The notes under the pieces were generated by a model. The model worked only from the letters and a program-made list of their open reading frames with translations. It had not been told where the DNA came from and did no database searches. The position numbers and the translations under genes were made by a program. From IMG/VR virus record IMGVR_UViG_3300006793_000039, positions 1-54,441 of that record: a DNA stretch of 54,441 bases. One strand, written 5' to 3'. Shown piece after piece: positions 1 through 54,441 of the stretch; within the stretch, counting starts at the first letter, position 1, and each line of letters opens with the position of its first letter. Source of the DNA: a virus.

Positions 1-108
1 CAAGCCAAAAAGGCATTAGACAATGCACCTACTTATGTAGATGAAGATATATTCTTACACGAGCATAGAAAAAAAGAAATAGAACATCAACTTAAAAGAA
101 AAAGATAG
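1..108 (+). CDS. 3' end of an unidentified CDS (partial)
   Basis: An open frame enters from the left edge and ends at TAG 106-108. The 35 visible residues are charged, with a lysine/arginine-rich end. The next gene starts with a GTG that shares the last G of this stop codon, the tight coupling seen throughout the window. Too little is visible to name a product. Confidence 0.6.
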   Translation, partial: QAKKALDNAPTYVDEDIFLHEHRKKEIEHQLKRKR

Positions 109-866
109 TGGAAATCCTGATTGGCAAAAAACAAGCATACCCTTTTGTGTTTGTTAAAGGTAGACGTTGCGGTTCAAACTCATTAAATGTCTGGCTTGAA
201 GCATACATTGGTAGAGAAAATTATTTAGACTTGTCAGGCGACAACTGGTCTATTAATTATGATTTATTTGATGTAGTAGAAAACGATATACTAGCCGCAC
301 CTAAAGTAACTTTTTGCCGTAATCCATATTCAAGAGTAGTAGCAGGTTATCTAGCAGACATTTGGCATTATGCTCCTTACTTTCCTGTAAACATAAGTGA
401 CCCTGATCACCCTAACCAACCACCACCCAATGCAGACCATTCTACACAAATTGATATGTCTCTATATAAAATGACTGATGATATGGACAAGCACATAGAA
501 GCATTCACATACTTCTTAGATGAGATGTGCGATTACATGAGCGGCAATGAAGCAAGGCATTGGTGGCAAGTTACATTGGTAAACGAACCTTTGATACATA
601 CAATACTAGACAATGAACCATCCAATATAGAATTTTTTGATTTTGTTTTAAAACAAGAAGAACTACAAGAACGTTGGCCTGAAGTGTCTAAATTAATCAT
701 AGGCAAGGAAACAAAAATACATAAAGCAAATAATTTTCATGCTAGACACCCAAGCGATAATAGAACAACATCAGACTTTATGCAATTATTAGATCACAAC
801 AACAATAGAGACAAAATTGCAGAATACTGGAAAGAAGATTTTGAATGTTTTGGCTACGAAAAATAG
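108..866 (+). CDS. Sulfotransferase-family protein
   Basis: A 252-residue protein with the layout of PAPS-dependent sulfotransferases. Near residues 15-25, VKGRRCGSNSL resembles the 5'-phosphosulfate loop. FCRNPYSRVVAGY, about residues 69-81, resembles the 3'-phosphate-binding arginine/serine motif. The family transfers sulfate from PAPS to sugars, proteins or small molecules; the acceptor here cannot be told. The start is GTG, overlapping the upstream TAG by one base. It is one of four sulfotransferase-like genes in the window and most resembles the one at 53219. The family call is good; the function is inferred. Confidence 0.7.
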   Translation: MEILIGKKQAYPFVFVKGRRCGSNSLNVWLEAYIGRENYLDLSGDNWSINYDLFDVVENDILAAPKVTFCRNPYSRVVAGYLADIWHYAPYFPVNISDPDHPNQPPPNADHSTQIDMSLYKMTDDMDKHIEAFTYFLDEMCDYMSGNEARHWWQVTLVNEPLIHTILDNEPSNIEFFDFVLKQEELQERWPEVSKLIIGKETKIHKANNFHARHPSDNRTTSDFMQLLDHNNNRDKIAEYWKEDFECFGYEK

Positions 867-895
867 TTGACTTTTATCTACATTTAGTTTATAAT
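867..895 (+). promoter_or_regulatory. Sigma70-type (early) promoter
   Basis: TTGACT at 867-872 and a perfect TATAAT at 890-895 are separated by 17 nt. The predicted start lies near 902, and AAGGA at 902-906 serves the ATG at 913. It probably drives the 78-residue gene and the clamp-loader gene. Confidence 0.8.
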
Positions 896-912
896 ACACA
901 AAAGGAATATAT

Positions 913-1149
913 ATGAAACAAGGTAACTTATTTGATGAACTGTATGATGCACAGGAAACTGACGATTATACAGATGATACTAATCATGCAAATGCAAATG
1001 GTTTGTATCCAATAGCAAGTGAAGATGTTATTAAGCAAGAACTAGTTACATATTATAGAGTTGCAGGTGCTGTTAAGAAAGTAACAAAGTCTAGAAACTT
1101 TCTTTTTAATGAACATAACGACACAACAACTATTGAGGTTTTTAAATGA
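913..1149 (+). CDS. Small conserved-position protein upstream of clamp loader
   Basis: A 78-residue acidic protein with no recognised domain. The N-terminal half is rich in Asp, Asn and Thr; the C-terminal half is more basic and patterned. It is the first gene after a strong promoter and overlaps the gp44 start by 4 nt (ATGA), so it is probably translated together with the clamp loader. T4 pairs gp44 with the 187-residue gp62. This protein is far too short to be an ordinary gp62, and no relation can be claimed. Confidence 0.75.
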   Translation: MKQGNLFDELYDAQETDDYTDDTNHANANGLYPIASEDVIKQELVTYYRVAGAVKKVTKSRNFLFNEHNDTTTIEVFK

Positions 1150-2072
1150 AAGAATTATGGGTAGAAAAATACAGACCTAACACAGTAGATGGATATGTAT
1201 TTAGAGATATCAATCAACGTAAGCAGATAGAAGGCTGGATTAATGATGGTGCATTGCCACACTTACTGTTTAGTGGTGCTCCAGGTACAGGTAAAACTAC
1301 ATTAGCAAAGGTATTGCTACACAGTTTAGAAGTAGATCAATTTGATATACTTGAAATTAATGCTAGTAACGAAAATGGTATTGACGTTATTAGAGATAGA
1401 ATCACAAACTTTGTGAGTACTATGCCGTTTGGAGAGTTTAAGTATGTATTGCTAGATGAAGCAGATTACATTACTCCTAATGGGCAGGCGGCGTTACGTG
1501 GTATGATGGAAATGTATCATACAACTGCTAGGTTCATATTAACCTGTAACTACCCACAAAGAATTATCCCGGCTCTTCATTCTAGGTCCCAAGGTTTCCA
1601 TATTGAGAAACTAGACATAAATGAATTTACAGCCAGGATAGCAACTATCTGTGTTGAAGAGGGCGTACAGATAGATTTAGAAACCCTTGACACTTATGTA
1701 CAAGCAAGTTATCCAGATCTTCGTAAGAGCATCAACTTGGTACAACAAAATGTAGTCGACGGTGTATTACAAAGTCCTCAAGATGGCGATGCCGCACAAA
1801 GCGACTGGATGCTATCTATGGTAGAGTTATTCAAAGCAGGCAAATACAAAGAAGCAAGAACACTTATTTGTGATCAAGCAAGACCAGAAGAGTACGAAGA
1901 TGTATTCAAGTTTTTGTACAGAAACTTAGATTTATGGGGAGCAGAGCCACTGAAGCAAGACCAAAGCATTGTTATCATAAGAGATGGTATGGTGAAGAGT
2001 GTGTCTTGTGCAGACCCAGAGATTAACCTTAGTGCAACTCTAGTAGAACTAGAGATGAATGCTATGGGTTAA
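1146..2072 (+). CDS. 44: Sliding-clamp loader large subunit (gp44-like AAA+ ATPase)
   Basis: A 308-residue AAA+ ATPase close in size to T4 gp44 (319). It opens with WVEKYRP, typical of RFC/gp44 clamp loaders. It has Walker A GAPGTGKT at residues 44-51, Walker B VLLDEAD at 101-107, and the sensor/arginine-finger stretch HSRSQG near 145-150. The family loads the gp45 clamp on primer-template DNA using ATP. The clamp (29306) and polymerase (26510) lie elsewhere in the window. A gp62-type small subunit is not recognisable next to it, which is unusual for a T4-like order. Confidence 0.93.
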   Translation: MKELWVEKYRPNTVDGYVFRDINQRKQIEGWINDGALPHLLFSGAPGTGKTTLAKVLLHSLEVDQFDILEINASNENGIDVIRDRITNFVSTMPFGEFKYVLLDEADYITPNGQAALRGMMEMYHTTARFILTCNYPQRIIPALHSRSQGFHIEKLDINEFTARIATICVEEGVQIDLETLDTYVQASYPDLRKSINLVQQNVVDGVLQSPQDGDAAQSDWMLSMVELFKAGKYKEARTLICDQARPEEYEDVFKFLYRNLDLWGAEPLKQDQSIVIIRDGMVKSVSCADPEINLSATLVELEMNAMG

Positions 2073-2078
2073 TAAATA
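2071..2078 (+). promoter_or_regulatory. T4-like late promoter, start codon at predicted +1
   Basis: AATAAATA matches the late -10 element (T4 TATAAATA) except at the variable first base. Exactly 5 nt separate it from ATG 2084, which puts the start codon at the expected +1. The same spacing is seen at 6697 and on the minus strand at 23999. Confidence 0.5.
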
Positions 2079-2083
2079 TTAGC

Positions 2084-3625
2084 ATGAAAAAGAAAGCAGT
2101 TGTTATATCTGAATCTAACAAACAAAAGCCAAGAATATCTAAAGAAATAATTCGTTCTACTTTTCCAGCAAACTACAGATCTTTAGGTGCTCATGTTATC
2201 AAACACGAGTTTGAAAAGTTAGGTGTAGAATCAACTGTTATAGATTTTTGTTTTCATTTTGACGAAGAAGACTTAATCAAAGGTGTAATAAATTTTTTAC
2301 GCAATTCAGATGTACAGTTTATATGTATAAGTGCCACTCTATCTATGGGACTAGAGCAAGAGTATATTGCACTTGCTCGTAAAATTAAAAGTAAATTGCC
2401 TAATGCAAAAATATTATATGGAGGCAATAGAAGAGTACAACGTAACGACATGGAATACATGAAACATTGCGATGGTATTTTCTTAGGTAGATGTGCAGAA
2501 ATGCTAACAGATTTTGTTGCTGGTAAAGACATGTCAAAGTTTATACAAAATCCAGAGTTTACAAATATTTTTGCTAACCATAATTATAATTATGACATTG
2601 AAAAACCTATTACATACGGTTTATTTAAAGATGATGACTTTTTAGAATCTACTGACGTAATAGGATTTGAAGTTGCATTAGGCTGTAAATTTAATTGTAG
2701 TTTTTGCAATTATCCATTACGAGCGTCTAAGACTTTATATATGAATTGCGAAGAGCAACTTTATTACACAATGCAACACGCATATGATACATACGGTATT
2801 ACACACTTTTACGCCGCAGACGATACAATTAATGAGTCAGATGAAAAACTTGAATTACTTGCTAAAGTTGTTAATAAATTAAGTTTCAAACCCAGAATAA
2901 CATCTTTTGCTAGACTTGATGTTATGGCAAAAAGACCTCACCAAATTGATTTGTATAAAGAAATTGGAATGAATGGTGCTAACTTTGGTATAGAAAGTTT
3001 TGGTAATGCCGCAATAAAAGCCACAAGAAAGAAAAGCACAATAGAAGATCTTGTGTATGTTTCTCAAAGGTTAAGAAAAGAAATAGATGACTTTTGGATT
3101 AGTTCAGGTTTTATATTTGGATTAGCAAACGACAGTTACGAAGAGTTTGAAAAAAATTTAAGATACTGTGAAGACAATTTACTTGTTGATAATGCTGGTA
3201 CTATAACATTAATCATTGAGCCTAAAAAGAATCATCCTGGCTACAAAGACTTTGGTGGAGAATGGTTAGCATGGGACGAAGGCGCCTTTGCTGATATAGA
3301 TATATACCCAGAAAGATTTGGTTACACCATAGACGAAAATACATTAGAATGGTCAAACGAATACACTAATAAATCAGAAGCAAAAGAACGTACTGACATA
3401 GCCTCGAAAGCAATACAAAAAAGAAATGTCATAACAAATCATATTGAAGCATTTACTTGGCAAAGTGTCATGGCACAAGGCATAGCATCATCAAGAAACG
3501 ACTGGTATGAACAAAAAGAAACCTTGTCAGGATTAGGTCTTGTTCAAAAAGCAACTTATATTACAGATCAAACAGTAAATAGGTATGTAAATAAAAAATT
3601 AAATTGGTTACTTAATGAAGTATAA
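2084..3625 (+). CDS. Radical SAM protein with B12-binding-like N-terminal domain
   Basis: 513 residues. Residues about 1-150 look like the Rossmann-type B12-binding domain of MiaB/BchE-like radical SAM enzymes, but no DxHxxG cobalamin loop is visible. The radical SAM core begins at GCKFNCSFC, with cluster ligands C201, C205 and C208 (CxxxCxxC), followed by FGIES about 100 residues later. Such enzymes cleave SAM to form a radical for methylation, thiolation or ring chemistry; the substrate is unknown. It overlaps the dehydrogenase gene by 11 nt, and a SufE-like gene follows, so it sits in a metabolic cassette. There is no clear Shine-Dalgarno sequence, which fits leaderless expression from the late element just upstream. 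Confidence 0.8.
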   Translation: MKKKAVVISESNKQKPRISKEIIRSTFPANYRSLGAHVIKHEFEKLGVESTVIDFCFHFDEEDLIKGVINFLRNSDVQFICISATLSMGLEQEYIALARKIKSKLPNAKILYGGNRRVQRNDMEYMKHCDGIFLGRCAEMLTDFVAGKDMSKFIQNPEFTNIFANHNYNYDIEKPITYGLFKDDDFLESTDVIGFEVALGCKFNCSFCNYPLRASKTLYMNCEEQLYYTMQHAYDTYGITHFYAADDTINESDEKLELLAKVVNKLSFKPRITSFARLDVMAKRPHQIDLYKEIGMNGANFGIESFGNAAIKATRKKSTIEDLVYVSQRLRKEIDDFWISSGFIFGLANDSYEEFEKNLRYCEDNLLVDNAGTITLIIEPKKNHPGYKDFGGEWLAWDEGAFADIDIYPERFGYTIDENTLEWSNEYTNKSEAKERTDIASKAIQKRNVITNHIEAFTWQSVMAQGIASSRNDWYEQKETLSGLGLVQKATYITDQTVNRYVNKKLNWLLNEV

Positions 3626-4412
3626 AATAGGAATTATAGGTAAAGGTTTTGTAGGAAGTGCTGTCAGTGATGGCTTTTCTAATATAGAACAGTACGTGGT
3701 GGATCCTAAAATTTCAGAGGACAACACAATTGATAAACTTGTCAATGACTTTGATCCACCGCTTACTTTCGTTTGTGTTCCAACACCACCTAATGAAGAC
3801 GGTAGTGTTAATGTAGACATTGTTACTGAAGTTCTACAAGAATTAAACGATTGTGAGTATAAAGGTATAGTTGTTGTTAAAAGCACAATTATACCTGACT
3901 ACTTACATGTATTTAAAAAATCCTACAAATTAAAAATAGTTTATAATCCAGAGTTTCTCACTGAAGCAAATGCTTCACAGGACTTTGTTAATCCAAACAT
4001 GCAAGTACTCGGAGGGAAATGGAAAGACTGCGACACAGTTGAAAAAGCATACAATAGGTATAGCAATGTGAGAGTAGTTCCGACATTCAAAGTAGACTTG
4101 AGTACTGCAAGTTTGATTAAGTATACTATTAATAGTTGGTTAGCAACTAAAGTTGTTTTCTTTAATGAACTATACAACCTACAACAAGCAAGTAGCAGTA
4201 TGGTTAGTTGGGACCAGTTTACAGATATGCTAACAAGAGATCCACGCATGGGCAATAGTCATATGAAAGTGCCTGGGACTGATGGCGAGTTTGGCTTTGG
4301 TGGACATTGTTTTCCTAAGGACACAGAAGCATTAATCAATTATGCTCAAAGTAAAAACATTAAATTATCACTGCTAGAAAAAGCAGTTAGTAAAAACAAG
4401 AAGATAAGATGA
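3615..4412 (+). CDS. UDP-glucose/GDP-mannose dehydrogenase-like protein (short)
   Basis: 265 residues with an N-terminal Rossmann motif GIIGKGFVG (residues about 6-14), VCVPTPP, VVKSTI, YNPEFLTEANA and the catalytic-cysteine motif FGGHCFPKD near residues 228-236. These are hallmarks of four-electron nucleotide-sugar dehydrogenases that make UDP-glucuronate-type sugars. Family members are usually about 390-450 residues. This one stops shortly after the catalytic loop and so lacks the C-terminal nucleotide-sugar-binding domain. It may act on another substrate or need a partner. It overlaps both neighbours. Confidence 0.8.
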   Translation: MKYKIGIIGKGFVGSAVSDGFSNIEQYVVDPKISEDNTIDKLVNDFDPPLTFVCVPTPPNEDGSVNVDIVTEVLQELNDCEYKGIVVVKSTIIPDYLHVFKKSYKLKIVYNPEFLTEANASQDFVNPNMQVLGGKWKDCDTVEKAYNRYSNVRVVPTFKVDLSTASLIKYTINSWLATKVVFFNELYNLQQASSSMVSWDQFTDMLTRDPRMGNSHMKVPGTDGEFGFGGHCFPKDTEALINYAQSKNIKLSLLEKAVSKNKKIR

Positions 4413-4828
4413 TAGCAACTATAGAACCCATAGTAGAAACACTAGAAGCATTAGAAACTGATTTAGACCGTTATGAATACTTAATTGAATTAGGCGACAG
4501 TCTTGCAGGTATTGGTGTTACAGAAATGATTAATGACGAAAACTATGTTGCAGGATGTCAAAGCGATGTGTGGTTAACACACATACTAGACGAAAACAAT
4601 ACATTGCAATTCTATGCACATTCAGACAGTAAACTTGTTAAAGGTTTATTACATATTTTAGTAGAGGCATTCAGTGGTTACCAACCAAATGATATGCTTA
4701 ATTTTAACATGTCTTCCGTACAAAAGATACCATTAGGTGCTCAACTTAGTATGCAAAGACAAATTGGTATGATGAGTGTGTTTAGGAAAATGCAATACAT
4801 ATCAAAACAATATACAGCATCAGCATGA
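4409..4828 (+). CDS. SufE-like sulfur-acceptor protein
   Basis: A 139-residue protein of the SufE/CsdE size class. It has the family pattern RYEYLIELG (residues 21-29) followed by YVAGCQSDVWL (46-56). C50 matches the catalytic cysteine that accepts persulfide from a cysteine desulfurase (SufS) for Fe-S cluster assembly. The stretch SKLVKGLLHIL matches the following SufE helix. No SufS or scaffold gene is near, so host partners would be needed. Fe-S-dependent radical SAM enzymes are encoded at 2084 and 40921. It overlaps the upstream stop by 4 nt. Confidence 0.82.
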   Translation: MIATIEPIVETLEALETDLDRYEYLIELGDSLAGIGVTEMINDENYVAGCQSDVWLTHILDENNTLQFYAHSDSKLVKGLLHILVEAFSGYQPNDMLNFNMSSVQKIPLGAQLSMQRQIGMMSVFRKMQYISKQYTASA

Positions 4829-5073
4829 TTACAATACCCGATATAATAGGATTCACAGGTGTGGCATTACTTATAGTCACATACGCATTATTACAATTAG
4901 AACGCATAGACCCTAAGGGTTTTTGGTACAGTTTCAATAACTTAATTGTAGCAATACTTGTAACAGTTAGTCTAGTTTACACACCTAACCTAGCAAGTTT
5001 GGTAATAGAATTCTTTTGGTTTATAATCAGTGCCTATGGAATCTACATGTACTTTAAAAGGAAGAACAGTTGA
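4825..5073 (+). CDS. Small membrane protein, CBU_0592-like
   Basis: 82 residues with three hydrophobic segments (about 8-24, 38-53 and 58-76) and a basic C-terminus, so probably an inner-membrane protein. The pattern, with a FNNL-type turn between helices and a tryptophan-containing last helix, resembles CBU_0592/YgjV-like small membrane proteins common in marine bacteria; this is from memory of the family. It overlaps both neighbours by 4 nt. Function unknown. Confidence 0.6.
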   Translation: MITIPDIIGFTGVALLIVTYALLQLERIDPKGFWYSFNNLIVAILVTVSLVYTPNLASLVIEFFWFIISAYGIYMYFKRKNS

Positions 5074-5609
5074 AAATAGCAATTACAGGACATAGCAAAG
5101 GCATTGGTAAAGCATGTTTTGATTTACTAAGCAAAGAGCATGATGTAATTGGTATGAGTAGAAGCAATGGCTTTGATATAAATGAAATCAAACCTATCAT
5201 AATGACAGCCAACTCCTGTGATATGTTTATTAATAATGCATACAGTGGCACTAAACAATCTGAACTTTTTGATCAATTGTTTAACTTGTGGAGAACAGAC
5301 GATACTAAAACTATTGTAAATATTAATAGTAGAAGCAAGTATGACGGTGTTAGGACATCATTGTATGGAGCAGATAAAAAGCATTTAGATCATATAGCAC
5401 AATCTAATGTATTCAGCGATATGAATAAAAGAGTCAGAGTAATTAATATTAATCCAGGCTATGTAGATACTGATATGATACCGCCACGTGCTAAAGATTA
5501 CAATAAACTTTCACCTGAAACAGTAGCAGAAGCAATTAAGTGGTGCATTGATAAACCACAAGAAATAGAAATCAACGAGTTATCATTATGGTCGACCTGG
5601 TTACAGTAG
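5070..5609 (+). CDS. Short-chain dehydrogenase/reductase-like protein
   Basis: A 179-residue Rossmann protein with TGHSKGIG (cofactor loop, residues 6-13), NNAYSG (the NNAG-type motif), YGADK (the YxxxK catalytic pair) and NPGYVDTDM. It is shorter than typical SDRs (about 250), but all catalytic landmarks are present. TTG is used as the start, overlapping the TGA of the membrane-protein gene, with AAGGAAG upstream. It probably performs an NAD(P)-dependent oxidoreduction; the substrate is unknown. Confidence 0.75.
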   Translation: MKIAITGHSKGIGKACFDLLSKEHDVIGMSRSNGFDINEIKPIIMTANSCDMFINNAYSGTKQSELFDQLFNLWRTDDTKTIVNINSRSKYDGVRTSLYGADKKHLDHIAQSNVFSDMNKRVRVININPGYVDTDMIPPRAKDYNKLSPETVAEAIKWCIDKPQEIEINELSLWSTWLQ

Positions 5610-5797
5610 CAGAAGAAATGATTAAGTACGAGCCTGAATTTAGAGAAGGTGGGTTTGTCTACACGCATATTAAACAAAACAAAAGCGACCCTCTGGTTGC
5701 TATTAAAAGTGCAGTTGATAGGATGACCGACTTGTATGATTTAGAGCATAACCAAGTCGGCCAAGTTAGCGAAATTATCTTACAAAGATTAGTTTAA
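5588..5797 (+). CDS. Small hypothetical protein
   Basis: 69 residues, helical and amphipathic, with no recognised domain. It starts within the end of the SDR gene and ends convergently with phoH, overlapping it by 9 nt. It is the last gene of the rightward cluster that begins at 913. Confidence 0.55.
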   Translation: MVDLVTVAEEMIKYEPEFREGGFVYTHIKQNKSDPLVAIKSAVDRMTDLYDLEHNQVGQVSEIILQRLV

Positions 5798-6538
5798 ATC
5801 ATTATAGACACTTAGTATTTCTGCAACAGCAGGGTGCCTTTCTATATCTTTGCTAGTAAATTCTATTGTTCTAATGAATTCGTAATCCTTTTCTTCTAGT
5901 CTTTCTAAGAAATCCTTTAATCCATTGTCACCAAAGCCTCTATCATGTTGACGTAAGTCACCAGTAATAACCATTTTACTGCCTACGCCTATTCTAGTTA
6001 AAAGCATTTTCATCTGTTCAATAGTTGCATTTTGCATTTCATCTGCAATAACAAATGAGTTTTTAAATGTTCTACCTCTCATATATGCCAGTGGTGCAAT
6101 CTCAATAATGTTTGCGTCTATCATATTTTCTATGTGACTGGGTGTAAAGTGTTCCTCAAAAATATCTATAATTGGCCTAGTCCATGGAGCCATCTTATCC
6201 TGTAATGTACCAGGTAAGAAGCCGTGTTGCTCATCAACACTTATTGCTGGCCTTGTAATAACTATTTTGGACACCATTCCAGACATTAACGACTGTACGG
6301 CCTTCTTTGTAGCAATATATGTTTTACCCGTACCTGCTGGTCCTACAGCAAATGTAATAGACGTATTTGTATGCTCTAGTGATGCAAGTAAATTGTCTTG
6401 GGTTATGTTTCTAGGTACTACTGTACAATTAGCCGTCTTCGTATTATATCTGTTATCAAGTTTCAATATTAATTCCTCCGTTTGTAGTTGGCGTATTTTC
6501 GCCTTGAATTCTCGTTCTTTGCGTTTTTTTCTTGACAT
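5789..6538 (-). CDS. phoH: PhoH-like ATPase
   Basis: A 249-residue PhoH-family P-loop ATPase with Walker A GPAGTGKT (residues 66-73), the PhoH stretch ITRPAISVDEQHGFLPG (94-110), Walker B FVIADE (162-167) and an ITGDLRQ motif. It is very common in marine myoviruses and is used as a signature gene; its role in infection is unsettled. It is one of three minus-strand genes in the window. The start ATG has AAGGAGA just upstream. A hairpin with a U-tract lies in its leader, and a terminator or attenuator may control it. Confidence 0.93.
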   Translation of the reverse strand: MSRKKRKEREFKAKIRQLQTEELILKLDNRYNTKTANCTVVPRNITQDNLLASLEHTNTSITFAVGPAGTGKTYIATKKAVQSLMSGMVSKIVITRPAISVDEQHGFLPGTLQDKMAPWTRPIIDIFEEHFTPSHIENMIDANIIEIAPLAYMRGRTFKNSFVIADEMQNATIEQMKMLLTRIGVGSKMVITGDLRQHDRGFGDNGLKDFLERLEEKDYEFIRTIEFTSKDIERHPAVAEILSVYNDLN

Positions 6539-6561
6539 GGTTGTCTCCTTATTAGAGCCAT

Positions 6562-6592
6562 AAAAAAACCGTGCATGGGTTCCATGAACGGT
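6562..6592 (-). terminator. Hairpin plus U-tract in phoH leader (attenuator or terminator)
   Basis: On the minus strand two 5-bp stems (ACCGT/ACGGT and CATGG/CCATG), separated by one mismatch, enclose a 3-nt loop. The hairpin runs straight into seven T. This is a textbook intrinsic terminator only about 24 nt upstream of the phoH start. No minus-strand gene lies upstream of it in the window, so attenuation of phoH or release of a small leader RNA is possible. Confidence 0.6.
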
Positions 6593-6659
6593 GGGGTTCT
6601 GTATGTATTTCTACAACTTTTTAAATGGTTGTTAATCATCATGTAATATTATTTAGTAT

Positions 6660-6669
6660 TTGACGTCAA
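6660..6669. promoter_or_regulatory. Perfect 10-bp palindrome in divergent intergenic region
   Basis: TTGACGTCAA is a perfect palindrome between phoH (minus) and the late gene at 6710 (plus). It could be an operator or chance. Nothing else in the 6593-6696 stretch looks like a gene. Confidence 0.25.
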
Positions 6670-6696
6670 TGTTAAAACAACTCATTTAATAACTTT

Positions 6697-6704
6697 GATA
6701 AATA
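6697..6704 (+). promoter_or_regulatory. T4-like late promoter, start codon at predicted +1
   Basis: GATAAATA is the late -10 form repeated before structural genes here. Only 5 nt lie between it and ATG 6710, putting the start codon at the expected +1, and there is no Shine-Dalgarno sequence. Confidence 0.65.
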
Positions 6705-6709
6705 CTTGT

Positions 6710-7261
6710 ATGTCAAAATATACATCTGAAGATATAAACAACACTATTAAAGCAATCAACCAAGATCGTACACTTCTTGATATGCTATTAGAACTAGATG
6801 GTCTGTTTGAGCACCTAGGTATTTATGCATTTAAGAACTGGAAGAAGGGCAAGATAGTCGAAGTAGGACGTCCTAGTAAATACTGGATTGACCTAACATT
6901 GATGTATGATAAAAACGATATGCCAGACCCAGAAGGAGCATTACGTTTAACTAACAAAGATTGCAAAGTTAAATTTAATGAAGATGTATTTGAATATCCT
7001 AAAAAGATAATGGGTCCAGATGATATAGAAGTCGAAATCAAACGTAATAGAGTGTACAGAAAAACTAAAACAGAATCAGATCCTGTATGGTTAGTCGAAT
7101 TAAGAATACCAAGAAAGTATTTAGAACATTATGATGAAGCAGAAACCAAAATAAATGACGATGTTATATCTACACAGGATGCAGACGAAGGTGCAATGTT
7201 ACAACAAGGAGTTGATCCATCAGCACCTGCACCAGCAGATCCACTAGGAGGCGGCATATAA
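6710..7261 (+). CDS. Late-gene hypothetical protein
   Basis: 184 residues with no recognised domain. It is charged and mostly helical, with a proline/alanine/glycine-rich C-terminus. An in-frame TTG at 6695 would fall inside or before the late promoter, so the ATG at 6710 is chosen. It overlaps the next gene by 1 nt. Late expression suggests a virion or assembly role, by inference only. Confidence 0.7.
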   Translation: MSKYTSEDINNTIKAINQDRTLLDMLLELDGLFEHLGIYAFKNWKKGKIVEVGRPSKYWIDLTLMYDKNDMPDPEGALRLTNKDCKVKFNEDVFEYPKKIMGPDDIEVEIKRNRVYRKTKTESDPVWLVELRIPRKYLEHYDEAETKINDDVISTQDADEGAMLQQGVDPSAPAPADPLGGGI

Positions 7262-8016
7262 TGAAGCACGAAGATTTAGTAGACTTAGTTATACCTAAAG
7301 TAAGCCTAGACGAATTTGCACCTAAAACAGGTGACAACAAAGACGTTATTGTTATAGGCTTTTATGTAGATGATCTTGATCCTGCTAAAGACTTATCAAA
7401 CTTTATTGAGGCCGGAGCATACGAAACATTAGATTGCGAGGCATCACCTGCCTCAAATGAAGACGGACACTACATGGTGTTTGTTGAAGTAGACAGAGAC
7501 GATAAAGTCTTTGAGAAATTAGATAAAATTTTACATGATGTAGAGAACTTGTCTGGTAAATTAGCATGGACTGTAAAGCCTTACTATGCAGAACAAGATT
7601 TCAAACTACACGAAGATACATGGAAAGATTTTGTAATAGTGGACCCAGATATGTATGTAGATAAAAAAACATTCCAACAAAACAAAGTACAAGCAGAAGA
7701 ATCTGCTTACAAAGAAAACTTAGGTAACTTTTTAATTGACAGTTTAATGTCAAACGTAAGTTTAGATAAAGACACAGAAAGAGATACAATACAATTTCAA
7801 AGAGGTAAAAGAGTATTTGAATTTGAATTAGTCAACTTTGGTCAAAAAGATATACTAGAAGACATTTCATCAGAACCTATTAGAAGTATGTTAAGCGATG
7901 ACTTGGCATTTGCTGATGCAATTGGTAAAACATACGCAATTAATAACTTTAGCGATGGTAGGTTTACAATTTCTAGAGAAGGCAGTGACGATGTTATGTT
8001 ATTGAGAAAAATATGA
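7261..8016 (+). CDS. Late-operon hypothetical protein
   Basis: 251 acidic residues, no recognised domain. An alpha/beta-looking N-terminal half (VIGFYVDDLDPAKDL) is followed by a more hydrophilic C-terminal half. Sandwiched between the 6710 gene and the ACP-like gene by 1- and 4-nt overlaps, so it probably belongs to the same late transcript. Function unknown. Confidence 0.7.
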   Translation: MKHEDLVDLVIPKVSLDEFAPKTGDNKDVIVIGFYVDDLDPAKDLSNFIEAGAYETLDCEASPASNEDGHYMVFVEVDRDDKVFEKLDKILHDVENLSGKLAWTVKPYYAEQDFKLHEDTWKDFVIVDPDMYVDKKTFQQNKVQAEESAYKENLGNFLIDSLMSNVSLDKDTERDTIQFQRGKRVFEFELVNFGQKDILEDISSEPIRSMLSDDLAFADAIGKTYAINNFSDGRFTISREGSDDVMLLRKI

Positions 8017-8243
8017 GAGTAGAAATTTTAGAAGTCCTAGAAGGACATTTTGGCAAAGATAAAGATATTACTGTAGACAGTCATATAATGGACGACTTAG
8101 GCGGTGATGAATTTGACATAGTTGATGTATTTGTTCAGATAGAATCCAAACTAGGTATATCCATACCAGAAGAAGAAACATTTGATATAATGACTGTGTC
8201 TGCACTATGTGAAGTAGTAGAGAGACATGTTGGGTCAAATTAA
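8013..8243 (+). CDS. Acyl-carrier-protein-like protein lacking the carrier serine
   Basis: A 76-residue acidic protein with the length and helix pattern of ACP. DDLGGDEFDIVDV (27-39) aligns with the AcpP segment DLGADSLDTVEL, and SKLGISIPEEE matches the loop and helix III region. The serine that carries 4'-phosphopantetheine is replaced by E33, so it cannot be a normal acyl carrier. It may be a structural or regulatory ACP mimic. It overlaps the upstream gene by 4 nt and the spanin gene by 17 nt. Confidence 0.7.
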   Translation: MRVEILEVLEGHFGKDKDITVDSHIMDDLGGDEFDIVDVFVQIESKLGISIPEEETFDIMTVSALCEVVERHVGSN

Positions 8244-8712
8244 ACTAGTTTTCTTTTTTCTAATGTTGTCCGGAGCCGCAGGAGGCTTATGGTATGTACA
8301 ACATCTAAAAGCAGAAAACGAAATCCTTACACTAAACAATGAAAAACTTAATAATGCTGTTGAGCAACAACAAGCAGTTATTGAGCAACAGTTACGTGAT
8401 ATAGAAACTAAGACCGCACTCAATAACCAGTTAAATGAAAACAATGCTAAACTTACAGCAGATTTAAATCTTGCAAATGAAAAGTTTAACAAAGTAAATG
8501 CATCAGGCGAAAGAAGAGATGTTGGTGCATTAGCAGTAGCAAAGCCTAAAAGTATACAAAGAATAGAAGGCAAAAGAGAAAAACAAAGAGCAAGGTGTTT
8601 TGAAATAGCACAAGGCTCACCACTAACAGAGGAGGAGTTAAATGCAACTAAGAAATCGCAGATTAATGCAGAATGCACTAATATTGCCAATCCTAATTAC
8701 GTTCCTTATTAG
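8227..8712 (+). CDS. Probable inner-membrane spanin (Rz-like)
   Basis: 161 residues. One N-terminal membrane segment (about 6-24) is followed by a long Asn/Gln/Glu-rich coiled coil (about 28-90) and a basic C-terminal part ending in cysteine-containing sequence. This matches class II holin-endolysin-spanin i-spanins, which span the periplasm to fuse inner and outer membranes at lysis. The partner lipoprotein gene at 8642 starts inside it in another frame, the classic Rz/Rz1 overlap. The assignment is based on architecture, not sequence identity. Confidence 0.65.
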   Translation: MLGQIKLVFFFLMLSGAAGGLWYVQHLKAENEILTLNNEKLNNAVEQQQAVIEQQLRDIETKTALNNQLNENNAKLTADLNLANEKFNKVNASGERRDVGALAVAKPKSIQRIEGKREKQRARCFEIAQGSPLTEEELNATKKSQINAECTNIANPNYVPY

Positions 8713-9088
8713 TGGTTGTGCATCTACAAAGTCTTTAGAAATCTTTACTAAAGAAGTAGAACGTATGCCTTTAGACTTAGATATGCCTCCAGTTGTAGCA
8801 TTGGAGCAAATTAATTGGAAGATTATAAACGAAGGCAACCAAGAAGAAGTATTTGCTGAACTTAAAAAAGCAAACATAGATGCTGTATTATTTGGTCTTA
8901 CTGACGAAGATTACGAACTATTACAAAAAAACAATGTGCAAATGAGAAATCAAATCATAAAGTACAGAGCAATCATAGAAGCATATAAACAATACTATGA
9001 GCCAGAAGAACAGCAAGGCAAAGAAGACAGTAGCAGTATTATTAAGTCTAGTGACTTTGAGCCAAAAAAACTCACAAAAGACGATTAA
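8642..9088 (+). CDS. Probable outer-membrane spanin lipoprotein (Rz1-like)
   Basis: 148 residues with a short basic N-terminus, a hydrophobic segment and lipobox LISGC (C near residue 26), so likely lipidated and sent to the outer membrane. The mature part is charged and helical. GAGGAGG lies 5-6 nt upstream of ATG 8642, so this start is preferred over the internal ATG at 8666. It overlaps the i-spanin gene by 71 nt in a different frame. It is longer than many Rz1 proteins. Alternative: an unrelated lipoprotein. Confidence 0.68.
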   Translation: MQLRNRRLMQNALILPILITFLISGCASTKSLEIFTKEVERMPLDLDMPPVVALEQINWKIINEGNQEEVFAELKKANIDAVLFGLTDEDYELLQKNNVQMRNQIIKYRAIIEAYKQYYEPEEQQGKEDSSSIIKSSDFEPKKLTKDD

Positions 9089-9091
9089 CAC

Positions 9092-9120
9092 TTGACATTT
9101 CTGTCAAAGAACATTATAAT
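9092..9120 (+). promoter_or_regulatory. Sigma70-type promoter before dnaJ
   Basis: TTGACA at 9092-9097, a 17-nt spacer and TATAAT at 9115-9120. ATG 9129 is 8 nt past the -10, so the mRNA leader would be about 0-2 nt, with no room for a Shine-Dalgarno sequence. Confidence 0.85.
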
Positions 9121-9128
9121 AAGTTAAT

Positions 9129-9938
9129 ATGGATCACTACCAAACATTGGGGGTTAGCCGCGATGCTGATGCCTCCGCTATCAAAAAAGCATATCGCAAA
9201 TTAGCGAGTAAGCATCATCCTGACAAAGGCGGTAACCCTGAAGAATTCAAAAGAGTGCAAGAAGCATACGACACACTAAGTGATCCACAAAAACGTAGTC
9301 AGTATGACAATCCTAATCCTTTTGAAGGCTTTGGTGGTGGTGATCCTTTTAGTGGCGCCAATCCGTTTGGAGATATATTTAGAGATATATTTGGACAAAG
9401 AGGTCAACGTCGTAGAGAACAAAACTTTGATGCTCAAACAGATATACTATTATCATTGGAAGATGTGTTTTTTGGTGTAACAAAAAGAATAGATGTTGGT
9501 ACAGGTGTTATAGATCTCAATATACCAAAAGGCACAGAAGAAGGTACTCGTTTCACTTTACATGGCAAAGGCCCACAGCAAGATCCTAACTTACCGCCAG
9601 GTAATTTATTTGTAAGAGTCAGATATCAGCCACATAGAGAATTTGCTAAAAATGGTAACGACCTTATTGGTATTGTAGAAATTGATTATCTAGAAGCCAT
9701 TGTTGGTACCACTATTGAAGTTAGGCATGTTAATGGCAGGATGTTATCAGTAAACATTCCGGCACTAACACAACCTAACTCTAGACTTAAATTAAGAGGA
9801 GAGGGTTTTACAAATCCACGTAGCAGTATAGTAGGAGACTTCCTTTTACAAGTGTCTGTTACTGCACCCGAATCCATAGATCATGATCATGTTAACCTTA
9901 TACGAAGAATTAATCAAGAACGTAGGAGAAATAATTAA
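9129..9938 (+). CDS. dnaJ: DnaJ/CbpA-like co-chaperone
   Basis: 269 residues. The J domain occupies about 3-65 with HPD at 30-32. A Gly/Phe-rich linker (about 68-95) follows, then the substrate-binding C-terminal domains (from about 105). The four CxxCxGxG zinc repeats of type A DnaJ are absent, so it is CbpA-like (type B). J proteins stimulate DnaK ATPase and hand over clients; no DnaK gene is seen, so the host chaperone is the likely partner. It is followed 8 nt later by the ClpA-like unfoldase gene. Confidence 0.9.
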
Positions 9939-9946
9939 ATACTATT

Positions 9947-12124
9947 ATGAATGTTGAAGGAATTATAGAAAAAGCATACGAAATATCTAATCAATTTAGT
10001 CATGAGTATATGACTCTAGAGCATGTTGCTCTGGCTCTTATTAAAGATAAAGAGATTAAAAAAGTATTAGGTGAATGTAATGTTGAAATTAAACAATTAG
10101 AAGCAGACATTGTGACTTATCTTAATGACGATGAGTACAACAATCTTAAATCAGAAGGCGGTAGCACAGGCAAGCCTAAGAAAACTGTAGCAGTTGAACG
10201 TGTCTTTCAAAGAGCATTTGCACAAAGTATCTTTAATGGTAGAGATAAAATATCTGCAATTGATTTGCTAGTTAGTATTACAAATGAAGAAAATTCACAT
10301 AGTGCATATTTTTTAGCAGTTAATGGTTGCCATAGAGAAAATTTAATTGAAATATTAGGCGATGTCGTTGAAGGCGAACTAGTAGAAGAAACACAAGACT
10401 ACATTAAAAACTTAAACGAAGAAGCAATGAACGGAAGTATTGATCCTCTCATTGGTAGAAGCGAAGAAGTAAATGATGTTGTTGAAATACTTGCTAGACG
10501 TAAAAAGAATAACGTATGCTTAGTTGGTGAACCCGGTGTAGGTAAAACTGCTATTGCAGAAGGTATGGCATGGAAAATTATCAACAAGCAAGTTCCTAAA
10601 ACACTAGAAGATAAAACTGTTTATCAAATAGATGTTGGTACAATGTTAGCAGGTACAAAGTTTAGAGGTGACTTTGAAGAAAGACTAAAAACAGTTTTAG
10701 AACAGATAGAAAAGAACGAAAATGCTATTCTGTTTATTGACGAGATACATATGATTATGGGTGCCGGTAGTGCTGGTAGCAGTCAAGTAGATGCGGCAAA
10801 CATGTTAAAGCCATTGTTAGGCAAAGGTAAACTATTGTGTATTGGTGCAACAACACCAGATGAATTTGCAAGTACATTTGAAAAAGACAGAGCATTAATG
10901 CGTAGGTTTGCAAGACTAGACGTAGAAGAAACAACACTTAAAGATACTATTAAAATATGCCAAGGCTTACAGCCATACTACGAAGAGTTTCACAAAGTCA
11001 AGTATGAAGAAGGTGCTATAGAAAAAGCATGTGAATTGGCAGACAGATATATTAAGAATAAGTACTTTCCAGACAAAGCATTAGACATTGTAGATGCCGC
11101 AGGTGCAGTCACTAAAGTATTAGAAAAGAAAGTTGTAAATCTTGACTCAGTAGTAGCACAGGTATCAAAGATTGCTAAAATTAAACAAGAAGTAGTAGAT
11201 GTTAAAGACACAAAAGGCTTCAGCAAGTTAGATAAAAAGATTAAAAAGAAAGTGTTTGGACAAGACGAAGCAGTCGATAAACTAGTAGAAAGTATACTTG
11301 TTAGTAAAGCAGGCCTAAGAGAACCAAACAAACCAATTGGTAGTTTCCTATTTGTAGGACCGACTGGTGTAGGTAAAACAGAAACAGCAAGAGCATTAGC
11401 AGACGAATTAGATATTAAACTTGTTAAGTTTGACATGTCAGAGTATATGGAAAGACATAGTGTAAGTAAACTAATTGGTGCTCCTCCAGGTTATGTAGGA
11501 CACGCAGAAGGCGAACTAGGACAAGGCATGTTGCTTTCTGAAATTGATAAGAATCCTAATTGTGTGTTGCTACTAGATGAAGTAGAGAAAGCCGCACCAG
11601 AAGTATTACAAGTGTTACTACAAGTAATGGACGATGGTAGACTTACAGGTGCAACAGGCAAGCAAGTAGACTTCAGTAATGTTACACTTATAATGACAAG
11701 TAACTTAGGTGCCGCCAAGGCAGAAACAAGCAAGATTGGATTTGGTGAAACATCACATACAGACACAGATATAAAAGCAGTCAAAAGTTTCTTCACACCA
11801 GAGTTTAGAAACAGGATAGACTCTTATGTTAAGTTTAACAAACTAGGAATGAAAGAAGTTAATCTTATTATTGATAAAATTGTTAGAGAAACAAACGAAT
11901 TACTTGCTAGTAATGACAGTAAAGTTAGTATTGAACTTACCAAAGCGGCTAAGAAATATATTGCAGATAACGGATTTGAACCTAGCATGGGTGCAAGGCC
12001 TTTAAAAAGATTGTTCGAAGATGTTGTCAAGAAGCCAATTAGTAAAAAAATATTGTTTGATAAAATAGAGGAAGGCGTAGTACTTGTAGATTATATTGAG
12101 CAGTTTGAATTCACTGTCAAATGA
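9947..12124 (+). CDS. clpA: ClpA-like AAA+ unfoldase with ClpP-docking loop
   Basis: 725 residues. A Clp_N-type domain (about 1-150) precedes two AAA+ modules with Walker A GEPGVGKT (194-201) and GPTGVGKT (471-478), Walker B LFIDEIH and LLLDEVE, and the C-terminal D2-small domain. There is no ClpB coiled-coil middle domain, and IGF at 597-599 sits where E. coli ClpA has its IGL ClpP-binding loop, before [10 protein letters not shown]. It therefore looks able to feed substrates to ClpP. No clpP or clpS is in the window. A degenerate late-like element, ATTAAATA (9934-9941), ends 5 nt before the ATG. Confidence 0.92.
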
Positions 12125-12669
12125 ATTTAGGCAATACTGTTTCCGGTATAGATATCCGGCCATCATTTAAATTATGGTGGAATAAGTATCATATCAAAGC
12201 AGAAGTAAAAGGCAATTGGCTTATACACGATCCTATGGTATTAGAAGAAATATACAAATTTCAAAATCAGTACTGCTGGGACACAATGAAATTTGCATGG
12301 CACAAAAATTATTCAGTGTATTTTTCAGATAGCAAAGTTGCTAAAAAATTTATTAGAAAATTTAAAGATAGTATAATTAGTGTACAAGGTATACGTTCGC
12401 AAGAAGAATATGATGTTATTACATCAAATAATCAAATACTTAGAAGACAACTGTTTTTTAATAAATATAGATATGTAGCATACAAGTATTGGCCAAATAT
12501 TGATTGGGTTAAAAAAGTTAGCAAACTTAGTATGGATGCAAAAGTAACACACACTGGTGATGGTTGGAAATCAACAGTTTACATGACCAATAAAAAAGAT
12601 GTTGCTAAATTACAATTAACAGTAGGTAATAGCGAAATATATAAAGTTGTTACCACAGAGGAATTATAA
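12121..12669 (+). CDS. Hypothetical protein between clpA and lysozyme
   Basis: 182 residues, rich in Lys, Trp and Tyr, no recognised domain. Aromatic-rich beta-like segments (KLWWNKYHI, KYRYVAYKYW) suggest a compact soluble protein. It overlaps clpA by 4 nt and abuts the lysozyme gene directly. Confidence 0.7.
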   Translation: MNLGNTVSGIDIRPSFKLWWNKYHIKAEVKGNWLIHDPMVLEEIYKFQNQYCWDTMKFAWHKNYSVYFSDSKVAKKFIRKFKDSIISVQGIRSQEEYDVITSNNQILRRQLFFNKYRYVAYKYWPNIDWVKKVSKLSMDAKVTHTGDGWKSTVYMTNKKDVAKLQLTVGNSEIYKVVTTEEL

Positions 12670-13143
12670 ATGGGATTATTTGGAAGAGACACAAAATTAG
12701 ATAGAGAAGCAGTTTTTGAGCAACTTAAAATAGATGAAGGAGTAGTCAATGAGATCTACCTCGACCACTTGGGATACCCGACTTTTGGAGTGGGGCATTT
12801 GGTCCTCGACACCGATCCAGAGCATGGAGCAGAAGTTGGAACACCAGTATCAGAAGAACGTGTTAAAGAATGTTTTGAAAGAGACCTTGACACAGCAATA
12901 TCTGAGTGTGAGTTATTATACGAAGAAGGGGTGTTTGGAGACTTACCAGACGAGGTCCAGCAAATCTTGGTTAATATGATGTTTAACATGGGTCGTACAA
13001 GACTTAGTAAGTTTAAGAAAATGCATGCCGCAATTCTAAAAGAAGATTGGAAAGAAGCCGCAAAGGAAGGTAGAGATTCAAGATGGCACAAACAAGTAAC
13101 TAACCGTGCTGAAAGACTGATGACTCGACTCGAACAAGTTTAA
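12670..13143 (+). CDS. T4-type lysozyme (GH24 endolysin)
   Basis: 157 residues (T4 lysozyme 164). IDEGVVNEIYLDHLGYPTFG aligns with the catalytic region of T4 lysozyme. E23, D32 and T38 correspond to T4 E11, D20 and T26 with a constant offset of 12, and VGH follows. The C-terminal half has the MMFNMG and RAERL landmarks. It cuts the MurNAc-GlcNAc bond of peptidoglycan. It has no signal peptide, so a holin must release it; a candidate is at 25231, and spanins are at 8227/8642. Confidence 0.93.
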   Translation: MGLFGRDTKLDREAVFEQLKIDEGVVNEIYLDHLGYPTFGVGHLVLDTDPEHGAEVGTPVSEERVKECFERDLDTAISECELLYEEGVFGDLPDEVQQILVNMMFNMGRTRLSKFKKMHAAILKEDWKEAAKEGRDSRWHKQVTNRAERLMTRLEQV

Positions 13144-13169
13144 CAACATTCTCATAAGTGCCTTATTGA

Positions 13170-13177
13170 GATAAATA
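13170..13177 (+). promoter_or_regulatory. T4-like late promoter
   Basis: GATAAATA, followed 15 nt later by ATG 13193 with GAGG 6 nt before the start. The first of several identical elements in front of virion genes. Confidence 0.7.
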
Positions 13178-13192
13178 CAATTGAGGCTACTT

Positions 13193-13552
13193 ATGAGAAG
13201 AACATTAGAAATGCTAGGAAACTCAAGCGATAACATGAGTTTAACCGGCGACAAAATCAAAGCAGATAGTTATTTCGGTTATACGGACGGAATTCACTCC
13301 GTTAGTGTAAAGTTAAATGCTTTTGTAGGCAAGATTAAACTGCAAGGCACACTATCATTAACCCCTGAATCAGCCGATTGGGGAGATATTAAACTAATTG
13401 AAAAAGCATCTGCAACTACAGGCACAGAAATTCACACATTTAAGGGTAATTATGTATACCTAAGAGCCGTTCTAGATAGAACAGGAGTCGGCGATGGTAG
13501 TACATACGAGTCATCTTACGGTAGTATCTCACAAATTTTATTAAGCAATTAA
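13193..13552 (+). CDS. Late virion-associated hypothetical protein
   Basis: 120 residues, mostly beta-strand-like with many Ser/Thr/Gly, resembling a small decoration or fibre-type domain. A TTG at 13181 is also open, but the ATG at 13193 has the better Shine-Dalgarno sequence (GAGG). It stands alone between two late promoters, directly before the long fibre gene. A structural role is inferred from context. Confidence 0.65.
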   Translation: MRRTLEMLGNSSDNMSLTGDKIKADSYFGYTDGIHSVSVKLNAFVGKIKLQGTLSLTPESADWGDIKLIEKASATTGTEIHTFKGNYVYLRAVLDRTGVGDGSTYESSYGSISQILLSN

Positions 13553-13564
13553 ATCAACTTAGTT

Positions 13565-13572
13565 GATAAATA
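13565..13572 (+). promoter_or_regulatory. T4-like late promoter
   Basis: GATAAATA 31 nt before the ATG at 13604 of the collagen-like fibre gene; AATAGGAA provides a weak ribosome site. Confidence 0.7.
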
Positions 13573-13603
13573 CATTATAATTGCAAATTAGAATAGGAAT
13601 ACT

Positions 13604-16600
13604 ATGCCAAATGTAACAGGAGATAATTTAACTTTTAATATAGACGGGATCACCGATAATCAGATCCTAGTTTACGATTCTGCACAAGGAATTTTTGTAG
13701 CACAAGATAGTTTGTCTTCAGATGCCAATGCCGCCGTTACTGGTGGTGCTAATGTTGGTGCTTCAGGCATTGGACTATTCTCAGCAAAAGACGGTTCACA
13801 ATTAAACTTTAAAAAGATACAAGGCTCAGGTGCAACAACTGTAACTGAATCTGCAAACGTTATTACTGTTTCCTCAACAGCATATACACTACCAACACCA
13901 TTAAGCATTCACAATGTGAATGGCAATACAAATATCTTCTCAGGTAGAAACTTTGGTGATAATGCTAATATCACAGCATACGCAGGTATATTAAATAACG
14001 CAAACTATCCTACTAACAGTCAAAGTGCAGGATTTGATGCTAAAACAAGATTTGTTATTAGTTCAAACGATGCCGCAGATGTAGAACTTAGTTCACAACA
14101 TAGTTTAATATTAGGAACAAAAAGCACAGATGGTCATATTGAAGTTAGAAGTGCAAACAGTACTGTATTTTATGTAGGTAGTGCAAGTAGTACAACACCA
14201 GCATTAAAAATAAATTCTAATAGAAGTACAACATTTGCTAACGCATTTACATTACCAACATCAGATGGTACTAACGGACAAGTACTTGTAACAAATGGTT
14301 CAGGTGGTGTTAGTTGGACAACATTACAAACTGGTGGTTTAACTGCTAGTCAACTAACTGCCAACTTAGCAAATTATATTCCTAAGAGTGCCACAAGTGC
14401 ACCAGATACAACAATGTCATATGACATTGGTAACAGCAATTACAAATATTTAAATATATTTGCAAACAGATTTAGAGGAACAGCAGACTCGGCCATTAGA
14501 TTAGAAGATGGCTCAACTATTATTACAGCGGCAACATTAGCAAACGCAGTCAACAAAACAAATAATTTAAGTGACTTACCAGATGCCGCAACAGCAAGAA
14601 CAAATTTAGGTGTTTACAGCAAAGCAGAAGTTGATGCCAATATTGCATCAGCACAATTACAAAATGCTATAAGCACAGTTACTAGTGTTGGCTCAGCAAA
14701 TACAATCAGTGCCACAAGTGCCACCCACGCAATTAGATTTGAGGGCGGAACAGGTATTGATGTAAATCAATATACAGCCAACAATACTATACAGATTTCA
14801 AAAACAGATGCTATCACAGGCGTATTTAAAAACGTCGATGTAGATGGCACACTTCTTATTGCAGATAACAATAATGATACATTAAATTTAGTTAGCGGTA
14901 GTAATGTAAGTTTTACTGCTAATCCAGGAACAGATTCAATTATAATTGATGCTACATTAAATGATAGTAGTATTGACAAGTACACTAAAGCAGAAGTTAA
15001 TACAGCAATTACCTCTAATGTATCTGCATTAAGATATTATAAGAGTTTTACAGGCGATTCAGGTTCAACAGATGCTAGTGCCAAAGACGATACATTTAAT
15101 ATTGTTGGTGGTACAGGTATAACAACATCAGTTACAGGCGATACAGTAACAATTAATAATACCCAACTAAATGATGGTATATTTAAAAATATTAGTGTTG
15201 CTGGACAAGACTTAATTATTGCAGAAAATAATCAAGATACATTAAATTTTGTAGCAGGTAGCGGTATTTCGATTACTGCTGATGCAAGTACTGATACTAT
15301 TACAATTAATAACACAGGCAGTGGCGGAGGCGGTGGAGCCGGCGAAGCATTTAAAACTGTAAGTGTACAAGGTGGTAATAGTGTAGTAGCAAATGTAGCC
15401 GCAGACCAATTAACATTTATAGCAGGTGCTAATGCAACAATATCAGCAGATAGCAATGCTCAAACAATTACAATCGATGCTACCGGTTCAGGTTCAGGAG
15501 TCAAAGGTGATACTGGAGCAACTGGCCCAGCAGGTAGTGATGGGGCAAAAGGACAAAAGGGTGAAGTAGGAGAGACTGGCGCAACAGGAGCCACAGGTCC
15601 ACAAGGAAATGTAGGTAATACAGGACCTGCAGGAGCCAATGGAGACAAAGGTTCAAAAGGAGATCAAGGTGCCCAGGGAACAACTGGTGCAACTGGAGAT
15701 AAAGGTGCACAAGGAGATGTTGGACCAACAGGACCAGCAGGTGCAACTGGACCAGCAGGAAACGATGGAGCAAAAGGCGAAGTTGGCCCACAAGGACCAC
15801 AAGGAACTGCCGGAGATAAAGGAGCCACTGGAGCAACAGGACCTCAAGGAGATGCAGGACCAACAGGACCACAAGGAACTGCTGGAGATAAAGGTGAAGT
15901 TGGAGCAACTGGACCACAAGGACAAAAAGGTGAAATAGGTGCTGGTACTAACCAAACACTAAGTATGACAGGTAATGTCATTTCAATTAGTGGCGGTAGT
16001 AGTAATGTTGATATAAGTTCAGCATTAGATAGTGTTGATGCCTCAGTTGCCGTTGCAAATGTTTCCCCAAGTGGTGGCTCTGAAGGCGACTTATGGTGGG
16101 CAAGTGATGACGGTGATCTATACATTTATTATGATAGTTCATGGGTAGCGGCCTCATCAGCAGGAGATAAAGGACAAAAAGGTGATACTGGACAAAAAGG
16201 TGAAACTGGAGCCACAGGTGCTCAAGGTACAACTGGTGCTCAAGGTGTAGCAGGTCCAACAGGTCCACAAGGATCAAAAGGTGATATAGGTCCACAAGGT
16301 TCAACTGGTGCTCAAGGTGCCACAGGACCTCAAGGTGCTCAAGGACAGAAGGGAGCCACAGGTGCTGATAGTACAGTAGCAGGTCCAACAGGACCAGCAG
16401 GAGCAACAGGACCAGCAGGTCCAACAGGTCCTCAGGGAGATGCTGGTAACGATGGAGCCAAAGGACAAAAAGGAGAATTAGGACCACAAGGTGCAACTGG
16501 ACCACAGGGTGGACAGGGTACTAAAGGTGAAGTAGGTCCACAGGGTTCAGCAGGTGCTACAGGACCAACAGGACCTCAAGGTAACGTAGGACCAGTAGGT

Positions 16601-17281
16601 CCAACAGGAAGTAAGGGTGACAAAGGTGAATTAGGTGGCCCAACTGGACCGACAGGTGATAAAGGACAAAAAGGTGACACTGGACCACAGGGTACAGCAG
16701 GTAGTGACGGTAATGCAGGTCCAACAGGTCCACAAGGACCAACAGGTGCTAAGGGTGAACCAAGTACAGTAGCAGGTCCACAAGGACCAGCAGGATCAGA
16801 TGGAGCAGATGGATCAGATGGTGCGGCTGGAGATAAAGGACAAAAAGGTGAGCCAGGTGGCGGCGGAGGCGGCGGTTCCGTAACACGTGGTAACACTTAT
16901 GAAAGAATGAAACTCAATTACAGTACGTCAGGCGCACTATCAAGTATATCAGATACTACAGCAGGCATTAATGCTACAACAATTACCAGCGATACAGGTG
17001 CTGAGATTGAAGTACAGTTTACAGGATTTGATTATCCACCAGTAGCAATTATGGCCCATGGTTATCAATATGCGTCAAACAAATACAGCATGAATGCTGT
17101 TAGTGGTGACTGGACAACAAGAACAGTAGACGGCGGCGGAAGCAGTGGATCTCCAACAGCATTTGGAAGTTTCTCAAGTGATGCTAACGTAGACTTGAAA
17201 GTCACAGAAGCGATAACAGGAGCAAGTAGATCGTTTGGAACAAGCACCCATGCTTGGATTACGTTTGTGATGGCGGAGTAA
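13604..17281 (+). CDS. Long tail-fibre-like protein with two collagen-like segments
   Basis: 1225 residues. The N-terminal half (1-630) holds repeated beta modules with the recurring words [16 protein letters not shown] and ADTIT, typical of trimeric phage fibres. Gly-X-Y collagen-like tracts occupy about 632-780 and 854-1090, split by a 73-residue module with [22 protein letters not shown]-terminal globular domain (about 1095-1225) is probably the receptor-binding or trimerisation end. Collagen-like tracts form trimeric rods in other phage fibres. The Gly-X-Y part contains many GPQG, GATG and GDKG triplets. Host adsorption is the likely role; the exact receptor is unknown. Confidence 0.85.
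15497..16876 (+). repeat. Collagen-like Gly-X-Y repeat region in fibre gene
   Basis: Nine-base periodic coding repeats run at 15497-15943 and 16163-16876, with the non-repetitive insert between. Triplets are mainly [12 protein letters not shown] and GQK. Two STVAGP interruptions break the register in the second block. The nucleotide repeats are imperfect, which allows slippage and length variation. Confidence 0.9.
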
Positions 17282-17285
17282 TACT

Positions 17286-19298
17286 ATGTCTTATAAGACT
17301 AGTCAAATAGAACTCAATGTACCAAATAAAGTTTTAGGTGTTAATGTAACTAGCATTACTGGTAAAACTGTATGGCCACATGCTAACGGTTCAGCAGACA
17401 GATGGTACTCAGGTGGTAGTTCCCCAAAAAATTATCAATGGACTATTGTGTTTTCAGTTACATCTCAATCACATGGTTCTCACTTAACAAGAAAAGACAG
17501 AGAGTTTAACGGACTTGATGTAGCAGTTGGCGACTGGGTAGCAGGAGCAACTGACGGTAAGTGTTTAAAAATTATTTCAGTTGACAGCAAAAGTGCTAGT
17601 TCAGTAACATGTGTTGTTGAAGACGTAGCACGTTACAATACATTTAAAAGTAATACAGGACTTGGTATATTCAATAGTGGTAGTGCTGTAGTGTTCACAC
17701 TAAACGAAAGTGGACACCCAATGTTAGATCCACTTCCAACTGGTATTGTTAGTTCGGACTTTTACGCAAACGTAAACAGTAGATTTCAATACTTAAATCC
17801 ACAATTAAATTACTTATTAGAAAAGACAGCACACGGTTTTAGTGTAGGTGATGTTATAGCAGTCAGTGATACAGGAGATTTTGTTAAGGCAAATGCCGCT
17901 CTAGTAAGTAAGAGTTTTGGTGTTGTAGTAGAGAATGGCCCAGGACCTAACGCATTTATGGTGTCACCTAATAACAGAATTATAGACTTTGTACCAGCAA
18001 TACCAGGTTCAGCAGGAGATTTTATTTACGCAGATACAGATGGAGACTTAACTACATCTGATACAGGTAAAATAATGTTCTTAAAGATTGCTAATGCTGT
18101 AGAAACAAGCACAACTGGTTCAGCAATAAACCCAACAATACCAGATGGTACAGTTGTTAAATTTAATGGTGTAAGTCACACATTTAATGGAGCAGGCTTT
18201 AGTAGTACATTATCAGAAACTGTAAGTCAAATAAATGGACTTAGTGGTACAAGTATAACAGCAGATACATCACCGGCACCAACAACTGTGACTTCAAGTG
18301 CTAGTGGAACAGCATACGGACTAGTTGGCGGTTATACAACATTTAGTGCTATTTTTAATGGCGGTAGTGGTAATACAACAGTAAACTTTACTACTAATGC
18401 CGCAGGACAAAGTGCATACGGTATAGCAGTTGCTATTCCAGAAGACATGGCAACAGATATTAATGCCGCAAGTATTCCTAATTTGACTGCTACATTTACT
18501 AGTAGTGCATTAACACTCACAGAAGCAAACGGTAATGCTATAAACATCTTTAATAATTCTAATGATACTAACGGTAATCCATTTGTAGGTAGTAGTAATG
18601 TTTCTGGGTTACCTTCTTTTACATCAGCAAGTACAGGTAGTAAACTAAAACTTACTAGAACTGATGGTGGGCCAATTGATATTTACGATAGCACAGGTAA
18701 CTTTGAAAACAACGCAGGTATTTTCAGTGTACACAATGGAATGTTCCCATTAGCAATGAATGTAGAACAAGGTATTAGAAGTGCTAGTGTAACAGTAGTA
18801 TCAGATATAAGTGCTAGAAATTCACTATCACCTACAACAGGTGACCAAGCATACGTTATAGATAACGGTGTTGGTGAGTGGGCATTATACTTATATGATG
18901 GTAGTAGTTGGACTAAGGTAAGTGACCAGGATAGTGCTAATACCGACGCACAGACGCTCACATACAACGTAACAGCACCAGTAGGAGGCTTTGGTAACAG
19001 TCAAAATTATGACTTAGGTAATGTATCGCCAGGTGGTAAAATACAAAGTGTTAGTGTCGAAGTACACACAGCATTCACAGGTGGTTCACAAGAAGCCACA
19101 ATGGAAGTTGGTACCACAGTAGATACAGATTTCTTACATGGACAGGACGATAACGATCCTGGCTCAGCAGGCGGATACATAACAAATCCAGAGTATGTAT
19201 GGCCTTCTTCTAATACAGATGAATTAGAAGTAAACTTCAGAATCAATCATTACGGCGCAACAGCCGGTAATGCCACTGTTAAAGTCACATACGTTTAA
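17286..19298 (+). CDS. Large virion/fibre structural protein
   Basis: 670 residues, rich in Gly, Ser, Thr and Asn with beta-rich repeats, no enzymatic motif. It begins 5 nt after the fibre gene and so shares its late transcript. YVIDNGVGEWALYLYDGSSW near residues 520-540 is the same type of short aromatic module found in the collagen-like fibre and the 24106 gene. Probably a fibre, baseplate-attached or capsid-associated protein. Confidence 0.7.
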   Translation: MSYKTSQIELNVPNKVLGVNVTSITGKTVWPHANGSADRWYSGGSSPKNYQWTIVFSVTSQSHGSHLTRKDREFNGLDVAVGDWVAGATDGKCLKIISVDSKSASSVTCVVEDVARYNTFKSNTGLGIFNSGSAVVFTLNESGHPMLDPLPTGIVSSDFYANVNSRFQYLNPQLNYLLEKTAHGFSVGDVIAVSDTGDFVKANAALVSKSFGVVVENGPGPNAFMVSPNNRIIDFVPAIPGSAGDFIYADTDGDLTTSDTGKIMFLKIANAVETSTTGSAINPTIPDGTVVKFNGVSHTFNGAGFSSTLSETVSQINGLSGTSITADTSPAPTTVTSSASGTAYGLVGGYTTFSAIFNGGSGNTTVNFTTNAAGQSAYGIAVAIPEDMATDINAASIPNLTATFTSSALTLTEANGNAINIFNNSNDTNGNPFVGSSNVSGLPSFTSASTGSKLKLTRTDGGPIDIYDSTGNFENNAGIFSVHNGMFPLAMNVEQGIRSASVTVVSDISARNSLSPTTGDQAYVIDNGVGEWALYLYDGSSWTKVSDQDSANTDAQTLTYNVTAPVGGFGNSQNYDLGNVSPGGKIQSVSVEVHTAFTGGSQEATMEVGTTVDTDFLHGQDDNDPGSAGGYITNPEYVWPSSNTDELEVNFRINHYGATAGNATVKVTYV

Positions 19299-19349
19299 AA
19301 AAAGCACAGAAATTTTAAGGTATTTAAAGGCCAGTTTTTCTGGTTCAAA

Positions 19350-19357
19350 GATAAATA
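19350..19357 (+). promoter_or_regulatory. T4-like late promoter
   Basis: GATAAATA about 96 nt before ATG 19454. The long leader between them carries inverted repeats. Confidence 0.65.
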
Positions 19358-19379
19358 GTAGTACACAATACATCAACAC

Positions 19380-19438
19380 ACATTATTCCGGAACAATGTA
19401 AAAATTGAAAGAGGGAGTTGAATACCCTCAAAAACTCC
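19380..19438 (+). promoter_or_regulatory. Structured late leader with inverted repeats
   Basis: ACATTATTCCGGAACAATGT (19380-19399) is an imperfect palindrome. Further on, GGAGTT at 19414-19419 can pair with AACTCC at 19433-19438, while GAGGG and CCCTC form a competing inner pair. These end just before the AAGGAG ribosome site (19439-19444). They may stabilise the late mRNA or tune translation. Confidence 0.4.
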
Positions 19439-19453
19439 AAGGAGAAAATCAAA

Positions 19454-21202
19454 ATGGCAGATGTAAAGAATTTTGGTCTAAAAGGTATATCCAACGATGT
19501 ACAACTTGGCAAAGGTGGTGGACGATTTAAGTGGGTAAGTGCTAATGATAGATACGAATTCACAGGGTCAGATGGTTCAACACTTAAGGCTATTAGAGCC
19601 GCCAACGTTGACGTTCAAGGATCATTACTTTCAGACGATATAACATCAAGTAGTGTTACTGTTAACGGTGACGCAGTCATTACAGGTGACTTAACGGTTA
19701 ATGGTGCAACCACAACTGTTAGTTCAACTAATACAACAATCAGTGATGCCTTACTAGAATTAGGAACAGGCACAACTGGTACACCTTCAAACGACGTCGG
19801 TCTTGTTATCGAAAGAGGCGACAGCGACAACGTATTTTTAGGTTGGGACGAATCAGCAGATAAAGTAGTATTTGGAACAGGATCTTTCACAGGTTCTTCA
19901 ACAGGTGCTTTAACTTATACTGCGGCTGACATGCAGGCGGCTGGAATCACAGGTTCTAGTTTTACTGGTGCCAGTGGTGCGTCAATCACAGCATTCCTAG
20001 ATGAAGATAATATGTCTTCAGATAGTGCTACTGCTGTACCAACTCAACAAAGTGTGAAGGCTTATGTTGATGGCGAAGTTACTACTTTAAACAGTACTAT
20101 TACAACAGCAAACAGTAACATGCTCACGTATGTAAATACTGCTAACACTGAAATGAAAGCATACGTCGATGGCTTAGACAGAGACGATGACTTAGCATTT
20201 ACTGGTGACGACGGTACAGGAAGAACTCTAGACTTAGATACTGGTACATTAACTATCGCAGGTGGAACTGGAATAACTTCAGCCTCCGGCGCAAGTAGTG
20301 TAACATTAGGTTTAGATAATACAGCCGTTACAGCAGGTGATTACGGTGATGCTTCTAATGTAGCAACTTTTACAGTTGATGCACAAGGTCGTATAACAGC
20401 GGCGGCAGAAGTATCAATTGCAACATCATTGACTATCCAGTCAGATGATGCGGCTGATAACGTAGTTGCATTAGCAAGTGACAAGTTAAAACTATTAGGT
20501 GGAAGAAACATTACTTCAAGTAACACAAATGATGACGTTACTTTTGCAATGGATCAAACATTATCAGATATGACAGCAGGTACATTTAGTGGATCACTAC
20601 AAGGTGGTACATTAACAGACGGAACTGCTTCTATTAATTCTGGTAGTGCTACTGGACTAGTAAACGTAACTGCTTCAGGAATTGTATCTTTTGGTACATT
20701 AACTGACAGTGGTGAAAGTATTGCAGTAACTAAGTTCGTTGATGAAGCAGACGGAATTAGTAGTAACGATAACGATACTACTTTACCAACATCAGCGGCA
20801 GTTAAAGACTATGTTGATAACAACGGTGGTGACGGTCTTACATTAATAGCAAGTTTCACAGCAAACAGCAGTGACTCTTCTTTTGATATAGGTACTGTAC
20901 CTAACGTATCAGGAAGAACATATTACGCAAGTAGAGTGATTCTTAATGTTACAACATTGATAGCAGGTGGTTCAGTTGACGGTATGTTAGTTAAAGATAA
21001 CGCAGGTGCAGGTAATGTACTAGCGGCTCATACAACTAACGACGTTGCAGTTGGAACTTATGTTATTGACTTACCTTTTGCAAGTTCGCTAACTAAAAAT
21101 GCGGCAGTACAACTTGAGTTCGTTCAAAGTGACGGATCAACAAGTGCTACACCTACAGCAGGTGTTGTAACAGGTGTTGTTGAATACAAGTATGTTGTTT
21201 AA
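19454..21202 (+). CDS. Fibre-like virion protein
   Basis: 582 residues from ATG 19454, which has AAGGAG 9 nt before it; an upstream in-frame ATG at 19418 lacks a ribosome site. It is rich in beta-repeat sequence. TGDLTVNG followed by LVIERGDSDNVFLGWDES is the same module as in the protein at 24106, and a KAYVDG motif is repeated. The C-terminal 120 residues look globular. Ends at a strong terminator. Probably a tail-fibre or head-fibre protein. Confidence 0.78.
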   Translation: MADVKNFGLKGISNDVQLGKGGGRFKWVSANDRYEFTGSDGSTLKAIRAANVDVQGSLLSDDITSSSVTVNGDAVITGDLTVNGATTTVSSTNTTISDALLELGTGTTGTPSNDVGLVIERGDSDNVFLGWDESADKVVFGTGSFTGSSTGALTYTAADMQAAGITGSSFTGASGASITAFLDEDNMSSDSATAVPTQQSVKAYVDGEVTTLNSTITTANSNMLTYVNTANTEMKAYVDGLDRDDDLAFTGDDGTGRTLDLDTGTLTIAGGTGITSASGASSVTLGLDNTAVTAGDYGDASNVATFTVDAQGRITAAAEVSIATSLTIQSDDAADNVVALASDKLKLLGGRNITSSNTNDDVTFAMDQTLSDMTAGTFSGSLQGGTLTDGTASINSGSATGLVNVTASGIVSFGTLTDSGESIAVTKFVDEADGISSNDNDTTLPTSAAVKDYVDNNGGDGLTLIASFTANSSDSSFDIGTVPNVSGRTYYASRVILNVTTLIAGGSVDGMLVKDNAGAGNVLAAHTTNDVAVGTYVIDLPFASSLTKNAAVQLEFVQSDGSTSATPTAGVVTGVVEYKYVV

Positions 21203-21235
21203 TCGTTTAGTTTAGACTAATCAAAATAAACATTG

Positions 21236-21262
21236 GAAAAGCGGCTTCGGTCGCTTTTCTTT
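21236..21262 (+). terminator. Intrinsic terminator with UUCG loop
   Basis: GAAAAGCGGC and GTCGCTTTTC pair around a TTCG tetraloop (with one G-U), followed by TTTT. It ends the 13.2-21.2 kb late fibre cluster. Confidence 0.88.
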
Positions 21263-21266
21263 TGAC

Positions 21267-21295
21267 TTGACACAGAGGATAAAAGAATGTATAAT
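21267..21295 (+). promoter_or_regulatory. Sigma70-type promoter, leaderless
   Basis: TTGACA 21267-21272, a 17-nt spacer and TATAAT 21290-21295. Six nt separate the -10 from ATG 21302, so the start codon falls at the predicted +1. The upstream in-frame ATG 21287 lies in the spacer and would not be transcribed. Confidence 0.85.
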
Positions 21296-21301
21296 ACATG
21301 T

Positions 21302-21898
21302 ATGAAAAATAAAGTTATATTAACAGACTGCGACGGTGTGGTATTAGATTGGGAGTTTGCATTCCATAATTGGATGGAACACAGAGGACACTTCCCAGTA
21401 GAAAATCACAGATTACATTACAGCATTAGAGAAAAGTTTGATCTTAGAAACGACTCTACTGGTGATCAAGTAATTAAAAATTTTAATGAAAGTGCGGCAA
21501 TTGGATTTTTGCCTCCACTTAGAGATGCTCAATACTTTGTTAAAAAGTTACATGAGCAACATCAATATCAATTTGTAGCAATTACAAGTTTGAGTTTAGA
21601 CCCTTATGCACAAGAACTTAGAACTAAGAACTTGAATAAACTGTTTGGTGACGACTGTTTTAAAGAAGTTATTTGTTTAGATACAGGTGCAGACAAGGAT
21701 GAAATATTACTAGAGTTTGGTAAAAAATATCCTGGAGCATACTGGATTGAAGACAAGCCACAGAATGTTGATTGGGGCATAGATGCTGGTCTAAAAGGTA
21801 TCTTAGTTGAACATGGACACAATATGCATTACAAAGGTGATGCAAGTGTATGTAAAAACTGGGAAGAAATATACAATTTAATTGTAAAAACCGGTTGA
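21302..21898 (+). CDS. HAD-family hydrolase (nucleotidase-like)
   Basis: 198 residues from ATG 21302. The HAD motif I TDCDGVVLDW near the N-terminus has the nucleophile Asp and the acid Asp two residues on. Motif II ITS lies near residue 97, and a late WIEDKPQN supplies the acidic Mg-binding motif. The cap is small and helical, as in 5'(3')-deoxyribonucleotidases, so nucleotide dephosphorylation is a guess. The mRNA appears leaderless. Confidence 0.78.
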   Translation: MKNKVILTDCDGVVLDWEFAFHNWMEHRGHFPVENHRLHYSIREKFDLRNDSTGDQVIKNFNESAAIGFLPPLRDAQYFVKKLHEQHQYQFVAITSLSLDPYAQELRTKNLNKLFGDDCFKEVICLDTGADKDEILLEFGKKYPGAYWIEDKPQNVDWGIDAGLKGILVEHGHNMHYKGDASVCKNWEEIYNLIVKTG

Positions 21899-21923
21899 CC
21901 TCGACCCTAGAATTTGCTATAAT
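21895..21923 (+). promoter_or_regulatory. Sigma70-type promoter
   Basis: TTGACC 21895-21900, a 17-nt spacer and TATAAT 21918-21923. The leader ends in GTAGGAGG before ATG 21964. Its GGTTGACCTCGACCC start is identical to the promoter at 54368. It overlaps the stop of the HAD gene. Confidence 0.88.
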
Positions 21924-21963
21924 ATATACATAATTTAGCAAAAACAGACGGTAGGAGGTCTTT

Positions 21964-22338
21964 ATGCAAAACTTAAATACAACAAATCAAAGCAAAGATA
22001 AAATTACAGCACCACTAGGTTACTGGATTAGTTCGCTTACTTTGATTGACAAGGCATTGCCTAGTTACAATATCCAACTTACTGGATTAGAAAGCATGTG
22101 GTACAATCACGAAGAAAACATTGATCACCCAGAAGGTAGCGAATATCCAACTGGTGTCAATACTGCTCACAGAAATGTGATGGTGAAAAGAGTATGTGAT
22201 AGTGTTTATGCTAGAACAGGTATCAACCCTGCAGATTATTCAAATGTTATTCATGCAAGTACATCACCTGGTAGAAACAAAGATGGCAGTTTCAGAGATG
22301 ATGTTGTTGAAGGTAGATATGTTTTGAGGAATGTGTAA
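21964..22338 (+). CDS. Hypothetical protein
   Basis: 124 residues, no recognised domain. Directly behind a strong promoter and GTAGGAGG, so probably an abundant early protein. Overlaps the next gene by 1 nt (TAATG). Confidence 0.75.
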   Translation: MQNLNTTNQSKDKITAPLGYWISSLTLIDKALPSYNIQLTGLESMWYNHEENIDHPEGSEYPTGVNTAHRNVMVKRVCDSVYARTGINPADYSNVIHASTSPGRNKDGSFRDDVVEGRYVLRNV

Positions 22339-22595
22339 TGGAACTTTTAGAAATTAAACAAGCAATTAAAAACGGTAACTTTAGTTTGTCAGAACTTAAC
22401 GAACTAAGTGCATTTACCAATTCTGTTAAAACACTTAATGCTAAAGCAAGTCTAAGTGTCGGCGACAATGTATTTGTTGTTCAAAAAACAAAACGCACAC
22501 CTGGTGTTATTACCAAAGTGAATGTTAAGAAGGCTATTGTAGATATGCGAGGCCGTTCATATAGTGTTCCACTTTCAATGATAGAGGCCGCTTAA
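22338..22595 (+). CDS. Small protein with KOW/SH3-like domain
   Basis: 85 residues. A helical N-terminal part (1-40) is followed by a beta-rich segment, SVGDNVFVVQKTKRTPGVIT, whose pattern resembles KOW or SH3-like barrels that bind RNA or protein. Sits in a three-gene run joined by 1-nt overlaps. Function unknown. Confidence 0.65.
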   Translation: MELLEIKQAIKNGNFSLSELNELSAFTNSVKTLNAKASLSVGDNVFVVQKTKRTPGVITKVNVKKAIVDMRGRSYSVPLSMIEAA

Positions 22596-23344
22596 TGAAT
22601 ATTAAGAAAGCAAGAACAGGTAAATGGTTTGAGGATCAGTATAGTCTTACTGATCTTCTTTCATTGTCAGTAGCAGTAAACAGAGTAAATGGTGGTTACA
22701 TCAAAAAGGATGCCAACATCGAAGAAGATGAAAACGGTTATCAAAAGAAATTGCCTAACCTGTTTATTATCAATAACCACTTAGGTATTGAAAAATTCAA
22801 AACATCTCGTATTGATAAAACACTAGATACCTATTACAATGATATCTCAGTTGTTGAAAGCGATAGCGAAAATGTTGAGCATATGATTAAATATTTCAAA
22901 GGCCTAAGTCTAAAAGCAATCAAACGTGACATCAGTGACTTTGAAAAATCGATCCTAGGACTTATTAATAAGGAATTTGTTCAATACAAGGACATTGGTA
23001 TTATTGCAAGTTTGCCTAGTGTATATGAAAACGGACAAAAGCAACGTGCATTTAACAAAATGGAAAAAGAACTTGCACAACAAAGTCAGCATGTTGGAAG
23101 ACTACATGAACGTGAAACATTTAATGTTGAAATACTTCACAAGAAATTTATTTGGAGAAGTAACAGTTATTTGTATGTTGCCAAAGAAGGCAACTCCAAT
23201 ATTGTAAAATTCTTTTCACAAAAGTCTAATGCTGACGTAGGTGATAGCATTACTATTACTGCATTTGTCAAAGATCATACAAGTGGCAAAATGTCACGTG
23301 GTGCTGAAACTTACTTGAACAGAGTTAAGTTTTCTGAAGAGTAG
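22595..23344 (+). CDS. Hypothetical protein
   Basis: 249 basic residues, no recognised domain. The C-terminal third (about 185-245) is beta-rich (GDSITITAFVKDHTSG) and could be an OB- or SH3-like fold; the middle is helical. It overlaps the convergent oxygenase gene by 20 nt. Early, by its promoter. Confidence 0.7.
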   Translation: MNIKKARTGKWFEDQYSLTDLLSLSVAVNRVNGGYIKKDANIEEDENGYQKKLPNLFIINNHLGIEKFKTSRIDKTLDTYYNDISVVESDSENVEHMIKYFKGLSLKAIKRDISDFEKSILGLINKEFVQYKDIGIIASLPSVYENGQKQRAFNKMEKELAQQSQHVGRLHERETFNVEILHKKFIWRSNSYLYVAKEGNSNIVKFFSQKSNADVGDSITITAFVKDHTSGKMSRGAETYLNRVKFSEE

Positions 23345-23993
23345 CAATTAAATAAACCATAACCCTTTGCATAGTGTCCGGTTCTACAGTAAGGTCCGGG
23401 CAACTATGCCAACCTTTACTGCTTCTTGGTAATATGTATGCCCTATTAGGAACATAAGGCATTTGGTGTCCCATTCGTACTAATTTACTATCTTCGCCAA
23501 ATGTAGGATCTAGTCCTTCGTCTATGGCTTGATCATAAGCACAATCAACCTCCCAAAACATAGTACCTGTGTGTGCAAATTCATCTGTATCTGCTAATGA
23601 ATGCTGAACTGTATAATAGTAAGAAGGGTGATCTACGTGAACATCATGTACTGAATTTTTGTTTGTGTCCATCCACATAAACGGTTGATTGATGTTTACA
23701 TTACTTGACATATTCATTACATTACCTATTGCATCTAAAACCTCTTGGTTTCTATACACATATTCTGTGGCTATTTGCAATGCTTCTTGTGGGTCGTCTG
23801 GACCTATATGATACCCATGTCTACCTGGTAGTTCCTCGTTTTGCCATTGATTCCATGGTATACAATTTTGTACCTGTGCGTACAAATCAGGGTGCATAAA
23901 ATTTTCTACATCCATAACGTGTAGTTTATCTGTTTCAATTGGTGCTGTATCTAATATTCTATCTACAGTCCATTTAGTGTATTCTGTACTCAT
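23325..23993 (-). CDS. 2-oxoglutarate/Fe(II)-dependent oxygenase-like protein
   Basis: 222 residues of the double-stranded beta-helix oxygenase type. Probable Fe ligands are H119 and D121 (HVD) and H196 (GWHSCPD), with R210 for 2-oxoglutarate. Such proteins are frequent in marine T4-like phages and hydroxylate proteins, nucleic acids or small molecules; the target is unknown. It is on the minus strand behind an exact TATAAATA late promoter 5 nt from its ATG, with no Shine-Dalgarno, suggesting a leaderless late mRNA. Confidence 0.8.
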   Translation of the reverse strand: MSTEYTKWTVDRILDTAPIETDKLHVMDVENFMHPDLYAQVQNCIPWNQWQNEELPGRHGYHIGPDDPQEALQIATEYVYRNQEVLDAIGNVMNMSSNVNINQPFMWMDTNKNSVHDVHVDHPSYYYTVQHSLADTDEFAHTGTMFWEVDCAYDQAIDEGLDPTFGEDSKLVRMGHQMPYVPNRAYILPRSSKGWHSCPDLTVEPDTMQRVMVYLIATLQKT

Positions 23994-23998
23994 ACATA

Positions 23999-24006
23999 TA
24001 TTTATA
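23999..24006 (-). promoter_or_regulatory. T4 late promoter (exact TATAAATA), minus strand
   Basis: TATAAATA on the minus strand (plus strand TATTTATA), 5 nt before the ATG of the oxygenase gene. It diverges from the plus-strand late promoter 6 bp away. Confidence 0.7.
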
Positions 24007-24011
24007 AAAAA

Positions 24012-24019
24012 GATAAATA
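24012..24019 (+). promoter_or_regulatory. T4-like late promoter
   Basis: GATAAATA 86 nt before ATG 24106, back-to-back with the minus-strand late promoter at 23999-24006. The transcript leader contains three hairpins. Confidence 0.7.
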
Positions 24020-24024
24020 TAGTT

Positions 24025-24077
24025 AAGTCCTAATAGGATTTGACTACATGTTTACATGTAGACTAGCAGTATGCTAG
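24025..24077 (+). promoter_or_regulatory. Three tandem hairpins in late mRNA leader
   Basis: Three stem-loops follow each other with 1-2 nt between: AAGTCCT/AGGATTT (loop AAT, one G-U), CTACATG/CATGTAG (loop TTTA) and CTAGCA/TGCTAG (loop GTA). They fill the leader between the late promoter and GGAGAG before ATG 24106. A role in mRNA stability or translation is likely but untested. Confidence 0.65.
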
Positions 24078-24105
24078 ACAAGTACATATTGGAGAGACGT
24101 AACTA

Positions 24106-25218
24106 ATGGCAATCATAATGAACGCCAAAGGTACCTCGCAAAGTAGTTTTAGAATTGGAAAACGCGGTTCTAGAATTTACGGGACATCTGACGCACCTAG
24201 TGACGTTAGTAATATCTCGACAGGTGATCTTTGGTTCGATTCAAGCAATACACTATTAAAAATTGCAACTGTATCAGGTGGTTCTGTAACATGGAATAAA
24301 CTGACGGTAGGCGATGCTGACACATTAGATAGCATTAATAGTACAAGTTTTGCTAGAATTGATACAGACAATACCTTTGCAAATGATATTACTATAACAG
24401 GTAATCTTACTGTAAACGGTACACAGTCTATCATTAATACAGAAACTCTCAATATTGCTGACAATGAAATAGTTTTAAACAGCGACCTTCCATCAAACCA
24501 ACCCGCAACTGCTAACGCAGGAATATTAGTAAACAGAGGTAACGAAAGTAATGTTTATATTCGCTGGGACGAAGAAGAAGGCGAATGGACCGTAAATGGT
24601 CAAACGTTTAGTGCTGGTGCTTTTGTTGGTAACCTAAGTGGTAATGTAACAGGAAGTATAGCACCCAATGGAGCACCTAACGTTGTAAGAGCAAATACAC
24701 TTATTGTAAACGGCACTTACACTATGCCAACAGCAGATGGTAGTGCTAATCAAGTATTAACTACAGATGGTAGTGGTACAGTAAGTTTTGCTAATGTAGA
24801 TGCTACACCAGGCGGCAGTAACACGCAAATTCAATATAACGATGAAGGTACATTCAATGGTTCATCAGCATTTACATATGATGAGTCAGAAGCAAAACTA
24901 TCAGTAGGTGGTTCTGTTTCATCAATATTATTTGAAACTGTAAGCGATTACGGTGCAATTACAGCCTCAGTAACAGACAGTTTAGACTATGGTAATTTAA
25001 CAGATTCAGTAGTTGCCCTAGTCAACAGTGACTATGGCGTTGTTGAAACAAGTGGAGGACCAGTTGAGTTTCCACGATATGCAGTATTATCAGTACCTGA
25101 TGCATCTGCATACATTGGGCATATGATATATGTAACCAATGAAACAGGAGGTCCAGTAATGGCATTTAGCGATGGCACTAACTGGAGAAGAGTAACAGAC
25201 AGAGCAGTCATAAGTTAG
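24106..25218 (+). CDS. Fibre-like virion protein
   Basis: 370 residues, beta-rich and low-complexity. STGDLWFDSSN near residue 40, then TITGNLTVNG, NIADNEIVLNSD and GILVNRGNESNVYIRWDEE form a module shared with the 19454 protein and common in marine phage fibre proteins. The C-terminus (YAVLSVPDASAYIGHMIYVT...) looks like a short globular tip. Late promoter upstream; the EF-hand membrane gene follows 12 nt later. Confidence 0.78.
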   Translation: MAIIMNAKGTSQSSFRIGKRGSRIYGTSDAPSDVSNISTGDLWFDSSNTLLKIATVSGGSVTWNKLTVGDADTLDSINSTSFARIDTDNTFANDITITGNLTVNGTQSIINTETLNIADNEIVLNSDLPSNQPATANAGILVNRGNESNVYIRWDEEEGEWTVNGQTFSAGAFVGNLSGNVTGSIAPNGAPNVVRANTLIVNGTYTMPTADGSANQVLTTDGSGTVSFANVDATPGGSNTQIQYNDEGTFNGSSAFTYDESEAKLSVGGSVSSILFETVSDYGAITASVTDSLDYGNLTDSVVALVNSDYGVVETSGGPVEFPRYAVLSVPDASAYIGHMIYVTNETGGPVMAFSDGTNWRRVTDRAVIS

Positions 25219-25230
25219 TAGGAGAACATA

Positions 25231-25557
25231 ATGGCAGAAGAAACAACAACAGCAGTACACCATCCGGCTGATACAAATGGAGATGGTAAAGTTTCAAAAG
25301 CAGAAGAGCAAATGTACTTAGAGTTCAAAAGAAAAGAACTTGAAGATCTAGATGCAATGAGAGATGCTCAACGTAGCATGGCTTGGTTTGCACTAAGTGG
25401 TATGTTACTGTATCCTTTTGCAGTAGTAATAGCAGTATTGGCTGGCTTAAATCAAGCAAGTGAAATACTAGGTGACATGGCCGCTACATACTTTGTAGCA
25501 GTTGCCGGTATCGTTGCCGCCTTCTTTGGTGCTCAAGCATTTAGTAAAGGTAAGTAA
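25231..25557 (+). CDS. EF-hand membrane protein (holin candidate)
   Basis: 108 residues. A canonical EF-hand loop lies at 14-25 (D14, N16, D18, K20, S22, E25). A charged helix follows, then two hydrophobic segments (about 49-70 and 82-103) and a basic end. Two membrane spans and about 100 residues fit a class II holin. The window has endolysin and spanins but no other obvious holin, and this gene is late by its position. A calcium-binding N-terminus is unusual. Alternative: a virion or membrane protein of another role. Confidence 0.6.
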   Translation: MAEETTTAVHHPADTNGDGKVSKAEEQMYLEFKRKELEDLDAMRDAQRSMAWFALSGMLLYPFAVVIAVLAGLNQASEILGDMAATYFVAVAGIVAAFFGAQAFSKGK

Positions 25558-25562
25558 TTACT

Positions 25563-25868
25563 ATGGTAGATAAGGTAAGAAAACATTTTGTAAGGATTGT
25601 AGTTGAAAAGGAAATATCACGTGATGATATTGTTGACTTTTTTGACATAGTTCAAAGTGTTGTTCCTACCAAAGTATTTTCATCATTTGATGGTAGTGGC
25701 AATAAAGTTAAAGCAGAAGTAGTCCATTACGAATCAGATGATGTACAAGTGTACGAAGTATTAACTGAAGAAGATATTAGTGCTGAGGAAGGCACTAAAA
25801 TTGCAGATATACTTGCAGAAGAATTAGATGTGGTCGATTGGGACTTTGAGGCCAGTACTGAATATTAG
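25563..25868 (+). CDS. Hypothetical protein
   Basis: 101 acidic residues with an alpha/beta pattern and no recognised domain. It follows the EF-hand gene by 5 nt and is probably on the same late transcript. The next gene has its own promoter. Confidence 0.65.
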   Translation: MVDKVRKHFVRIVVEKEISRDDIVDFFDIVQSVVPTKVFSSFDGSGNKVKAEVVHYESDDVQVYEVLTEEDISAEEGTKIADILAEELDVVDWDFEASTEY

Positions 25869-25871
25869 TAC

Positions 25872-25900
25872 TTGACCACAATCTACTTTTTTAGTATAAT
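25872..25900 (+). promoter_or_regulatory. Sigma70-type promoter
   Basis: TTGACC 25872-25877, a 17-nt spacer and TTAG-TATAAT (TATAAT 25895-25900). A 30-nt leader with AGGATT precedes ATG 25936. Confidence 0.87.
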
Positions 25901-25935
25901 ACTTAGATAATTAATTACATACACACAGGATTATT

Positions 25936-26202
25936 ATGGCGTTCAATAAAACATTCAATCAAGAAGAAGTCGCAAGACTTAAAAAACTAGTTCAAGAAGG
26001 AGACCAAGTCCTTTACGAAGTAGAATCACTCCAAGTAGGTTTAAGAGAAACTGTTAAAGCAATAGCAGAAGAAATGGATATTAAACCTGCAATCCTTATG
26101 AAAGCAGTTAAAGTTGCTCATAAGGCATCATTTACTGACGAAACAGACAAGTTTGATGCACTAGAAACTATTCTAGCCGCAGTCGGTAAAGATCACTTAT
26201 AA
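25936..26202 (+). CDS. dsbA: DsbA-like late-transcription DNA-binding protein
   Basis: 88 residues (T4 DsbA 89). It is helical, and the central segment LRETVKAIAEEMDIKPAILMKAVKVAHK has the pattern of DsbA-type proteins in marine T4-like phages. T4 DsbA binds double-stranded DNA and late promoters. It lies just upstream of the polymerase gene. The call rests on size, pattern and context and is tentative. Confidence 0.6.
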   Translation: MAFNKTFNQEEVARLKKLVQEGDQVLYEVESLQVGLRETVKAIAEEMDIKPAILMKAVKVAHKASFTDETDKFDALETILAAVGKDHL

Positions 26203-26228
26203 AACAGGACCAATAAACTAAAAACAGG

Positions 26229-26256
26229 TTGACAATATAGTTCTATCTGTTATACT
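26229..26256 (+). promoter_or_regulatory. Sigma70-type promoter, leaderless
   Basis: TTGACA 26229-26234, a 16-nt spacer and TATACT 26251-26256. Six nt then lead to ATG 26263, again at the predicted +1, without a Shine-Dalgarno sequence. Confidence 0.75.
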
Positions 26257-26262
26257 ACTAAT

Positions 26263-26523
26263 ATGAGTCTGACTGTAGAAAAGGTATATTTATTTGACAT
26301 GCAATGGACAGATGATGCTGACTATGAGCACATCTTCGAAGATCGCCTGCATGACACAATGATTCCTTTCTTTGCATTTGGTGAAGAAGCAACCTTTTCT
26401 AGAGAAGTAGACTATACAAGCAGTTATAAACCAGTAGCAAAAATATATGCAAAGTTTATAACAGAGGCAAGCAAATATAAATTTATGTTAAAATATTCGG
26501 ACAAATTAAATGAGTTACGTTGA
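26263..26523 (+). CDS. Hypothetical protein upstream of DNA polymerase
   Basis: 86 residues with aromatic and acidic character, no recognised domain. Overlaps the polymerase start by 14 nt, so the two are probably coupled in translation. Its own mRNA appears leaderless. In T4 the translational repressor regA sits near here, but no similarity to RegA is visible. Confidence 0.65.
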   Translation: MSLTVEKVYLFDMQWTDDADYEHIFEDRLHDTMIPFFAFGEEATFSREVDYTSSYKPVAKIYAKFITEASKYKFMLKYSDKLNELR

Positions 26524-29215
26524 CGCAGTTTTTGAACAGAACAAAGGCATAGTAAGAGTCGTTGAACGTACTAAAGAGGGCGAACGCAAGATTATTGATC
26601 ACCCTATGCGATACTACTTTTATGTAGATGATCCTAAAGGCAAACAGCATAGTGTGTATGGCGACCCAGTAAGTAAGATTACAGCAAACAATTGGAAAGA
26701 CTTTAAACGTAATGTTGCATTGTATCAAAACAAACGCACATATGAAAGTGATCTAAAACCTGTAAACAGAGTATTAGCAGATCATTACTTGGGCATGGAT
26801 GCACCAGACTTACACAAATGCTTTTTTGATATCGAGGTAGACTTTGATCCAGATAGAGGTTATAGTTCTCCTGAAGATGCATTTATGCCTATTACCAGTA
26901 TCAGTGTTTACTTAGACTGGATGGATAAGATTGTTTGTTTAGCAGTTCCGCCTAAGACACTTAATTGGGAACAAGCACAAAAGATAGCAGATAATGTAGG
27001 CGACACTATATTGTTTGGTAATGAAAAAGCAATGTTAGATGCTTTTCTTAGTCTCATAGATGATGCAGATATATTGAGTGGTTGGAACAGTGAAGGTTAT
27101 GATATTCCTTATACTGTAAACAGAATTATCAAAGTGTTAGGTAAAAGCGAAACAAGACGTCTGTGTTTACTAGACAAAAACGTGATTAAAAGAGAATATG
27201 TTAATCACGGTAGAGAAACACAAACATATGACTTAGTAGGTCGTGTACACTTAGACTATATGCAACTGTACAGAAAGTATAACTATGAAGAGCGTCATAG
27301 TTACAGACTAGACTACATTGGTGAAATGGAAGTAGGTGAAAAGAAAGTTGTGTATGATGGTAGTTTAGACAGACTATACAATCACGACTTTGAACTGTTC
27401 TTAGAGTATAACATACAAGACACAATGCTACTTAAGAAACTAGATGATAAGTTGCAGTTTATAAGTCTTGCCAGTGAGATTGCACATCAAAATACAGTAT
27501 TACTTCCAGTAACAATGGGTGCGGTACAGACTATTGACCAAGCAATAGTTAATGAAGCACACAGACGTGGCATGGTTGTTCCTGATAGAAATAGAACTAA
27601 AGATTCAGATAACCCATGGGGGCATACAGTAGCAGGTGCCTATGTGGCATTTCCTAAGAAAGGTATGCATGAATGGGTAGGGTCGATGGACATAAACAGT
27701 CTGTATCCTAGTGTCATTAGAGCATTGAATATGGCTCCTGAAACTATTGTAGGACAACTAAGGCAAGAGTACACAGATAAAGAAATTACAGAAAAAATGC
27801 AAATAGAAAAGAAATCATTTGCAGATGCATGGGCAGGTAAGTTTGGTACTAATGAATATGAAATGGTTATGGCTAAAGATGTTGACAAGCCACTTATATT
27901 AGACTTAGAAGACAAAAGAGAAATTAGTGTTAAAGGTGCTGACGTGTATAACATGCTGTTTAATAGCGAGGAGCCATGGTGCATTAGTGCAAATGGTACT
28001 GTATATAGAACAGACGTACAAGGTATTATACCCGGTCTATTAGAGAAATGGTATTCAGAGAGACAAGAATTACAGGCTAAAAAGAAACAAGCAACAACAC
28101 CAGAGGACATAGCATTCTGGGATAAGAGACAGTTAGTTAGAAAAATTTTACTTAACAGTACATATGGTGCTATTTGTAATCCAGGTAGTAGGTTCTTTGA
28201 CCATAGAATAGGACAAAGTACAACACTCACTGGTAGAGCAATTACTAGACACATGGGAGCAGAAACAAACAAAATGTTGACTGGCGAATATGATCACACA
28301 GGCGATACTATTGTTTATGGTGATACTGACTCTGTATATTTTAGTGCTCATGAAATTAGTAAAAAGCAAGATATTGAGTTAGACATGGATAGTGCTATTG
28401 CATTATATGATAATATTTCAGATACAGTTAGTGACTCTTTCCCTTCATTTGCTAAACAGGCCTTTAACATTTCTACTAGTCAAGGTAATATACTTAAAGC
28501 AGGTAGAGAAGTTGTTGGTAGAGCAGGTATCTTTATTACTAAGAAAAGGTATGCTATCAATGTATTAGACTTAGAAGGTTGGCAACCAGAAGGCGGAAAA
28601 CTTAAAGTAATGGGCCTAGATCTTAAGAGATCAGACACACCTGAGTTTGTGCAAGACTTCTTAAGTGACATACTAGGGCAGACACTAAACGGTGACGGTG
28701 AAACAAAAGTACTTGCAAGTGTAAGAGAGTTTAAGAAGGAGTTCAAAGCAATGGACTCTTGGAAGAAAGGTATGCCTAAAAGGGTAAACAACTTAACATA
28801 TTACACAGAAGCATACAATAAAGCATTCAGTATGAACAAGAGTGCTAGTCTTTACAAGTTAGAAAAACTCAAAGACGAAAAGAAAGTAATGATTCCTGGG
28901 CATGTTAGAGCAAGTATTAACTGGAATAACATGTTAAAAGCAAACAGTGATCAATACAGTATGCAAATAACAGATGGTATGAAAGTAATTGTGTGCAGGT
29001 TAAAGAGTAATGCAATGGGTTATACAAGTATTGCATACCCAACAGATGAAATGCATATACCAGATTGGTTTAAACAACTGCCTTTTGATGACGATGCAAT
29101 GGAAGAGGCAGTAGTTGATAAGAAAGTAGAAAACTTATTGAATGTACTAAAATGGGATTTGTCGCAGACAGATACTAGTAATACATTCCATAGTTTATTT
29201 GATTTTGATGATTAA
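26510..29215 (+). CDS. 43: DNA polymerase, family B (gp43)
   Basis: 901 residues (T4 gp43 898). Exonuclease motifs: FFDIEVD (D107, E109), the segment around GWNSEGYD (193-198) and YNIQD (300-304). Polymerase motifs: A DINSLYPS (394-401), B around KILLNSTYG (about 545), and C YGDTDS (about 603-608) with the two catalytic aspartates. All catalytic residues are present, so an active replicative polymerase with proofreading is expected. The sliding-clamp gene follows after a short spacer with two hairpins. Confidence 0.97.
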   Translation: MSYVDAVFEQNKGIVRVVERTKEGERKIIDHPMRYYFYVDDPKGKQHSVYGDPVSKITANNWKDFKRNVALYQNKRTYESDLKPVNRVLADHYLGMDAPDLHKCFFDIEVDFDPDRGYSSPEDAFMPITSISVYLDWMDKIVCLAVPPKTLNWEQAQKIADNVGDTILFGNEKAMLDAFLSLIDDADILSGWNSEGYDIPYTVNRIIKVLGKSETRRLCLLDKNVIKREYVNHGRETQTYDLVGRVHLDYMQLYRKYNYEERHSYRLDYIGEMEVGEKKVVYDGSLDRLYNHDFELFLEYNIQDTMLLKKLDDKLQFISLASEIAHQNTVLLPVTMGAVQTIDQAIVNEAHRRGMVVPDRNRTKDSDNPWGHTVAGAYVAFPKKGMHEWVGSMDINSLYPSVIRALNMAPETIVGQLRQEYTDKEITEKMQIEKKSFADAWAGKFGTNEYEMVMAKDVDKPLILDLEDKREISVKGADVYNMLFNSEEPWCISANGTVYRTDVQGIIPGLLEKWYSERQELQAKKKQATTPEDIAFWDKRQLVRKILLNSTYGAICNPGSRFFDHRIGQSTTLTGRAITRHMGAETNKMLTGEYDHTGDTIVYGDTDSVYFSAHEISKKQDIELDMDSAIALYDNISDTVSDSFPSFAKQAFNISTSQGNILKAGREVVGRAGIFITKKRYAINVLDLEGWQPEGGKLKVMGLDLKRSDTPEFVQDFLSDILGQTLNGDGETKVLASVREFKKEFKAMDSWKKGMPKRVNNLTYYTEAYNKAFSMNKSASLYKLEKLKDEKKVMIPGHVRASINWNNMLKANSDQYSMQITDGMKVIVCRLKSNAMGYTSIAYPTDEMHIPDWFKQLPFDDDAMEEAVVDKKVENLLNVLKWDLSQTDTSNTFHSLFDFDD

Positions 29216-29217
29216 CT

Positions 29218-29275
29218 TGGTCGTTAGGTATCAAACGGCCAGGATTTATAAACTTTTTAGGTGTAAAGGCCTAAA
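29218..29275 (+). promoter_or_regulatory. Two hairpins between polymerase and clamp genes
   Basis: TGGTCGTT (29218-29225) pairs with AACGGCCA (29234-29241). A second, weaker stem TTTAGG/CCTAAA spans 29256-29275. Neither has a T-run right after it, so they are not clear terminators. They may be processing or partial-termination sites. No convincing promoter is visible before the clamp gene. Confidence 0.35.
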
Positions 29276-29305
29276 TAATAACTTTAATATAAGAGGTGAC
29301 AACAT

Positions 29306-30049
29306 ATGATAAAAGATATATTTAAAGACATACTAAGGCATACTCACGCCTTAGGTTTTATTGAAATGGTTAAGATTAGTGGCGATGAGTCGTCTACTAC
29401 AATTGAAGCCATGGATGCAGACAAAACTGTTATCCTGCAAGGTAAACTACATAATCCTGTAGCAGACTTTGTAGATCAAACAGTAGGTCTTAGCAGAATG
29501 AGTGTACTAGATGGATATTTAAAATTTCCAGGTTTTGTAGACGAAGGTTCTGAAGTAAGTGTAGAAACACAGAGCAGAAACGGAGATGACATACCTGTAC
29601 AAATTAGTTTTAAAAGTGCAGAAGGACACACTGGTAGTTACAGATTTATGTTAGCAGATGTAATTAATCAGCAACTAAAATCTGTTACAATGAAAGAGAT
29701 CCCATGGGACGTTACTATTGTGCCATCACAGAAGAACTTAAAAGACTTAGGTTACTTCAATGGTGTGTTAGGTGGTTTTGAACCTGTGTTCTCTCCAAGT
29801 ACAGAAGATGGTGCATTATATTTTAGCATTGGCGAAGGTGCCGGTGATAAAGGTAAATTACCAATCAACAACAATGTCGATGGCGAACTATCCGGTAACT
29901 GGAAATGGGAAATTGATAAAGCACTAAGCATTCTAAGACTAAGCGATAGTGCTAATTGTACTGTTAGTTTTGCTAATGCAGGTGCAATGCAAATTGTTAT
30001 TGACAGTGGTTTAGGCGAATACAAATACATATTACCTGCTAAGAGTTAA
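29306..30049 (+). CDS. 45: Sliding clamp (gp45-like processivity factor)
   Basis: 247 residues (T4 gp45 228). Two repeated beta-alpha-beta halves, a weak sequence signature and a C-terminal strand YKYILPAKS like the end of gp45. In T4-like phages the clamp tethers the polymerase and also activates late transcription, fitting the late promoters seen here. It lies next to gene 43, and gp44 is at 1146. AAGAGGTGA precedes the ATG. Identification rests on size, context and pattern. Confidence 0.78.
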   Translation: MIKDIFKDILRHTHALGFIEMVKISGDESSTTIEAMDADKTVILQGKLHNPVADFVDQTVGLSRMSVLDGYLKFPGFVDEGSEVSVETQSRNGDDIPVQISFKSAEGHTGSYRFMLADVINQQLKSVTMKEIPWDVTIVPSQKNLKDLGYFNGVLGGFEPVFSPSTEDGALYFSIGEGAGDKGKLPINNNVDGELSGNWKWEIDKALSILRLSDSANCTVSFANAGAMQIVIDSGLGEYKYILPAKS

Positions 30050-30051
30050 AC

Positions 30052-31593
30052 ATGACAGAAGACTTAGGAAAGAAGCACCAGGATTGGGCAGTTTACCTGC
30101 CTGCTATTAGTGGCTTCTATGTAACACAATTACAAAAGATGAATGCTAATCCAAGTGAATGGAGATGTCCTGAAGGCTTTGAAAAAGGCACACAAGGCAT
30201 GAACTTCCTTGATCCTGAGAATAGTTATTATCATTATCCATGGGGTCTATACTCCGGTGGACACGCACACTTAGATCCTGTAAAAAGTGACGAACGTGAA
30301 CCAATGATACAAGGCAGAGACCGTAGCAAAACAATGATACTAGGAGACTCAGGTGGTTTCCAACTTGCTACTGGTGTTATTAAAATGGATTGGAGTAATG
30401 CAAAAGATCCCAATGACCCTGCTAGAACAGAGTTTTGTAATAAGATACTTACGTGGTTAGAGCATACAGCAGACTGGAGTATGACATTAGATGTTCCTGC
30501 TTTTGCGGCAGTTGGTAAACTAAGTGAAAGAACAGGACTTACAGAATTTCAAGACACACTAGATATTAGTCTACTTAATTTAGACTATTTTATGAGGAAC
30601 AGAACACCAGGTGCTACCAAGTTCTTAAATGTGTTAAGTGGTAGTAACGAAGAAAATAGCAAACAATGGTATGATGCTGTAAAGCATTTTTCCAATAAAA
30701 GTTTTGTGCAAGAAGCATACGGTGATGAGAATAGAACCTTAGAAGGTTACGCATTCGCTGGTATCAATATGAAACACATGTATAGTGTGTTAAGTAGACT
30801 ATTGGATCTTAGAGAAGATGGTTTACTTGAAGGTAAGGATTGGATACACTTCTTGGGTACTGGACGCCTTAATTGGGCATGTCACCTTACTAGTATCCAA
30901 AGACAGTTGAGAAAATATGACAATCCTAATATTACACTATCATTTGATGCGGCATCACCTTTTGTTAATACAGCATATGGCCAAACCTACACACATAATG
31001 AGTTTAGAGCCAAGCGATTCGGATACTTTATGGATAGAGCATTCGATAACAAAGATCTCAAAGGATCAAAGATGCCTATGCCTTTTGCACATTCCCCTAT
31101 AATGAGTAGACTTACAGTTGGTGACATCTGTGTTTTAGGACATGGTGATGTTAATAGGAATGGTAAAGAGACTACAACTAGTTGGGACACACTAAGTTAT
31201 GCACTTTATATGGGTCATAGTGTTTACAATCACATTACAGCAACGCAAGAAGCAAACAGACTTGCTGATATGGAAAAACACAGAACACCTACACATTGGA
31301 AGAACTGGAAGAAGGTAAAAGGCAGTAGTGTGAGCAATGAAACTTCTCCTTATGTACCAGGTACTATTTTGATGTTCGATAGTTTTGCAGAAGAAGTGTT
31401 AGATCCAAATAACACCAATGCAAGACAAATGTTAGAAGATAACAAAGAATTTTTAAAAGAGATTAGTTTCTCAGACGGTAGTGCTGAGCAAACTACATTT
31501 GGTTCGTTATTCGAAACAGAAGAATACGAGTCAGGTGACAGTGAAGCAGACATGCAAGAAGATATAATGAGGGCCGATTATGACGGAGAATAA
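30052..31593 (+). CDS. dpdA: DpdA/TGT-like tRNA-guanine transglycosylase family enzyme
   Basis: 513 residues. LGDSGGFQLATG (D99) matches the DSGGFQ catalytic motif of tRNA-guanine transglycosylases, TLDVP (D147) the second acidic site, YAFAGI (about 233-238) the GGxAxG-type loop, and LSFDAASP (D299) the nucleophile region. It lacks the TGT zinc-binding Cys signature that normally follows. Phage and bacterial DpdA relatives insert 7-deazaguanine bases into DNA. FolE and QueE at 40.2-41.8 kb support this. It is placed 3 nt after the clamp gene. Confidence 0.8.
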   Translation: MTEDLGKKHQDWAVYLPAISGFYVTQLQKMNANPSEWRCPEGFEKGTQGMNFLDPENSYYHYPWGLYSGGHAHLDPVKSDEREPMIQGRDRSKTMILGDSGGFQLATGVIKMDWSNAKDPNDPARTEFCNKILTWLEHTADWSMTLDVPAFAAVGKLSERTGLTEFQDTLDISLLNLDYFMRNRTPGATKFLNVLSGSNEENSKQWYDAVKHFSNKSFVQEAYGDENRTLEGYAFAGINMKHMYSVLSRLLDLREDGLLEGKDWIHFLGTGRLNWACHLTSIQRQLRKYDNPNITLSFDAASPFVNTAYGQTYTHNEFRAKRFGYFMDRAFDNKDLKGSKMPMPFAHSPIMSRLTVGDICVLGHGDVNRNGKETTTSWDTLSYALYMGHSVYNHITATQEANRLADMEKHRTPTHWKNWKKVKGSSVSNETSPYVPGTILMFDSFAEEVLDPNNTNARQMLEDNKEFLKEISFSDGSAEQTTFGSLFETEEYESGDSEADMQEDIMRADYDGE

Positions 31594-31777
31594 AGCATAC
31601 AGTGGTACATACACATTCGAAGGGCATGACGTACAATTTCATGTGTTGGAGAATGGTGCAACAATGGAAATAGTAGAAACTAAAGACGGTAAAACAATGC
31701 CTGTTAGACTTGTAGACCTTGAAGAAGGTGTAGACTTTCAGGATAAGTTAATTAAATGGGGGTACACTAGTTACTAA
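31580..31777 (+). CDS. Small hypothetical protein
   Basis: 65 residues, beta-rich, no recognised domain. Overlaps the DpdA-like gene by 14 nt and the next gene by 1 nt, so it is part of the same cluster. Confidence 0.6.
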   Translation: MTENKAYSGTYTFEGHDVQFHVLENGATMEIVETKDGKTMPVRLVDLEEGVDFQDKLIKWGYTSY

Positions 31778-32283
31778 TGGATAGAGAAGGACACGAAGAC
31801 GTAAAGTTTTTTGTTGGTACTGAGGTAGAGCAATCTCCTGCATACGGACAAAAAACATTATTTGTAGTTGGTTATCAGCCTAAGGAAGAAATACTTGCTA
31901 GGGCATTAAACAGCGGGTGTCCACATATCTATTTGGGTGCCAACCAAAGTTTCAACCCTCCAACTGATAAGGATTGGCAGGGTTGGGACGAACTTATTAC
32001 TGGACTTTTAAAAGATGATATTTGGATTACGTTAGACTTTGATGTTAGTTTAGCAGAAAGAGTATTAGAATGTGGCTGGACTGAGTATAGTACATTTATA
32101 CCAATGATTAGTGTTAAGTTACCTTACATTAATCAATTTAACTACAATGCTACACTTAAACTAGATGACAAAGACTTTAAAGCAACTAATCCAGGTGTTT
32201 GGTGTCATAGTTTACATGAACTACAAAATAGAAAAGGATTTACAGACTGGACAAAATATACCAAAGACGAGGTTATTGATTAA
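31777..32283 (+). CDS. Conserved hypothetical protein of marine T4-like phages
   Basis: 168 residues. It has a strong, domain-like pattern (VKFFVGTEVE, KTLFVVG, HIYLGANQSF, ITLDFD, PMISVKLPYI, NPGVWCH) that I associate with conserved unknowns in marine T4-like phages; no named function. Lies between DpdA-like and alternative oxidase genes, joined by 1-nt overlaps. Confidence 0.7.
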   Translation: MDREGHEDVKFFVGTEVEQSPAYGQKTLFVVGYQPKEEILARALNSGCPHIYLGANQSFNPPTDKDWQGWDELITGLLKDDIWITLDFDVSLAERVLECGWTEYSTFIPMISVKLPYINQFNYNATLKLDDKDFKATNPGVWCHSLHELQNRKGFTDWTKYTKDEVID

Positions 32284-32876
32284 TGCGAGACAAGTTAGCA
32301 ATGAGCATGACAAAGTTTTTTCGCTTTATAGCAGATACATTCTTTGCTAAACGTTATGGTCATAGAGCAGTTGTATTAGAAACAGTAGCAGGTGTTCCTG
32401 GCATGGTTGCTGGTATGTGGTTACACATGAAAAGCCTGCGTAAGATGAAAGTTGGGTATGGGCCTGACATAAGAGAGATGTTAGCAGAAGCAGAGAATGA
32501 AAGAATGCACTTAATGTTCTTTATTGAGATAGCACAACCTAATTGGTTTGAAAGGTATTTGGTTTTGTTTGCTCAATTTATTTTTATGTTATTTTACTCT
32601 GTATTGTATATAATAGATTACAAAACAGCACACAGAATGATTGCTTACTTTGAAGAAGAGGCAGTAAGAAGTTATACTAGTTATTTAGAATTAGTTGAAA
32701 GTGGTGAAGTGCCAAATGTACCTGCACCTAAACTTGCTATCAAATATTATAAAATGAAGGATGATGCTAAGTTAAGTGATTTGATTAAAAAAGTTAGAGC
32801 AGATGAACAACATCACAGCAAAATTAATCACAAGTACGCAGATGGCGATACATCATTTAAAAGGAAAAACGGTTGA
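32283..32876 (+). CDS. Alternative oxidase (AOX/PTOX-type di-iron quinol oxidase)
   Basis: 197 residues with all di-iron ligands of the alternative oxidase family: E33 in LETVAG, E73 and H76 in NERMH, E125 in EEEAV, and E175/H178 in ADEQHH. Hydrophobic segments at about 33-48 and 94-112 fit the interfacial membrane helices. The family oxidises quinol and reduces oxygen to water without pumping protons. Cyanophage versions (PTOX) relieve photosystem stress, but no photosynthesis genes are seen here, so it may rebalance respiration. Probably complete despite its small size. Confidence 0.9.
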   Translation: MRDKLAMSMTKFFRFIADTFFAKRYGHRAVVLETVAGVPGMVAGMWLHMKSLRKMKVGYGPDIREMLAEAENERMHLMFFIEIAQPNWFERYLVLFAQFIFMLFYSVLYIIDYKTAHRMIAYFEEEAVRSYTSYLELVESGEVPNVPAPKLAIKYYKMKDDAKLSDLIKKVRADEQHHSKINHKYADGDTSFKRKNG

Positions 32877-32901
32877 CATTGGCCACAAAAAATGATATAA
32901 T
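32873..32901 (+). promoter_or_regulatory. Sigma70-type promoter, near-copy of 39353
   Basis: TTGACA 32873-32878, a 17-nt spacer and TATAAT 32896-32901. From 32871 it matches the promoter at 39351 at all but one of 34 positions. Leader of about 14 nt with GGAG before ATG 32922. Confidence 0.9.
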
Positions 32902-32921
32902 AACTAATATGGAGAATCTAT

Positions 32922-34148
32922 ATGGAAGAAGGTAATTTGTACAAAATGAAAATGCGTAAACTGTTCTACATGGGACTCGAGTCTTATGAAGCAAGGTATA
33001 CATTACAATTACAAGACTGGAACGAGCGAGAGTTTAAAAAGCATGATATTGATTATGAAATAATCAAAGGTGAAGAACTTGATAACAGTAAAGCAATCGT
33101 TACAGGTAGTGTACTTGATGCACATGGAAGAAGTTATTACAGTCTAAGTCAAACAATGAACTTAGTACAGAAAATGAAGAACGGTGAAATCACAAGCGAT
33201 GACGTAATCTTCTATGAAGATATGTTTACACCAGGCTTAGAATGTTTACCTTACATAATGGACCAGTCTCCAGAAGAATACAGACCTAAAGTATTCCTAA
33301 GGTTCTTAGCACAAACAACAGACCCAGATGACTTCCTTATTAGAGAAGGTATGTTTGACTGGATGCGTAGATATGAACAAATGGTAGATGAGTTTGTTAC
33401 AGGTATTATTGTAGCAAGTGAAGAATTTGTAGCACACTTAAGAACAGCAGGATTTAAGAAGCCTATATATGTAACAGGCTTACCGTTTGGTAAAGAAGAA
33501 GTGCAAGAACGTGTTCCTAATCCTAAGCCACTTAATGAAAGAAGCAACAGAGTAGGCTTTGCGGCACGTTGGGACGATGAGAAGCAACCACACTTTTATA
33601 TGGACTTAGCAGAGGAGTATTACAAAATAGATCCTACTGTTGAGTTTGCAATCTTTTGTGGACACCCAGAACTTAAAAGTTCAGATCAAGAGTATGTTGA
33701 TAGAGCATTAGCATTACAAGAAGGTGATACTGCAAACTTTAAAATTTACACAGGCTTAAAGAAAAACGATTACTATAATTTGTTAGCAGACAGTAAAGTG
33801 TTATTCAATTGTGCATTGCAAGATTGGGTAAGCAATACTGTTAGTGAAGCCGATACATTTGGTACACTTACACTATATCCAGCATATAGAAGTTTCCCAG
33901 AAGTATTTGCTAACAACGGTAGACACTTATACGTTCCATGGAGTATGGAAGATTGTGTAAGCAAACTGTCTAATATGTTTGATGACATTAAAACAGATAA
34001 CCTAAGCGAATACAATATCGGTAAGATTAGTGACTATCAGAATGGCACTATCGAAAGAACATTAAAAGTACTTTCTGGATTAGGTCTTGAACAACAAAGA
34101 GACAGACAGCATTACAGAAGAAAGGTAGCAAAGGCAAAATATGATTGA
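32922..34148 (+). CDS. Glycosyltransferase-like protein (GT-B type)
   Basis: 408 residues. The C-terminal half has the GT-B/GT4 pattern: RVGFAARWDDEKQPHFYMDLA (a nucleotide-sugar domain start, near residue 207), a FCGHPE strand and a YTGLKKNDYYNLLADSKVLFN stretch. It could glycosylate DNA, a virion protein or a host surface molecule; T4 uses unrelated-looking alpha/beta-glucosyltransferases on DNA. ATG 32922 is chosen over the out-of-frame ATG 32909 because GGAG lies 7 nt ahead. Confidence 0.72.
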   Translation: MEEGNLYKMKMRKLFYMGLESYEARYTLQLQDWNEREFKKHDIDYEIIKGEELDNSKAIVTGSVLDAHGRSYYSLSQTMNLVQKMKNGEITSDDVIFYEDMFTPGLECLPYIMDQSPEEYRPKVFLRFLAQTTDPDDFLIREGMFDWMRRYEQMVDEFVTGIIVASEEFVAHLRTAGFKKPIYVTGLPFGKEEVQERVPNPKPLNERSNRVGFAARWDDEKQPHFYMDLAEEYYKIDPTVEFAIFCGHPELKSSDQEYVDRALALQEGDTANFKIYTGLKKNDYYNLLADSKVLFNCALQDWVSNTVSEADTFGTLTLYPAYRSFPEVFANNGRHLYVPWSMEDCVSKLSNMFDDIKTDNLSEYNIGKISDYQNGTIERTLKVLSGLGLEQQRDRQHYRRKVAKAKYD

Positions 34149-34317
34149 AGCATTAATGACAGTTGTTAATTTTTTTATAGGTATAGTGTTTGTTATAGTA
34201 GCGGCATACTTTGCCTATATGAGTAGTGTACTTGTTTCTGAAAGGAAAGCAAGGTATAGAGCAGGTACACATGATTATTACGATAATCCAATAGAGGAGA
34301 ACGATGAGCAGAATTAA
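34141..34317 (+). CDS. Small membrane protein (58 residues)
   Basis: A short gene overlapping the stop of the glycosyltransferase gene (ATGATTGA) and the start of the outer-membrane-protein gene. One membrane segment lies at about 8-30, with a charged C-terminal tail. No recognised family. The start-stop overlap at both ends matches the operon style and supports it being real. Confidence 0.6.
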   Translation: MIEALMTVVNFFIGIVFVIVAAYFAYMSSVLVSERKARYRAGTHDYYDNPIEENDEQN

Positions 34318-34966
34318 AAAAGCAGTATTGTTTATTTTAGTTATAGTAGGATTAGTATTAATTACTATGCCTGCTAATGCAACAGGCAATGCTAAATTTG
34401 GATGGACCCAAATTAATAGCGACACAACTACATTAAAGTTAAGTCTAGACCATGAATGGGATAATCCACTTATTGACTATGTTGTAGAAACAGACTATGT
34501 TTACAAGGAACAAGAAGACGTAGTCAAAATGGATAAGTTTAGTATTATAGGCAAAGCAAATAAAGATATTACACCTAAGTATTATGCATTTAGTGTTTCA
34601 AGTTATGATAGAGATAAATTGAGATTGTCAGGTGATAGAATAGTTACTGGTGGCGGCATTGGTATAAAAGTTTTTAGAAATGATAATTGGAAAATAAGTC
34701 ATGAGGCTTCAGTTGCATACTTAACCACAGATGAAGTAGACGAAGCAATACTTAGAAACAGTTTATGGGTATTTTATAAACTAAATGACAGTCTTAATAT
34801 TACTAACAAGTTGTTAAATGAAACAGGCACAGATACATATTTGCGTAATGAAACAGCAATTAATTATAGTTTAAATGAAAAGGTATCATTAGGTTTTAGT
34901 AACACTTACACAGAAGATCCGATTGACAATAATGTTTTAAGTGTTACAATAGGAGTTAAGTGGTAA
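34304..34966 (+). CDS. Exported outer-membrane beta-barrel, DUF481-like
   Basis: 220 residues. A signal peptide (basic start, hydrophobic core, ANA cleavage site near residue 27) precedes alternating beta strands. Strong DUF481/YdiY-like features are RNSLWVFYKLNDSLNI, NETAINYSLNEKVSLGF and the C-terminal VTIGVKW ending in tryptophan, typical of BAM-inserted barrels. A phage gene for an outer-membrane protein is unusual. It could alter receptors (superinfection exclusion) or permeability. AGGAGA precedes ATG 34304. Confidence 0.72.
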   Translation: MSRIKKAVLFILVIVGLVLITMPANATGNAKFGWTQINSDTTTLKLSLDHEWDNPLIDYVVETDYVYKEQEDVVKMDKFSIIGKANKDITPKYYAFSVSSYDRDKLRLSGDRIVTGGGIGIKVFRNDNWKISHEASVAYLTTDEVDEAILRNSLWVFYKLNDSLNITNKLLNETGTDTYLRNETAINYSLNEKVSLGFSNTYTEDPIDNNVLSVTIGVKW

Positions 34967-35184
34967 TGGGTCATCCTACTAATACACAGATTAAAAAAGC
35001 AATAGACGAAGGTGTTGCTAAAATACTCCGTGAGTTAGAAGTGATCAAACAACAAGGTCGCCCAGCAGGATTACACATTGAAAGCGGTTGGAAAGATAAA
35101 GAAAAAGAGGGCAGTTGGTACGAAGGCGGTAACCCGCATAAAGACGATAGCCAAGAAACATATGATCCTGAAGTAGATGATTGA
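34966..35184 (+). CDS. Small hypothetical protein
   Basis: 72 residues, hydrophilic. An N-terminal helix is followed by a Gly/Asp-rich tail. An upstream in-frame GTG (34960) is possible, but ATG 34966 overlapping the previous stop and served by AGGAG fits better. Function unknown. Confidence 0.55.
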   Translation: MGHPTNTQIKKAIDEGVAKILRELEVIKQQGRPAGLHIESGWKDKEKEGSWYEGGNPHKDDSQETYDPEVDD

Positions 35185-35272
35185 GATACTGATATGGAGT
35201 TTAATAGTAATTACATGGGCATCAGTAGGATTACATGTAATAAAAGAGTTTGTGAGAAATCACATAGAATAG
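35177..35272 (+). CDS. Tiny membrane peptide (31 residues)
   Basis: ATG 35177 overlaps the upstream stop by 8 nt and the frame runs 31 codons to TAG. About 18 hydrophobic residues form one membrane segment, followed by a basic end. Its start context is weak, but the overlap style matches 34141 and the frame fills a gap before the next AGGAGAATG. Could be chance. Confidence 0.42.
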   Translation: MIEILIWSLIVITWASVGLHVIKEFVRNHIE

Positions 35273-35281
35273 GAGAATGAA

Positions 35282-35692
35282 ATGATAGAACCTAGTGTAA
35301 AGAGACCTAGTTTATTTAGAAGAACTGTAATGGGACTTGTAAAAGGCTGGAGACGTGTAATGGATGTGAGATACAATCCATTAAGAGTAATTAAAGACCC
35401 AAGTTTACAAACATACTTTATGTTGGTATTGTTTACTGTATGGAGTGTGTTCTTTGGCTTCTTAGCCGCAAACTACTTAGGATTCTTTGATTATAATACT
35501 GTTACTAGTATTATTATACATATTTCTATTTTACTACCATTAGCATTTACTAATGCAATCTTTGTTGATGCAGAACGTGATGGACACAAATGGTTAAAGG
35601 AATGGAAGGAAGAGCAAAATAGATATACCATAATAACTAATAGGTTGAAAAAGAAAAACCTAGTTATGTGGGATCCAGGCAAGGAGGCGTAA
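35282..35692 (+). CDS. Membrane protein with two predicted spans
   Basis: 136 residues. A basic N-terminal segment precedes two hydrophobic segments (about 44-66 and 74-93) and a charged cytoplasmic tail. GGAG lies 8 nt before ATG 35282. No family recognised. Another holin candidate by topology, but its basic, longer tails and location in a cluster of small membrane genes make that less likely. Confidence 0.62.
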   Translation: MIEPSVKRPSLFRRTVMGLVKGWRRVMDVRYNPLRVIKDPSLQTYFMLVLFTVWSVFFGFLAANYLGFFDYNTVTSIIIHISILLPLAFTNAIFVDAERDGHKWLKEWKEEQNRYTIITNRLKKKNLVMWDPGKEA

Positions 35693-35874
35693 TGGCAATA
35701 TCAGATGAGATGAGAGAACAACTAGAACAGATTGTTCAGTATGGTGATCAAATAAAAGCAATGTTCAAAGAACAAGATGACGTTGACTATGAGATTGGTG
35801 ACTACGATGAACCTATCACACAACTGTTAGGTCATATGAATGAAGTAATGGAAACAATTGACGGAGGTTGGTAG
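35692..35874 (+). CDS. Small acidic hypothetical protein
   Basis: 60 residues, very acidic and helical. An upstream in-frame GTG (35668) exists, but ATG 35692 follows AAGGAGG and overlaps the previous stop, so it is preferred. Function unknown. Confidence 0.55.
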   Translation: MAISDEMREQLEQIVQYGDQIKAMFKEQDDVDYEIGDYDEPITQLLGHMNEVMETIDGGW

Positions 35875-36299
35875 TGAGAAGTATTTGGGTAACATTCAGT
35901 AAAGAGGGTATTCACAAGTACCCTGCCGCCTTGGAAGATCCTAATTTAGCAACAGGCGATTGGGACGATGTATCCTTTTTAGGATATCCACACAGACACA
36001 TCTTTCACTTTAAGGTATGGCTTGAAGTGTTTCATGATGACAGAGACGTAGAATTTATACAGTTCAAGAGATGGATGGAAAGACTGTATGCACATGACAC
36101 ATTGCAATTAGATTACAAGAGTTGTGAAATGATTGCAGACGATTTAGCGAGTGAGATACAAGCAATGTATCCTGATCGCTACATAAAGATTTCGGTAGCC
36201 GAGGATAACGAGAACGGTTGCGAAATGGAATACTTTGTTGAGGATCATGAGGAAGGCCCAGATCAAGACTTAGTTGATGTATTTGAGAGTTTAAAGTGA
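35874..36299 (+). CDS. QueD/6-pyruvoyl-tetrahydropterin synthase-like protein (tentative)
   Basis: 141 residues from GTG 35874 (GGAGG 6 nt ahead). The spacing of H14 (in IHKYPAA), H40 and H42 (in PHRHIFHF) resembles the three zinc histidines of QueD/PTPS. DVEFIQFK and CEMIADDLASEI match the following helices, and ISVAEDNENG ends with the conserved glutamate. The catalytic Cys of QueD is not seen before HRH. A tunnelling-fold relative in the 7-deazaguanine pathway is plausible; call tentative. Confidence 0.45.
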   Translation: MRSIWVTFSKEGIHKYPAALEDPNLATGDWDDVSFLGYPHRHIFHFKVWLEVFHDDRDVEFIQFKRWMERLYAHDTLQLDYKSCEMIADDLASEIQAMYPDRYIKISVAEDNENGCEMEYFVEDHEEGPDQDLVDVFESLK

Positions 36300-36871
36300 A
36301 CAATGTAATTGGTATTAATGGTTCTATACATCCGCTATACAGCGGTGCTTATATAGAAAAAAGTAATCTTGGTATTTTACATTTACCAAAGAATGCTTCT
36401 TCGTCAATAAAACGTGCATTAAAACCAATTACTGATAAAACCGAAATAATTTTAAAAGATCTTACTATAGATAAATTTTGTGTAATATTAAGAGATCCAG
36501 TAGAACGATTTATAAGTGCTGTAAATATGTATTTGCACCCTAGAAAGATTACATCTAATTATGTAGACATTAGGAAAGAGGATAACAAATACGGTATATT
36601 TAAAAGCAACGATGCACACTTTTTTTCGCAAAATACTTTTATTGAGGGTTTGGACAAAAGTAAAATTGATTTCTTTTGGTTAAACAATAATATAATTGAT
36701 GATTTAAATAATTTTTATAATTTAAATATGGAACAAAATTATATAAATCGATTTAGTAAAATAGTAAAAAGTGTTGATATTGACATTATTAAAGATGTTT
36801 ATGTAAAAGACTATGAGTTAATTGACTCTGTTAAGTTCGTTAATAAGGTAGACAATGGAAACATCAATTGA
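36296..36871 (+). CDS. Sulfotransferase-like protein, tandem copy 1
   Basis: 191 residues. LHLPKNASSSIKRAL matches the PAPS 5'-phosphosulfate loop (near residue 30) and VILRDPVERFISAVNMYL the 3'-phosphate motif (near 63-80). GTG start overlaps the preceding TGA by 3 nt. It is paralogous to the next gene. Low GC and many Asn/Lys codons. Acceptor unknown. Confidence 0.72.
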   Translation: MNNVIGINGSIHPLYSGAYIEKSNLGILHLPKNASSSIKRALKPITDKTEIILKDLTIDKFCVILRDPVERFISAVNMYLHPRKITSNYVDIRKEDNKYGIFKSNDAHFFSQNTFIEGLDKSKIDFFWLNNNIIDDLNNFYNLNMEQNYINRFSKIVKSVDIDIIKDVYVKDYELIDSVKFVNKVDNGNIN

Positions 36872-37445
36872 TAACAAATATACAAATTGTATGCCAGGTG
36901 ATTGTGTATACAACAAAAAAGAGGACATTGCATTCTTGTTAGTACCTAAATGTGCTACAAGTGTAATTAGAGATTTTGAAAAAACAAATAACGATTGGAA
37001 AAGAATTACATTATGGGAAGAAGAAAAATGCCCAAGTAGGTTTATTGTGATATTAAGAGATCCAGTAGAACGATTTATCAGTACTATTAATATGTACTTA
37101 GGTTGGAGAGAAGTAGAACCTCATACAAACTATGTTACTTTTAATTTTAGTGATGAAGGATTTTATTTAGAATCTAACGATGCACATTTTAAGCCACAAA
37201 AAAGTTTCTTAATTGATATGTTTGATATTATAAAAAAATATAATGCCAACCCTATCATAGATTATTTTTATTATAACAAAAATATTTATAATCAAATCAA
37301 TGATGAATATGGTTTCAACATTGACGCAACAAAACGTTTGATGCAATCAATAGACATTGTTAATGACGTTAATAAATCAGTAGTCAGACAGGCTTATAGA
37401 GCCGATTACGATTTAATTAAATCTGTACAATTTAAAAACACATAG
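36855..37445 (+). CDS. Sulfotransferase-like protein, tandem copy 2
   Basis: 196 residues, paralogue of the upstream gene. LLVPKCATSVIRDF is the 5'-loop and VILRDPVERFISTINMYL the 3'-phosphate motif; NDAHF follows in both copies. The coding DNA around the RDPVERF motif is identical over more than 20 nt, indicating duplication. The two genes overlap by 17 nt. The cysteine in the P-loop-like motif differs from copy 1. Confidence 0.72.
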   Translation: METSIDNKYTNCMPGDCVYNKKEDIAFLLVPKCATSVIRDFEKTNNDWKRITLWEEEKCPSRFIVILRDPVERFISTINMYLGWREVEPHTNYVTFNFSDEGFYLESNDAHFKPQKSFLIDMFDIIKKYNANPIIDYFYYNKNIYNQINDEYGFNIDATKRLMQSIDIVNDVNKSVVRQAYRADYDLIKSVQFKNT

Positions 37446-37454
37446 GAGATAATT

Positions 37455-37637
37455 ATGACAGAGACACATTTAAAAATTAAAGCACTTTTCGAAGAGTATG
37501 TAAGTGAAAACGAAAAATTTAAAGAAGGCCAAGGCGTAAAAGCATCGGCAACAAGAGCAAGGAAGGCATTAATGGAAATTACTAAACTAGCGAAAGTTAG
37601 AAGAGGTGAGATTCAAGACGCAAAAAATAATGCCTAA
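37455..37637 (+). CDS. Histone Hc1-like small basic protein
   Basis: 60 residues, helical and lysine/arginine-rich. KASATRARKALMEITKLAKV resembles the conserved core of chlamydial histone H1-like Hc1 and similar phage proteins, though it lacks a long Lys-rich tail. It may bind DNA. AGGAG precedes the ATG. The call is moderate. Confidence 0.5.
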   Translation: MTETHLKIKALFEEYVSENEKFKEGQGVKASATRARKALMEITKLAKVRRGEIQDAKNNA

Positions 37638-37794
37638 CATTAAACGTATTCCTTTCACTGAAAAGAAAGGAAACAAGGAGACAGTAGTCCAACCTACTAA
37701 ATCTAAACCAGCAGGATCTCTTACAGATGTTGTTGATGAAGTTGAGGATTGGGGCGGACTTTTAGATCCAAAGGAGGAAAATAAAGATGAGTGA
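37630..37794 (+). CDS. Small hypothetical protein
   Basis: 54 residues from ATG 37630, overlapping the upstream stop by 8 nt (an in-frame GTG at 37606 is an alternative). A basic N-terminal half precedes an acidic C-terminal half. No domain recognised. It overlaps galE by 8 nt. Confidence 0.5.
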   Translation: MPNIKRIPFTEKKGNKETVVQPTKSKPAGSLTDVVDEVEDWGGLLDPKEENKDE

Positions 37795-38782
37795 TAAACC
37801 AACAGTAGTTATTACAGGCGGACTTGGTTTTATTGGTGCACAGGTAAGTAAAACTTTTGCAGGTGCTGGATATGACGTAATTGTTATAGATTCTAACACG
37901 AGCAGAAAGTGGACACTACCAGAAGGTGCTACTTTATTTCCACATGAATTTCAGGCTACAACTACAGCAGGTATACTCGAAATGTTTAAACCACAAGCGG
38001 TTATACATTTAGCGGCCAGTCATGTTGTTCCTGATAGTATTATTGACCCTGGCAAGTATTATAAAAATAATGTGTCGGGTACTCAAGCACTATTAGATAT
38101 GTGTGTTAAAGCAGGAGTTAAAAACTTTATCTTTAGCGGTTCTAGTAGTGTATATGGTGAAAGAGATAGCAGAGAACCATTTGCAGAAACTCTTACACCA
38201 ACACCAATGAGTCCGTATGCAATGAGTAAGCACATGACAGAACTTATGTTAGAAGATTACAGCAAAGCATATGGGTTAAATTATATTAGTACAAGATATT
38301 TTAATGCCGCTGGTGCAGACCCAGAAGGTAAAAATGGTTATACACAAGAACCAGCAACTCATGTAATGCCTATCATTATTGATAAAATTACAAATGACGA
38401 GGTATTTAATATTTGTGGCGATGATTACGATACTAAAGACGGTACTTGCATTAGAGATTACTGTCATATACAAGACATAGCAAATGCTAAACTAAAAGCA
38501 GTAGAGCATTTAAGCAATGACGGTGAAAGTGGTATTGTAAACTTAGGCTCTGGTACAGGATTTAGTATTCATGATTTAATAATTTCAGCACAAAACGTTG
38601 TTGGAAAAAGTTTAAAATATGAAGTAGGTCCTAGAAGAGCAGGAGATCCATCGTACTTATGTGGAGATATATCTAAAGCCAAAACTTTATTAGATTGGGA
38701 ACCAACATATTCATTAGATGATATGTTTGCACATTCTAAGTTTTGGGTAGACAATAAAAACAAGGTAATTAAAAATAAATGA
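37787..38782 (+). CDS. galE: NAD-dependent epimerase, GalE-like
   Basis: A 331-residue extended SDR. GGLGFIG (N-terminal NAD loop), SSSVYG with the catalytic Ser, YAMSK (YxxxK), RYFNAAGADP and RDYCHIQD are signatures of UDP-glucose/UDP-GlcNAc 4-epimerases. It supplies UDP-galactose-type sugars, perhaps for the glycosyltransferase at 32922. AAGGAGG lies before the ATG. Gene name by family similarity. Confidence 0.85.
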   Translation: MSDKPTVVITGGLGFIGAQVSKTFAGAGYDVIVIDSNTSRKWTLPEGATLFPHEFQATTTAGILEMFKPQAVIHLAASHVVPDSIIDPGKYYKNNVSGTQALLDMCVKAGVKNFIFSGSSSVYGERDSREPFAETLTPTPMSPYAMSKHMTELMLEDYSKAYGLNYISTRYFNAAGADPEGKNGYTQEPATHVMPIIIDKITNDEVFNICGDDYDTKDGTCIRDYCHIQDIANAKLKAVEHLSNDGESGIVNLGSGTGFSIHDLIISAQNVVGKSLKYEVGPRRAGDPSYLCGDISKAKTLLDWEPTYSLDDMFAHSKFWVDNKNKVIKNK

Positions 38783-39351
38783 TAGGAAGACGTAAATCAG
38801 TAAACGTTATTAATAGAACAGGTACACCTGTTATGTCAGTTGTCGGTGCAATAGGCAAAGGAGATGATTTAAGTTTAATCAAAAAGAAATTTCCTGTAAC
38901 TGATAAAGAAATAATAGATGTTATACATTTCTTTTGTAATAATGTAGATTTTGATCAAAGTCATTTGTCTGTGTTTAAAGCAGTTGAATTTGATGATAAT
39001 AAAATATCAGTACAACTTGACGAAATATCTGCAGAATTCTACTTAAGAATGTTAAACAGATATATCTTTAAATATAAAAAAATAACTGATTTTGATGATA
39101 TGCTATCAGAAGGTCTTAAAATGACATTTGGTGTTGTTTTAAACCTTAGTAGCAAGATTCTTGACGACACATATAATATATCAGGAGATAGCGAAGTGTT
39201 AAATCCTGTTTTAGATGCTGGATTTTATAAAGAACTTAAATTGTTTTTAGAATTTACTGGCAGAGATATTGTAGAGGAGGCATCTAAAATAAACTTAGAT
39301 GATTTTGATAAAGTGGACTTTGTTTTATTAGAAAACGACTTTGAAAGATAG
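38779..39351 (+). CDS. Hypothetical protein
   Basis: 190 residues, helical C-terminal two thirds with alternating charged and hydrophobic residues; no family recognised. Overlaps galE by 4 nt and is followed at once by the promoter of the phosphoribosyltransferase. Confidence 0.65.
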   Translation: MIGRRKSVNVINRTGTPVMSVVGAIGKGDDLSLIKKKFPVTDKEIIDVIHFFCNNVDFDQSHLSVFKAVEFDDNKISVQLDEISAEFYLRMLNRYIFKYKKITDFDDMLSEGLKMTFGVVLNLSSKILDDTYNISGDSEVLNPVLDAGFYKELKLFLEFTGRDIVEEASKINLDDFDKVDFVLLENDFER

Positions 39352-39352
39352 G

Positions 39353-39381
39353 TTGACATTGGCCACAAAAAATGGTATAAT
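39353..39381 (+). promoter_or_regulatory. Sigma70-type promoter, leaderless, near-copy of 32873
   Basis: TTGACA 39353-39358, a 17-nt spacer and TATAAT 39376-39381. Six nt then lead to ATG 39388 at the predicted +1. From 39351 it matches the promoter at 32871 at all but one of 34 positions. Confidence 0.9.
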
Positions 39382-39387
39382 AAGAAC

Positions 39388-39876
39388 ATGGATAAACTAT
39401 ATTATAGTTGGGACGACTTAAACAGAGATTGTAGAATTATTGTGCGAGAAATGGCACATGAAAGTTACAAGCCTGAAGTTATAATTGGTCCTGGAAGAGG
39501 TGCGTATGCCTTTGGTGTAATGATGAGTCATTACTATGAAGTGCCATTTGAAGCATTTAGATGGCAAACTAGAGACGCACATATCGAAGATTCGGAGACT
39601 CTAAGACATATTTTATCTAAATACAATGATAAAACAGTTTTAGTTGTTGACGATATTAATGATACTGGAACAACATTACAAGGTATTGATAAGGTAATCA
39701 CAGACTATGTAGATAGCACAACTAATAAGATGGCTTATGCACATCAGGATATTAGATATGCTACATTGTTTGATAAAGAGTCTAGCAGTTTTGACAAAGT
39801 TGAATTTACTGCTAACAATGTATTACCCGATCAAGAACGTTGGATAGTGTTTCCGTATGAGGAGTGGTGGAGATGA
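39388..39876 (+). CDS. Purine phosphoribosyltransferase-like protein
   Basis: 162 residues. VIIGPGRGAYAFGV is the type I PRTase N-terminal strand, and VLVVDDINDTGTTL (about residues 88-101) is the PRPP-binding loop. Similar proteins salvage xanthine/guanine/hypoxanthine using PRPP; the exact base is unclear. Its mRNA looks leaderless. It heads the folE-queE cluster, so a link to deazapurine or GTP supply is possible but unproven. Confidence 0.8.
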   Translation: MDKLYYSWDDLNRDCRIIVREMAHESYKPEVIIGPGRGAYAFGVMMSHYYEVPFEAFRWQTRDAHIEDSETLRHILSKYNDKTVLVVDDINDTGTTLQGIDKVITDYVDSTTNKMAYAHQDIRYATLFDKESSSFDKVEFTANNVLPDQERWIVFPYEEWWR

Positions 39877-40067
39877 GAACAGCAGAAATAGTAAATGTAG
39901 ATGGTACTGGTTACATAGTACATCTATTAAAAGACGGTGATGCTTTTGGTAAAATTGACGTTAGAGATAAGTCGATACACTATGCACAGGATGTTGCAGA
40001 GAATTGGGAAAATGGTATCTTAAGGGAAGACAATGAGTACATCAAGAAGTTTGAAAAATCATCTTAG
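39873..40067 (+). CDS. Small hypothetical protein
   Basis: 64 residues from ATG 39873 overlapping the PRTase stop; an in-frame GTG at 39864 is also open. A beta-hairpin-like N-terminal half, charged C-terminal half. No family recognised. Confidence 0.55.
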   Translation: MRTAEIVNVDGTGYIVHLLKDGDAFGKIDVRDKSIHYAQDVAENWENGILREDNEYIKKFEKSS

Positions 40068-40245
40068 TGTCTTAGAAGCAAGGCACAGAGAGTTAGATAA
40101 AGCAATTAACGAGGAGTATGATCATTATGATAATGATGAAATTGTTAAAAAGCACAAATTTCAGAAACTTAAACTCAAGCAAGACATCGAACAACTTAAA
40201 CATGAAATTTCTATAAAGGAGAAAGAAGAACATGGAAACAAGTAA
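40033..40245 (+). CDS. DUF465/YdcH-like small coiled-coil protein
   Basis: 70 residues. LEARHRELDKAINEEYDH, then a KHKFQKLKLKQDIEQL helix: the two-helix pattern of DUF465. Overlaps the previous gene by 35 nt and folE by 14 nt. Function unknown in bacteria too. Confidence 0.65.
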   Translation: MSTSRSLKNHLSVLEARHRELDKAINEEYDHYDNDEIVKKHKFQKLKLKQDIEQLKHEISIKEKEEHGNK

Positions 40246-40921
40246 AAAAATTAAACAAAGATTAGTTGAGGCAGGCAAAAGACATTGGGCCGGCGACAAT
40301 ATCTCTGACTTTATTGAAGACGGAGAGAAGCAACAACTGATTGACGAACTTGCGGTTAAGTTCGAGGATGTATTACAAGGCTTGGTTATTGATACTGAAA
40401 ATGATCCTAACAGTAATGATACTGGTAGGCGTCTTGCTAAAATGTATATCAATGAACTAATGGCTGGTAGATACGAAAACATGCCTAATGCAACTGCTTT
40501 CCCTAACGACAGCGAAGATAGATATGAAGGTATGCTGGTTGTAAGAAGTGAACTCACAAGTATGTGTTCACATCACCATCAGATTGTTAGAGGTGTGGCA
40601 TACATTGGTATCATTGCCGCAGACAAACTAATTGGTTTGAGTAAGTACACTAGGATTGCACAATGGTGTGCGGCTAGAGGTACATTACAAGAAGAACTTG
40701 CTAACGACATTGTTAGAGAGATTCAAAAAGCAACAGGGGCCGAGCACTTAGGTGTGTATGTACAAGCCACACATGGTTGCGTAGAGAACAGAGGTGTTAA
40801 GGCACATAGTAGTCTTACACAAACAACTGTATTAAAAGGCGCATTTAAAAATGACGCAGGTACAAAGAAAGAGTTTATGGATAACATTAAACTACAACAA
40901 CAATATTCTTGCGATAAGTAA
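40232..40921 (+). CDS. folE: GTP cyclohydrolase I (FolE)
   Basis: 229 residues, full-length GCH-I (E. coli 222). SMCSHHHQ carries the zinc Cys and His, IGLSKYTRIAQW matches the family core, THGCVENRGV supplies the second Cys, and SSLTQTTVLKGAF is the substrate-pocket motif. It converts GTP to dihydroneopterin triphosphate, the first step of both folate and 7-deazaguanine (queuosine-like) synthesis. AAAGGAG precedes the ATG. queE starts 1 nt before its end, pointing to the deazaguanine route. Confidence 0.92.
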   Translation: METSKKIKQRLVEAGKRHWAGDNISDFIEDGEKQQLIDELAVKFEDVLQGLVIDTENDPNSNDTGRRLAKMYINELMAGRYENMPNATAFPNDSEDRYEGMLVVRSELTSMCSHHHQIVRGVAYIGIIAADKLIGLSKYTRIAQWCAARGTLQEELANDIVREIQKATGAEHLGVYVQATHGCVENRGVKAHSSLTQTTVLKGAFKNDAGTKKEFMDNIKLQQQYSCDK

Positions 40922-41808
40922 TGACATTAAAGTATAGCGAAACATTTTATTCAGCACAAGGGGAAGGCCAGTATGTAGGTATCCCTAGTCTGTGGATGAG
41001 ATTCTTCCTATGCAATTTACAATGTAATGGCTTTGGACAAAAAGACCCAACAGACCCTAGCACATATGATTTACCATATGAAAAATTAGATATCACAGAC
41101 ATCACTAATGTATTTGATTTACCTGTGTTTGAAAAAGGTTGTGATAGCAGTTACACTTGGAGTAAGAAATATAAACATCTTATCACTGATAAAACTGTAG
41201 ATGAAGCCGTAGACGAACTTACAGCACTTCTACCGCACGGTAAGTTTGTACACCCAGTTACACAACAAAACGCACACATGGTCTTTACAGGCGGCGAGCC
41301 AATGCTTAAAAACACACAGCCTGGCATGATGAACATTATAGAAGAGTTCAAACGCAGAGATAATATGCCAATGAACGTTACTGTGGAAACTAACGGCACC
41401 AAGCCTATCACAGATGAATTTGCTGATTGGGTACATCGTAATTATACAGGTTGGATAGGCAGAGAATGGTATTGGAGTTTATCGCCTAAGTTATGGAGTA
41501 CTGCTGGTGAGAAGCCTAAGAAAGCAATACAGCCAGAAGTAATTGGTAGATATGCTGAAGTAAGTCCTAAAGGACAATTGAAGTTTGTTGTTAATGGCTC
41601 AGAAGCAAGTTGGCAAGAAGTGGAAGACAATGTAAAACTGTTTAGAGATGCTGGCTGTAATTTCCCTGTATGGATTATGGGAGTTGGCGGCACATTTGAA
41701 GGCTTAGTACAAACTGAAGCCACCATTGCCGATGAGGCTATACAACGTGGATACAATTATACAAGCAGAGTCCACGTTCATATATACGGAAATGCAATAG
41801 GAAAATAA
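40921..41808 (+). CDS. queE: 7-carboxy-7-deazaguanine synthase (QueE)
   Basis: A 295-residue radical SAM enzyme. ETFYSAQGEG and LWMRFFLCNLQC are QueE signatures. The third cluster cysteine is displaced to about 70 residues later (GCDSSYTW), an expanded loop compared with CxxxCxxC. TGGEPML gives the SAM-binding site. It makes CDG from carboxy-tetrahydropterin. It overlaps folE by one base. QueC is not in the window, so the final base may be CDG-derived or finished by host enzymes. Confidence 0.87.
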   Translation: MTLKYSETFYSAQGEGQYVGIPSLWMRFFLCNLQCNGFGQKDPTDPSTYDLPYEKLDITDITNVFDLPVFEKGCDSSYTWSKKYKHLITDKTVDEAVDELTALLPHGKFVHPVTQQNAHMVFTGGEPMLKNTQPGMMNIIEEFKRRDNMPMNVTVETNGTKPITDEFADWVHRNYTGWIGREWYWSLSPKLWSTAGEKPKKAIQPEVIGRYAEVSPKGQLKFVVNGSEASWQEVEDNVKLFRDAGCNFPVWIMGVGGTFEGLVQTEATIADEAIQRGYNYTSRVHVHIYGNAIGK

Positions 41809-41809
41809 A

Positions 41810-42223
41810 ATGGAAGAGTTTTTTCACAAACATATTATTAAATTTACAATTATAGTCACATTACCTTTATGGGTAGCATGGGCATTTGCAGATGACAAAG
41901 TTATAGGGTATACTGAACACGGTATTCCTGTTACTAAAGATGCTTTAGAAATTAACACATTTAATTACACAAGAGTTAGAGGTTGGGAATGGAATGATGA
42001 GGAAAATATACTAACTCTAAGATTTACAAATAAGAAAAAAATAGATGTAGAGTTTTATAATAGATGCTGGGACATACAGTATGCTTCAGCCTTGCAATTC
42101 AACTCATGGGCAGGAACTACTTTTATTGGTAAGGGAGACAACATCACGCCTATAGGTTGGACAAATAAAGGAAAATATCCTTGTACAATAAAAAGTATGT
42201 ATTTGGCGGTTGAGGAAGAATAA
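41810..42223 (+). CDS. Exported hypothetical protein
   Basis: 137 residues. The N-terminal 28 residues form a signal peptide (basic, hydrophobic core, AFA site). The mature part is beta-rich with a Cys pair (WDIQ and PCTI regions) and a Gly/Trp-rich end. Probably periplasmic. No family recognised. Confidence 0.6.
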   Translation: MEEFFHKHIIKFTIIVTLPLWVAWAFADDKVIGYTEHGIPVTKDALEINTFNYTRVRGWEWNDEENILTLRFTNKKKIDVEFYNRCWDIQYASALQFNSWAGTTFIGKGDNITPIGWTNKGKYPCTIKSMYLAVEEE

Positions 42224-42228
42224 AATTT

Positions 42229-42381
42229 ATGTATAAGTGTTTTATCTGTAGCAAGGCCGTAAATTATTTAGATATAAAATATCATACAGCAGATAAAACT
42301 AAAATATTTTGTGGTGCTAGTTGTAGCCTAACATACTATCAACAATTAAAGGAGAAAGAAGATGGCAAAGATGAAGTTTAA
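42229..42381 (+). CDS. Small zinc-finger-like protein (50 residues)
   Basis: A short open frame from ATG 42229 to TAA 42381. CFIC near the N-terminus and CGASC about 20 residues on make a CxxC-CxxxC zinc-binding pattern of treble-clef type. It overlaps the next gene by 20 nt. No Shine-Dalgarno is obvious, but the conserved-looking cysteine spacing supports it. Confidence 0.55.
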   Translation: MYKCFICSKAVNYLDIKYHTADKTKIFCGASCSLTYYQQLKEKEDGKDEV

Positions 42382-42775
42382 AGATATGATGGACCCTAAA
42401 TTATGGTTCAAAAGCGAAAAGGATAGACGTATTGCTATTGCTAATAGAGATTTAACTGGCGGCGAGTTAGAAAAAGAACTTGCTACTATTGAAGATAAGC
42501 CTTATGTAAACGTATTGCAAATGGATGTTGATCCAATAAATCCTAAAAAAGGCTTTGTTGAACTTGACTTTAACGAGCAATTTGTTACAATGTTACAGAC
42601 AAACGGTTACAGTGGCAAAAGCGATGACGACATTGTAAATGCATGGTTTAACGATTTGTGCAGAACTATACTGCAACAAGAAATGGCTGACATGGACTTT
42701 GGTATGCAGGATATGGCACCTAACAGTAATGATGTCATAACAGTAACAGACGAAGACAAAGAAGCGAAGGAATAA
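42362..42775 (+). CDS. Hypothetical protein upstream of RNase H
   Basis: 137 acidic residues, no recognised domain. AAAGGAG lies 9 nt before ATG. Abuts the RNase H-like gene (1-nt overlap), and this pairing suggests a replication-related role, by inference only. Confidence 0.65.
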   Translation: MAKMKFKDMMDPKLWFKSEKDRRIAIANRDLTGGELEKELATIEDKPYVNVLQMDVDPINPKKGFVELDFNEQFVTMLQTNGYSGKSDDDIVNAWFNDLCRTILQQEMADMDFGMQDMAPNSNDVITVTDEDKEAKE

Positions 42776-43767
42776 TGAAATACATTTTAGTTGACACACT
42801 TAACATGTTCTTTAGAGCAAAACATGTGACTGCTCGTACTAGCGATATTGATATGAAAGTTGGTATGGCAATGCACATCATGTTTAATAGTGTAAAGAAA
42901 GTGTGGAGAGAGTTTGATGGTGATCATGTAATATTCTGTTTAGAAGGACGTTCATGGCGTAAAGACTTTTACGAACCTTACAAGAAGAATAGAAAGGTCA
43001 CAATGGATCAAAGGTCTCCTAGTCAACAAGAAGAAGATGAAATATTTTTTGAAGCATACGATCACTTTGTTGATTACTTAAAGACTAAGACTAATTGTAC
43101 TGTATTACATCAACCACAATCTGAAGCAGATGATTTAATTGCTATGTGGACACAAGAACACCCAAATGACGAACACGTTATTGTTAGCACAGACAGTGTC
43201 TTTTATCAACTTATAAGCAATAACATCAGTCAGTATAATGGTGTAACAGACCAAATAGTAAAGATAGATGGCATATACGAAGCAAAGACTATGAAACGTG
43301 CTATTGATAAAAAGACACAAGAGCCTAAAGCAGTACCAGACCCTAAATGGTTACTGTTTGAAAAGTGTGTAAGAGGTGATACATCAGATAACATCTTCTC
43401 TGCTTTTCCAGGTGCTAGAAAGAAAGGCAGTAAAAACAAAACAGGTATGCTAGAAGCCTATGCTGATATGGAACGTGGAGGCTTTGACTACAATAACTTT
43501 ATGTTACAACGTTGGGTAGATCACAATGAGCAAGAGCACAGAGTAATAGATGACTTTGAACGTAATAAAATACTTATTGATCTTACACAACAACCAGATG
43601 AAATTAAAACTGCTATTAGAGAAGTATTTAACGAATCATCTAACAAAGACAAAGTGCAAAATGTAGGAATACATTTTATGAAATTCTGTAACAAGTGGAA
43701 TATGCCTAAACTTACAGATGCCGCAACAGAATTTGGAGAAATACTTAACGCATGTCAGAAACAATAA
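42775..43767 (+). CDS. rnh: 5'-3' exonuclease, T4 RNase H-like (FEN family)
   Basis: 330 residues (T4 RNase H 305). PIN-like nuclease. Acidic residues appear in ILVDTLNMFFRA (N-terminal Asp), FCLEGRSWRKDF, SEADDLIAM (Asp pair) and STDSVFYQL, with RGDTSDNI near residue 201. T4 RNase H removes RNA primers on the lagging strand. The family is usually metal-dependent. It overlaps the next small gene by 16 nt. Confidence 0.88.
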   Translation: MKYILVDTLNMFFRAKHVTARTSDIDMKVGMAMHIMFNSVKKVWREFDGDHVIFCLEGRSWRKDFYEPYKKNRKVTMDQRSPSQQEEDEIFFEAYDHFVDYLKTKTNCTVLHQPQSEADDLIAMWTQEHPNDEHVIVSTDSVFYQLISNNISQYNGVTDQIVKIDGIYEAKTMKRAIDKKTQEPKAVPDPKWLLFEKCVRGDTSDNIFSAFPGARKKGSKNKTGMLEAYADMERGGFDYNNFMLQRWVDHNEQEHRVIDDFERNKILIDLTQQPDEIKTAIREVFNESSNKDKVQNVGIHFMKFCNKWNMPKLTDAATEFGEILNACQKQ

Positions 43768-43931
43768 GAAAAATATGGGATGCCATTAAGTATGGTCCAG
43801 AGGAAACGTTGGTTACATTTGAATCACCTGATAAAGGTAAAACAGTATTTCAATGTACATCAACAACAAATAAAAGAACAGGACAAATAACAAGACAACG
43901 AGAGTTGATTAAGGAGAATAATGATGAGTAA
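43752..43931 (+). CDS. Small hypothetical protein (59 residues)
   Basis: ATG 43752 lies inside the end of the RNase H gene in another frame, and TAA overlaps the next start. 59 basic residues with Thr/Gln/Arg-rich C-terminal part. No family recognised. It fills the only gap in this operon, supporting it as real. Confidence 0.55.
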   Translation: MSETIRKIWDAIKYGPEETLVTFESPDKGKTVFQCTSTTNKRTGQITRQRELIKENNDE

Positions 43932-44445
43932 AAAAGCAACAATTAAGAAGGTTGATGATGCAAGTTGGCTAGTAATAGATCAACATCGTGGGAACGTAGG
44001 TGTCTTATATCAAAATGTCCAAGGTGATTATGAATACTTGGCAAGTGATATTAAGGAAAAATTTAAAAGCGATCGAGCAGTAGAAAAGTACTTTGGTGCT
44101 AGAGTATTCCAGCAACAAACTGTTGAAAGTGCAATACAACCAGATAAAATGTTTATTGCAGGATTTGAAATACCTTTTCCATCACCTGAACTTATTACAC
44201 CTGACCACCCTGAGTACACAAAAGATGTACCACTATTCAGTAAAACTGCAAACAGCGATGTATTGTATGCGGCAGGTTGGTATGCTATTAACTTTGAGAA
44301 AGGTTGGAAACATGGTTACTGTCCTAAAGCAAGTACACTATTCCAATATGGCTACGAAGGCCCTTTTAAAACCAAGGATGAATTAAGATTCAGACTTAAA
44401 GAACTTAATAAGATCAAAAGAAATGAAATTAAAAACTCTGATTGA
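43924..44445 (+). CDS. Conserved hypothetical protein
   Basis: 173 residues from the second of two adjacent ATGs (43921/43924), 7 nt after AAGGAG. LFSKTANSDVLYAAGWYAINF and KHGYCPKASTLFQYGYEGPFKT look like a conserved domain of marine T4-like phages, unnamed. Overlaps both neighbours. Confidence 0.65.
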   Translation: MSKKATIKKVDDASWLVIDQHRGNVGVLYQNVQGDYEYLASDIKEKFKSDRAVEKYFGARVFQQQTVESAIQPDKMFIAGFEIPFPSPELITPDHPEYTKDVPLFSKTANSDVLYAAGWYAINFEKGWKHGYCPKASTLFQYGYEGPFKTKDELRFRLKELNKIKRNEIKNSD

Positions 44446-44593
44446 GAATCTTAAATACTATAAGTCTATCGGAAGTTCTGAAGTAACATTGGACATTAAC
44501 GATTTACTTGAAGCATTACAAGACGTATCAAAAGTCGATGAGATAAAACCAAAGAAAAGCCTAACGTTGAATGCCGATGGCGGCAAGTTCTAG
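44423..44593 (+). CDS. Small hypothetical protein (56 residues)
   Basis: A short frame from ATG 44423 (overlapping the previous gene) to TAG 44593, overlapping the next by 23 nt. Two helices with alternating Lys and Leu. It fills an otherwise empty 125-nt stretch between neighbours. No family recognised. Confidence 0.55.
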   Translation: MKLKTLIENLKYYKSIGSSEVTLDINDLLEALQDVSKVDEIKPKKSLTLNADGGKF

Positions 44594-44867
44594 TTTTTTA
44601 ACAAGGCAACATGGTTTCGTGAGTTTTAACAAAGGTACATACAACGCCAAATATAAATACAATTACAAAATGCCTAGTTATGGTATTAATCATCATTACT
44701 TAAAATGGTGCGAAGATAATATAACAAATGGATTTGGTTGGTGGTTTAAAAGAACTGAGCCTTATATTACCGAACCACACAAAGACGATAGGGCATTTGT
44801 AAGTTTTAAAACAAAAGAAGACCATGCTAAATTTACTTGGTATATGTTAAAGCAAAATGAAAATTGA
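44571..44867 (+). CDS. Hypothetical protein, aromatic-rich
   Basis: 98 residues, rich in Lys, Tyr, Trp, Phe (KYKYNYKMPSYGINHHYLKW); C-terminal DRAFVSFKTKEDHAKFTWYML. A start at ATG 44577 is possible. Overlaps the glutaredoxin gene by 11 nt. Function unknown. Confidence 0.6.
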   Translation: MPMAASSSFLTRQHGFVSFNKGTYNAKYKYNYKMPSYGINHHYLKWCEDNITNGFGWWFKRTEPYITEPHKDDRAFVSFKTKEDHAKFTWYMLKQNEN

Positions 44868-45087
44868 AATATATACAAAAACTACATGTCCTTATAGCAC
44901 TATGGCAAAACAAGTGTTAGATCTTAATGGATATGAATTCACAGAAACAGTATTAGATGATGACGATAAACGCACACAATTCTACGAAAGTTGCGGAGAT
45001 AACGTTAATACTGTACCACAAATATTCGTAGATGGAGAAAGAATAGGAGGTTTTCAACATCTTCTTAGGTCAAAACTAATTAATTAA
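44857..45087 (+). CDS. Glutaredoxin (CPYS active site)
   Basis: 76 residues: thioredoxin fold with TTCPYS (C11) near the N-terminus, TVPQIFVDGERIGGF with cis-Pro and glutathione-site Gly-Gly. The second active-site cysteine is Ser, so it is a monothiol-type CPYS form; such glutaredoxins can bind Fe-S clusters or deglutathionylate. No ribonucleotide reductase is in the window. A SufE-like gene is at 4409, which makes a link to Fe-S supply attractive. Confidence 0.87.
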   Translation: MKIEIYTKTTCPYSTMAKQVLDLNGYEFTETVLDDDDKRTQFYESCGDNVNTVPQIFVDGERIGGFQHLLRSKLIN

Positions 45088-45109
45088 AGTATGTTTTAAC
45101 TGTATTTTA

Positions 45110-45117
45110 GATAAATA
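45110..45117 (+). promoter_or_regulatory. T4-like late promoter
   Basis: GATAAATA 18 nt before ATG 45136; AGGAGA supplies the ribosome site. Confidence 0.7.
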
Positions 45118-45135
45118 AAAGTACAGGAGACATAC

Positions 45136-45450
45136 ATGAGTAGACCAAAACCAACAGTAATTTTAGAGCATCACGATACTACAAATTATAAAACAGAGCA
45201 GGTACTAGCGGCTGGAAACGTTTTTAGTGTGTTCTTTCAAGGTTCGCCAATTAATCTAAGAACTATGCATTCTTACTTAGATTATCCTGGACCAAAGTAT
45301 AAGAAAACTAGTTTTTCTAATCCTGGACATGCATTTAACTTAGCAGAGCGGCTAAACAAACAATTTAACACAGAAGAATTTTGTGTAGTTAAATTAGAAA
45401 GTGGGCCTGTTGTAAGTGAAGATGAAGTCAAAAATGGCAATTCAAAATAG
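45136..45450 (+). CDS. Late hypothetical protein
   Basis: 104 residues, no named domain. Pattern VFSVFFQGSPINLRTMH and FSNPGHAFNLAERLN looks domain-like. Controlled by a late promoter, so possibly virion or maturation-related. Ends inside the next gene's start. Confidence 0.65.
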   Translation: MSRPKPTVILEHHDTTNYKTEQVLAAGNVFSVFFQGSPINLRTMHSYLDYPGPKYKKTSFSNPGHAFNLAERLNKQFNTEEFCVVKLESGPVVSEDEVKNGNSK

Positions 45451-45838
45451 TTTACAATATAAAATAGTAGATAAAATCAAACAAGAATTAGATATTAGTC
45501 AGTATTCTGTACTTGACATTATGCCTTTGTTTTTTAAAAATCACAGGATTAGAGGTAACAAGGTTATAGGAGTTAGACTCACCAAGTACGGTTTAACACT
45601 TATGGAAAAGAGTTTTACTTGCTATAATTTTAAACTAGATAACTTTAAATTATCAAACAAAGCAGTAGTTAAACTAGATCAAACTATGCAATGGCCTTAC
45701 TTTGTAGACAATAAAAAGTTAGTGCTATTCAGCGAAAAGGATTCTGTTATACTTAAACTGAAAGGTCAGAACTTGGAGAAATGGTTACAAGGTCTCCGCA
45801 AACCAAAAAATCCTACCAAAGACGATCTCTCTGAGTAA
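45422..45838 (+). CDS. Hypothetical protein
   Basis: 138 residues from ATG 45422 (ATG 45434 also possible), in the same late transcript as 45136. Basic, mixed alpha/beta (GLTLMEKSFTCYNFKLDNFKLS). Ends with a charged tail. No family recognised. Confidence 0.6.
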   Translation: MKSKMAIQNSLQYKIVDKIKQELDISQYSVLDIMPLFFKNHRIRGNKVIGVRLTKYGLTLMEKSFTCYNFKLDNFKLSNKAVVKLDQTMQWPYFVDNKKLVLFSEKDSVILKLKGQNLEKWLQGLRKPKNPTKDDLSE

Positions 45839-45888
45839 ATATTAATGTACATTAACGTACATACACACTGACACACAAGGAGAAAATT

Positions 45889-46101
45889 ATGTCACAAGGA
45901 AAAAGTGGGTTCGAACTACGAACCGATATCTTAGGAATGGCAATGGGCATGTTAGAAAATAACAGAGACCAGGAAGTACATTCATTTTACAGTATCCCAG
46001 AAGATCACAGAGAAGGTAAATCAGCACCGGTTATCTGGATCTCTCCGGAGGAAGTAATCAATACAGCCAAAGAACTTTACGCATTCGTTAACGAAAAGTA
46101 A
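45889..46101 (+). CDS. Small hypothetical protein
   Basis: 70 residues, with a pattern (GFELRTDILGMAMGMLENNRDQ, WISPEEVINTAKELYAFV) common to small unnamed proteins of marine T4-like phages. AAGGAG precedes ATG 45889. A bidirectional terminator ends it. Confidence 0.68.
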   Translation: MSQGKSGFELRTDILGMAMGMLENNRDQEVHSFYSIPEDHREGKSAPVIWISPEEVINTAKELYAFVNEK

Positions 46102-46118
46102 GTATTTAGGTACTGTAT

Positions 46119-46145
46119 AAAAAAAGGGTCCTAGGACCCTTTTTT
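46119..46145. terminator. Symmetric bidirectional terminator
   Basis: A palindrome built around GGGTCCTAGGACCC is flanked by seven A on the left and six T on the right, so it terminates on both strands. It separates the rightward gene ending at 46101 from a leftward small gene starting at 46282. Confidence 0.9.
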
Positions 46146-46156
46146 AGTGGTTGTGT

Positions 46157-46282
46157 CTACGATGCAATTATATCTTGCACGTTTTCCATACGACCTGATT
46201 TCATCAGTGTATCTAATTTTTTCCAAGTGACCAATGCGAAACGATGAGTTGCACTGGCTACTATTCCTAAGGACTTCGCCAT
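46157..46282 (-). CDS. Small minus-strand protein (41 residues)
   Basis: ATG on the minus strand at 46282 with AGGAGA 5-6 nt upstream, stop TAG at 46157. 41 residues, basic and helical, no Cys, a Met-rich middle. It is preceded on the same strand by a late promoter (46395-46402) and followed by the bidirectional terminator, so the transcription unit is complete. No family recognised. Too short for common ORF cut-offs. Confidence 0.68.
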   Translation of the reverse strand: MAKSLGIVASATHRFALVTWKKLDTLMKSGRMENVQDIIAS

Positions 46283-46350
46283 GTTATTCTCCTGTGATAT
46301 TCTAACATAACTGCTAGTAGGTTTGCAGTAACTTCATCCCTATTGGGCTC

Positions 46351-46391
46351 TGTTACAGAATACCAAACTCTATGTTACAATTATGTTACAA
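46351..46391 (-). repeat. Repeated TGTAACA words in minus-strand leader
   Basis: Three TGTTACA copies (46351, 46373 and 46384 on the plus strand), two inside an 11-nt-spaced direct repeat TATGTTACAA. They sit in the untranslated leader of the 41-residue gene. A possible protein-binding site. Confidence 0.35.
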
Positions 46392-46394
46392 AAG

Positions 46395-46402
46395 TATTTA
46401 TC
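46395..46402 (-). promoter_or_regulatory. T4-like late promoter, minus strand
   Basis: TATTTATC on plus, GATAAATA on minus. It points at the 41-residue minus-strand gene, about 113 nt away. Confidence 0.6.
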
Positions 46403-46440
46403 ATTTGTACGAAAATCATACAATTTTTACTGAAAATAGG

Positions 46441-46469
46441 TTGACCAGTACCCCAAAATTTAGTATAAT
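46441..46469 (+). promoter_or_regulatory. Sigma70-type promoter with GTAGGAG leader
   Basis: TTGACC 46441-46446, a 17-nt spacer and TTTAG-TATAAT (TATAAT 46464-46469). GTAGGAG lies before ATG 46503. The rest of 46283-46440 holds only the late promoter and the repeats above. Confidence 0.9.
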
Positions 46470-46502
46470 ATATGCATAATTTGTAAAAAGGTAGGAGTTT
46501 TT

Positions 46503-46973
46503 ATGTACAAAGTATTTCAAATCAAGTTAAGTGACGAAGTTACAGATTTCGTTAATTCTAACGACAGAGGACACACAGGTGCCGCTGAAAAATATCCTGA
46601 GTATAACGCACACATGGAAGTGATGCGAGGTGCTGAAGGTTTCAAGGGAGAAATGTTTAATCATTATACCCAAGTTTGTGAAGTTGCTCACTTTGAAGAC
46701 AGCAACTTAGAAGAAGTATTCAAAATTTTGAATGGTTACTACTATGATGACGACACTGGTTTAGATCAGTGGTTCGACACATTCGTAAGTGGTTTCAAAA
46801 TGAAGACGTTCACTAGGAAAGATGGTGAGGTTGTTACATATCGTGACATGCATTCTCTTTCAGTTGGCGACATTGTATTTGATTCAGTTGATGATTCATA
46901 TCACATTGTTGATAGTTGGGGTTTTAAGGACATCACTTCTGATGTTCTTTCAGGAGTTCAACAAGTAGCATAA
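46503..46973 (+). CDS. Hypothetical protein
   Basis: 156 residues, no recognised domain. Acidic and aromatic, with a ferredoxin-like-looking first half (YKVFQIKLSDEVTDFV) and a beta C-terminal part (SVGDIVFDSVDDSYHIV). Strong promoter and ribosome site suggest abundant early expression. Confidence 0.72.
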   Translation: MYKVFQIKLSDEVTDFVNSNDRGHTGAAEKYPEYNAHMEVMRGAEGFKGEMFNHYTQVCEVAHFEDSNLEEVFKILNGYYYDDDTGLDQWFDTFVSGFKMKTFTRKDGEVVTYRDMHSLSVGDIVFDSVDDSYHIVDSWGFKDITSDVLSGVQQVA

Positions 46974-47188
46974 TGGAATACGTCGAATCTTTGGATTATA
47001 AAATCCGTTACTTAGATAAATTTAGTGCTAGGGCAGGTAAACATAATTGGATATCTGACCCTAAAACTTATTCTGATAGTGACGTTTTCCTTAGGTTAGA
47101 TGAGTTACAAGCATTAGGCTACTTGGTTGAATTAACTTTTAATTTAAAAAATAAGAAAGAAAAGGTTGACCTAGGTCAGGTTTTTTAG
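46973..47188 (+). CDS. Small hypothetical protein
   Basis: 71 residues. Overlaps the previous gene by 1 nt; its 3' end contains the -35 and start of the -10 of the next promoter. No family recognised. Confidence 0.65.
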   Translation: MEYVESLDYKIRYLDKFSARAGKHNWISDPKTYSDSDVFLRLDELQALGYLVELTFNLKNKKEKVDLGQVF

Positions 47189-47193
47189 TATAA
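47165..47193 (+). promoter_or_regulatory. Sigma70-type promoter with GTAGGAG leader
   Basis: TTGACC 47165-47170, a 17-nt spacer and TTTAG-TATAAT (TATAAT 47188-47193). GTAGGAG precedes ATG 47230. Confidence 0.9.
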
Positions 47194-47229
47194 TATATAC
47201 ATATTAAATAATTTCGTAGGAGTAATTAT

Positions 47230-48309
47230 ATGTCAGATAACATTCGAACAGTAAAACTAAGCAGGGCAAAGAACCACATCAAACGTGCTTTCTCTAAAAA
47301 ACGTCCTGTATTCATTTGGGGTCCTCCAGGAGTTGGTAAGTCCGACGTACTGGCTCAGATCGCTGAAGAAGGTAACAACCTTTTAATTGATTTGAGAATG
47401 GCTTTGCTAGACCCAACAGATATCAAAGGGTATCCTTACAGAGATGAGGACACTAACAAAATGATGTGGGCGGCACCTGCCGAACTACCATCAGAAGAAC
47501 TTGCTAGTCAGTATGAAACTGTCTTCTTGTTCTTAGACGAACTTAACTCTGCACCTCCAAGTGTGCAGGCAACTGCTTACCAGTTGATCCTTAACCGTAG
47601 GGTTGGACAATATGTATTACCAGATAACGTGGTAATTGCGGCGGCTGGTAATAGAGACACTGATAAAGGTGTTACTTACAGGATGCCAAGTCCTTTAGCA
47701 AACAGATTCCTTCACTTAGAAGTTGAAGTTAATCATGACGATTGGCAGTCTTGGGCAGTTGATAATGACATCAACCCAGATGTTGTTGGTTACTTGGCTT
47801 TTGCTAAACAAGACCTTTTTGACTTTGATCCAAAGAGTTCAAGCAGGAGTTTTGCTACTCCTAGGTCTTGGGCATTCGTTAGCCAAATGCTAGAAGACAG
47901 TGACATGACTCATGAAGAGGAAATGGACATTGTAACTGGTTTGGTTGGTGAAGGTATGGCAATCAAGTTTATGAACCATAAGAAGAATGCTTCTAAACTT
48001 CCTAAGCCATCTGAAATCCTTTCAGGTAAGGTCAAGGAGTTGAAGAAACTTGAGATATCTTCTAAGTATGCTCTTACAGTTGGTATGAGTTATGAGTTGA
48101 AGAACATTCAAGACAATGGTGAAGAGAAAGAACTCACAGAGGCTTTCAATAACTTCATTAACTTCTTAATGGACAACTTCGAACCTGAGATGTGTGTATT
48201 AGGCTGTAAAATTGCATTGAGCGAGTATGACATTGATGTTGACTTTGCAGACGTAAAACGTATTGATGAGTGGGTTGATCGATACGGCAAATACATGAAC
48301 ATCGACTAG
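47230..48309 (+). CDS. MoxR-like AAA+ ATPase
   Basis: 359 residues. Walker A GPPGVGKS (31-38), Walker B FLFLDELN (99-106), and the MoxR pattern AAGNRDTDKGVTYRMPSPLANRF with sensor and arginine residues. MoxR ATPases work with VWA-domain proteins, remodelling or inserting metals or activating enzymes. The VWA/zincin partner is the next gene, each with its own strong early promoter. A structured 3' region and a terminator follow. Confidence 0.9.
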   Translation: MSDNIRTVKLSRAKNHIKRAFSKKRPVFIWGPPGVGKSDVLAQIAEEGNNLLIDLRMALLDPTDIKGYPYRDEDTNKMMWAAPAELPSEELASQYETVFLFLDELNSAPPSVQATAYQLILNRRVGQYVLPDNVVIAAAGNRDTDKGVTYRMPSPLANRFLHLEVEVNHDDWQSWAVDNDINPDVVGYLAFAKQDLFDFDPKSSSRSFATPRSWAFVSQMLEDSDMTHEEEMDIVTGLVGEGMAIKFMNHKKNASKLPKPSEILSGKVKELKKLEISSKYALTVGMSYELKNIQDNGEEKELTEAFNNFINFLMDNFEPEMCVLGCKIALSEYDIDVDFADVKRIDEWVDRYGKYMNID

Positions 48310-48310
48310 T

Positions 48311-48363
48311 TAGTCTCTGTGTCGCCAGTTACTCCTACAACCTACACTAAGCGGCACAGACTA
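48311..48363 (+). other. Long-range hairpin upstream of terminator
   Basis: TCTGTGTCGC (48316-48325) pairs with GCGGCACAGA (48351-48360), one U-G, extended by TAG/CTA after a bulge, with a loop of about 25 nt. Just before the terminator, so it will sit in the 3' untranslated RNA of the MoxR gene. It could be an mRNA 3' end, a small RNA or a protein site. Confidence 0.5.
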
Positions 48364-48364
48364 A

Positions 48365-48395
48365 GGGGGGATCTACAAGGTCCCCCCATCCTTTT
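48365..48395 (+). terminator. Intrinsic terminator after MoxR gene
   Basis: GGGGGGA and TCCCCCC form a 7-bp G-C-rich stem with a 9-nt loop, followed by ATCCTTTTT. Confidence 0.85.
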
Positions 48396-48410
48396 TATCC
48401 AAATAATAGG

Positions 48411-48439
48411 TTGACCTCCCAGGTAATTTTTAGTATAAT
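48411..48439 (+). promoter_or_regulatory. Sigma70-type promoter with GTAGGAG leader
   Basis: TTGACC 48411-48416, a 17-nt spacer and TTTAG-TATAAT (TATAAT 48434-48439). GTAGGAG precedes ATG 48468. Confidence 0.9.
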
Positions 48440-48467
48440 ATAAGTATAGTTTGTAGGAGAACACACA

Positions 48468-49694
48468 ATGAACAATTTAGCACAAAATACAGATCAAGCA
48501 GTAAAGGACAGATTAATTACTGCTAGAGTGCAACTGCTTCTTAAGAATGGTTTCTTTGGTAACTTAGCAACTAGGTTACAATTACAAGAAGCATCAAGTT
48601 GGTGCCCAACTGCCGCAACAGATGGCAGATACTTTTTTTATAATACTGAGTTTATCAATTCGTTAGATGATGACGAACTGATCTTTTTGATGGGCCACGA
48701 AGTTCTACATAATGTTTATGACCATATGGACAGACGTGGTAACAGAGATCCTCGTCTTTGGAACATAGCAAATGACTATGTTGTGAATATGGACTTAGTA
48801 GAAAACAACATTGGTAAGAGAATTACCAAAGTTAATATTTGTTTTGATTACAAATATCAGAACTGGATTTCAGATGAGATCTATGATGACTTGTATGAAA
48901 ATGCTGAGCATGTTACCCAAGAAACACTTGATATGCATTTGGACTATAGCGAGGAAGATGGCGATGGTCAAGGTGCACAAGGTAATGTAGATGGTGGTGA
49001 TAAGCAAGATGGCCCACCAGCATATTCTAAGGAAGAAAGACAGCAGATCAACGACGAAGTTAAAGAAGCAGTAATGAATGCGGCCAAAGGTGCTGGTAAT
49101 AAAGATCTTCCTAATGGTGTTAGGAAGATGATTAAAGATCTTACTAACCCTGAGTTAGACTGGAGAGAGTTACTTGCAACTAATATTCAAAGTGTTGTAA
49201 AGAATGATTTTACATTTATGAGACCTGCTAGAAAAGGTATTGCTGAAAGAGTATACTTACCAGGTATGGACTACGACACAGACTTAGATGTGTTCTGCTT
49301 TATTGATAGTTCCGGTTCTATGTCAGATGAAATGCTAAGAGACCTTCTAAGCGAAGTAAAAGGTTGCATGGAGCAATACACTAACTTTAAACTTAGACTT
49401 TGTTTCTTTGATACATCTACATACACAATTCATGAGTTTGATTCAACTAACGTTGATGACATTTATGACATTGAAATTGAAGGCGGTGGTGGTACTGAGT
49501 TTGATTGTATGTTTGATCGACTCAAAGAAGAAGACATTGTTCCGCAGAAGTTAATTGTATTCACAGATGGTTACCCATGGGGTAGTTGGGGTGACGAAGA
49601 CTACTGTGATACATTGTTTATTATTCATGGCTCTGGCTACGGTGGTAGAACTCCAGAAGCACCATATGGCGTATCAGTGAAGTATAAAGCATGA
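48468..49694 (+). CDS. Zincin-like/VWA protein (MoxR partner)
   Basis: 408 residues. GHEVLH (HExxH 77-81) near the N-terminus gives a metallopeptidase-like site, as in DUF2201-type proteins. A flexible Asp/Gly/Gln-rich linker lies around 165-195, and a C-terminal VWA-like domain carries the MIDAS motif DSSGSMS starting at D280. The pairing with the MoxR ATPase matches known MoxR-VWA modules. Substrate and role in infection are unknown. Confidence 0.82.
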   Translation: MNNLAQNTDQAVKDRLITARVQLLLKNGFFGNLATRLQLQEASSWCPTAATDGRYFFYNTEFINSLDDDELIFLMGHEVLHNVYDHMDRRGNRDPRLWNIANDYVVNMDLVENNIGKRITKVNICFDYKYQNWISDEIYDDLYENAEHVTQETLDMHLDYSEEDGDGQGAQGNVDGGDKQDGPPAYSKEERQQINDEVKEAVMNAAKGAGNKDLPNGVRKMIKDLTNPELDWRELLATNIQSVVKNDFTFMRPARKGIAERVYLPGMDYDTDLDVFCFIDSSGSMSDEMLRDLLSEVKGCMEQYTNFKLRLCFFDTSTYTIHEFDSTNVDDIYDIEIEGGGGTEFDCMFDRLKEEDIVPQKLIVFTDGYPWGSWGDEDYCDTLFIIHGSGYGGRTPEAPYGVSVKYKA

Positions 49695-50026
49695 AGATTC
49701 ACGTAAGTAAAAAATTAGGTGTAGGTGAACTAGAAGGTTTAAAAGGTACTCTAACCTATGAGAACCTAATGAAAAACAAAATTTGCATTTATTCTAATAC
49801 AATGGAAGACGACACTATATTTGATTTAGTGTCGCACTTCGATGAGCACGGGCAAGGTCTACTTCATATGTCTACACTTGGTAGTGATAACATATGGAGA
49901 ATTTACTTTGAGCATACAGGCGACATGCTCACATTCATAGAGTTAGCAAGAGCACCTAGTAAAAAACCAGATAATATAGGCAGTATTGAGTCAGTTGTAG
50001 TAAATACTACACATGACGCAGAATAA
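49691..50026 (+). CDS. Hypothetical protein
   Basis: 111 residues, alpha/beta pattern, no recognised domain. Overlaps the VWA gene by 4 nt and the amidinotransferase gene by 14 nt. Confidence 0.65.
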   Translation: MKIHVSKKLGVGELEGLKGTLTYENLMKNKICIYSNTMEDDTIFDLVSHFDEHGQGLLHMSTLGSDNIWRIYFEHTGDMLTFIELARAPSKKPDNIGSIESVVVNTTHDAE

Positions 50027-51086
50027 AAATCTATGGTCCTGTAATGAATGGGACACTCTCAAAGAAGTAATAATAGGAACGGCCGTAGACGCCAACATTC
50101 CACACGGAGACCTTTCGCACCACGCAACCAACTATGCCAACCTAAGTGCTGAACAGTATGCACAAATGCCTAAGGGTAGATACCCAGAGCATGTATATAC
50201 CGAAGCAGAAGAGGACTTAGACGCATTGTGTAACGTTCTAAGCAACGATTTCGGTGTAAAGGTACATAGGCCTAACCTAAATGCTATAGACTTTACAGCG
50301 AACGTTAGCAACGGCTTATGGGACACAGACCAATATGAAGCATACTGTCCACGTGATAGTGTTACTGTGATAGGTGACAAAATCATAGAAGGTGCTATGA
50401 GTTTGAGAGCAAGGTATCATGAAACCTATCTATTCAGAGACCTCTTTCAAGAGAAGATGATGGGTGGTGCCAATTGGTTACAGATGCCTAAGCCACGTTT
50501 ACAAGATGATTTATTTAAAATACAGCCAGGCAGAGACCCAAGTGTAAACAACAATGAGCCTATATTAGACCCTGCTAACCTCATACGCATGGGTTATGAT
50601 ATACTGTACCTTATATCCAATACAGGCAATGAAATGGGTGCTAGGTGGTTACAGAACGCTCTAGGCCCCGAATTTCGTGTACACATGATGCATGACTTAT
50701 ACAGTTGGGCTCATGTTGACAGTACCATTATGCCACTAAGACCTGGACTAGTTATTCTAAATGCCAGTAGGGTTGATGCAGACAAGGTGCCAGCAATATA
50801 CAAAGGTTGGGATATTATTTGGTATGACGAAGATATGTGTGTAGGGCAACCATGTTTAGAAGATTATGCTCCAGCAAGTAGTTGGATAGGTATGAATGTA
50901 CTCAGCATAGACCCACAGCATGTATTAGTACCAAGTGATGAGATACACTTAATGAAGGCAATGGAAAAACACGGTGTAACACCAGTGCCAGTTCAAATGC
51001 GTCATATGAGAACACTAGCAGGTGGTCCACATTGTGTGAGCCAGGACTTAGTTAGAGAAGGCAAACTAGAAAGTTACTGGAAATAG
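50013..51086 (+). CDS. Glycine amidinotransferase-like protein
   Basis: 357 residues of the beta/alpha-propeller amidinotransferase family. WDTLKEVIIGTA near the N-terminus, CPRDSVTVIGDKIIE, HVDSTIMPLRPGLVI with the catalytic His, and GGPHCVSQDL with catalytic C341 near the end. Family members move an amidino group from arginine to glycine or an amino sugar, or hydrolyse arginine-like substrates. It may act on arginine/polyamine metabolism or modify a sugar; the acceptor is unclear. Confidence 0.83.
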   Translation: MTQNKNLWSCNEWDTLKEVIIGTAVDANIPHGDLSHHATNYANLSAEQYAQMPKGRYPEHVYTEAEEDLDALCNVLSNDFGVKVHRPNLNAIDFTANVSNGLWDTDQYEAYCPRDSVTVIGDKIIEGAMSLRARYHETYLFRDLFQEKMMGGANWLQMPKPRLQDDLFKIQPGRDPSVNNNEPILDPANLIRMGYDILYLISNTGNEMGARWLQNALGPEFRVHMMHDLYSWAHVDSTIMPLRPGLVILNASRVDADKVPAIYKGWDIIWYDEDMCVGQPCLEDYAPASSWIGMNVLSIDPQHVLVPSDEIHLMKAMEKHGVTPVPVQMRHMRTLAGGPHCVSQDLVREGKLESYWK

Positions 51087-51089
51087 CAG

Positions 51090-51118
51090 TTGACTTTACC
51101 CCTTATTTTTAGTATAAT
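51090..51118 (+). promoter_or_regulatory. Sigma70-type promoter with GTAGGAG leader
   Basis: TTGACT 51090-51095, a 17-nt spacer and TTTTTAG-TATAAT (TATAAT 51113-51118). GTAGGAG-type site (AGTAGGAG) before ATG 51149. Confidence 0.9.
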
Positions 51119-51148
51119 TATAGTATATTAAGTAGTTGAGTAGGAGTT

Positions 51149-51919
51149 ATGGAACTTAATTTAGAAGGTTACAAAGGTTTACTAGTAGTGGGCGATGTTC
51201 ACTCAGTATTCTCTGACTTTGCTACTTCATATTCATATGCTCGTAAACACAATTTATATTACTTGCAATTAGGTGATATATTAGATTACGGTCCAAAGCC
51301 TTTAGAAACCATGTTACTAGCAAAAGAAATACTTGATGCTGGACACGGTACTATTATACAAGGTAATCACGATAACAAACTTTATCGTTGGGCAAAAGGC
51401 AATGACGTTAAATTAGGCAAACCTCAAAGAGATACTCTTGCAAGAGTAGACTTTGGTATAGATCTTTTTAAAGATTTAGTATTAGAAGTTGCATCTCAGC
51501 AACCGCTTTATGCTACTTACAAAGACTTTTTCTTTACACACGGTGGTGTACACCCTGAGTTTTGGGAAACAAAAAAGATAACCAAGAAGTCTATGGAAAG
51601 TGTATTCTTATACGGTCAAGTTGATAACTCAAAGCAGGTTGAATACAACGGTCAAATGTATGCTCATAGAGTTTACGACTGGGCAGAAGCAATACCTAAG
51701 GGTAAAATAGTATTTGTTGGACACGATAGATCACCATTACAAAGTGAGCCTAACTTTGAAGACAACTTAAAAATGCCTTTAGTGTATTGGACAAAAAAAG
51801 AAGAAAGAGTAGTTTTCCTAGATACAGGTAGTGGCAAAGGCGGAACACTTAGTGGTGCCAAAATGACCTTTAATAACTACAATCAACTAGGAATTGAGAC
51901 CTTTTTATCGTTCACTTAA
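51149..51919 (+). CDS. Calcineurin-like metallophosphoesterase
   Basis: 256 residues. Metal motifs GDVHSV, GDILDYG, GNHDNK, a later FTHGG and GHDRS match PPP/Ser-Thr phosphatase-like and ApaH-like phosphoesterases. Hydrolyses phosphomonoesters or dinucleoside polyphosphates; exact substrate unknown. Lambda phosphatase is a known phage example. Ends before a late promoter. Confidence 0.87.
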   Translation: MELNLEGYKGLLVVGDVHSVFSDFATSYSYARKHNLYYLQLGDILDYGPKPLETMLLAKEILDAGHGTIIQGNHDNKLYRWAKGNDVKLGKPQRDTLARVDFGIDLFKDLVLEVASQQPLYATYKDFFFTHGGVHPEFWETKKITKKSMESVFLYGQVDNSKQVEYNGQMYAHRVYDWAEAIPKGKIVFVGHDRSPLQSEPNFEDNLKMPLVYWTKKEERVVFLDTGSGKGGTLSGAKMTFNNYNQLGIETFLSFT

Positions 51920-51930
51920 AAACATCAGTT

Positions 51931-51938
51931 AATAAATA
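51931..51938 (+). promoter_or_regulatory. T4-like late promoter (AATAAATA)
   Basis: AATAAATA 29 nt before ATG 51968, which follows GGAGG. It likely drives 51968 through 54363. Confidence 0.6.
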
Positions 51939-51967
51939 ATACTTGTAAATTACCATTGGAGGAAAAA

Positions 51968-52258
51968 ATGGCAGATACAGAAAACACAGAGATTGTAAAC
52001 GAAGAAGTTGAACAATCAGTAGAAGGAGATGCACCTGAGCAACAACAGGCTTCACTAAGCCTTGAGGAACTCAATGCATTATTACAAATCGTTGATTTAG
52101 CAGTAAGCAGAGGAGCATTTAGGGGTGCAGAAGCATCACAAGTAGGTGCTGTTTTTGATAGGTTAAATAATTTTCTTAGCATAGTTGCACAAAGTCAACA
52201 AGCAGAAGCAGAAGCAGATGCACCAGCAGAGGCAGAGGCTCCTGCAGAAGGAGAATAA
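51968..52258 (+). CDS. Late hypothetical protein with Ala/Glu-rich tail
   Basis: 96 residues from ATG 51968 (TTGGAGG just upstream; an in-frame TTG at 51956 lies within the ribosome site). Middle helix pair LEELNALLQIVDLAVSRGAF; ends in a repeated EAPAEAEA-type tail. Common small late gene of marine T4-like phages, by memory of pattern. Confidence 0.68.
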   Translation: MADTENTEIVNEEVEQSVEGDAPEQQQASLSLEELNALLQIVDLAVSRGAFRGAEASQVGAVFDRLNNFLSIVAQSQQAEAEADAPAEAEAPAEGE

Positions 52259-52259
52259 T

Positions 52260-52895
52260 ATGGCTAAAGTAATGAAACACGTTGCTAAATGGAATGACCG
52301 TAAATGTCTAGTACTTTTTAGAGAAGTACCAGGCGAGCCTGAAAACGCACTATTAATTATGACTGGCGAACTTGGTACTACACAACACGACGAAATCGTG
52401 TCTGTTGTAGACAGCGATGAAGCACAGGCAAATAGTGACTTAGCACAGGTACTTAACGGTAGAAACTTTAGTGATGGCAGAATTATGCTACAGGCTATTC
52501 ACAGTGATGGGATGATTACAAAGGCACCAGTAAGTGAAGTTATAATGTGTCCTACCCCAACTGATGAAGTTCCTTTAGCAGAACTAAATAAGTCTATTTC
52601 ACAGATTGAAGAAGGTAAAGAAAACGAGAAACCTCAATTTGCAGACACATCGGAAATTGATGCAGTTAATCAAGTTGAAAGACCTAGACAGTTATCAGAA
52701 AGAGAAGCAGACGAACAGTTAGGAATTGCTAAAGGTTTATTGGAACAAGCGGATATGATTGAACAAGATATTGAAAGAGTTCAACAACAGATGATCGCAG
52801 ATGCTAACAGTAAAAGAGAAGAAGCATACGCAAGAGCACCTGAATTAAAGCCAAAGCCAAAACCAGGCAGACCAAAGAAGACAGCAATTAAGTAG
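52260..52895 (+). CDS. Late protein with coiled coil and AT-hook-like end
   Basis: 211 residues from ATG 52260 after AAGGAG; an in-frame upstream start at 52185 would overlap the previous gene and is rejected. N-terminal beta-like domain (CLVLFREVPGEPENALLIM), acidic linker, helical coiled coil, then KPKPGRPKK resembling an AT-hook. May contact DNA. Confidence 0.65.
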   Translation: MAKVMKHVAKWNDRKCLVLFREVPGEPENALLIMTGELGTTQHDEIVSVVDSDEAQANSDLAQVLNGRNFSDGRIMLQAIHSDGMITKAPVSEVIMCPTPTDEVPLAELNKSISQIEEGKENEKPQFADTSEIDAVNQVERPRQLSEREADEQLGIAKGLLEQADMIEQDIERVQQQMIADANSKREEAYARAPELKPKPKPGRPKKTAIK

Positions 52896-52901
52896 GGAGT
52901 T

Positions 52902-53219
52902 ATGGGCCAAAGGAAAATAATCCTTACTCACAATTCCCAACTTAGCAACTTCGACCAACTGTTGAAAGACATTTTTACGACAGAGATACCTAATGTCTTT
53001 GTCGATGAGATTATTTTGACTGATAAGAACGGAAATATTAGTAAGAAAACCGGCAAGGAAATTGATGGCCCTATACCATTAAATCCAAGTGTAGATTCAC
53101 CTCTCTCAAAAATATGGAATCAAGAAACCACATCAGTAGAAGTTTTTCTTAATATTCAAAAGGTAGAAAAATTTGTTACGATGGAAACAAAAAAGTTATT
53201 AGATAAATTTGACGAATAA
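52902..53219 (+). CDS. Late hypothetical protein
   Basis: 105 residues, no recognised domain. GGGAG precedes ATG 52902. The next gene starts with ATG overlapping the TAA. Confidence 0.62.
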   Translation: MGQRKIILTHNSQLSNFDQLLKDIFTTEIPNVFVDEIILTDKNGNISKKTGKEIDGPIPLNPSVDSPLSKIWNQETTSVEVFLNIQKVEKFVTMETKKLLDKFDE

Positions 53220-54121
53220 TGTTTTACCTACCTGAACAAGATTTACTTTTTATACACATACCTAGAACAGGCGGAACGTCTTACAAAAGATTTTTAGAAA
53301 ATTACGGCACTAACACAGACATAGAATTGTTTGACAATCACAGTCCTGTGCAAACTGCATGTTATTTTTTAGACAATGCAGATGCAAATACTAAACTATC
53401 CATTGTTAGAAATCCTTATGCTAGAGAAGTAAGTTTATGGAGATTTGGTAGAGCAGGTGCATTAGCGGCTTCTGATATGACATTCGAGTATTGGTGTCGT
53501 TGGAGGTTCCAAGGCAGACCTAAAGATGCATCTAACTTACTCACATACTTAGATCCTGTAACTGTAACTGCTTTATGGGGTATGCATAAAACACCACAGA
53601 TACTTTACTTAGTTGATGAAGATGCAAAATTACGAGTAGACTACATAGGCTGTTTTGAACGTTATGAAGAAATTTATGATTTCACTAGAAAGAAGTTCCA
53701 CGAGGATTACGGATATGTAAAACATGTTGCAATGCAAAATGGAACTCCATGGACAAGGAAACTAAATCAAAGCGAAATGGATTGGCGTCTAATTTATGAA
53801 CAACAAGAAAATACACAAGAAGTATTAGATATGGTGTATGAGTTTTATGATTGGGACTTTGAAACATTTGGTTACAACAAAGACTGGATGAATGAAGATG
53901 ATTCCCCAAGTCGTAATATAGGTGAAATGCCAAAGCCTAGTTCAGATCCTTATATAGATATGATGTCAGATTGGCCACTTAAACAATTTTATGGTGATCG
54001 AAGAATATTACTTGCTGATGCATTAAGTTATAGATTCATGCCAGAAGGCAAAAATAGAGGTGTATTCTTACAAAACACTATCGGTCTTAAGATAGGTGAT
54101 GTTACACTAAGAGAGGACTAG
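53219..54121 (+). CDS. Sulfotransferase-family protein
   Basis: 300 residues. FIHIPRTGGTSYKRFL gives the PAPS 5'-loop (about residues 11-26) and LSIVRNPYAREVSLW the 3'-phosphate motif. It resembles the 108-866 gene, including the late EYWKEDFECFGY-like stretch (here YDWDFETFGYNKD). It probably sulfates a surface sugar or other acceptor; target unknown. Late, by its operon. Confidence 0.78.
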   Translation: MFYLPEQDLLFIHIPRTGGTSYKRFLENYGTNTDIELFDNHSPVQTACYFLDNADANTKLSIVRNPYAREVSLWRFGRAGALAASDMTFEYWCRWRFQGRPKDASNLLTYLDPVTVTALWGMHKTPQILYLVDEDAKLRVDYIGCFERYEEIYDFTRKKFHEDYGYVKHVAMQNGTPWTRKLNQSEMDWRLIYEQQENTQEVLDMVYEFYDWDFETFGYNKDWMNEDDSPSRNIGEMPKPSSDPYIDMMSDWPLKQFYGDRRILLADALSYRFMPEGKNRGVFLQNTIGLKIGDVTLRED

Positions 54122-54363
54122 TGCCACTAGATCAGAGTGCCCATGACCCAACCCAACCAAGATATTCAAACTGGTACAAAGTATTTGCATGGAAGCCTCG
54201 CACATTAACAAATGGCAAAAAAGTTTGGCTTAAATTCATATATAGAAGAACTATAATCATTGACTGGATGCCACCTACATATCCTGCCAAAAAGTATTTT
54301 AATACACAATACACCGATATAAATGGTGTAATTAAAGACAAATTAGGCCAAAAAAACCGGTAA
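54121..54363 (+). CDS. Small hypothetical protein
   Basis: 80 residues from GTG 54121 overlapping the TAG of the sulfotransferase gene by one base. Basic and aromatic (WYKVFAWKPRTLTNGKKVWLKFIYRRT). No family recognised. Confidence 0.6.
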   Translation: MPLDQSAHDPTQPRYSNWYKVFAWKPRTLTNGKKVWLKFIYRRTIIIDWMPPTYPAKKYFNTQYTDINGVIKDKLGQKNR

Positions 54364-54369
54364 AAAAGG

Positions 54370-54398
54370 TTGACCTCGACCCATTATTTTAGTATAAT
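54370..54398 (+). promoter_or_regulatory. Sigma70-type promoter with GTAGGAG leader
   Basis: TTGACC 54370-54375, a 17-nt spacer and TTTTAG-TATAAT (TATAAT 54393-54398). GTAGGAG precedes ATG 54434. Confidence 0.9.
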
Positions 54399-54433
54399 AG
54401 TTGTATAAATTAAAAAGGTAGGAGATTTTAATT

Positions 54434-54441
54434 ATGCAAAC
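54434..54441 (+). CDS. Start of an unidentified CDS (partial)
   Basis: ATGCAAAC after the promoter and GTAGGAG; only two full codons are visible before the window ends. The start context equals that of the strongly promoted gene at 21964, which also begins ATG CAA. Confidence 0.55.

Follow-up and report, generated by a model that had tools for sequence, protein, structure and literature searches.

A probable jumbo-phage DNA-hypermodification module with a DpdA2-related transglycosylase and a putative QueC-independent 7-deazaguanine route

Modification of DNA with 7-deazaguanines is a kind of system already known to shield phages. In the Vibrio phages nt-1 and KVP40 (Schizotequatrovirus), FolE and a QueD-type gene lie beside DpdA2, and QueE is reported for this cluster in a part of PMC6884629. 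Mass spectrometry found 15% dPreQ1 in the DNA of Schizotequatrovirus 6E351A, a member of the same nt-1/DpdA2 group, according to a section of PMC12028318. In the DpdA1/archaeosine cluster of phage 9g, dpdA adjoins the replicative clamp gene and is accompanied by FolE, QueD and QueE. Both systems contain QueC, as nt-1 has the protein itself (E 5.7e-54) and 9g has a QueC-domain protein.

The sequence analysed here is IMG/VR virus record IMGVR_UViG_3300006793_000039, positions 1 to 54,441, and this whole stretch of 54,441 nucleotides is referred to as the window. DpdA-like, QueD-like, FolE and QueE genes had been proposed in it, and all four are open frames at the expected positions. All features of the window described below lie on the plus strand. 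The enzyme set most likely replaces guanine in phage DNA by a 7-deazaguanine base that is made by an unusual route. The best explanation of the whole, which we hold to be probable, is a jumbo-phage DNA-hypermodification module, in which a QueC-independent base derived from 7-carboxy-7-deazaguanine (CDG) would be inserted by a DpdA2-related enzyme.

This enzyme, a 513-aa protein encoded at 30052..31593, is a predicted DNA-guanine transglycosylase by its fold, profile and catalytic Asp. Its DSGGFQ and LSFDAASP motifs occupy invariant or near-invariant columns among 36 aligned sequences, and D99, D147 and D299 are kept in 75/75 aligned relatives. From motif order, we take D99 (in DSGGFQ) to be the general base, D299 (in the last motif) the nucleophile, and D147 a residue of base recognition. 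The AlphaFold model (pLDDT 85.9) matched nt-1 protein R9TGF0 in Foldseek (E 1.3e-8). Foldseek was weaker against the PDB, where a TGT subunit was the single match at E <= 0.001 (E 6.0e-4) and xylanase TIM barrels followed from E 4.7e-3. In a second structure comparison with the PDB, TGTs made up 50/50 among the matches listed, the best with Z 20.2 and an rmsd of 4.5 Å over 305 residues. The model thus has a TGT fold.

Profile comparison by hhalign joined the family to DpdA2 (Prob 97.6, E 2.7e-12), in which the TGT-type motifs stand in the same order, while a QueE profile used as a control gave E 0.64. With a narrower alignment the DpdA2 match fell to Prob 16 and E 0.0016, and the match to DpdA1 was not significant (Prob 5.5, E 0.007). 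Kinship with unrelated TIM-barrel enzymes is rejected because the structure ranks with TGTs and the profile joins DpdA2. PF01702, the Pfam TGT family, had no match in the protein, and searches of Pfam, PHROGs, NCBIfam and PDB sequences returned nothing informative. PADLOC gave no DpdA match, and the proven DpdA of 9g itself reaches only E 0.02 there. No nt-1 or KVP40 record was among the tblastn matches listed for the clade, whose members in phage records are annotated as hypothetical proteins in 13/13 cases. On its profile, the protein is a distant DpdA2 relative from a clade unnamed in Pfam, PHROGs, NCBIfam and PADLOC.

The gene directly follows a sliding-clamp-like gene (29306..30049), which confirms the placement given in the original prediction. 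The clamp-like product has no Pfam match, but is 45.6% identical to the product of a Cassandra gene two places upstream of the dpdA-like gene of that phage, and 30.1% identical to the annotated sliding clamp beta of Phosso. An annotated clamp is likewise adjacent to dpdA in phages 9g and Me-ZS1. This neighbourhood bears on whether the module could target tRNA instead, as a viral TGT that alters decoding. The fold common to the 30052 protein and tRNA-modifying TGTs would allow it. Among TGTs, however, a CxCxxC zinc motif marks the tRNA enzymes, and the family consensus lacks it, C360 being the sole invariant Cys. By profile the family is closest to DpdA2, an enzyme of phages with modified DNA, and the clamp-like neighbour also points to DNA, so that a tRNA target is very improbable.

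FolE, a GTP cyclohydrolase I (40232..40921), matches PF01227 (E 6.3e-38; 130.4 bits, cutoff 27), and QueE, a 7-carboxy-7-deazaguanine synthase (40921..41808), matches phrog_2076 (E 1.1e-51); their frames share one base, in line with the adjacent overlapping genes foreseen. The QueE family profile matches solved QueE structures (6nhl, E 1.5e-17), and QGEG and TGGEP are invariant in 25 aligned sequences. The third cluster Cys is displaced, with CX3C-X38-C in the window, CX3C-X(34-44)-C in 18/25 and CX3CX2C in 7/25. Judged by these motifs and profiles, both identities are genuine. Counts were made over 44 viral loci that extend 9 kb or more downstream of the DpdA-like gene; QueE is present in 43 of them and FolE in 30. 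Because QueE occurs in 43 and the QueD-like gene in all 44, the association is not due to chance. In Vibrio phage 2.275.O, the 30052 homologue lies two genes upstream of QueF, which is followed by a vitamin-uptake-type transporter (PF02592 per the note of the record), then QueC and FolE.

The QueD-like gene (35874..36299) starts with GTG, and residues are numbered here from an alternative TTG at 35868. Its product matches phrog_17812 (E 1.1e-31), and H16, H42, H44, L38, R59, E62, C86, E87 and E112 are found in 37/37 aligned members. Presumably H16, H42 and H44 bind zinc and E112 is the C-terminal Glu of QueD, as the motif suggests. The three His were thus in place as originally noted, and the catalytic Cys position of QueD (CxxxHGH) is Leu in all 37. 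PF01242, the Pfam PTPS family, had no match in this protein or elsewhere in the window. Against true phage QueD, hhalign gave E 9.4e-5 (Prob 58.8, 43 columns), and E 5.9e-4 (Prob 29.1, 87 columns) when the two longest rows were omitted; a profile search of the PDB gave 13 matches, mostly bacterioferritin and all with E >= 0.23. Kinship with QueD is moderately supported by these comparisons.

Because the His and Glu residues are kept and Leu takes the position of the catalytic Cys, the protein is a probable paralogue of QueD rather than QueD. An assignment as QueD is ruled out, as PF01242 has no match and the larger relatives encode true QueD as a gene apart from the QueD-like one. It could not complete the early steps, as had been proposed, because the catalytic Cys is gone. 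True QueD was not found in the window or in 15 further relative contigs, all of which are fragments, and is present in 7/10 records examined (FolE in 7/9). Cassandra and Phosso, both complete phages, each have FolE, true QueD, QueE and a DpdA-like gene, and QueC gave no match in either.

The window record likewise gave no match to QueC (PF06508), as anticipated. When the window and contigs of relatives, 22 virus contigs in all, were scanned, matches over the cutoff appeared in G005, G007, G011 and G012, and matches below it in G009, G010 and G017. Pfam shows NAD synthases for the matches of G007, G009, G010 and G017 as well as phage X1, and the G011 match equals that of G007 in score and ORF length. 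Divergent QueC-family proteins occur in G005, G012 and phage D479 (23.7 to 33.7 bits, cutoff 22). Among phages, QueC over the cutoff was found in 1/11 with a QueD-like gene, but in 11/11 comparison phages without it.

These counts can be set against an ordinary preQ0 route, in which CDG from the phage would be converted to preQ0 by host QueC or a divergent phage QueC and inserted by the DpdA-like enzyme, the QueD-like protein being a helper or leftover. The divergent proteins just mentioned could serve such a route. Hutinet et al. 2019 discuss host-supplied pathway steps, and Mycobacterium phage Bipper lacks QueC alone, in the part of that paper concerned (PMC6884629). On the other hand, the QueD-like gene accompanies every one of the 44 loci with its metal-type His and Glu invariant, and its near exclusivity with QueC in the 22 phages is unlike a leftover. 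We regard the preQ0 route as unlikely. The base is probably derived from CDG, and, from its residues and distribution, the QueD paralogue seems to take the place of QueC. Cui et al. 2023 reportedly predict DpdL to decarboxylate CDG, which would be the step proposed for the 35874 protein. The literature matches listed for DpdL and DpdM look unrelated.

Two further genes, overlooked earlier, are members of the conserved core. One encodes a 168-aa protein (31777..32283) present in 44/44 viral loci, and the other a predicted GT4-type glycosyltransferase (32922..34148) present in 43/44. With the QueD-like gene and QueE, they form a core kept in 43-44 of the 44 loci. The glycosyltransferase matches PF00534 under the curated cutoff (E 1.5e-4), and its family profile matches solved group-1 glycosyltransferases (E 9.9e-6). 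Homologues of the 31777 protein also occur in 11 PA5oct-like and 2 Acidovorax phage ACP17 records. Its model (pLDDT 90.7) has weak fold matches (Z <= 6.6). A cluster-less QueE was considered for it and rejected as unsupported, as B. subtilis QueE scored Z 6.0 and 5.8 at 19-23% identity, below the meaningful level of the tool, and hhalign found nothing. Less constant neighbours are an NAD-dependent nucleotide-sugar epimerase (37787..38782; PF01370, E 7e-55; 34/44 loci), possibly an accessory for sugar supply, and a phosphoribosyltransferase (39388..39876; PF00156, E 1.4e-11; 30/44 loci), possibly an accessory for salvage of released guanine. The 7-deazaguanine clusters of Cassandra, Synechococcus phage BUCT-ZZ01 and Flavobacterium phage immuto contain homologues of the latter. 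Overall, the DpdA-like, FolE and QueE parts of the original prediction stood, its QueD did not, and the glycosyltransferase, 31777 protein and phosphoribosyltransferase were missing from it.

Similar gene sets were seen elsewhere. ACP17, Xanthomonas phage X1 and BUCT-ZZ01 have FolE, QueE, a QueD-like gene and the same glycosyltransferase family beside DpdA, and true QueD in the genome. ACP17 and BUCT-ZZ01 lack QueC, and the weak QueC match of X1 is the NAD synthase above; their transglycosylase, however, is DpdA2 itself and not of the 30052 clade. nt-1 has neither a QueD-like gene nor such a glycosyltransferase. The Pseudomonas jumbo phages PA5oct, Paride and Cassandra (Wroclawvirus) encode a DpdA-like protein 49% identical over 96%, with homologues of the 31777 and QueD-like proteins. 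Cassandra also has the glycosyltransferase, phosphoribosyltransferase, QueE, FolE and two true QueD genes, but its dpdA is ~54 kb from FolE and QueD and ~30 kb from the 31777 homologue.

The co-travelling glycosyltransferase hints that the new base may be sugar-coated. We know of no glycosylated 7-deazaguanine in DNA in print, and none was found in the open-licence literature, a weak negative. The glycosyltransferase mentioned with DpdA and deazaguanine in a section of PMC12028318 is unrelated. We conceived that a DpdA2-type enzyme inserts a QueC-independent base, to which the GT4-type enzyme and its 168-aa partner attach a sugar, and that bacterial assemblies carry an importer-fed version of the transglycosylase-glycosyltransferase pair. 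Such pairs were found in 8/39 loci of bacterial assemblies (Rhodobacteraceae, Azospirillum and other bacteria), and the same 8 have a YhhQ-like membrane neighbour, with a PF02592 match in 3/3 scanned, 2 of them over the cutoff. The pair would there be supplied by a YhhQ-type importer without synthesis genes, as an unrecognised DNA-modification island. This reading is tentative, somewhat short of an even chance.

Alternatively, the glycosyltransferase and epimerase may be merely nearby and act elsewhere, on the cell surface, another base or a protein, leaving the base unsugared. Surface-modifying glycosyltransferases are common in phages, and the enzyme is missing from 6/11 phages with a QueD-like gene and from 31/39 loci of bacterial assemblies. 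Its near-constant presence in the viral loci and the 8 bacterial pairs speak against this. So do five unrelated phages in which it adjoins the QueD-like gene, in four of them together with DpdA of either type. An unsugared base falls only a little short of an even chance. Against the main explanation, decarboxylase and glycosyltransferase roles pull apart, because plain 7-deazaguanine is without an obvious sugar acceptor.

The probable course of the modification has three steps. First, FolE, true QueD encoded elsewhere and QueE would convert GTP to CDG. Second, the 35874 protein would act on CDG, bypassing the QueC step to preQ0; in the simplest form it would remove the carboxyl group to give 7-deazaguanine. 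Third, the 30052 transglycosylase would excise guanine from replicated phage DNA and insert the deaza base, with Asp99 as general base and a covalent intermediate on Asp299, and the released guanine could be salvaged by the phosphoribosyltransferase. The 32922 glycosyltransferase and the 31777 protein would probably carry out an additional step, on the base once inserted or on its precursor. The modification would protect the phage genome against restriction enzymes.

The novelty lies in a transglycosylase clade that none of the family libraries used names, in a putative route with a Cys-less QueD-like protein in the place of QueC, and in two core partners, a glycosyltransferase and a 168-aa protein, that had gone unrecognised. 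PA5oct, MIJ3 and Paride, P. aeruginosa phages that are convenient for laboratory work, also carry relatives; Paride is described in a part of PMC10761892 as replicating in dormant cells. That such loci occur in bacterial assemblies suggests use of the chemistry by cells as well.

The 54,441 bases of the window are a complete IMG/VR virus record, but all phage genomes with relatives of the protein encoded at 30052..31593 (the DpdA-like protein, hereafter the 30052 protein) exceed 280 kb, so the window is very likely part of a larger phage genome. Scanning of viral contigs found 65 distinct loci with such relatives. Among named phages, relatives are found at about 49% identity in 11 records of Pseudomonas jumbo phages (PA5oct, MIJ3, Paride and others close to them), at 29.5% in Sinorhizobium phage Phosso, and at 35.8%, over 43%, in Vibrio phage 2.275.O. 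As at 30052, a clamp gene adjoins dpdA in phages 9g and Me-ZS1.

The 30052 protein was matched by no Pfam or NCBIfam model, and its best match in PHROGs reached only E 0.065. It was modeled with AlphaFold from 27 window and viral-contig sequences (mean pLDDT 85.9, pTM 0.87). Foldseek against the PDB ranked tRNA-guanine transglycosylase (TGT) subunits first but weakly (E 6.0e-4 and 1.0e-3), with xylanase barrels from 4.7e-3. In a second look at 999 solved chains, all 50 matches listed were TGTs, the best with Z 20.2 over 305 residues at 4.5 Å. Among predicted viral proteins, the model matched a tRNA guanine transglycosylase of Achromobacter phage Motura (E 4.7e-11) and R9TGF0 of Vibrio phage nt-1 (E 1.3e-8). 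The TGT motif order is kept (DSGGFQ, LDxP, S/QG, EG, HxLG, SxDxxS). The residues D99 of DSGGFQ, D147 of LDxP and D299 of SxDxxS, by motif order the general base, the base-recognition residue and the nucleophile, are conserved in 75/75 aligned relatives.

An initial profile comparison of this clade with the phage DNA-guanine transglycosylase subfamily DpdA2 (nt-1, KVP40 and relatives) gave Prob 16 and E 0.0016, and it aligned the motifs with one another. When relatives from bacterial assemblies and three further DpdA2 proteins were included, the match rose to Prob 97.6 and E 2.7e-12 over 184 columns, versus E 0.007 for DpdA1 and 0.64 for a QueE control. Judged against these two figures, the DpdA2 match identifies the 30052 protein, at the level of sequence, as a transglycosylase that is related to DpdA2 and belongs to a clade of its own. 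The original prediction of a TGT-type enzyme here is thus borne out by fold, catalytic residues and profile match.

Conservation of the module, all on the (+) strand, was counted in the 44 of 65 viral loci where the downstream sequence extends for 9 kb or more, using profiles made from viral loci. Both the 31777 gene (31777..32283, 168-aa protein) and the QueD-like gene (35874..36299) are present in 44/44, the glycosyltransferase (32922..34148) and QueE (40921..41808) in 43 each, the epimerase (37787..38782) in 34, and the phosphoribosyltransferase (39388..39876) and FolE (40232..40921) in 30 each. With tblastn of the window proteins only, the pattern is the same, with fewer distant matches. 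The 31777 gene and the glycosyltransferase, previously overlooked, are core members. Other genes lie among them. An alternative oxidase is encoded at 32283-32876 (PF01786, E 8.7e-69), with tblastn matches in 6/65 viral loci, close relatives only. Two neighboring ORFs at 36296-37445 have a common VILRDPVERFISxxNMYL stretch, by eye putatively sulfotransferase-like.

The best solved relatives of the glycosyltransferase are group-1 (GT4-type) glycosyltransferases (E ~1e-5). A profile made without named phages detected homologues in five unrelated phages, from Synechococcus phage BUCT-ZZ01 (E 1.6e-150) through Phosso, Cassandra and ACP17 to X1 (E 1.8e-37), and in all five the gene adjoins the QueD-like gene or is one gene off. 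In BUCT-ZZ01, Cassandra, ACP17 and X1, this block of genes also includes a DpdA gene; the exception is Phosso, where dpdA is ~170 kb away. Over whole records, the glycosyltransferase occurs in 5/11 phages with the QueD-like gene versus 0/11 without (p 0.035, the profile including the five positive phages).

Scanned bacterial and archaeal genomes yielded a further 44 loci with relatives of the 30052 protein. Loci L149-L153 appear to be jumbo-phage contigs that were binned into genomes, and carry much of the module. In eight of the remaining 39 loci, dpdA has a neighbor from the module's glycosyltransferase family; a membrane protein belonging to a single BLAST cluster also adjoins dpdA in these eight and in none of the rest. 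The three membrane proteins scanned all matched the YhhQ-type PF02592, two over the cutoff and one under; YhhQ is described as a preQ0 transporter in PMC6884629. In four of the eight (L170, L173, L174, L181), a second glycosyltransferase, two genes from dpdA, is homologous to that adjoining DpdA2 in BUCT-ZZ01 (L110:6373-7713). Together these linkages are strong circumstantial evidence that the glycosyltransferase is a partner in the module. Large proteins of two further clusters (540-900 aa for the most part; for example L170:9321-11072 and L157:5241-7925) adjoin dpdA, in 16/39 and 14/39 loci respectively; of six scanned, five had no Pfam match and one matched only at E 0.0099. They are possibly restriction or modification partners. 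A chromosomal origin need not hold for all 39 loci, as L180 has a phage clamp homologue and several are on short contigs.

Homologues of the QueD-like protein occur in 26 phage records, reduced to 11 representatives: Cassandra (for 11 Pseudomonas records), phiST (5 Cellulophaga), ACP17 (2) and eight singles. Profile search of the fetched stretches found FolE in 11/11 and QueE in 9/11, and true QueD was found by Pfam in 10/11. In 37/37 members H16, H42, H44, R59, E62, C86, E87 and E112 are conserved, and the position of the QueD catalytic Cys is Leu. Comparison with phage QueD profiles aligned the C-terminal 43 columns (E 9.4e-5, Prob 58.8), and the family is probably a QueD paralogue. In Vibrio phage Bakedbeans (L113:8215-9363) and Chryseobacterium phage MA9V-3 (L116:8431-9309), the domain sits at the C-terminal end of a longer ORF.

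FolE and QueE in the window, as originally called, are both secure. The QueE cluster motif is CX3C-X38-C rather than CX3CX2C; of 25 aligned sequences, 18 have CX3C with a third Cys 34-44 residues on and seven the ordinary form, and both forms are found in otherwise alike modules. True QueD (PF01242) had no match in the window or in another 15 relative contigs, which are all 56-97 kb fragments, and was present in 7/10 records examined: Cassandra (two copies, adjoining FolE), Phosso, 2.275.O and four large contigs.

QueC, which converts 7-carboxy-7-deazaguanine (CDG) to preQ0, bears on how the base is finished. One alternative is an ordinary preQ0 route, with QueC supplied by the host or by a divergent phage enzyme. 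PF06508 matched in contig G005 and in 2.275.O, was over cutoff in 3/16 of the window and 15 relative contigs, and divergent QueC-family proteins are present in G005 and G012. In 2.275.O, QueF is two genes downstream of the 30052 homologue, and after it come genes for a vitamin-uptake-type transporter, QueC, an aminohydrolase and FolE. (The gene directly after that homologue, L068:9729-10838, weakly matches amidoligase PF12224, at E 1.8e-4 just below cutoff.) PF06508 had no match in Cassandra, Phosso, G001 (385 kb), G002, G003, G004 or G006, and weak matches in G007, G009, G010 and G017 are NAD synthases by Pfam reading.

QueC was over cutoff in 1/11 QueD-like representatives (phage D479, a divergent member; a weak match in X1 is an NAD synthase) versus 11/11 comparison phages lacking the QueD-like gene, where two of the matches are partial. 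Three comparison phages were picked as reference clusters and eight for diversity among 40 listed of 310 records, and the Fisher p of 3.4e-5 is only a guide because they were hand-picked, some of the eight with pathway annotation in view. QueE was found in 10/11 of the comparison phages, and the remaining one, nt-1, has it according to PMC6884629. The preQ0 route with QueC is therefore kept as an unlikely alternative, and the simplest reading is that the QueD-like protein replaces QueC and works on CDG.

The gene identities and linkage of the module are plain, and the originally predicted scattered route is a real module; we infer each chemical step past CDG. FolE, QueD and QueE would make CDG, the QueD-like protein would process it, and the transglycosylase would put the processed base into DNA, possibly with a sugar added, while the phosphoribosyltransferase may salvage guanine. 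Cui et al. reportedly predicted a CDG decarboxylase, DpdL, in 2023. A fully decarboxylated base would offer no obvious sugar site: either the acceptor of the glycosyltransferase is CDG or something else, or the reaction of the QueD-like protein is not a decarboxylation. Overall, a QueD-like protein acting in place of QueC, with the base inserted by a DpdA2-related transglycosylase, is a rather likely explanation and the best one. The module belongs to a known kind, 7-deazaguanine DNA modification; what is new is a DpdA2-related clade that would operate largely without QueC.
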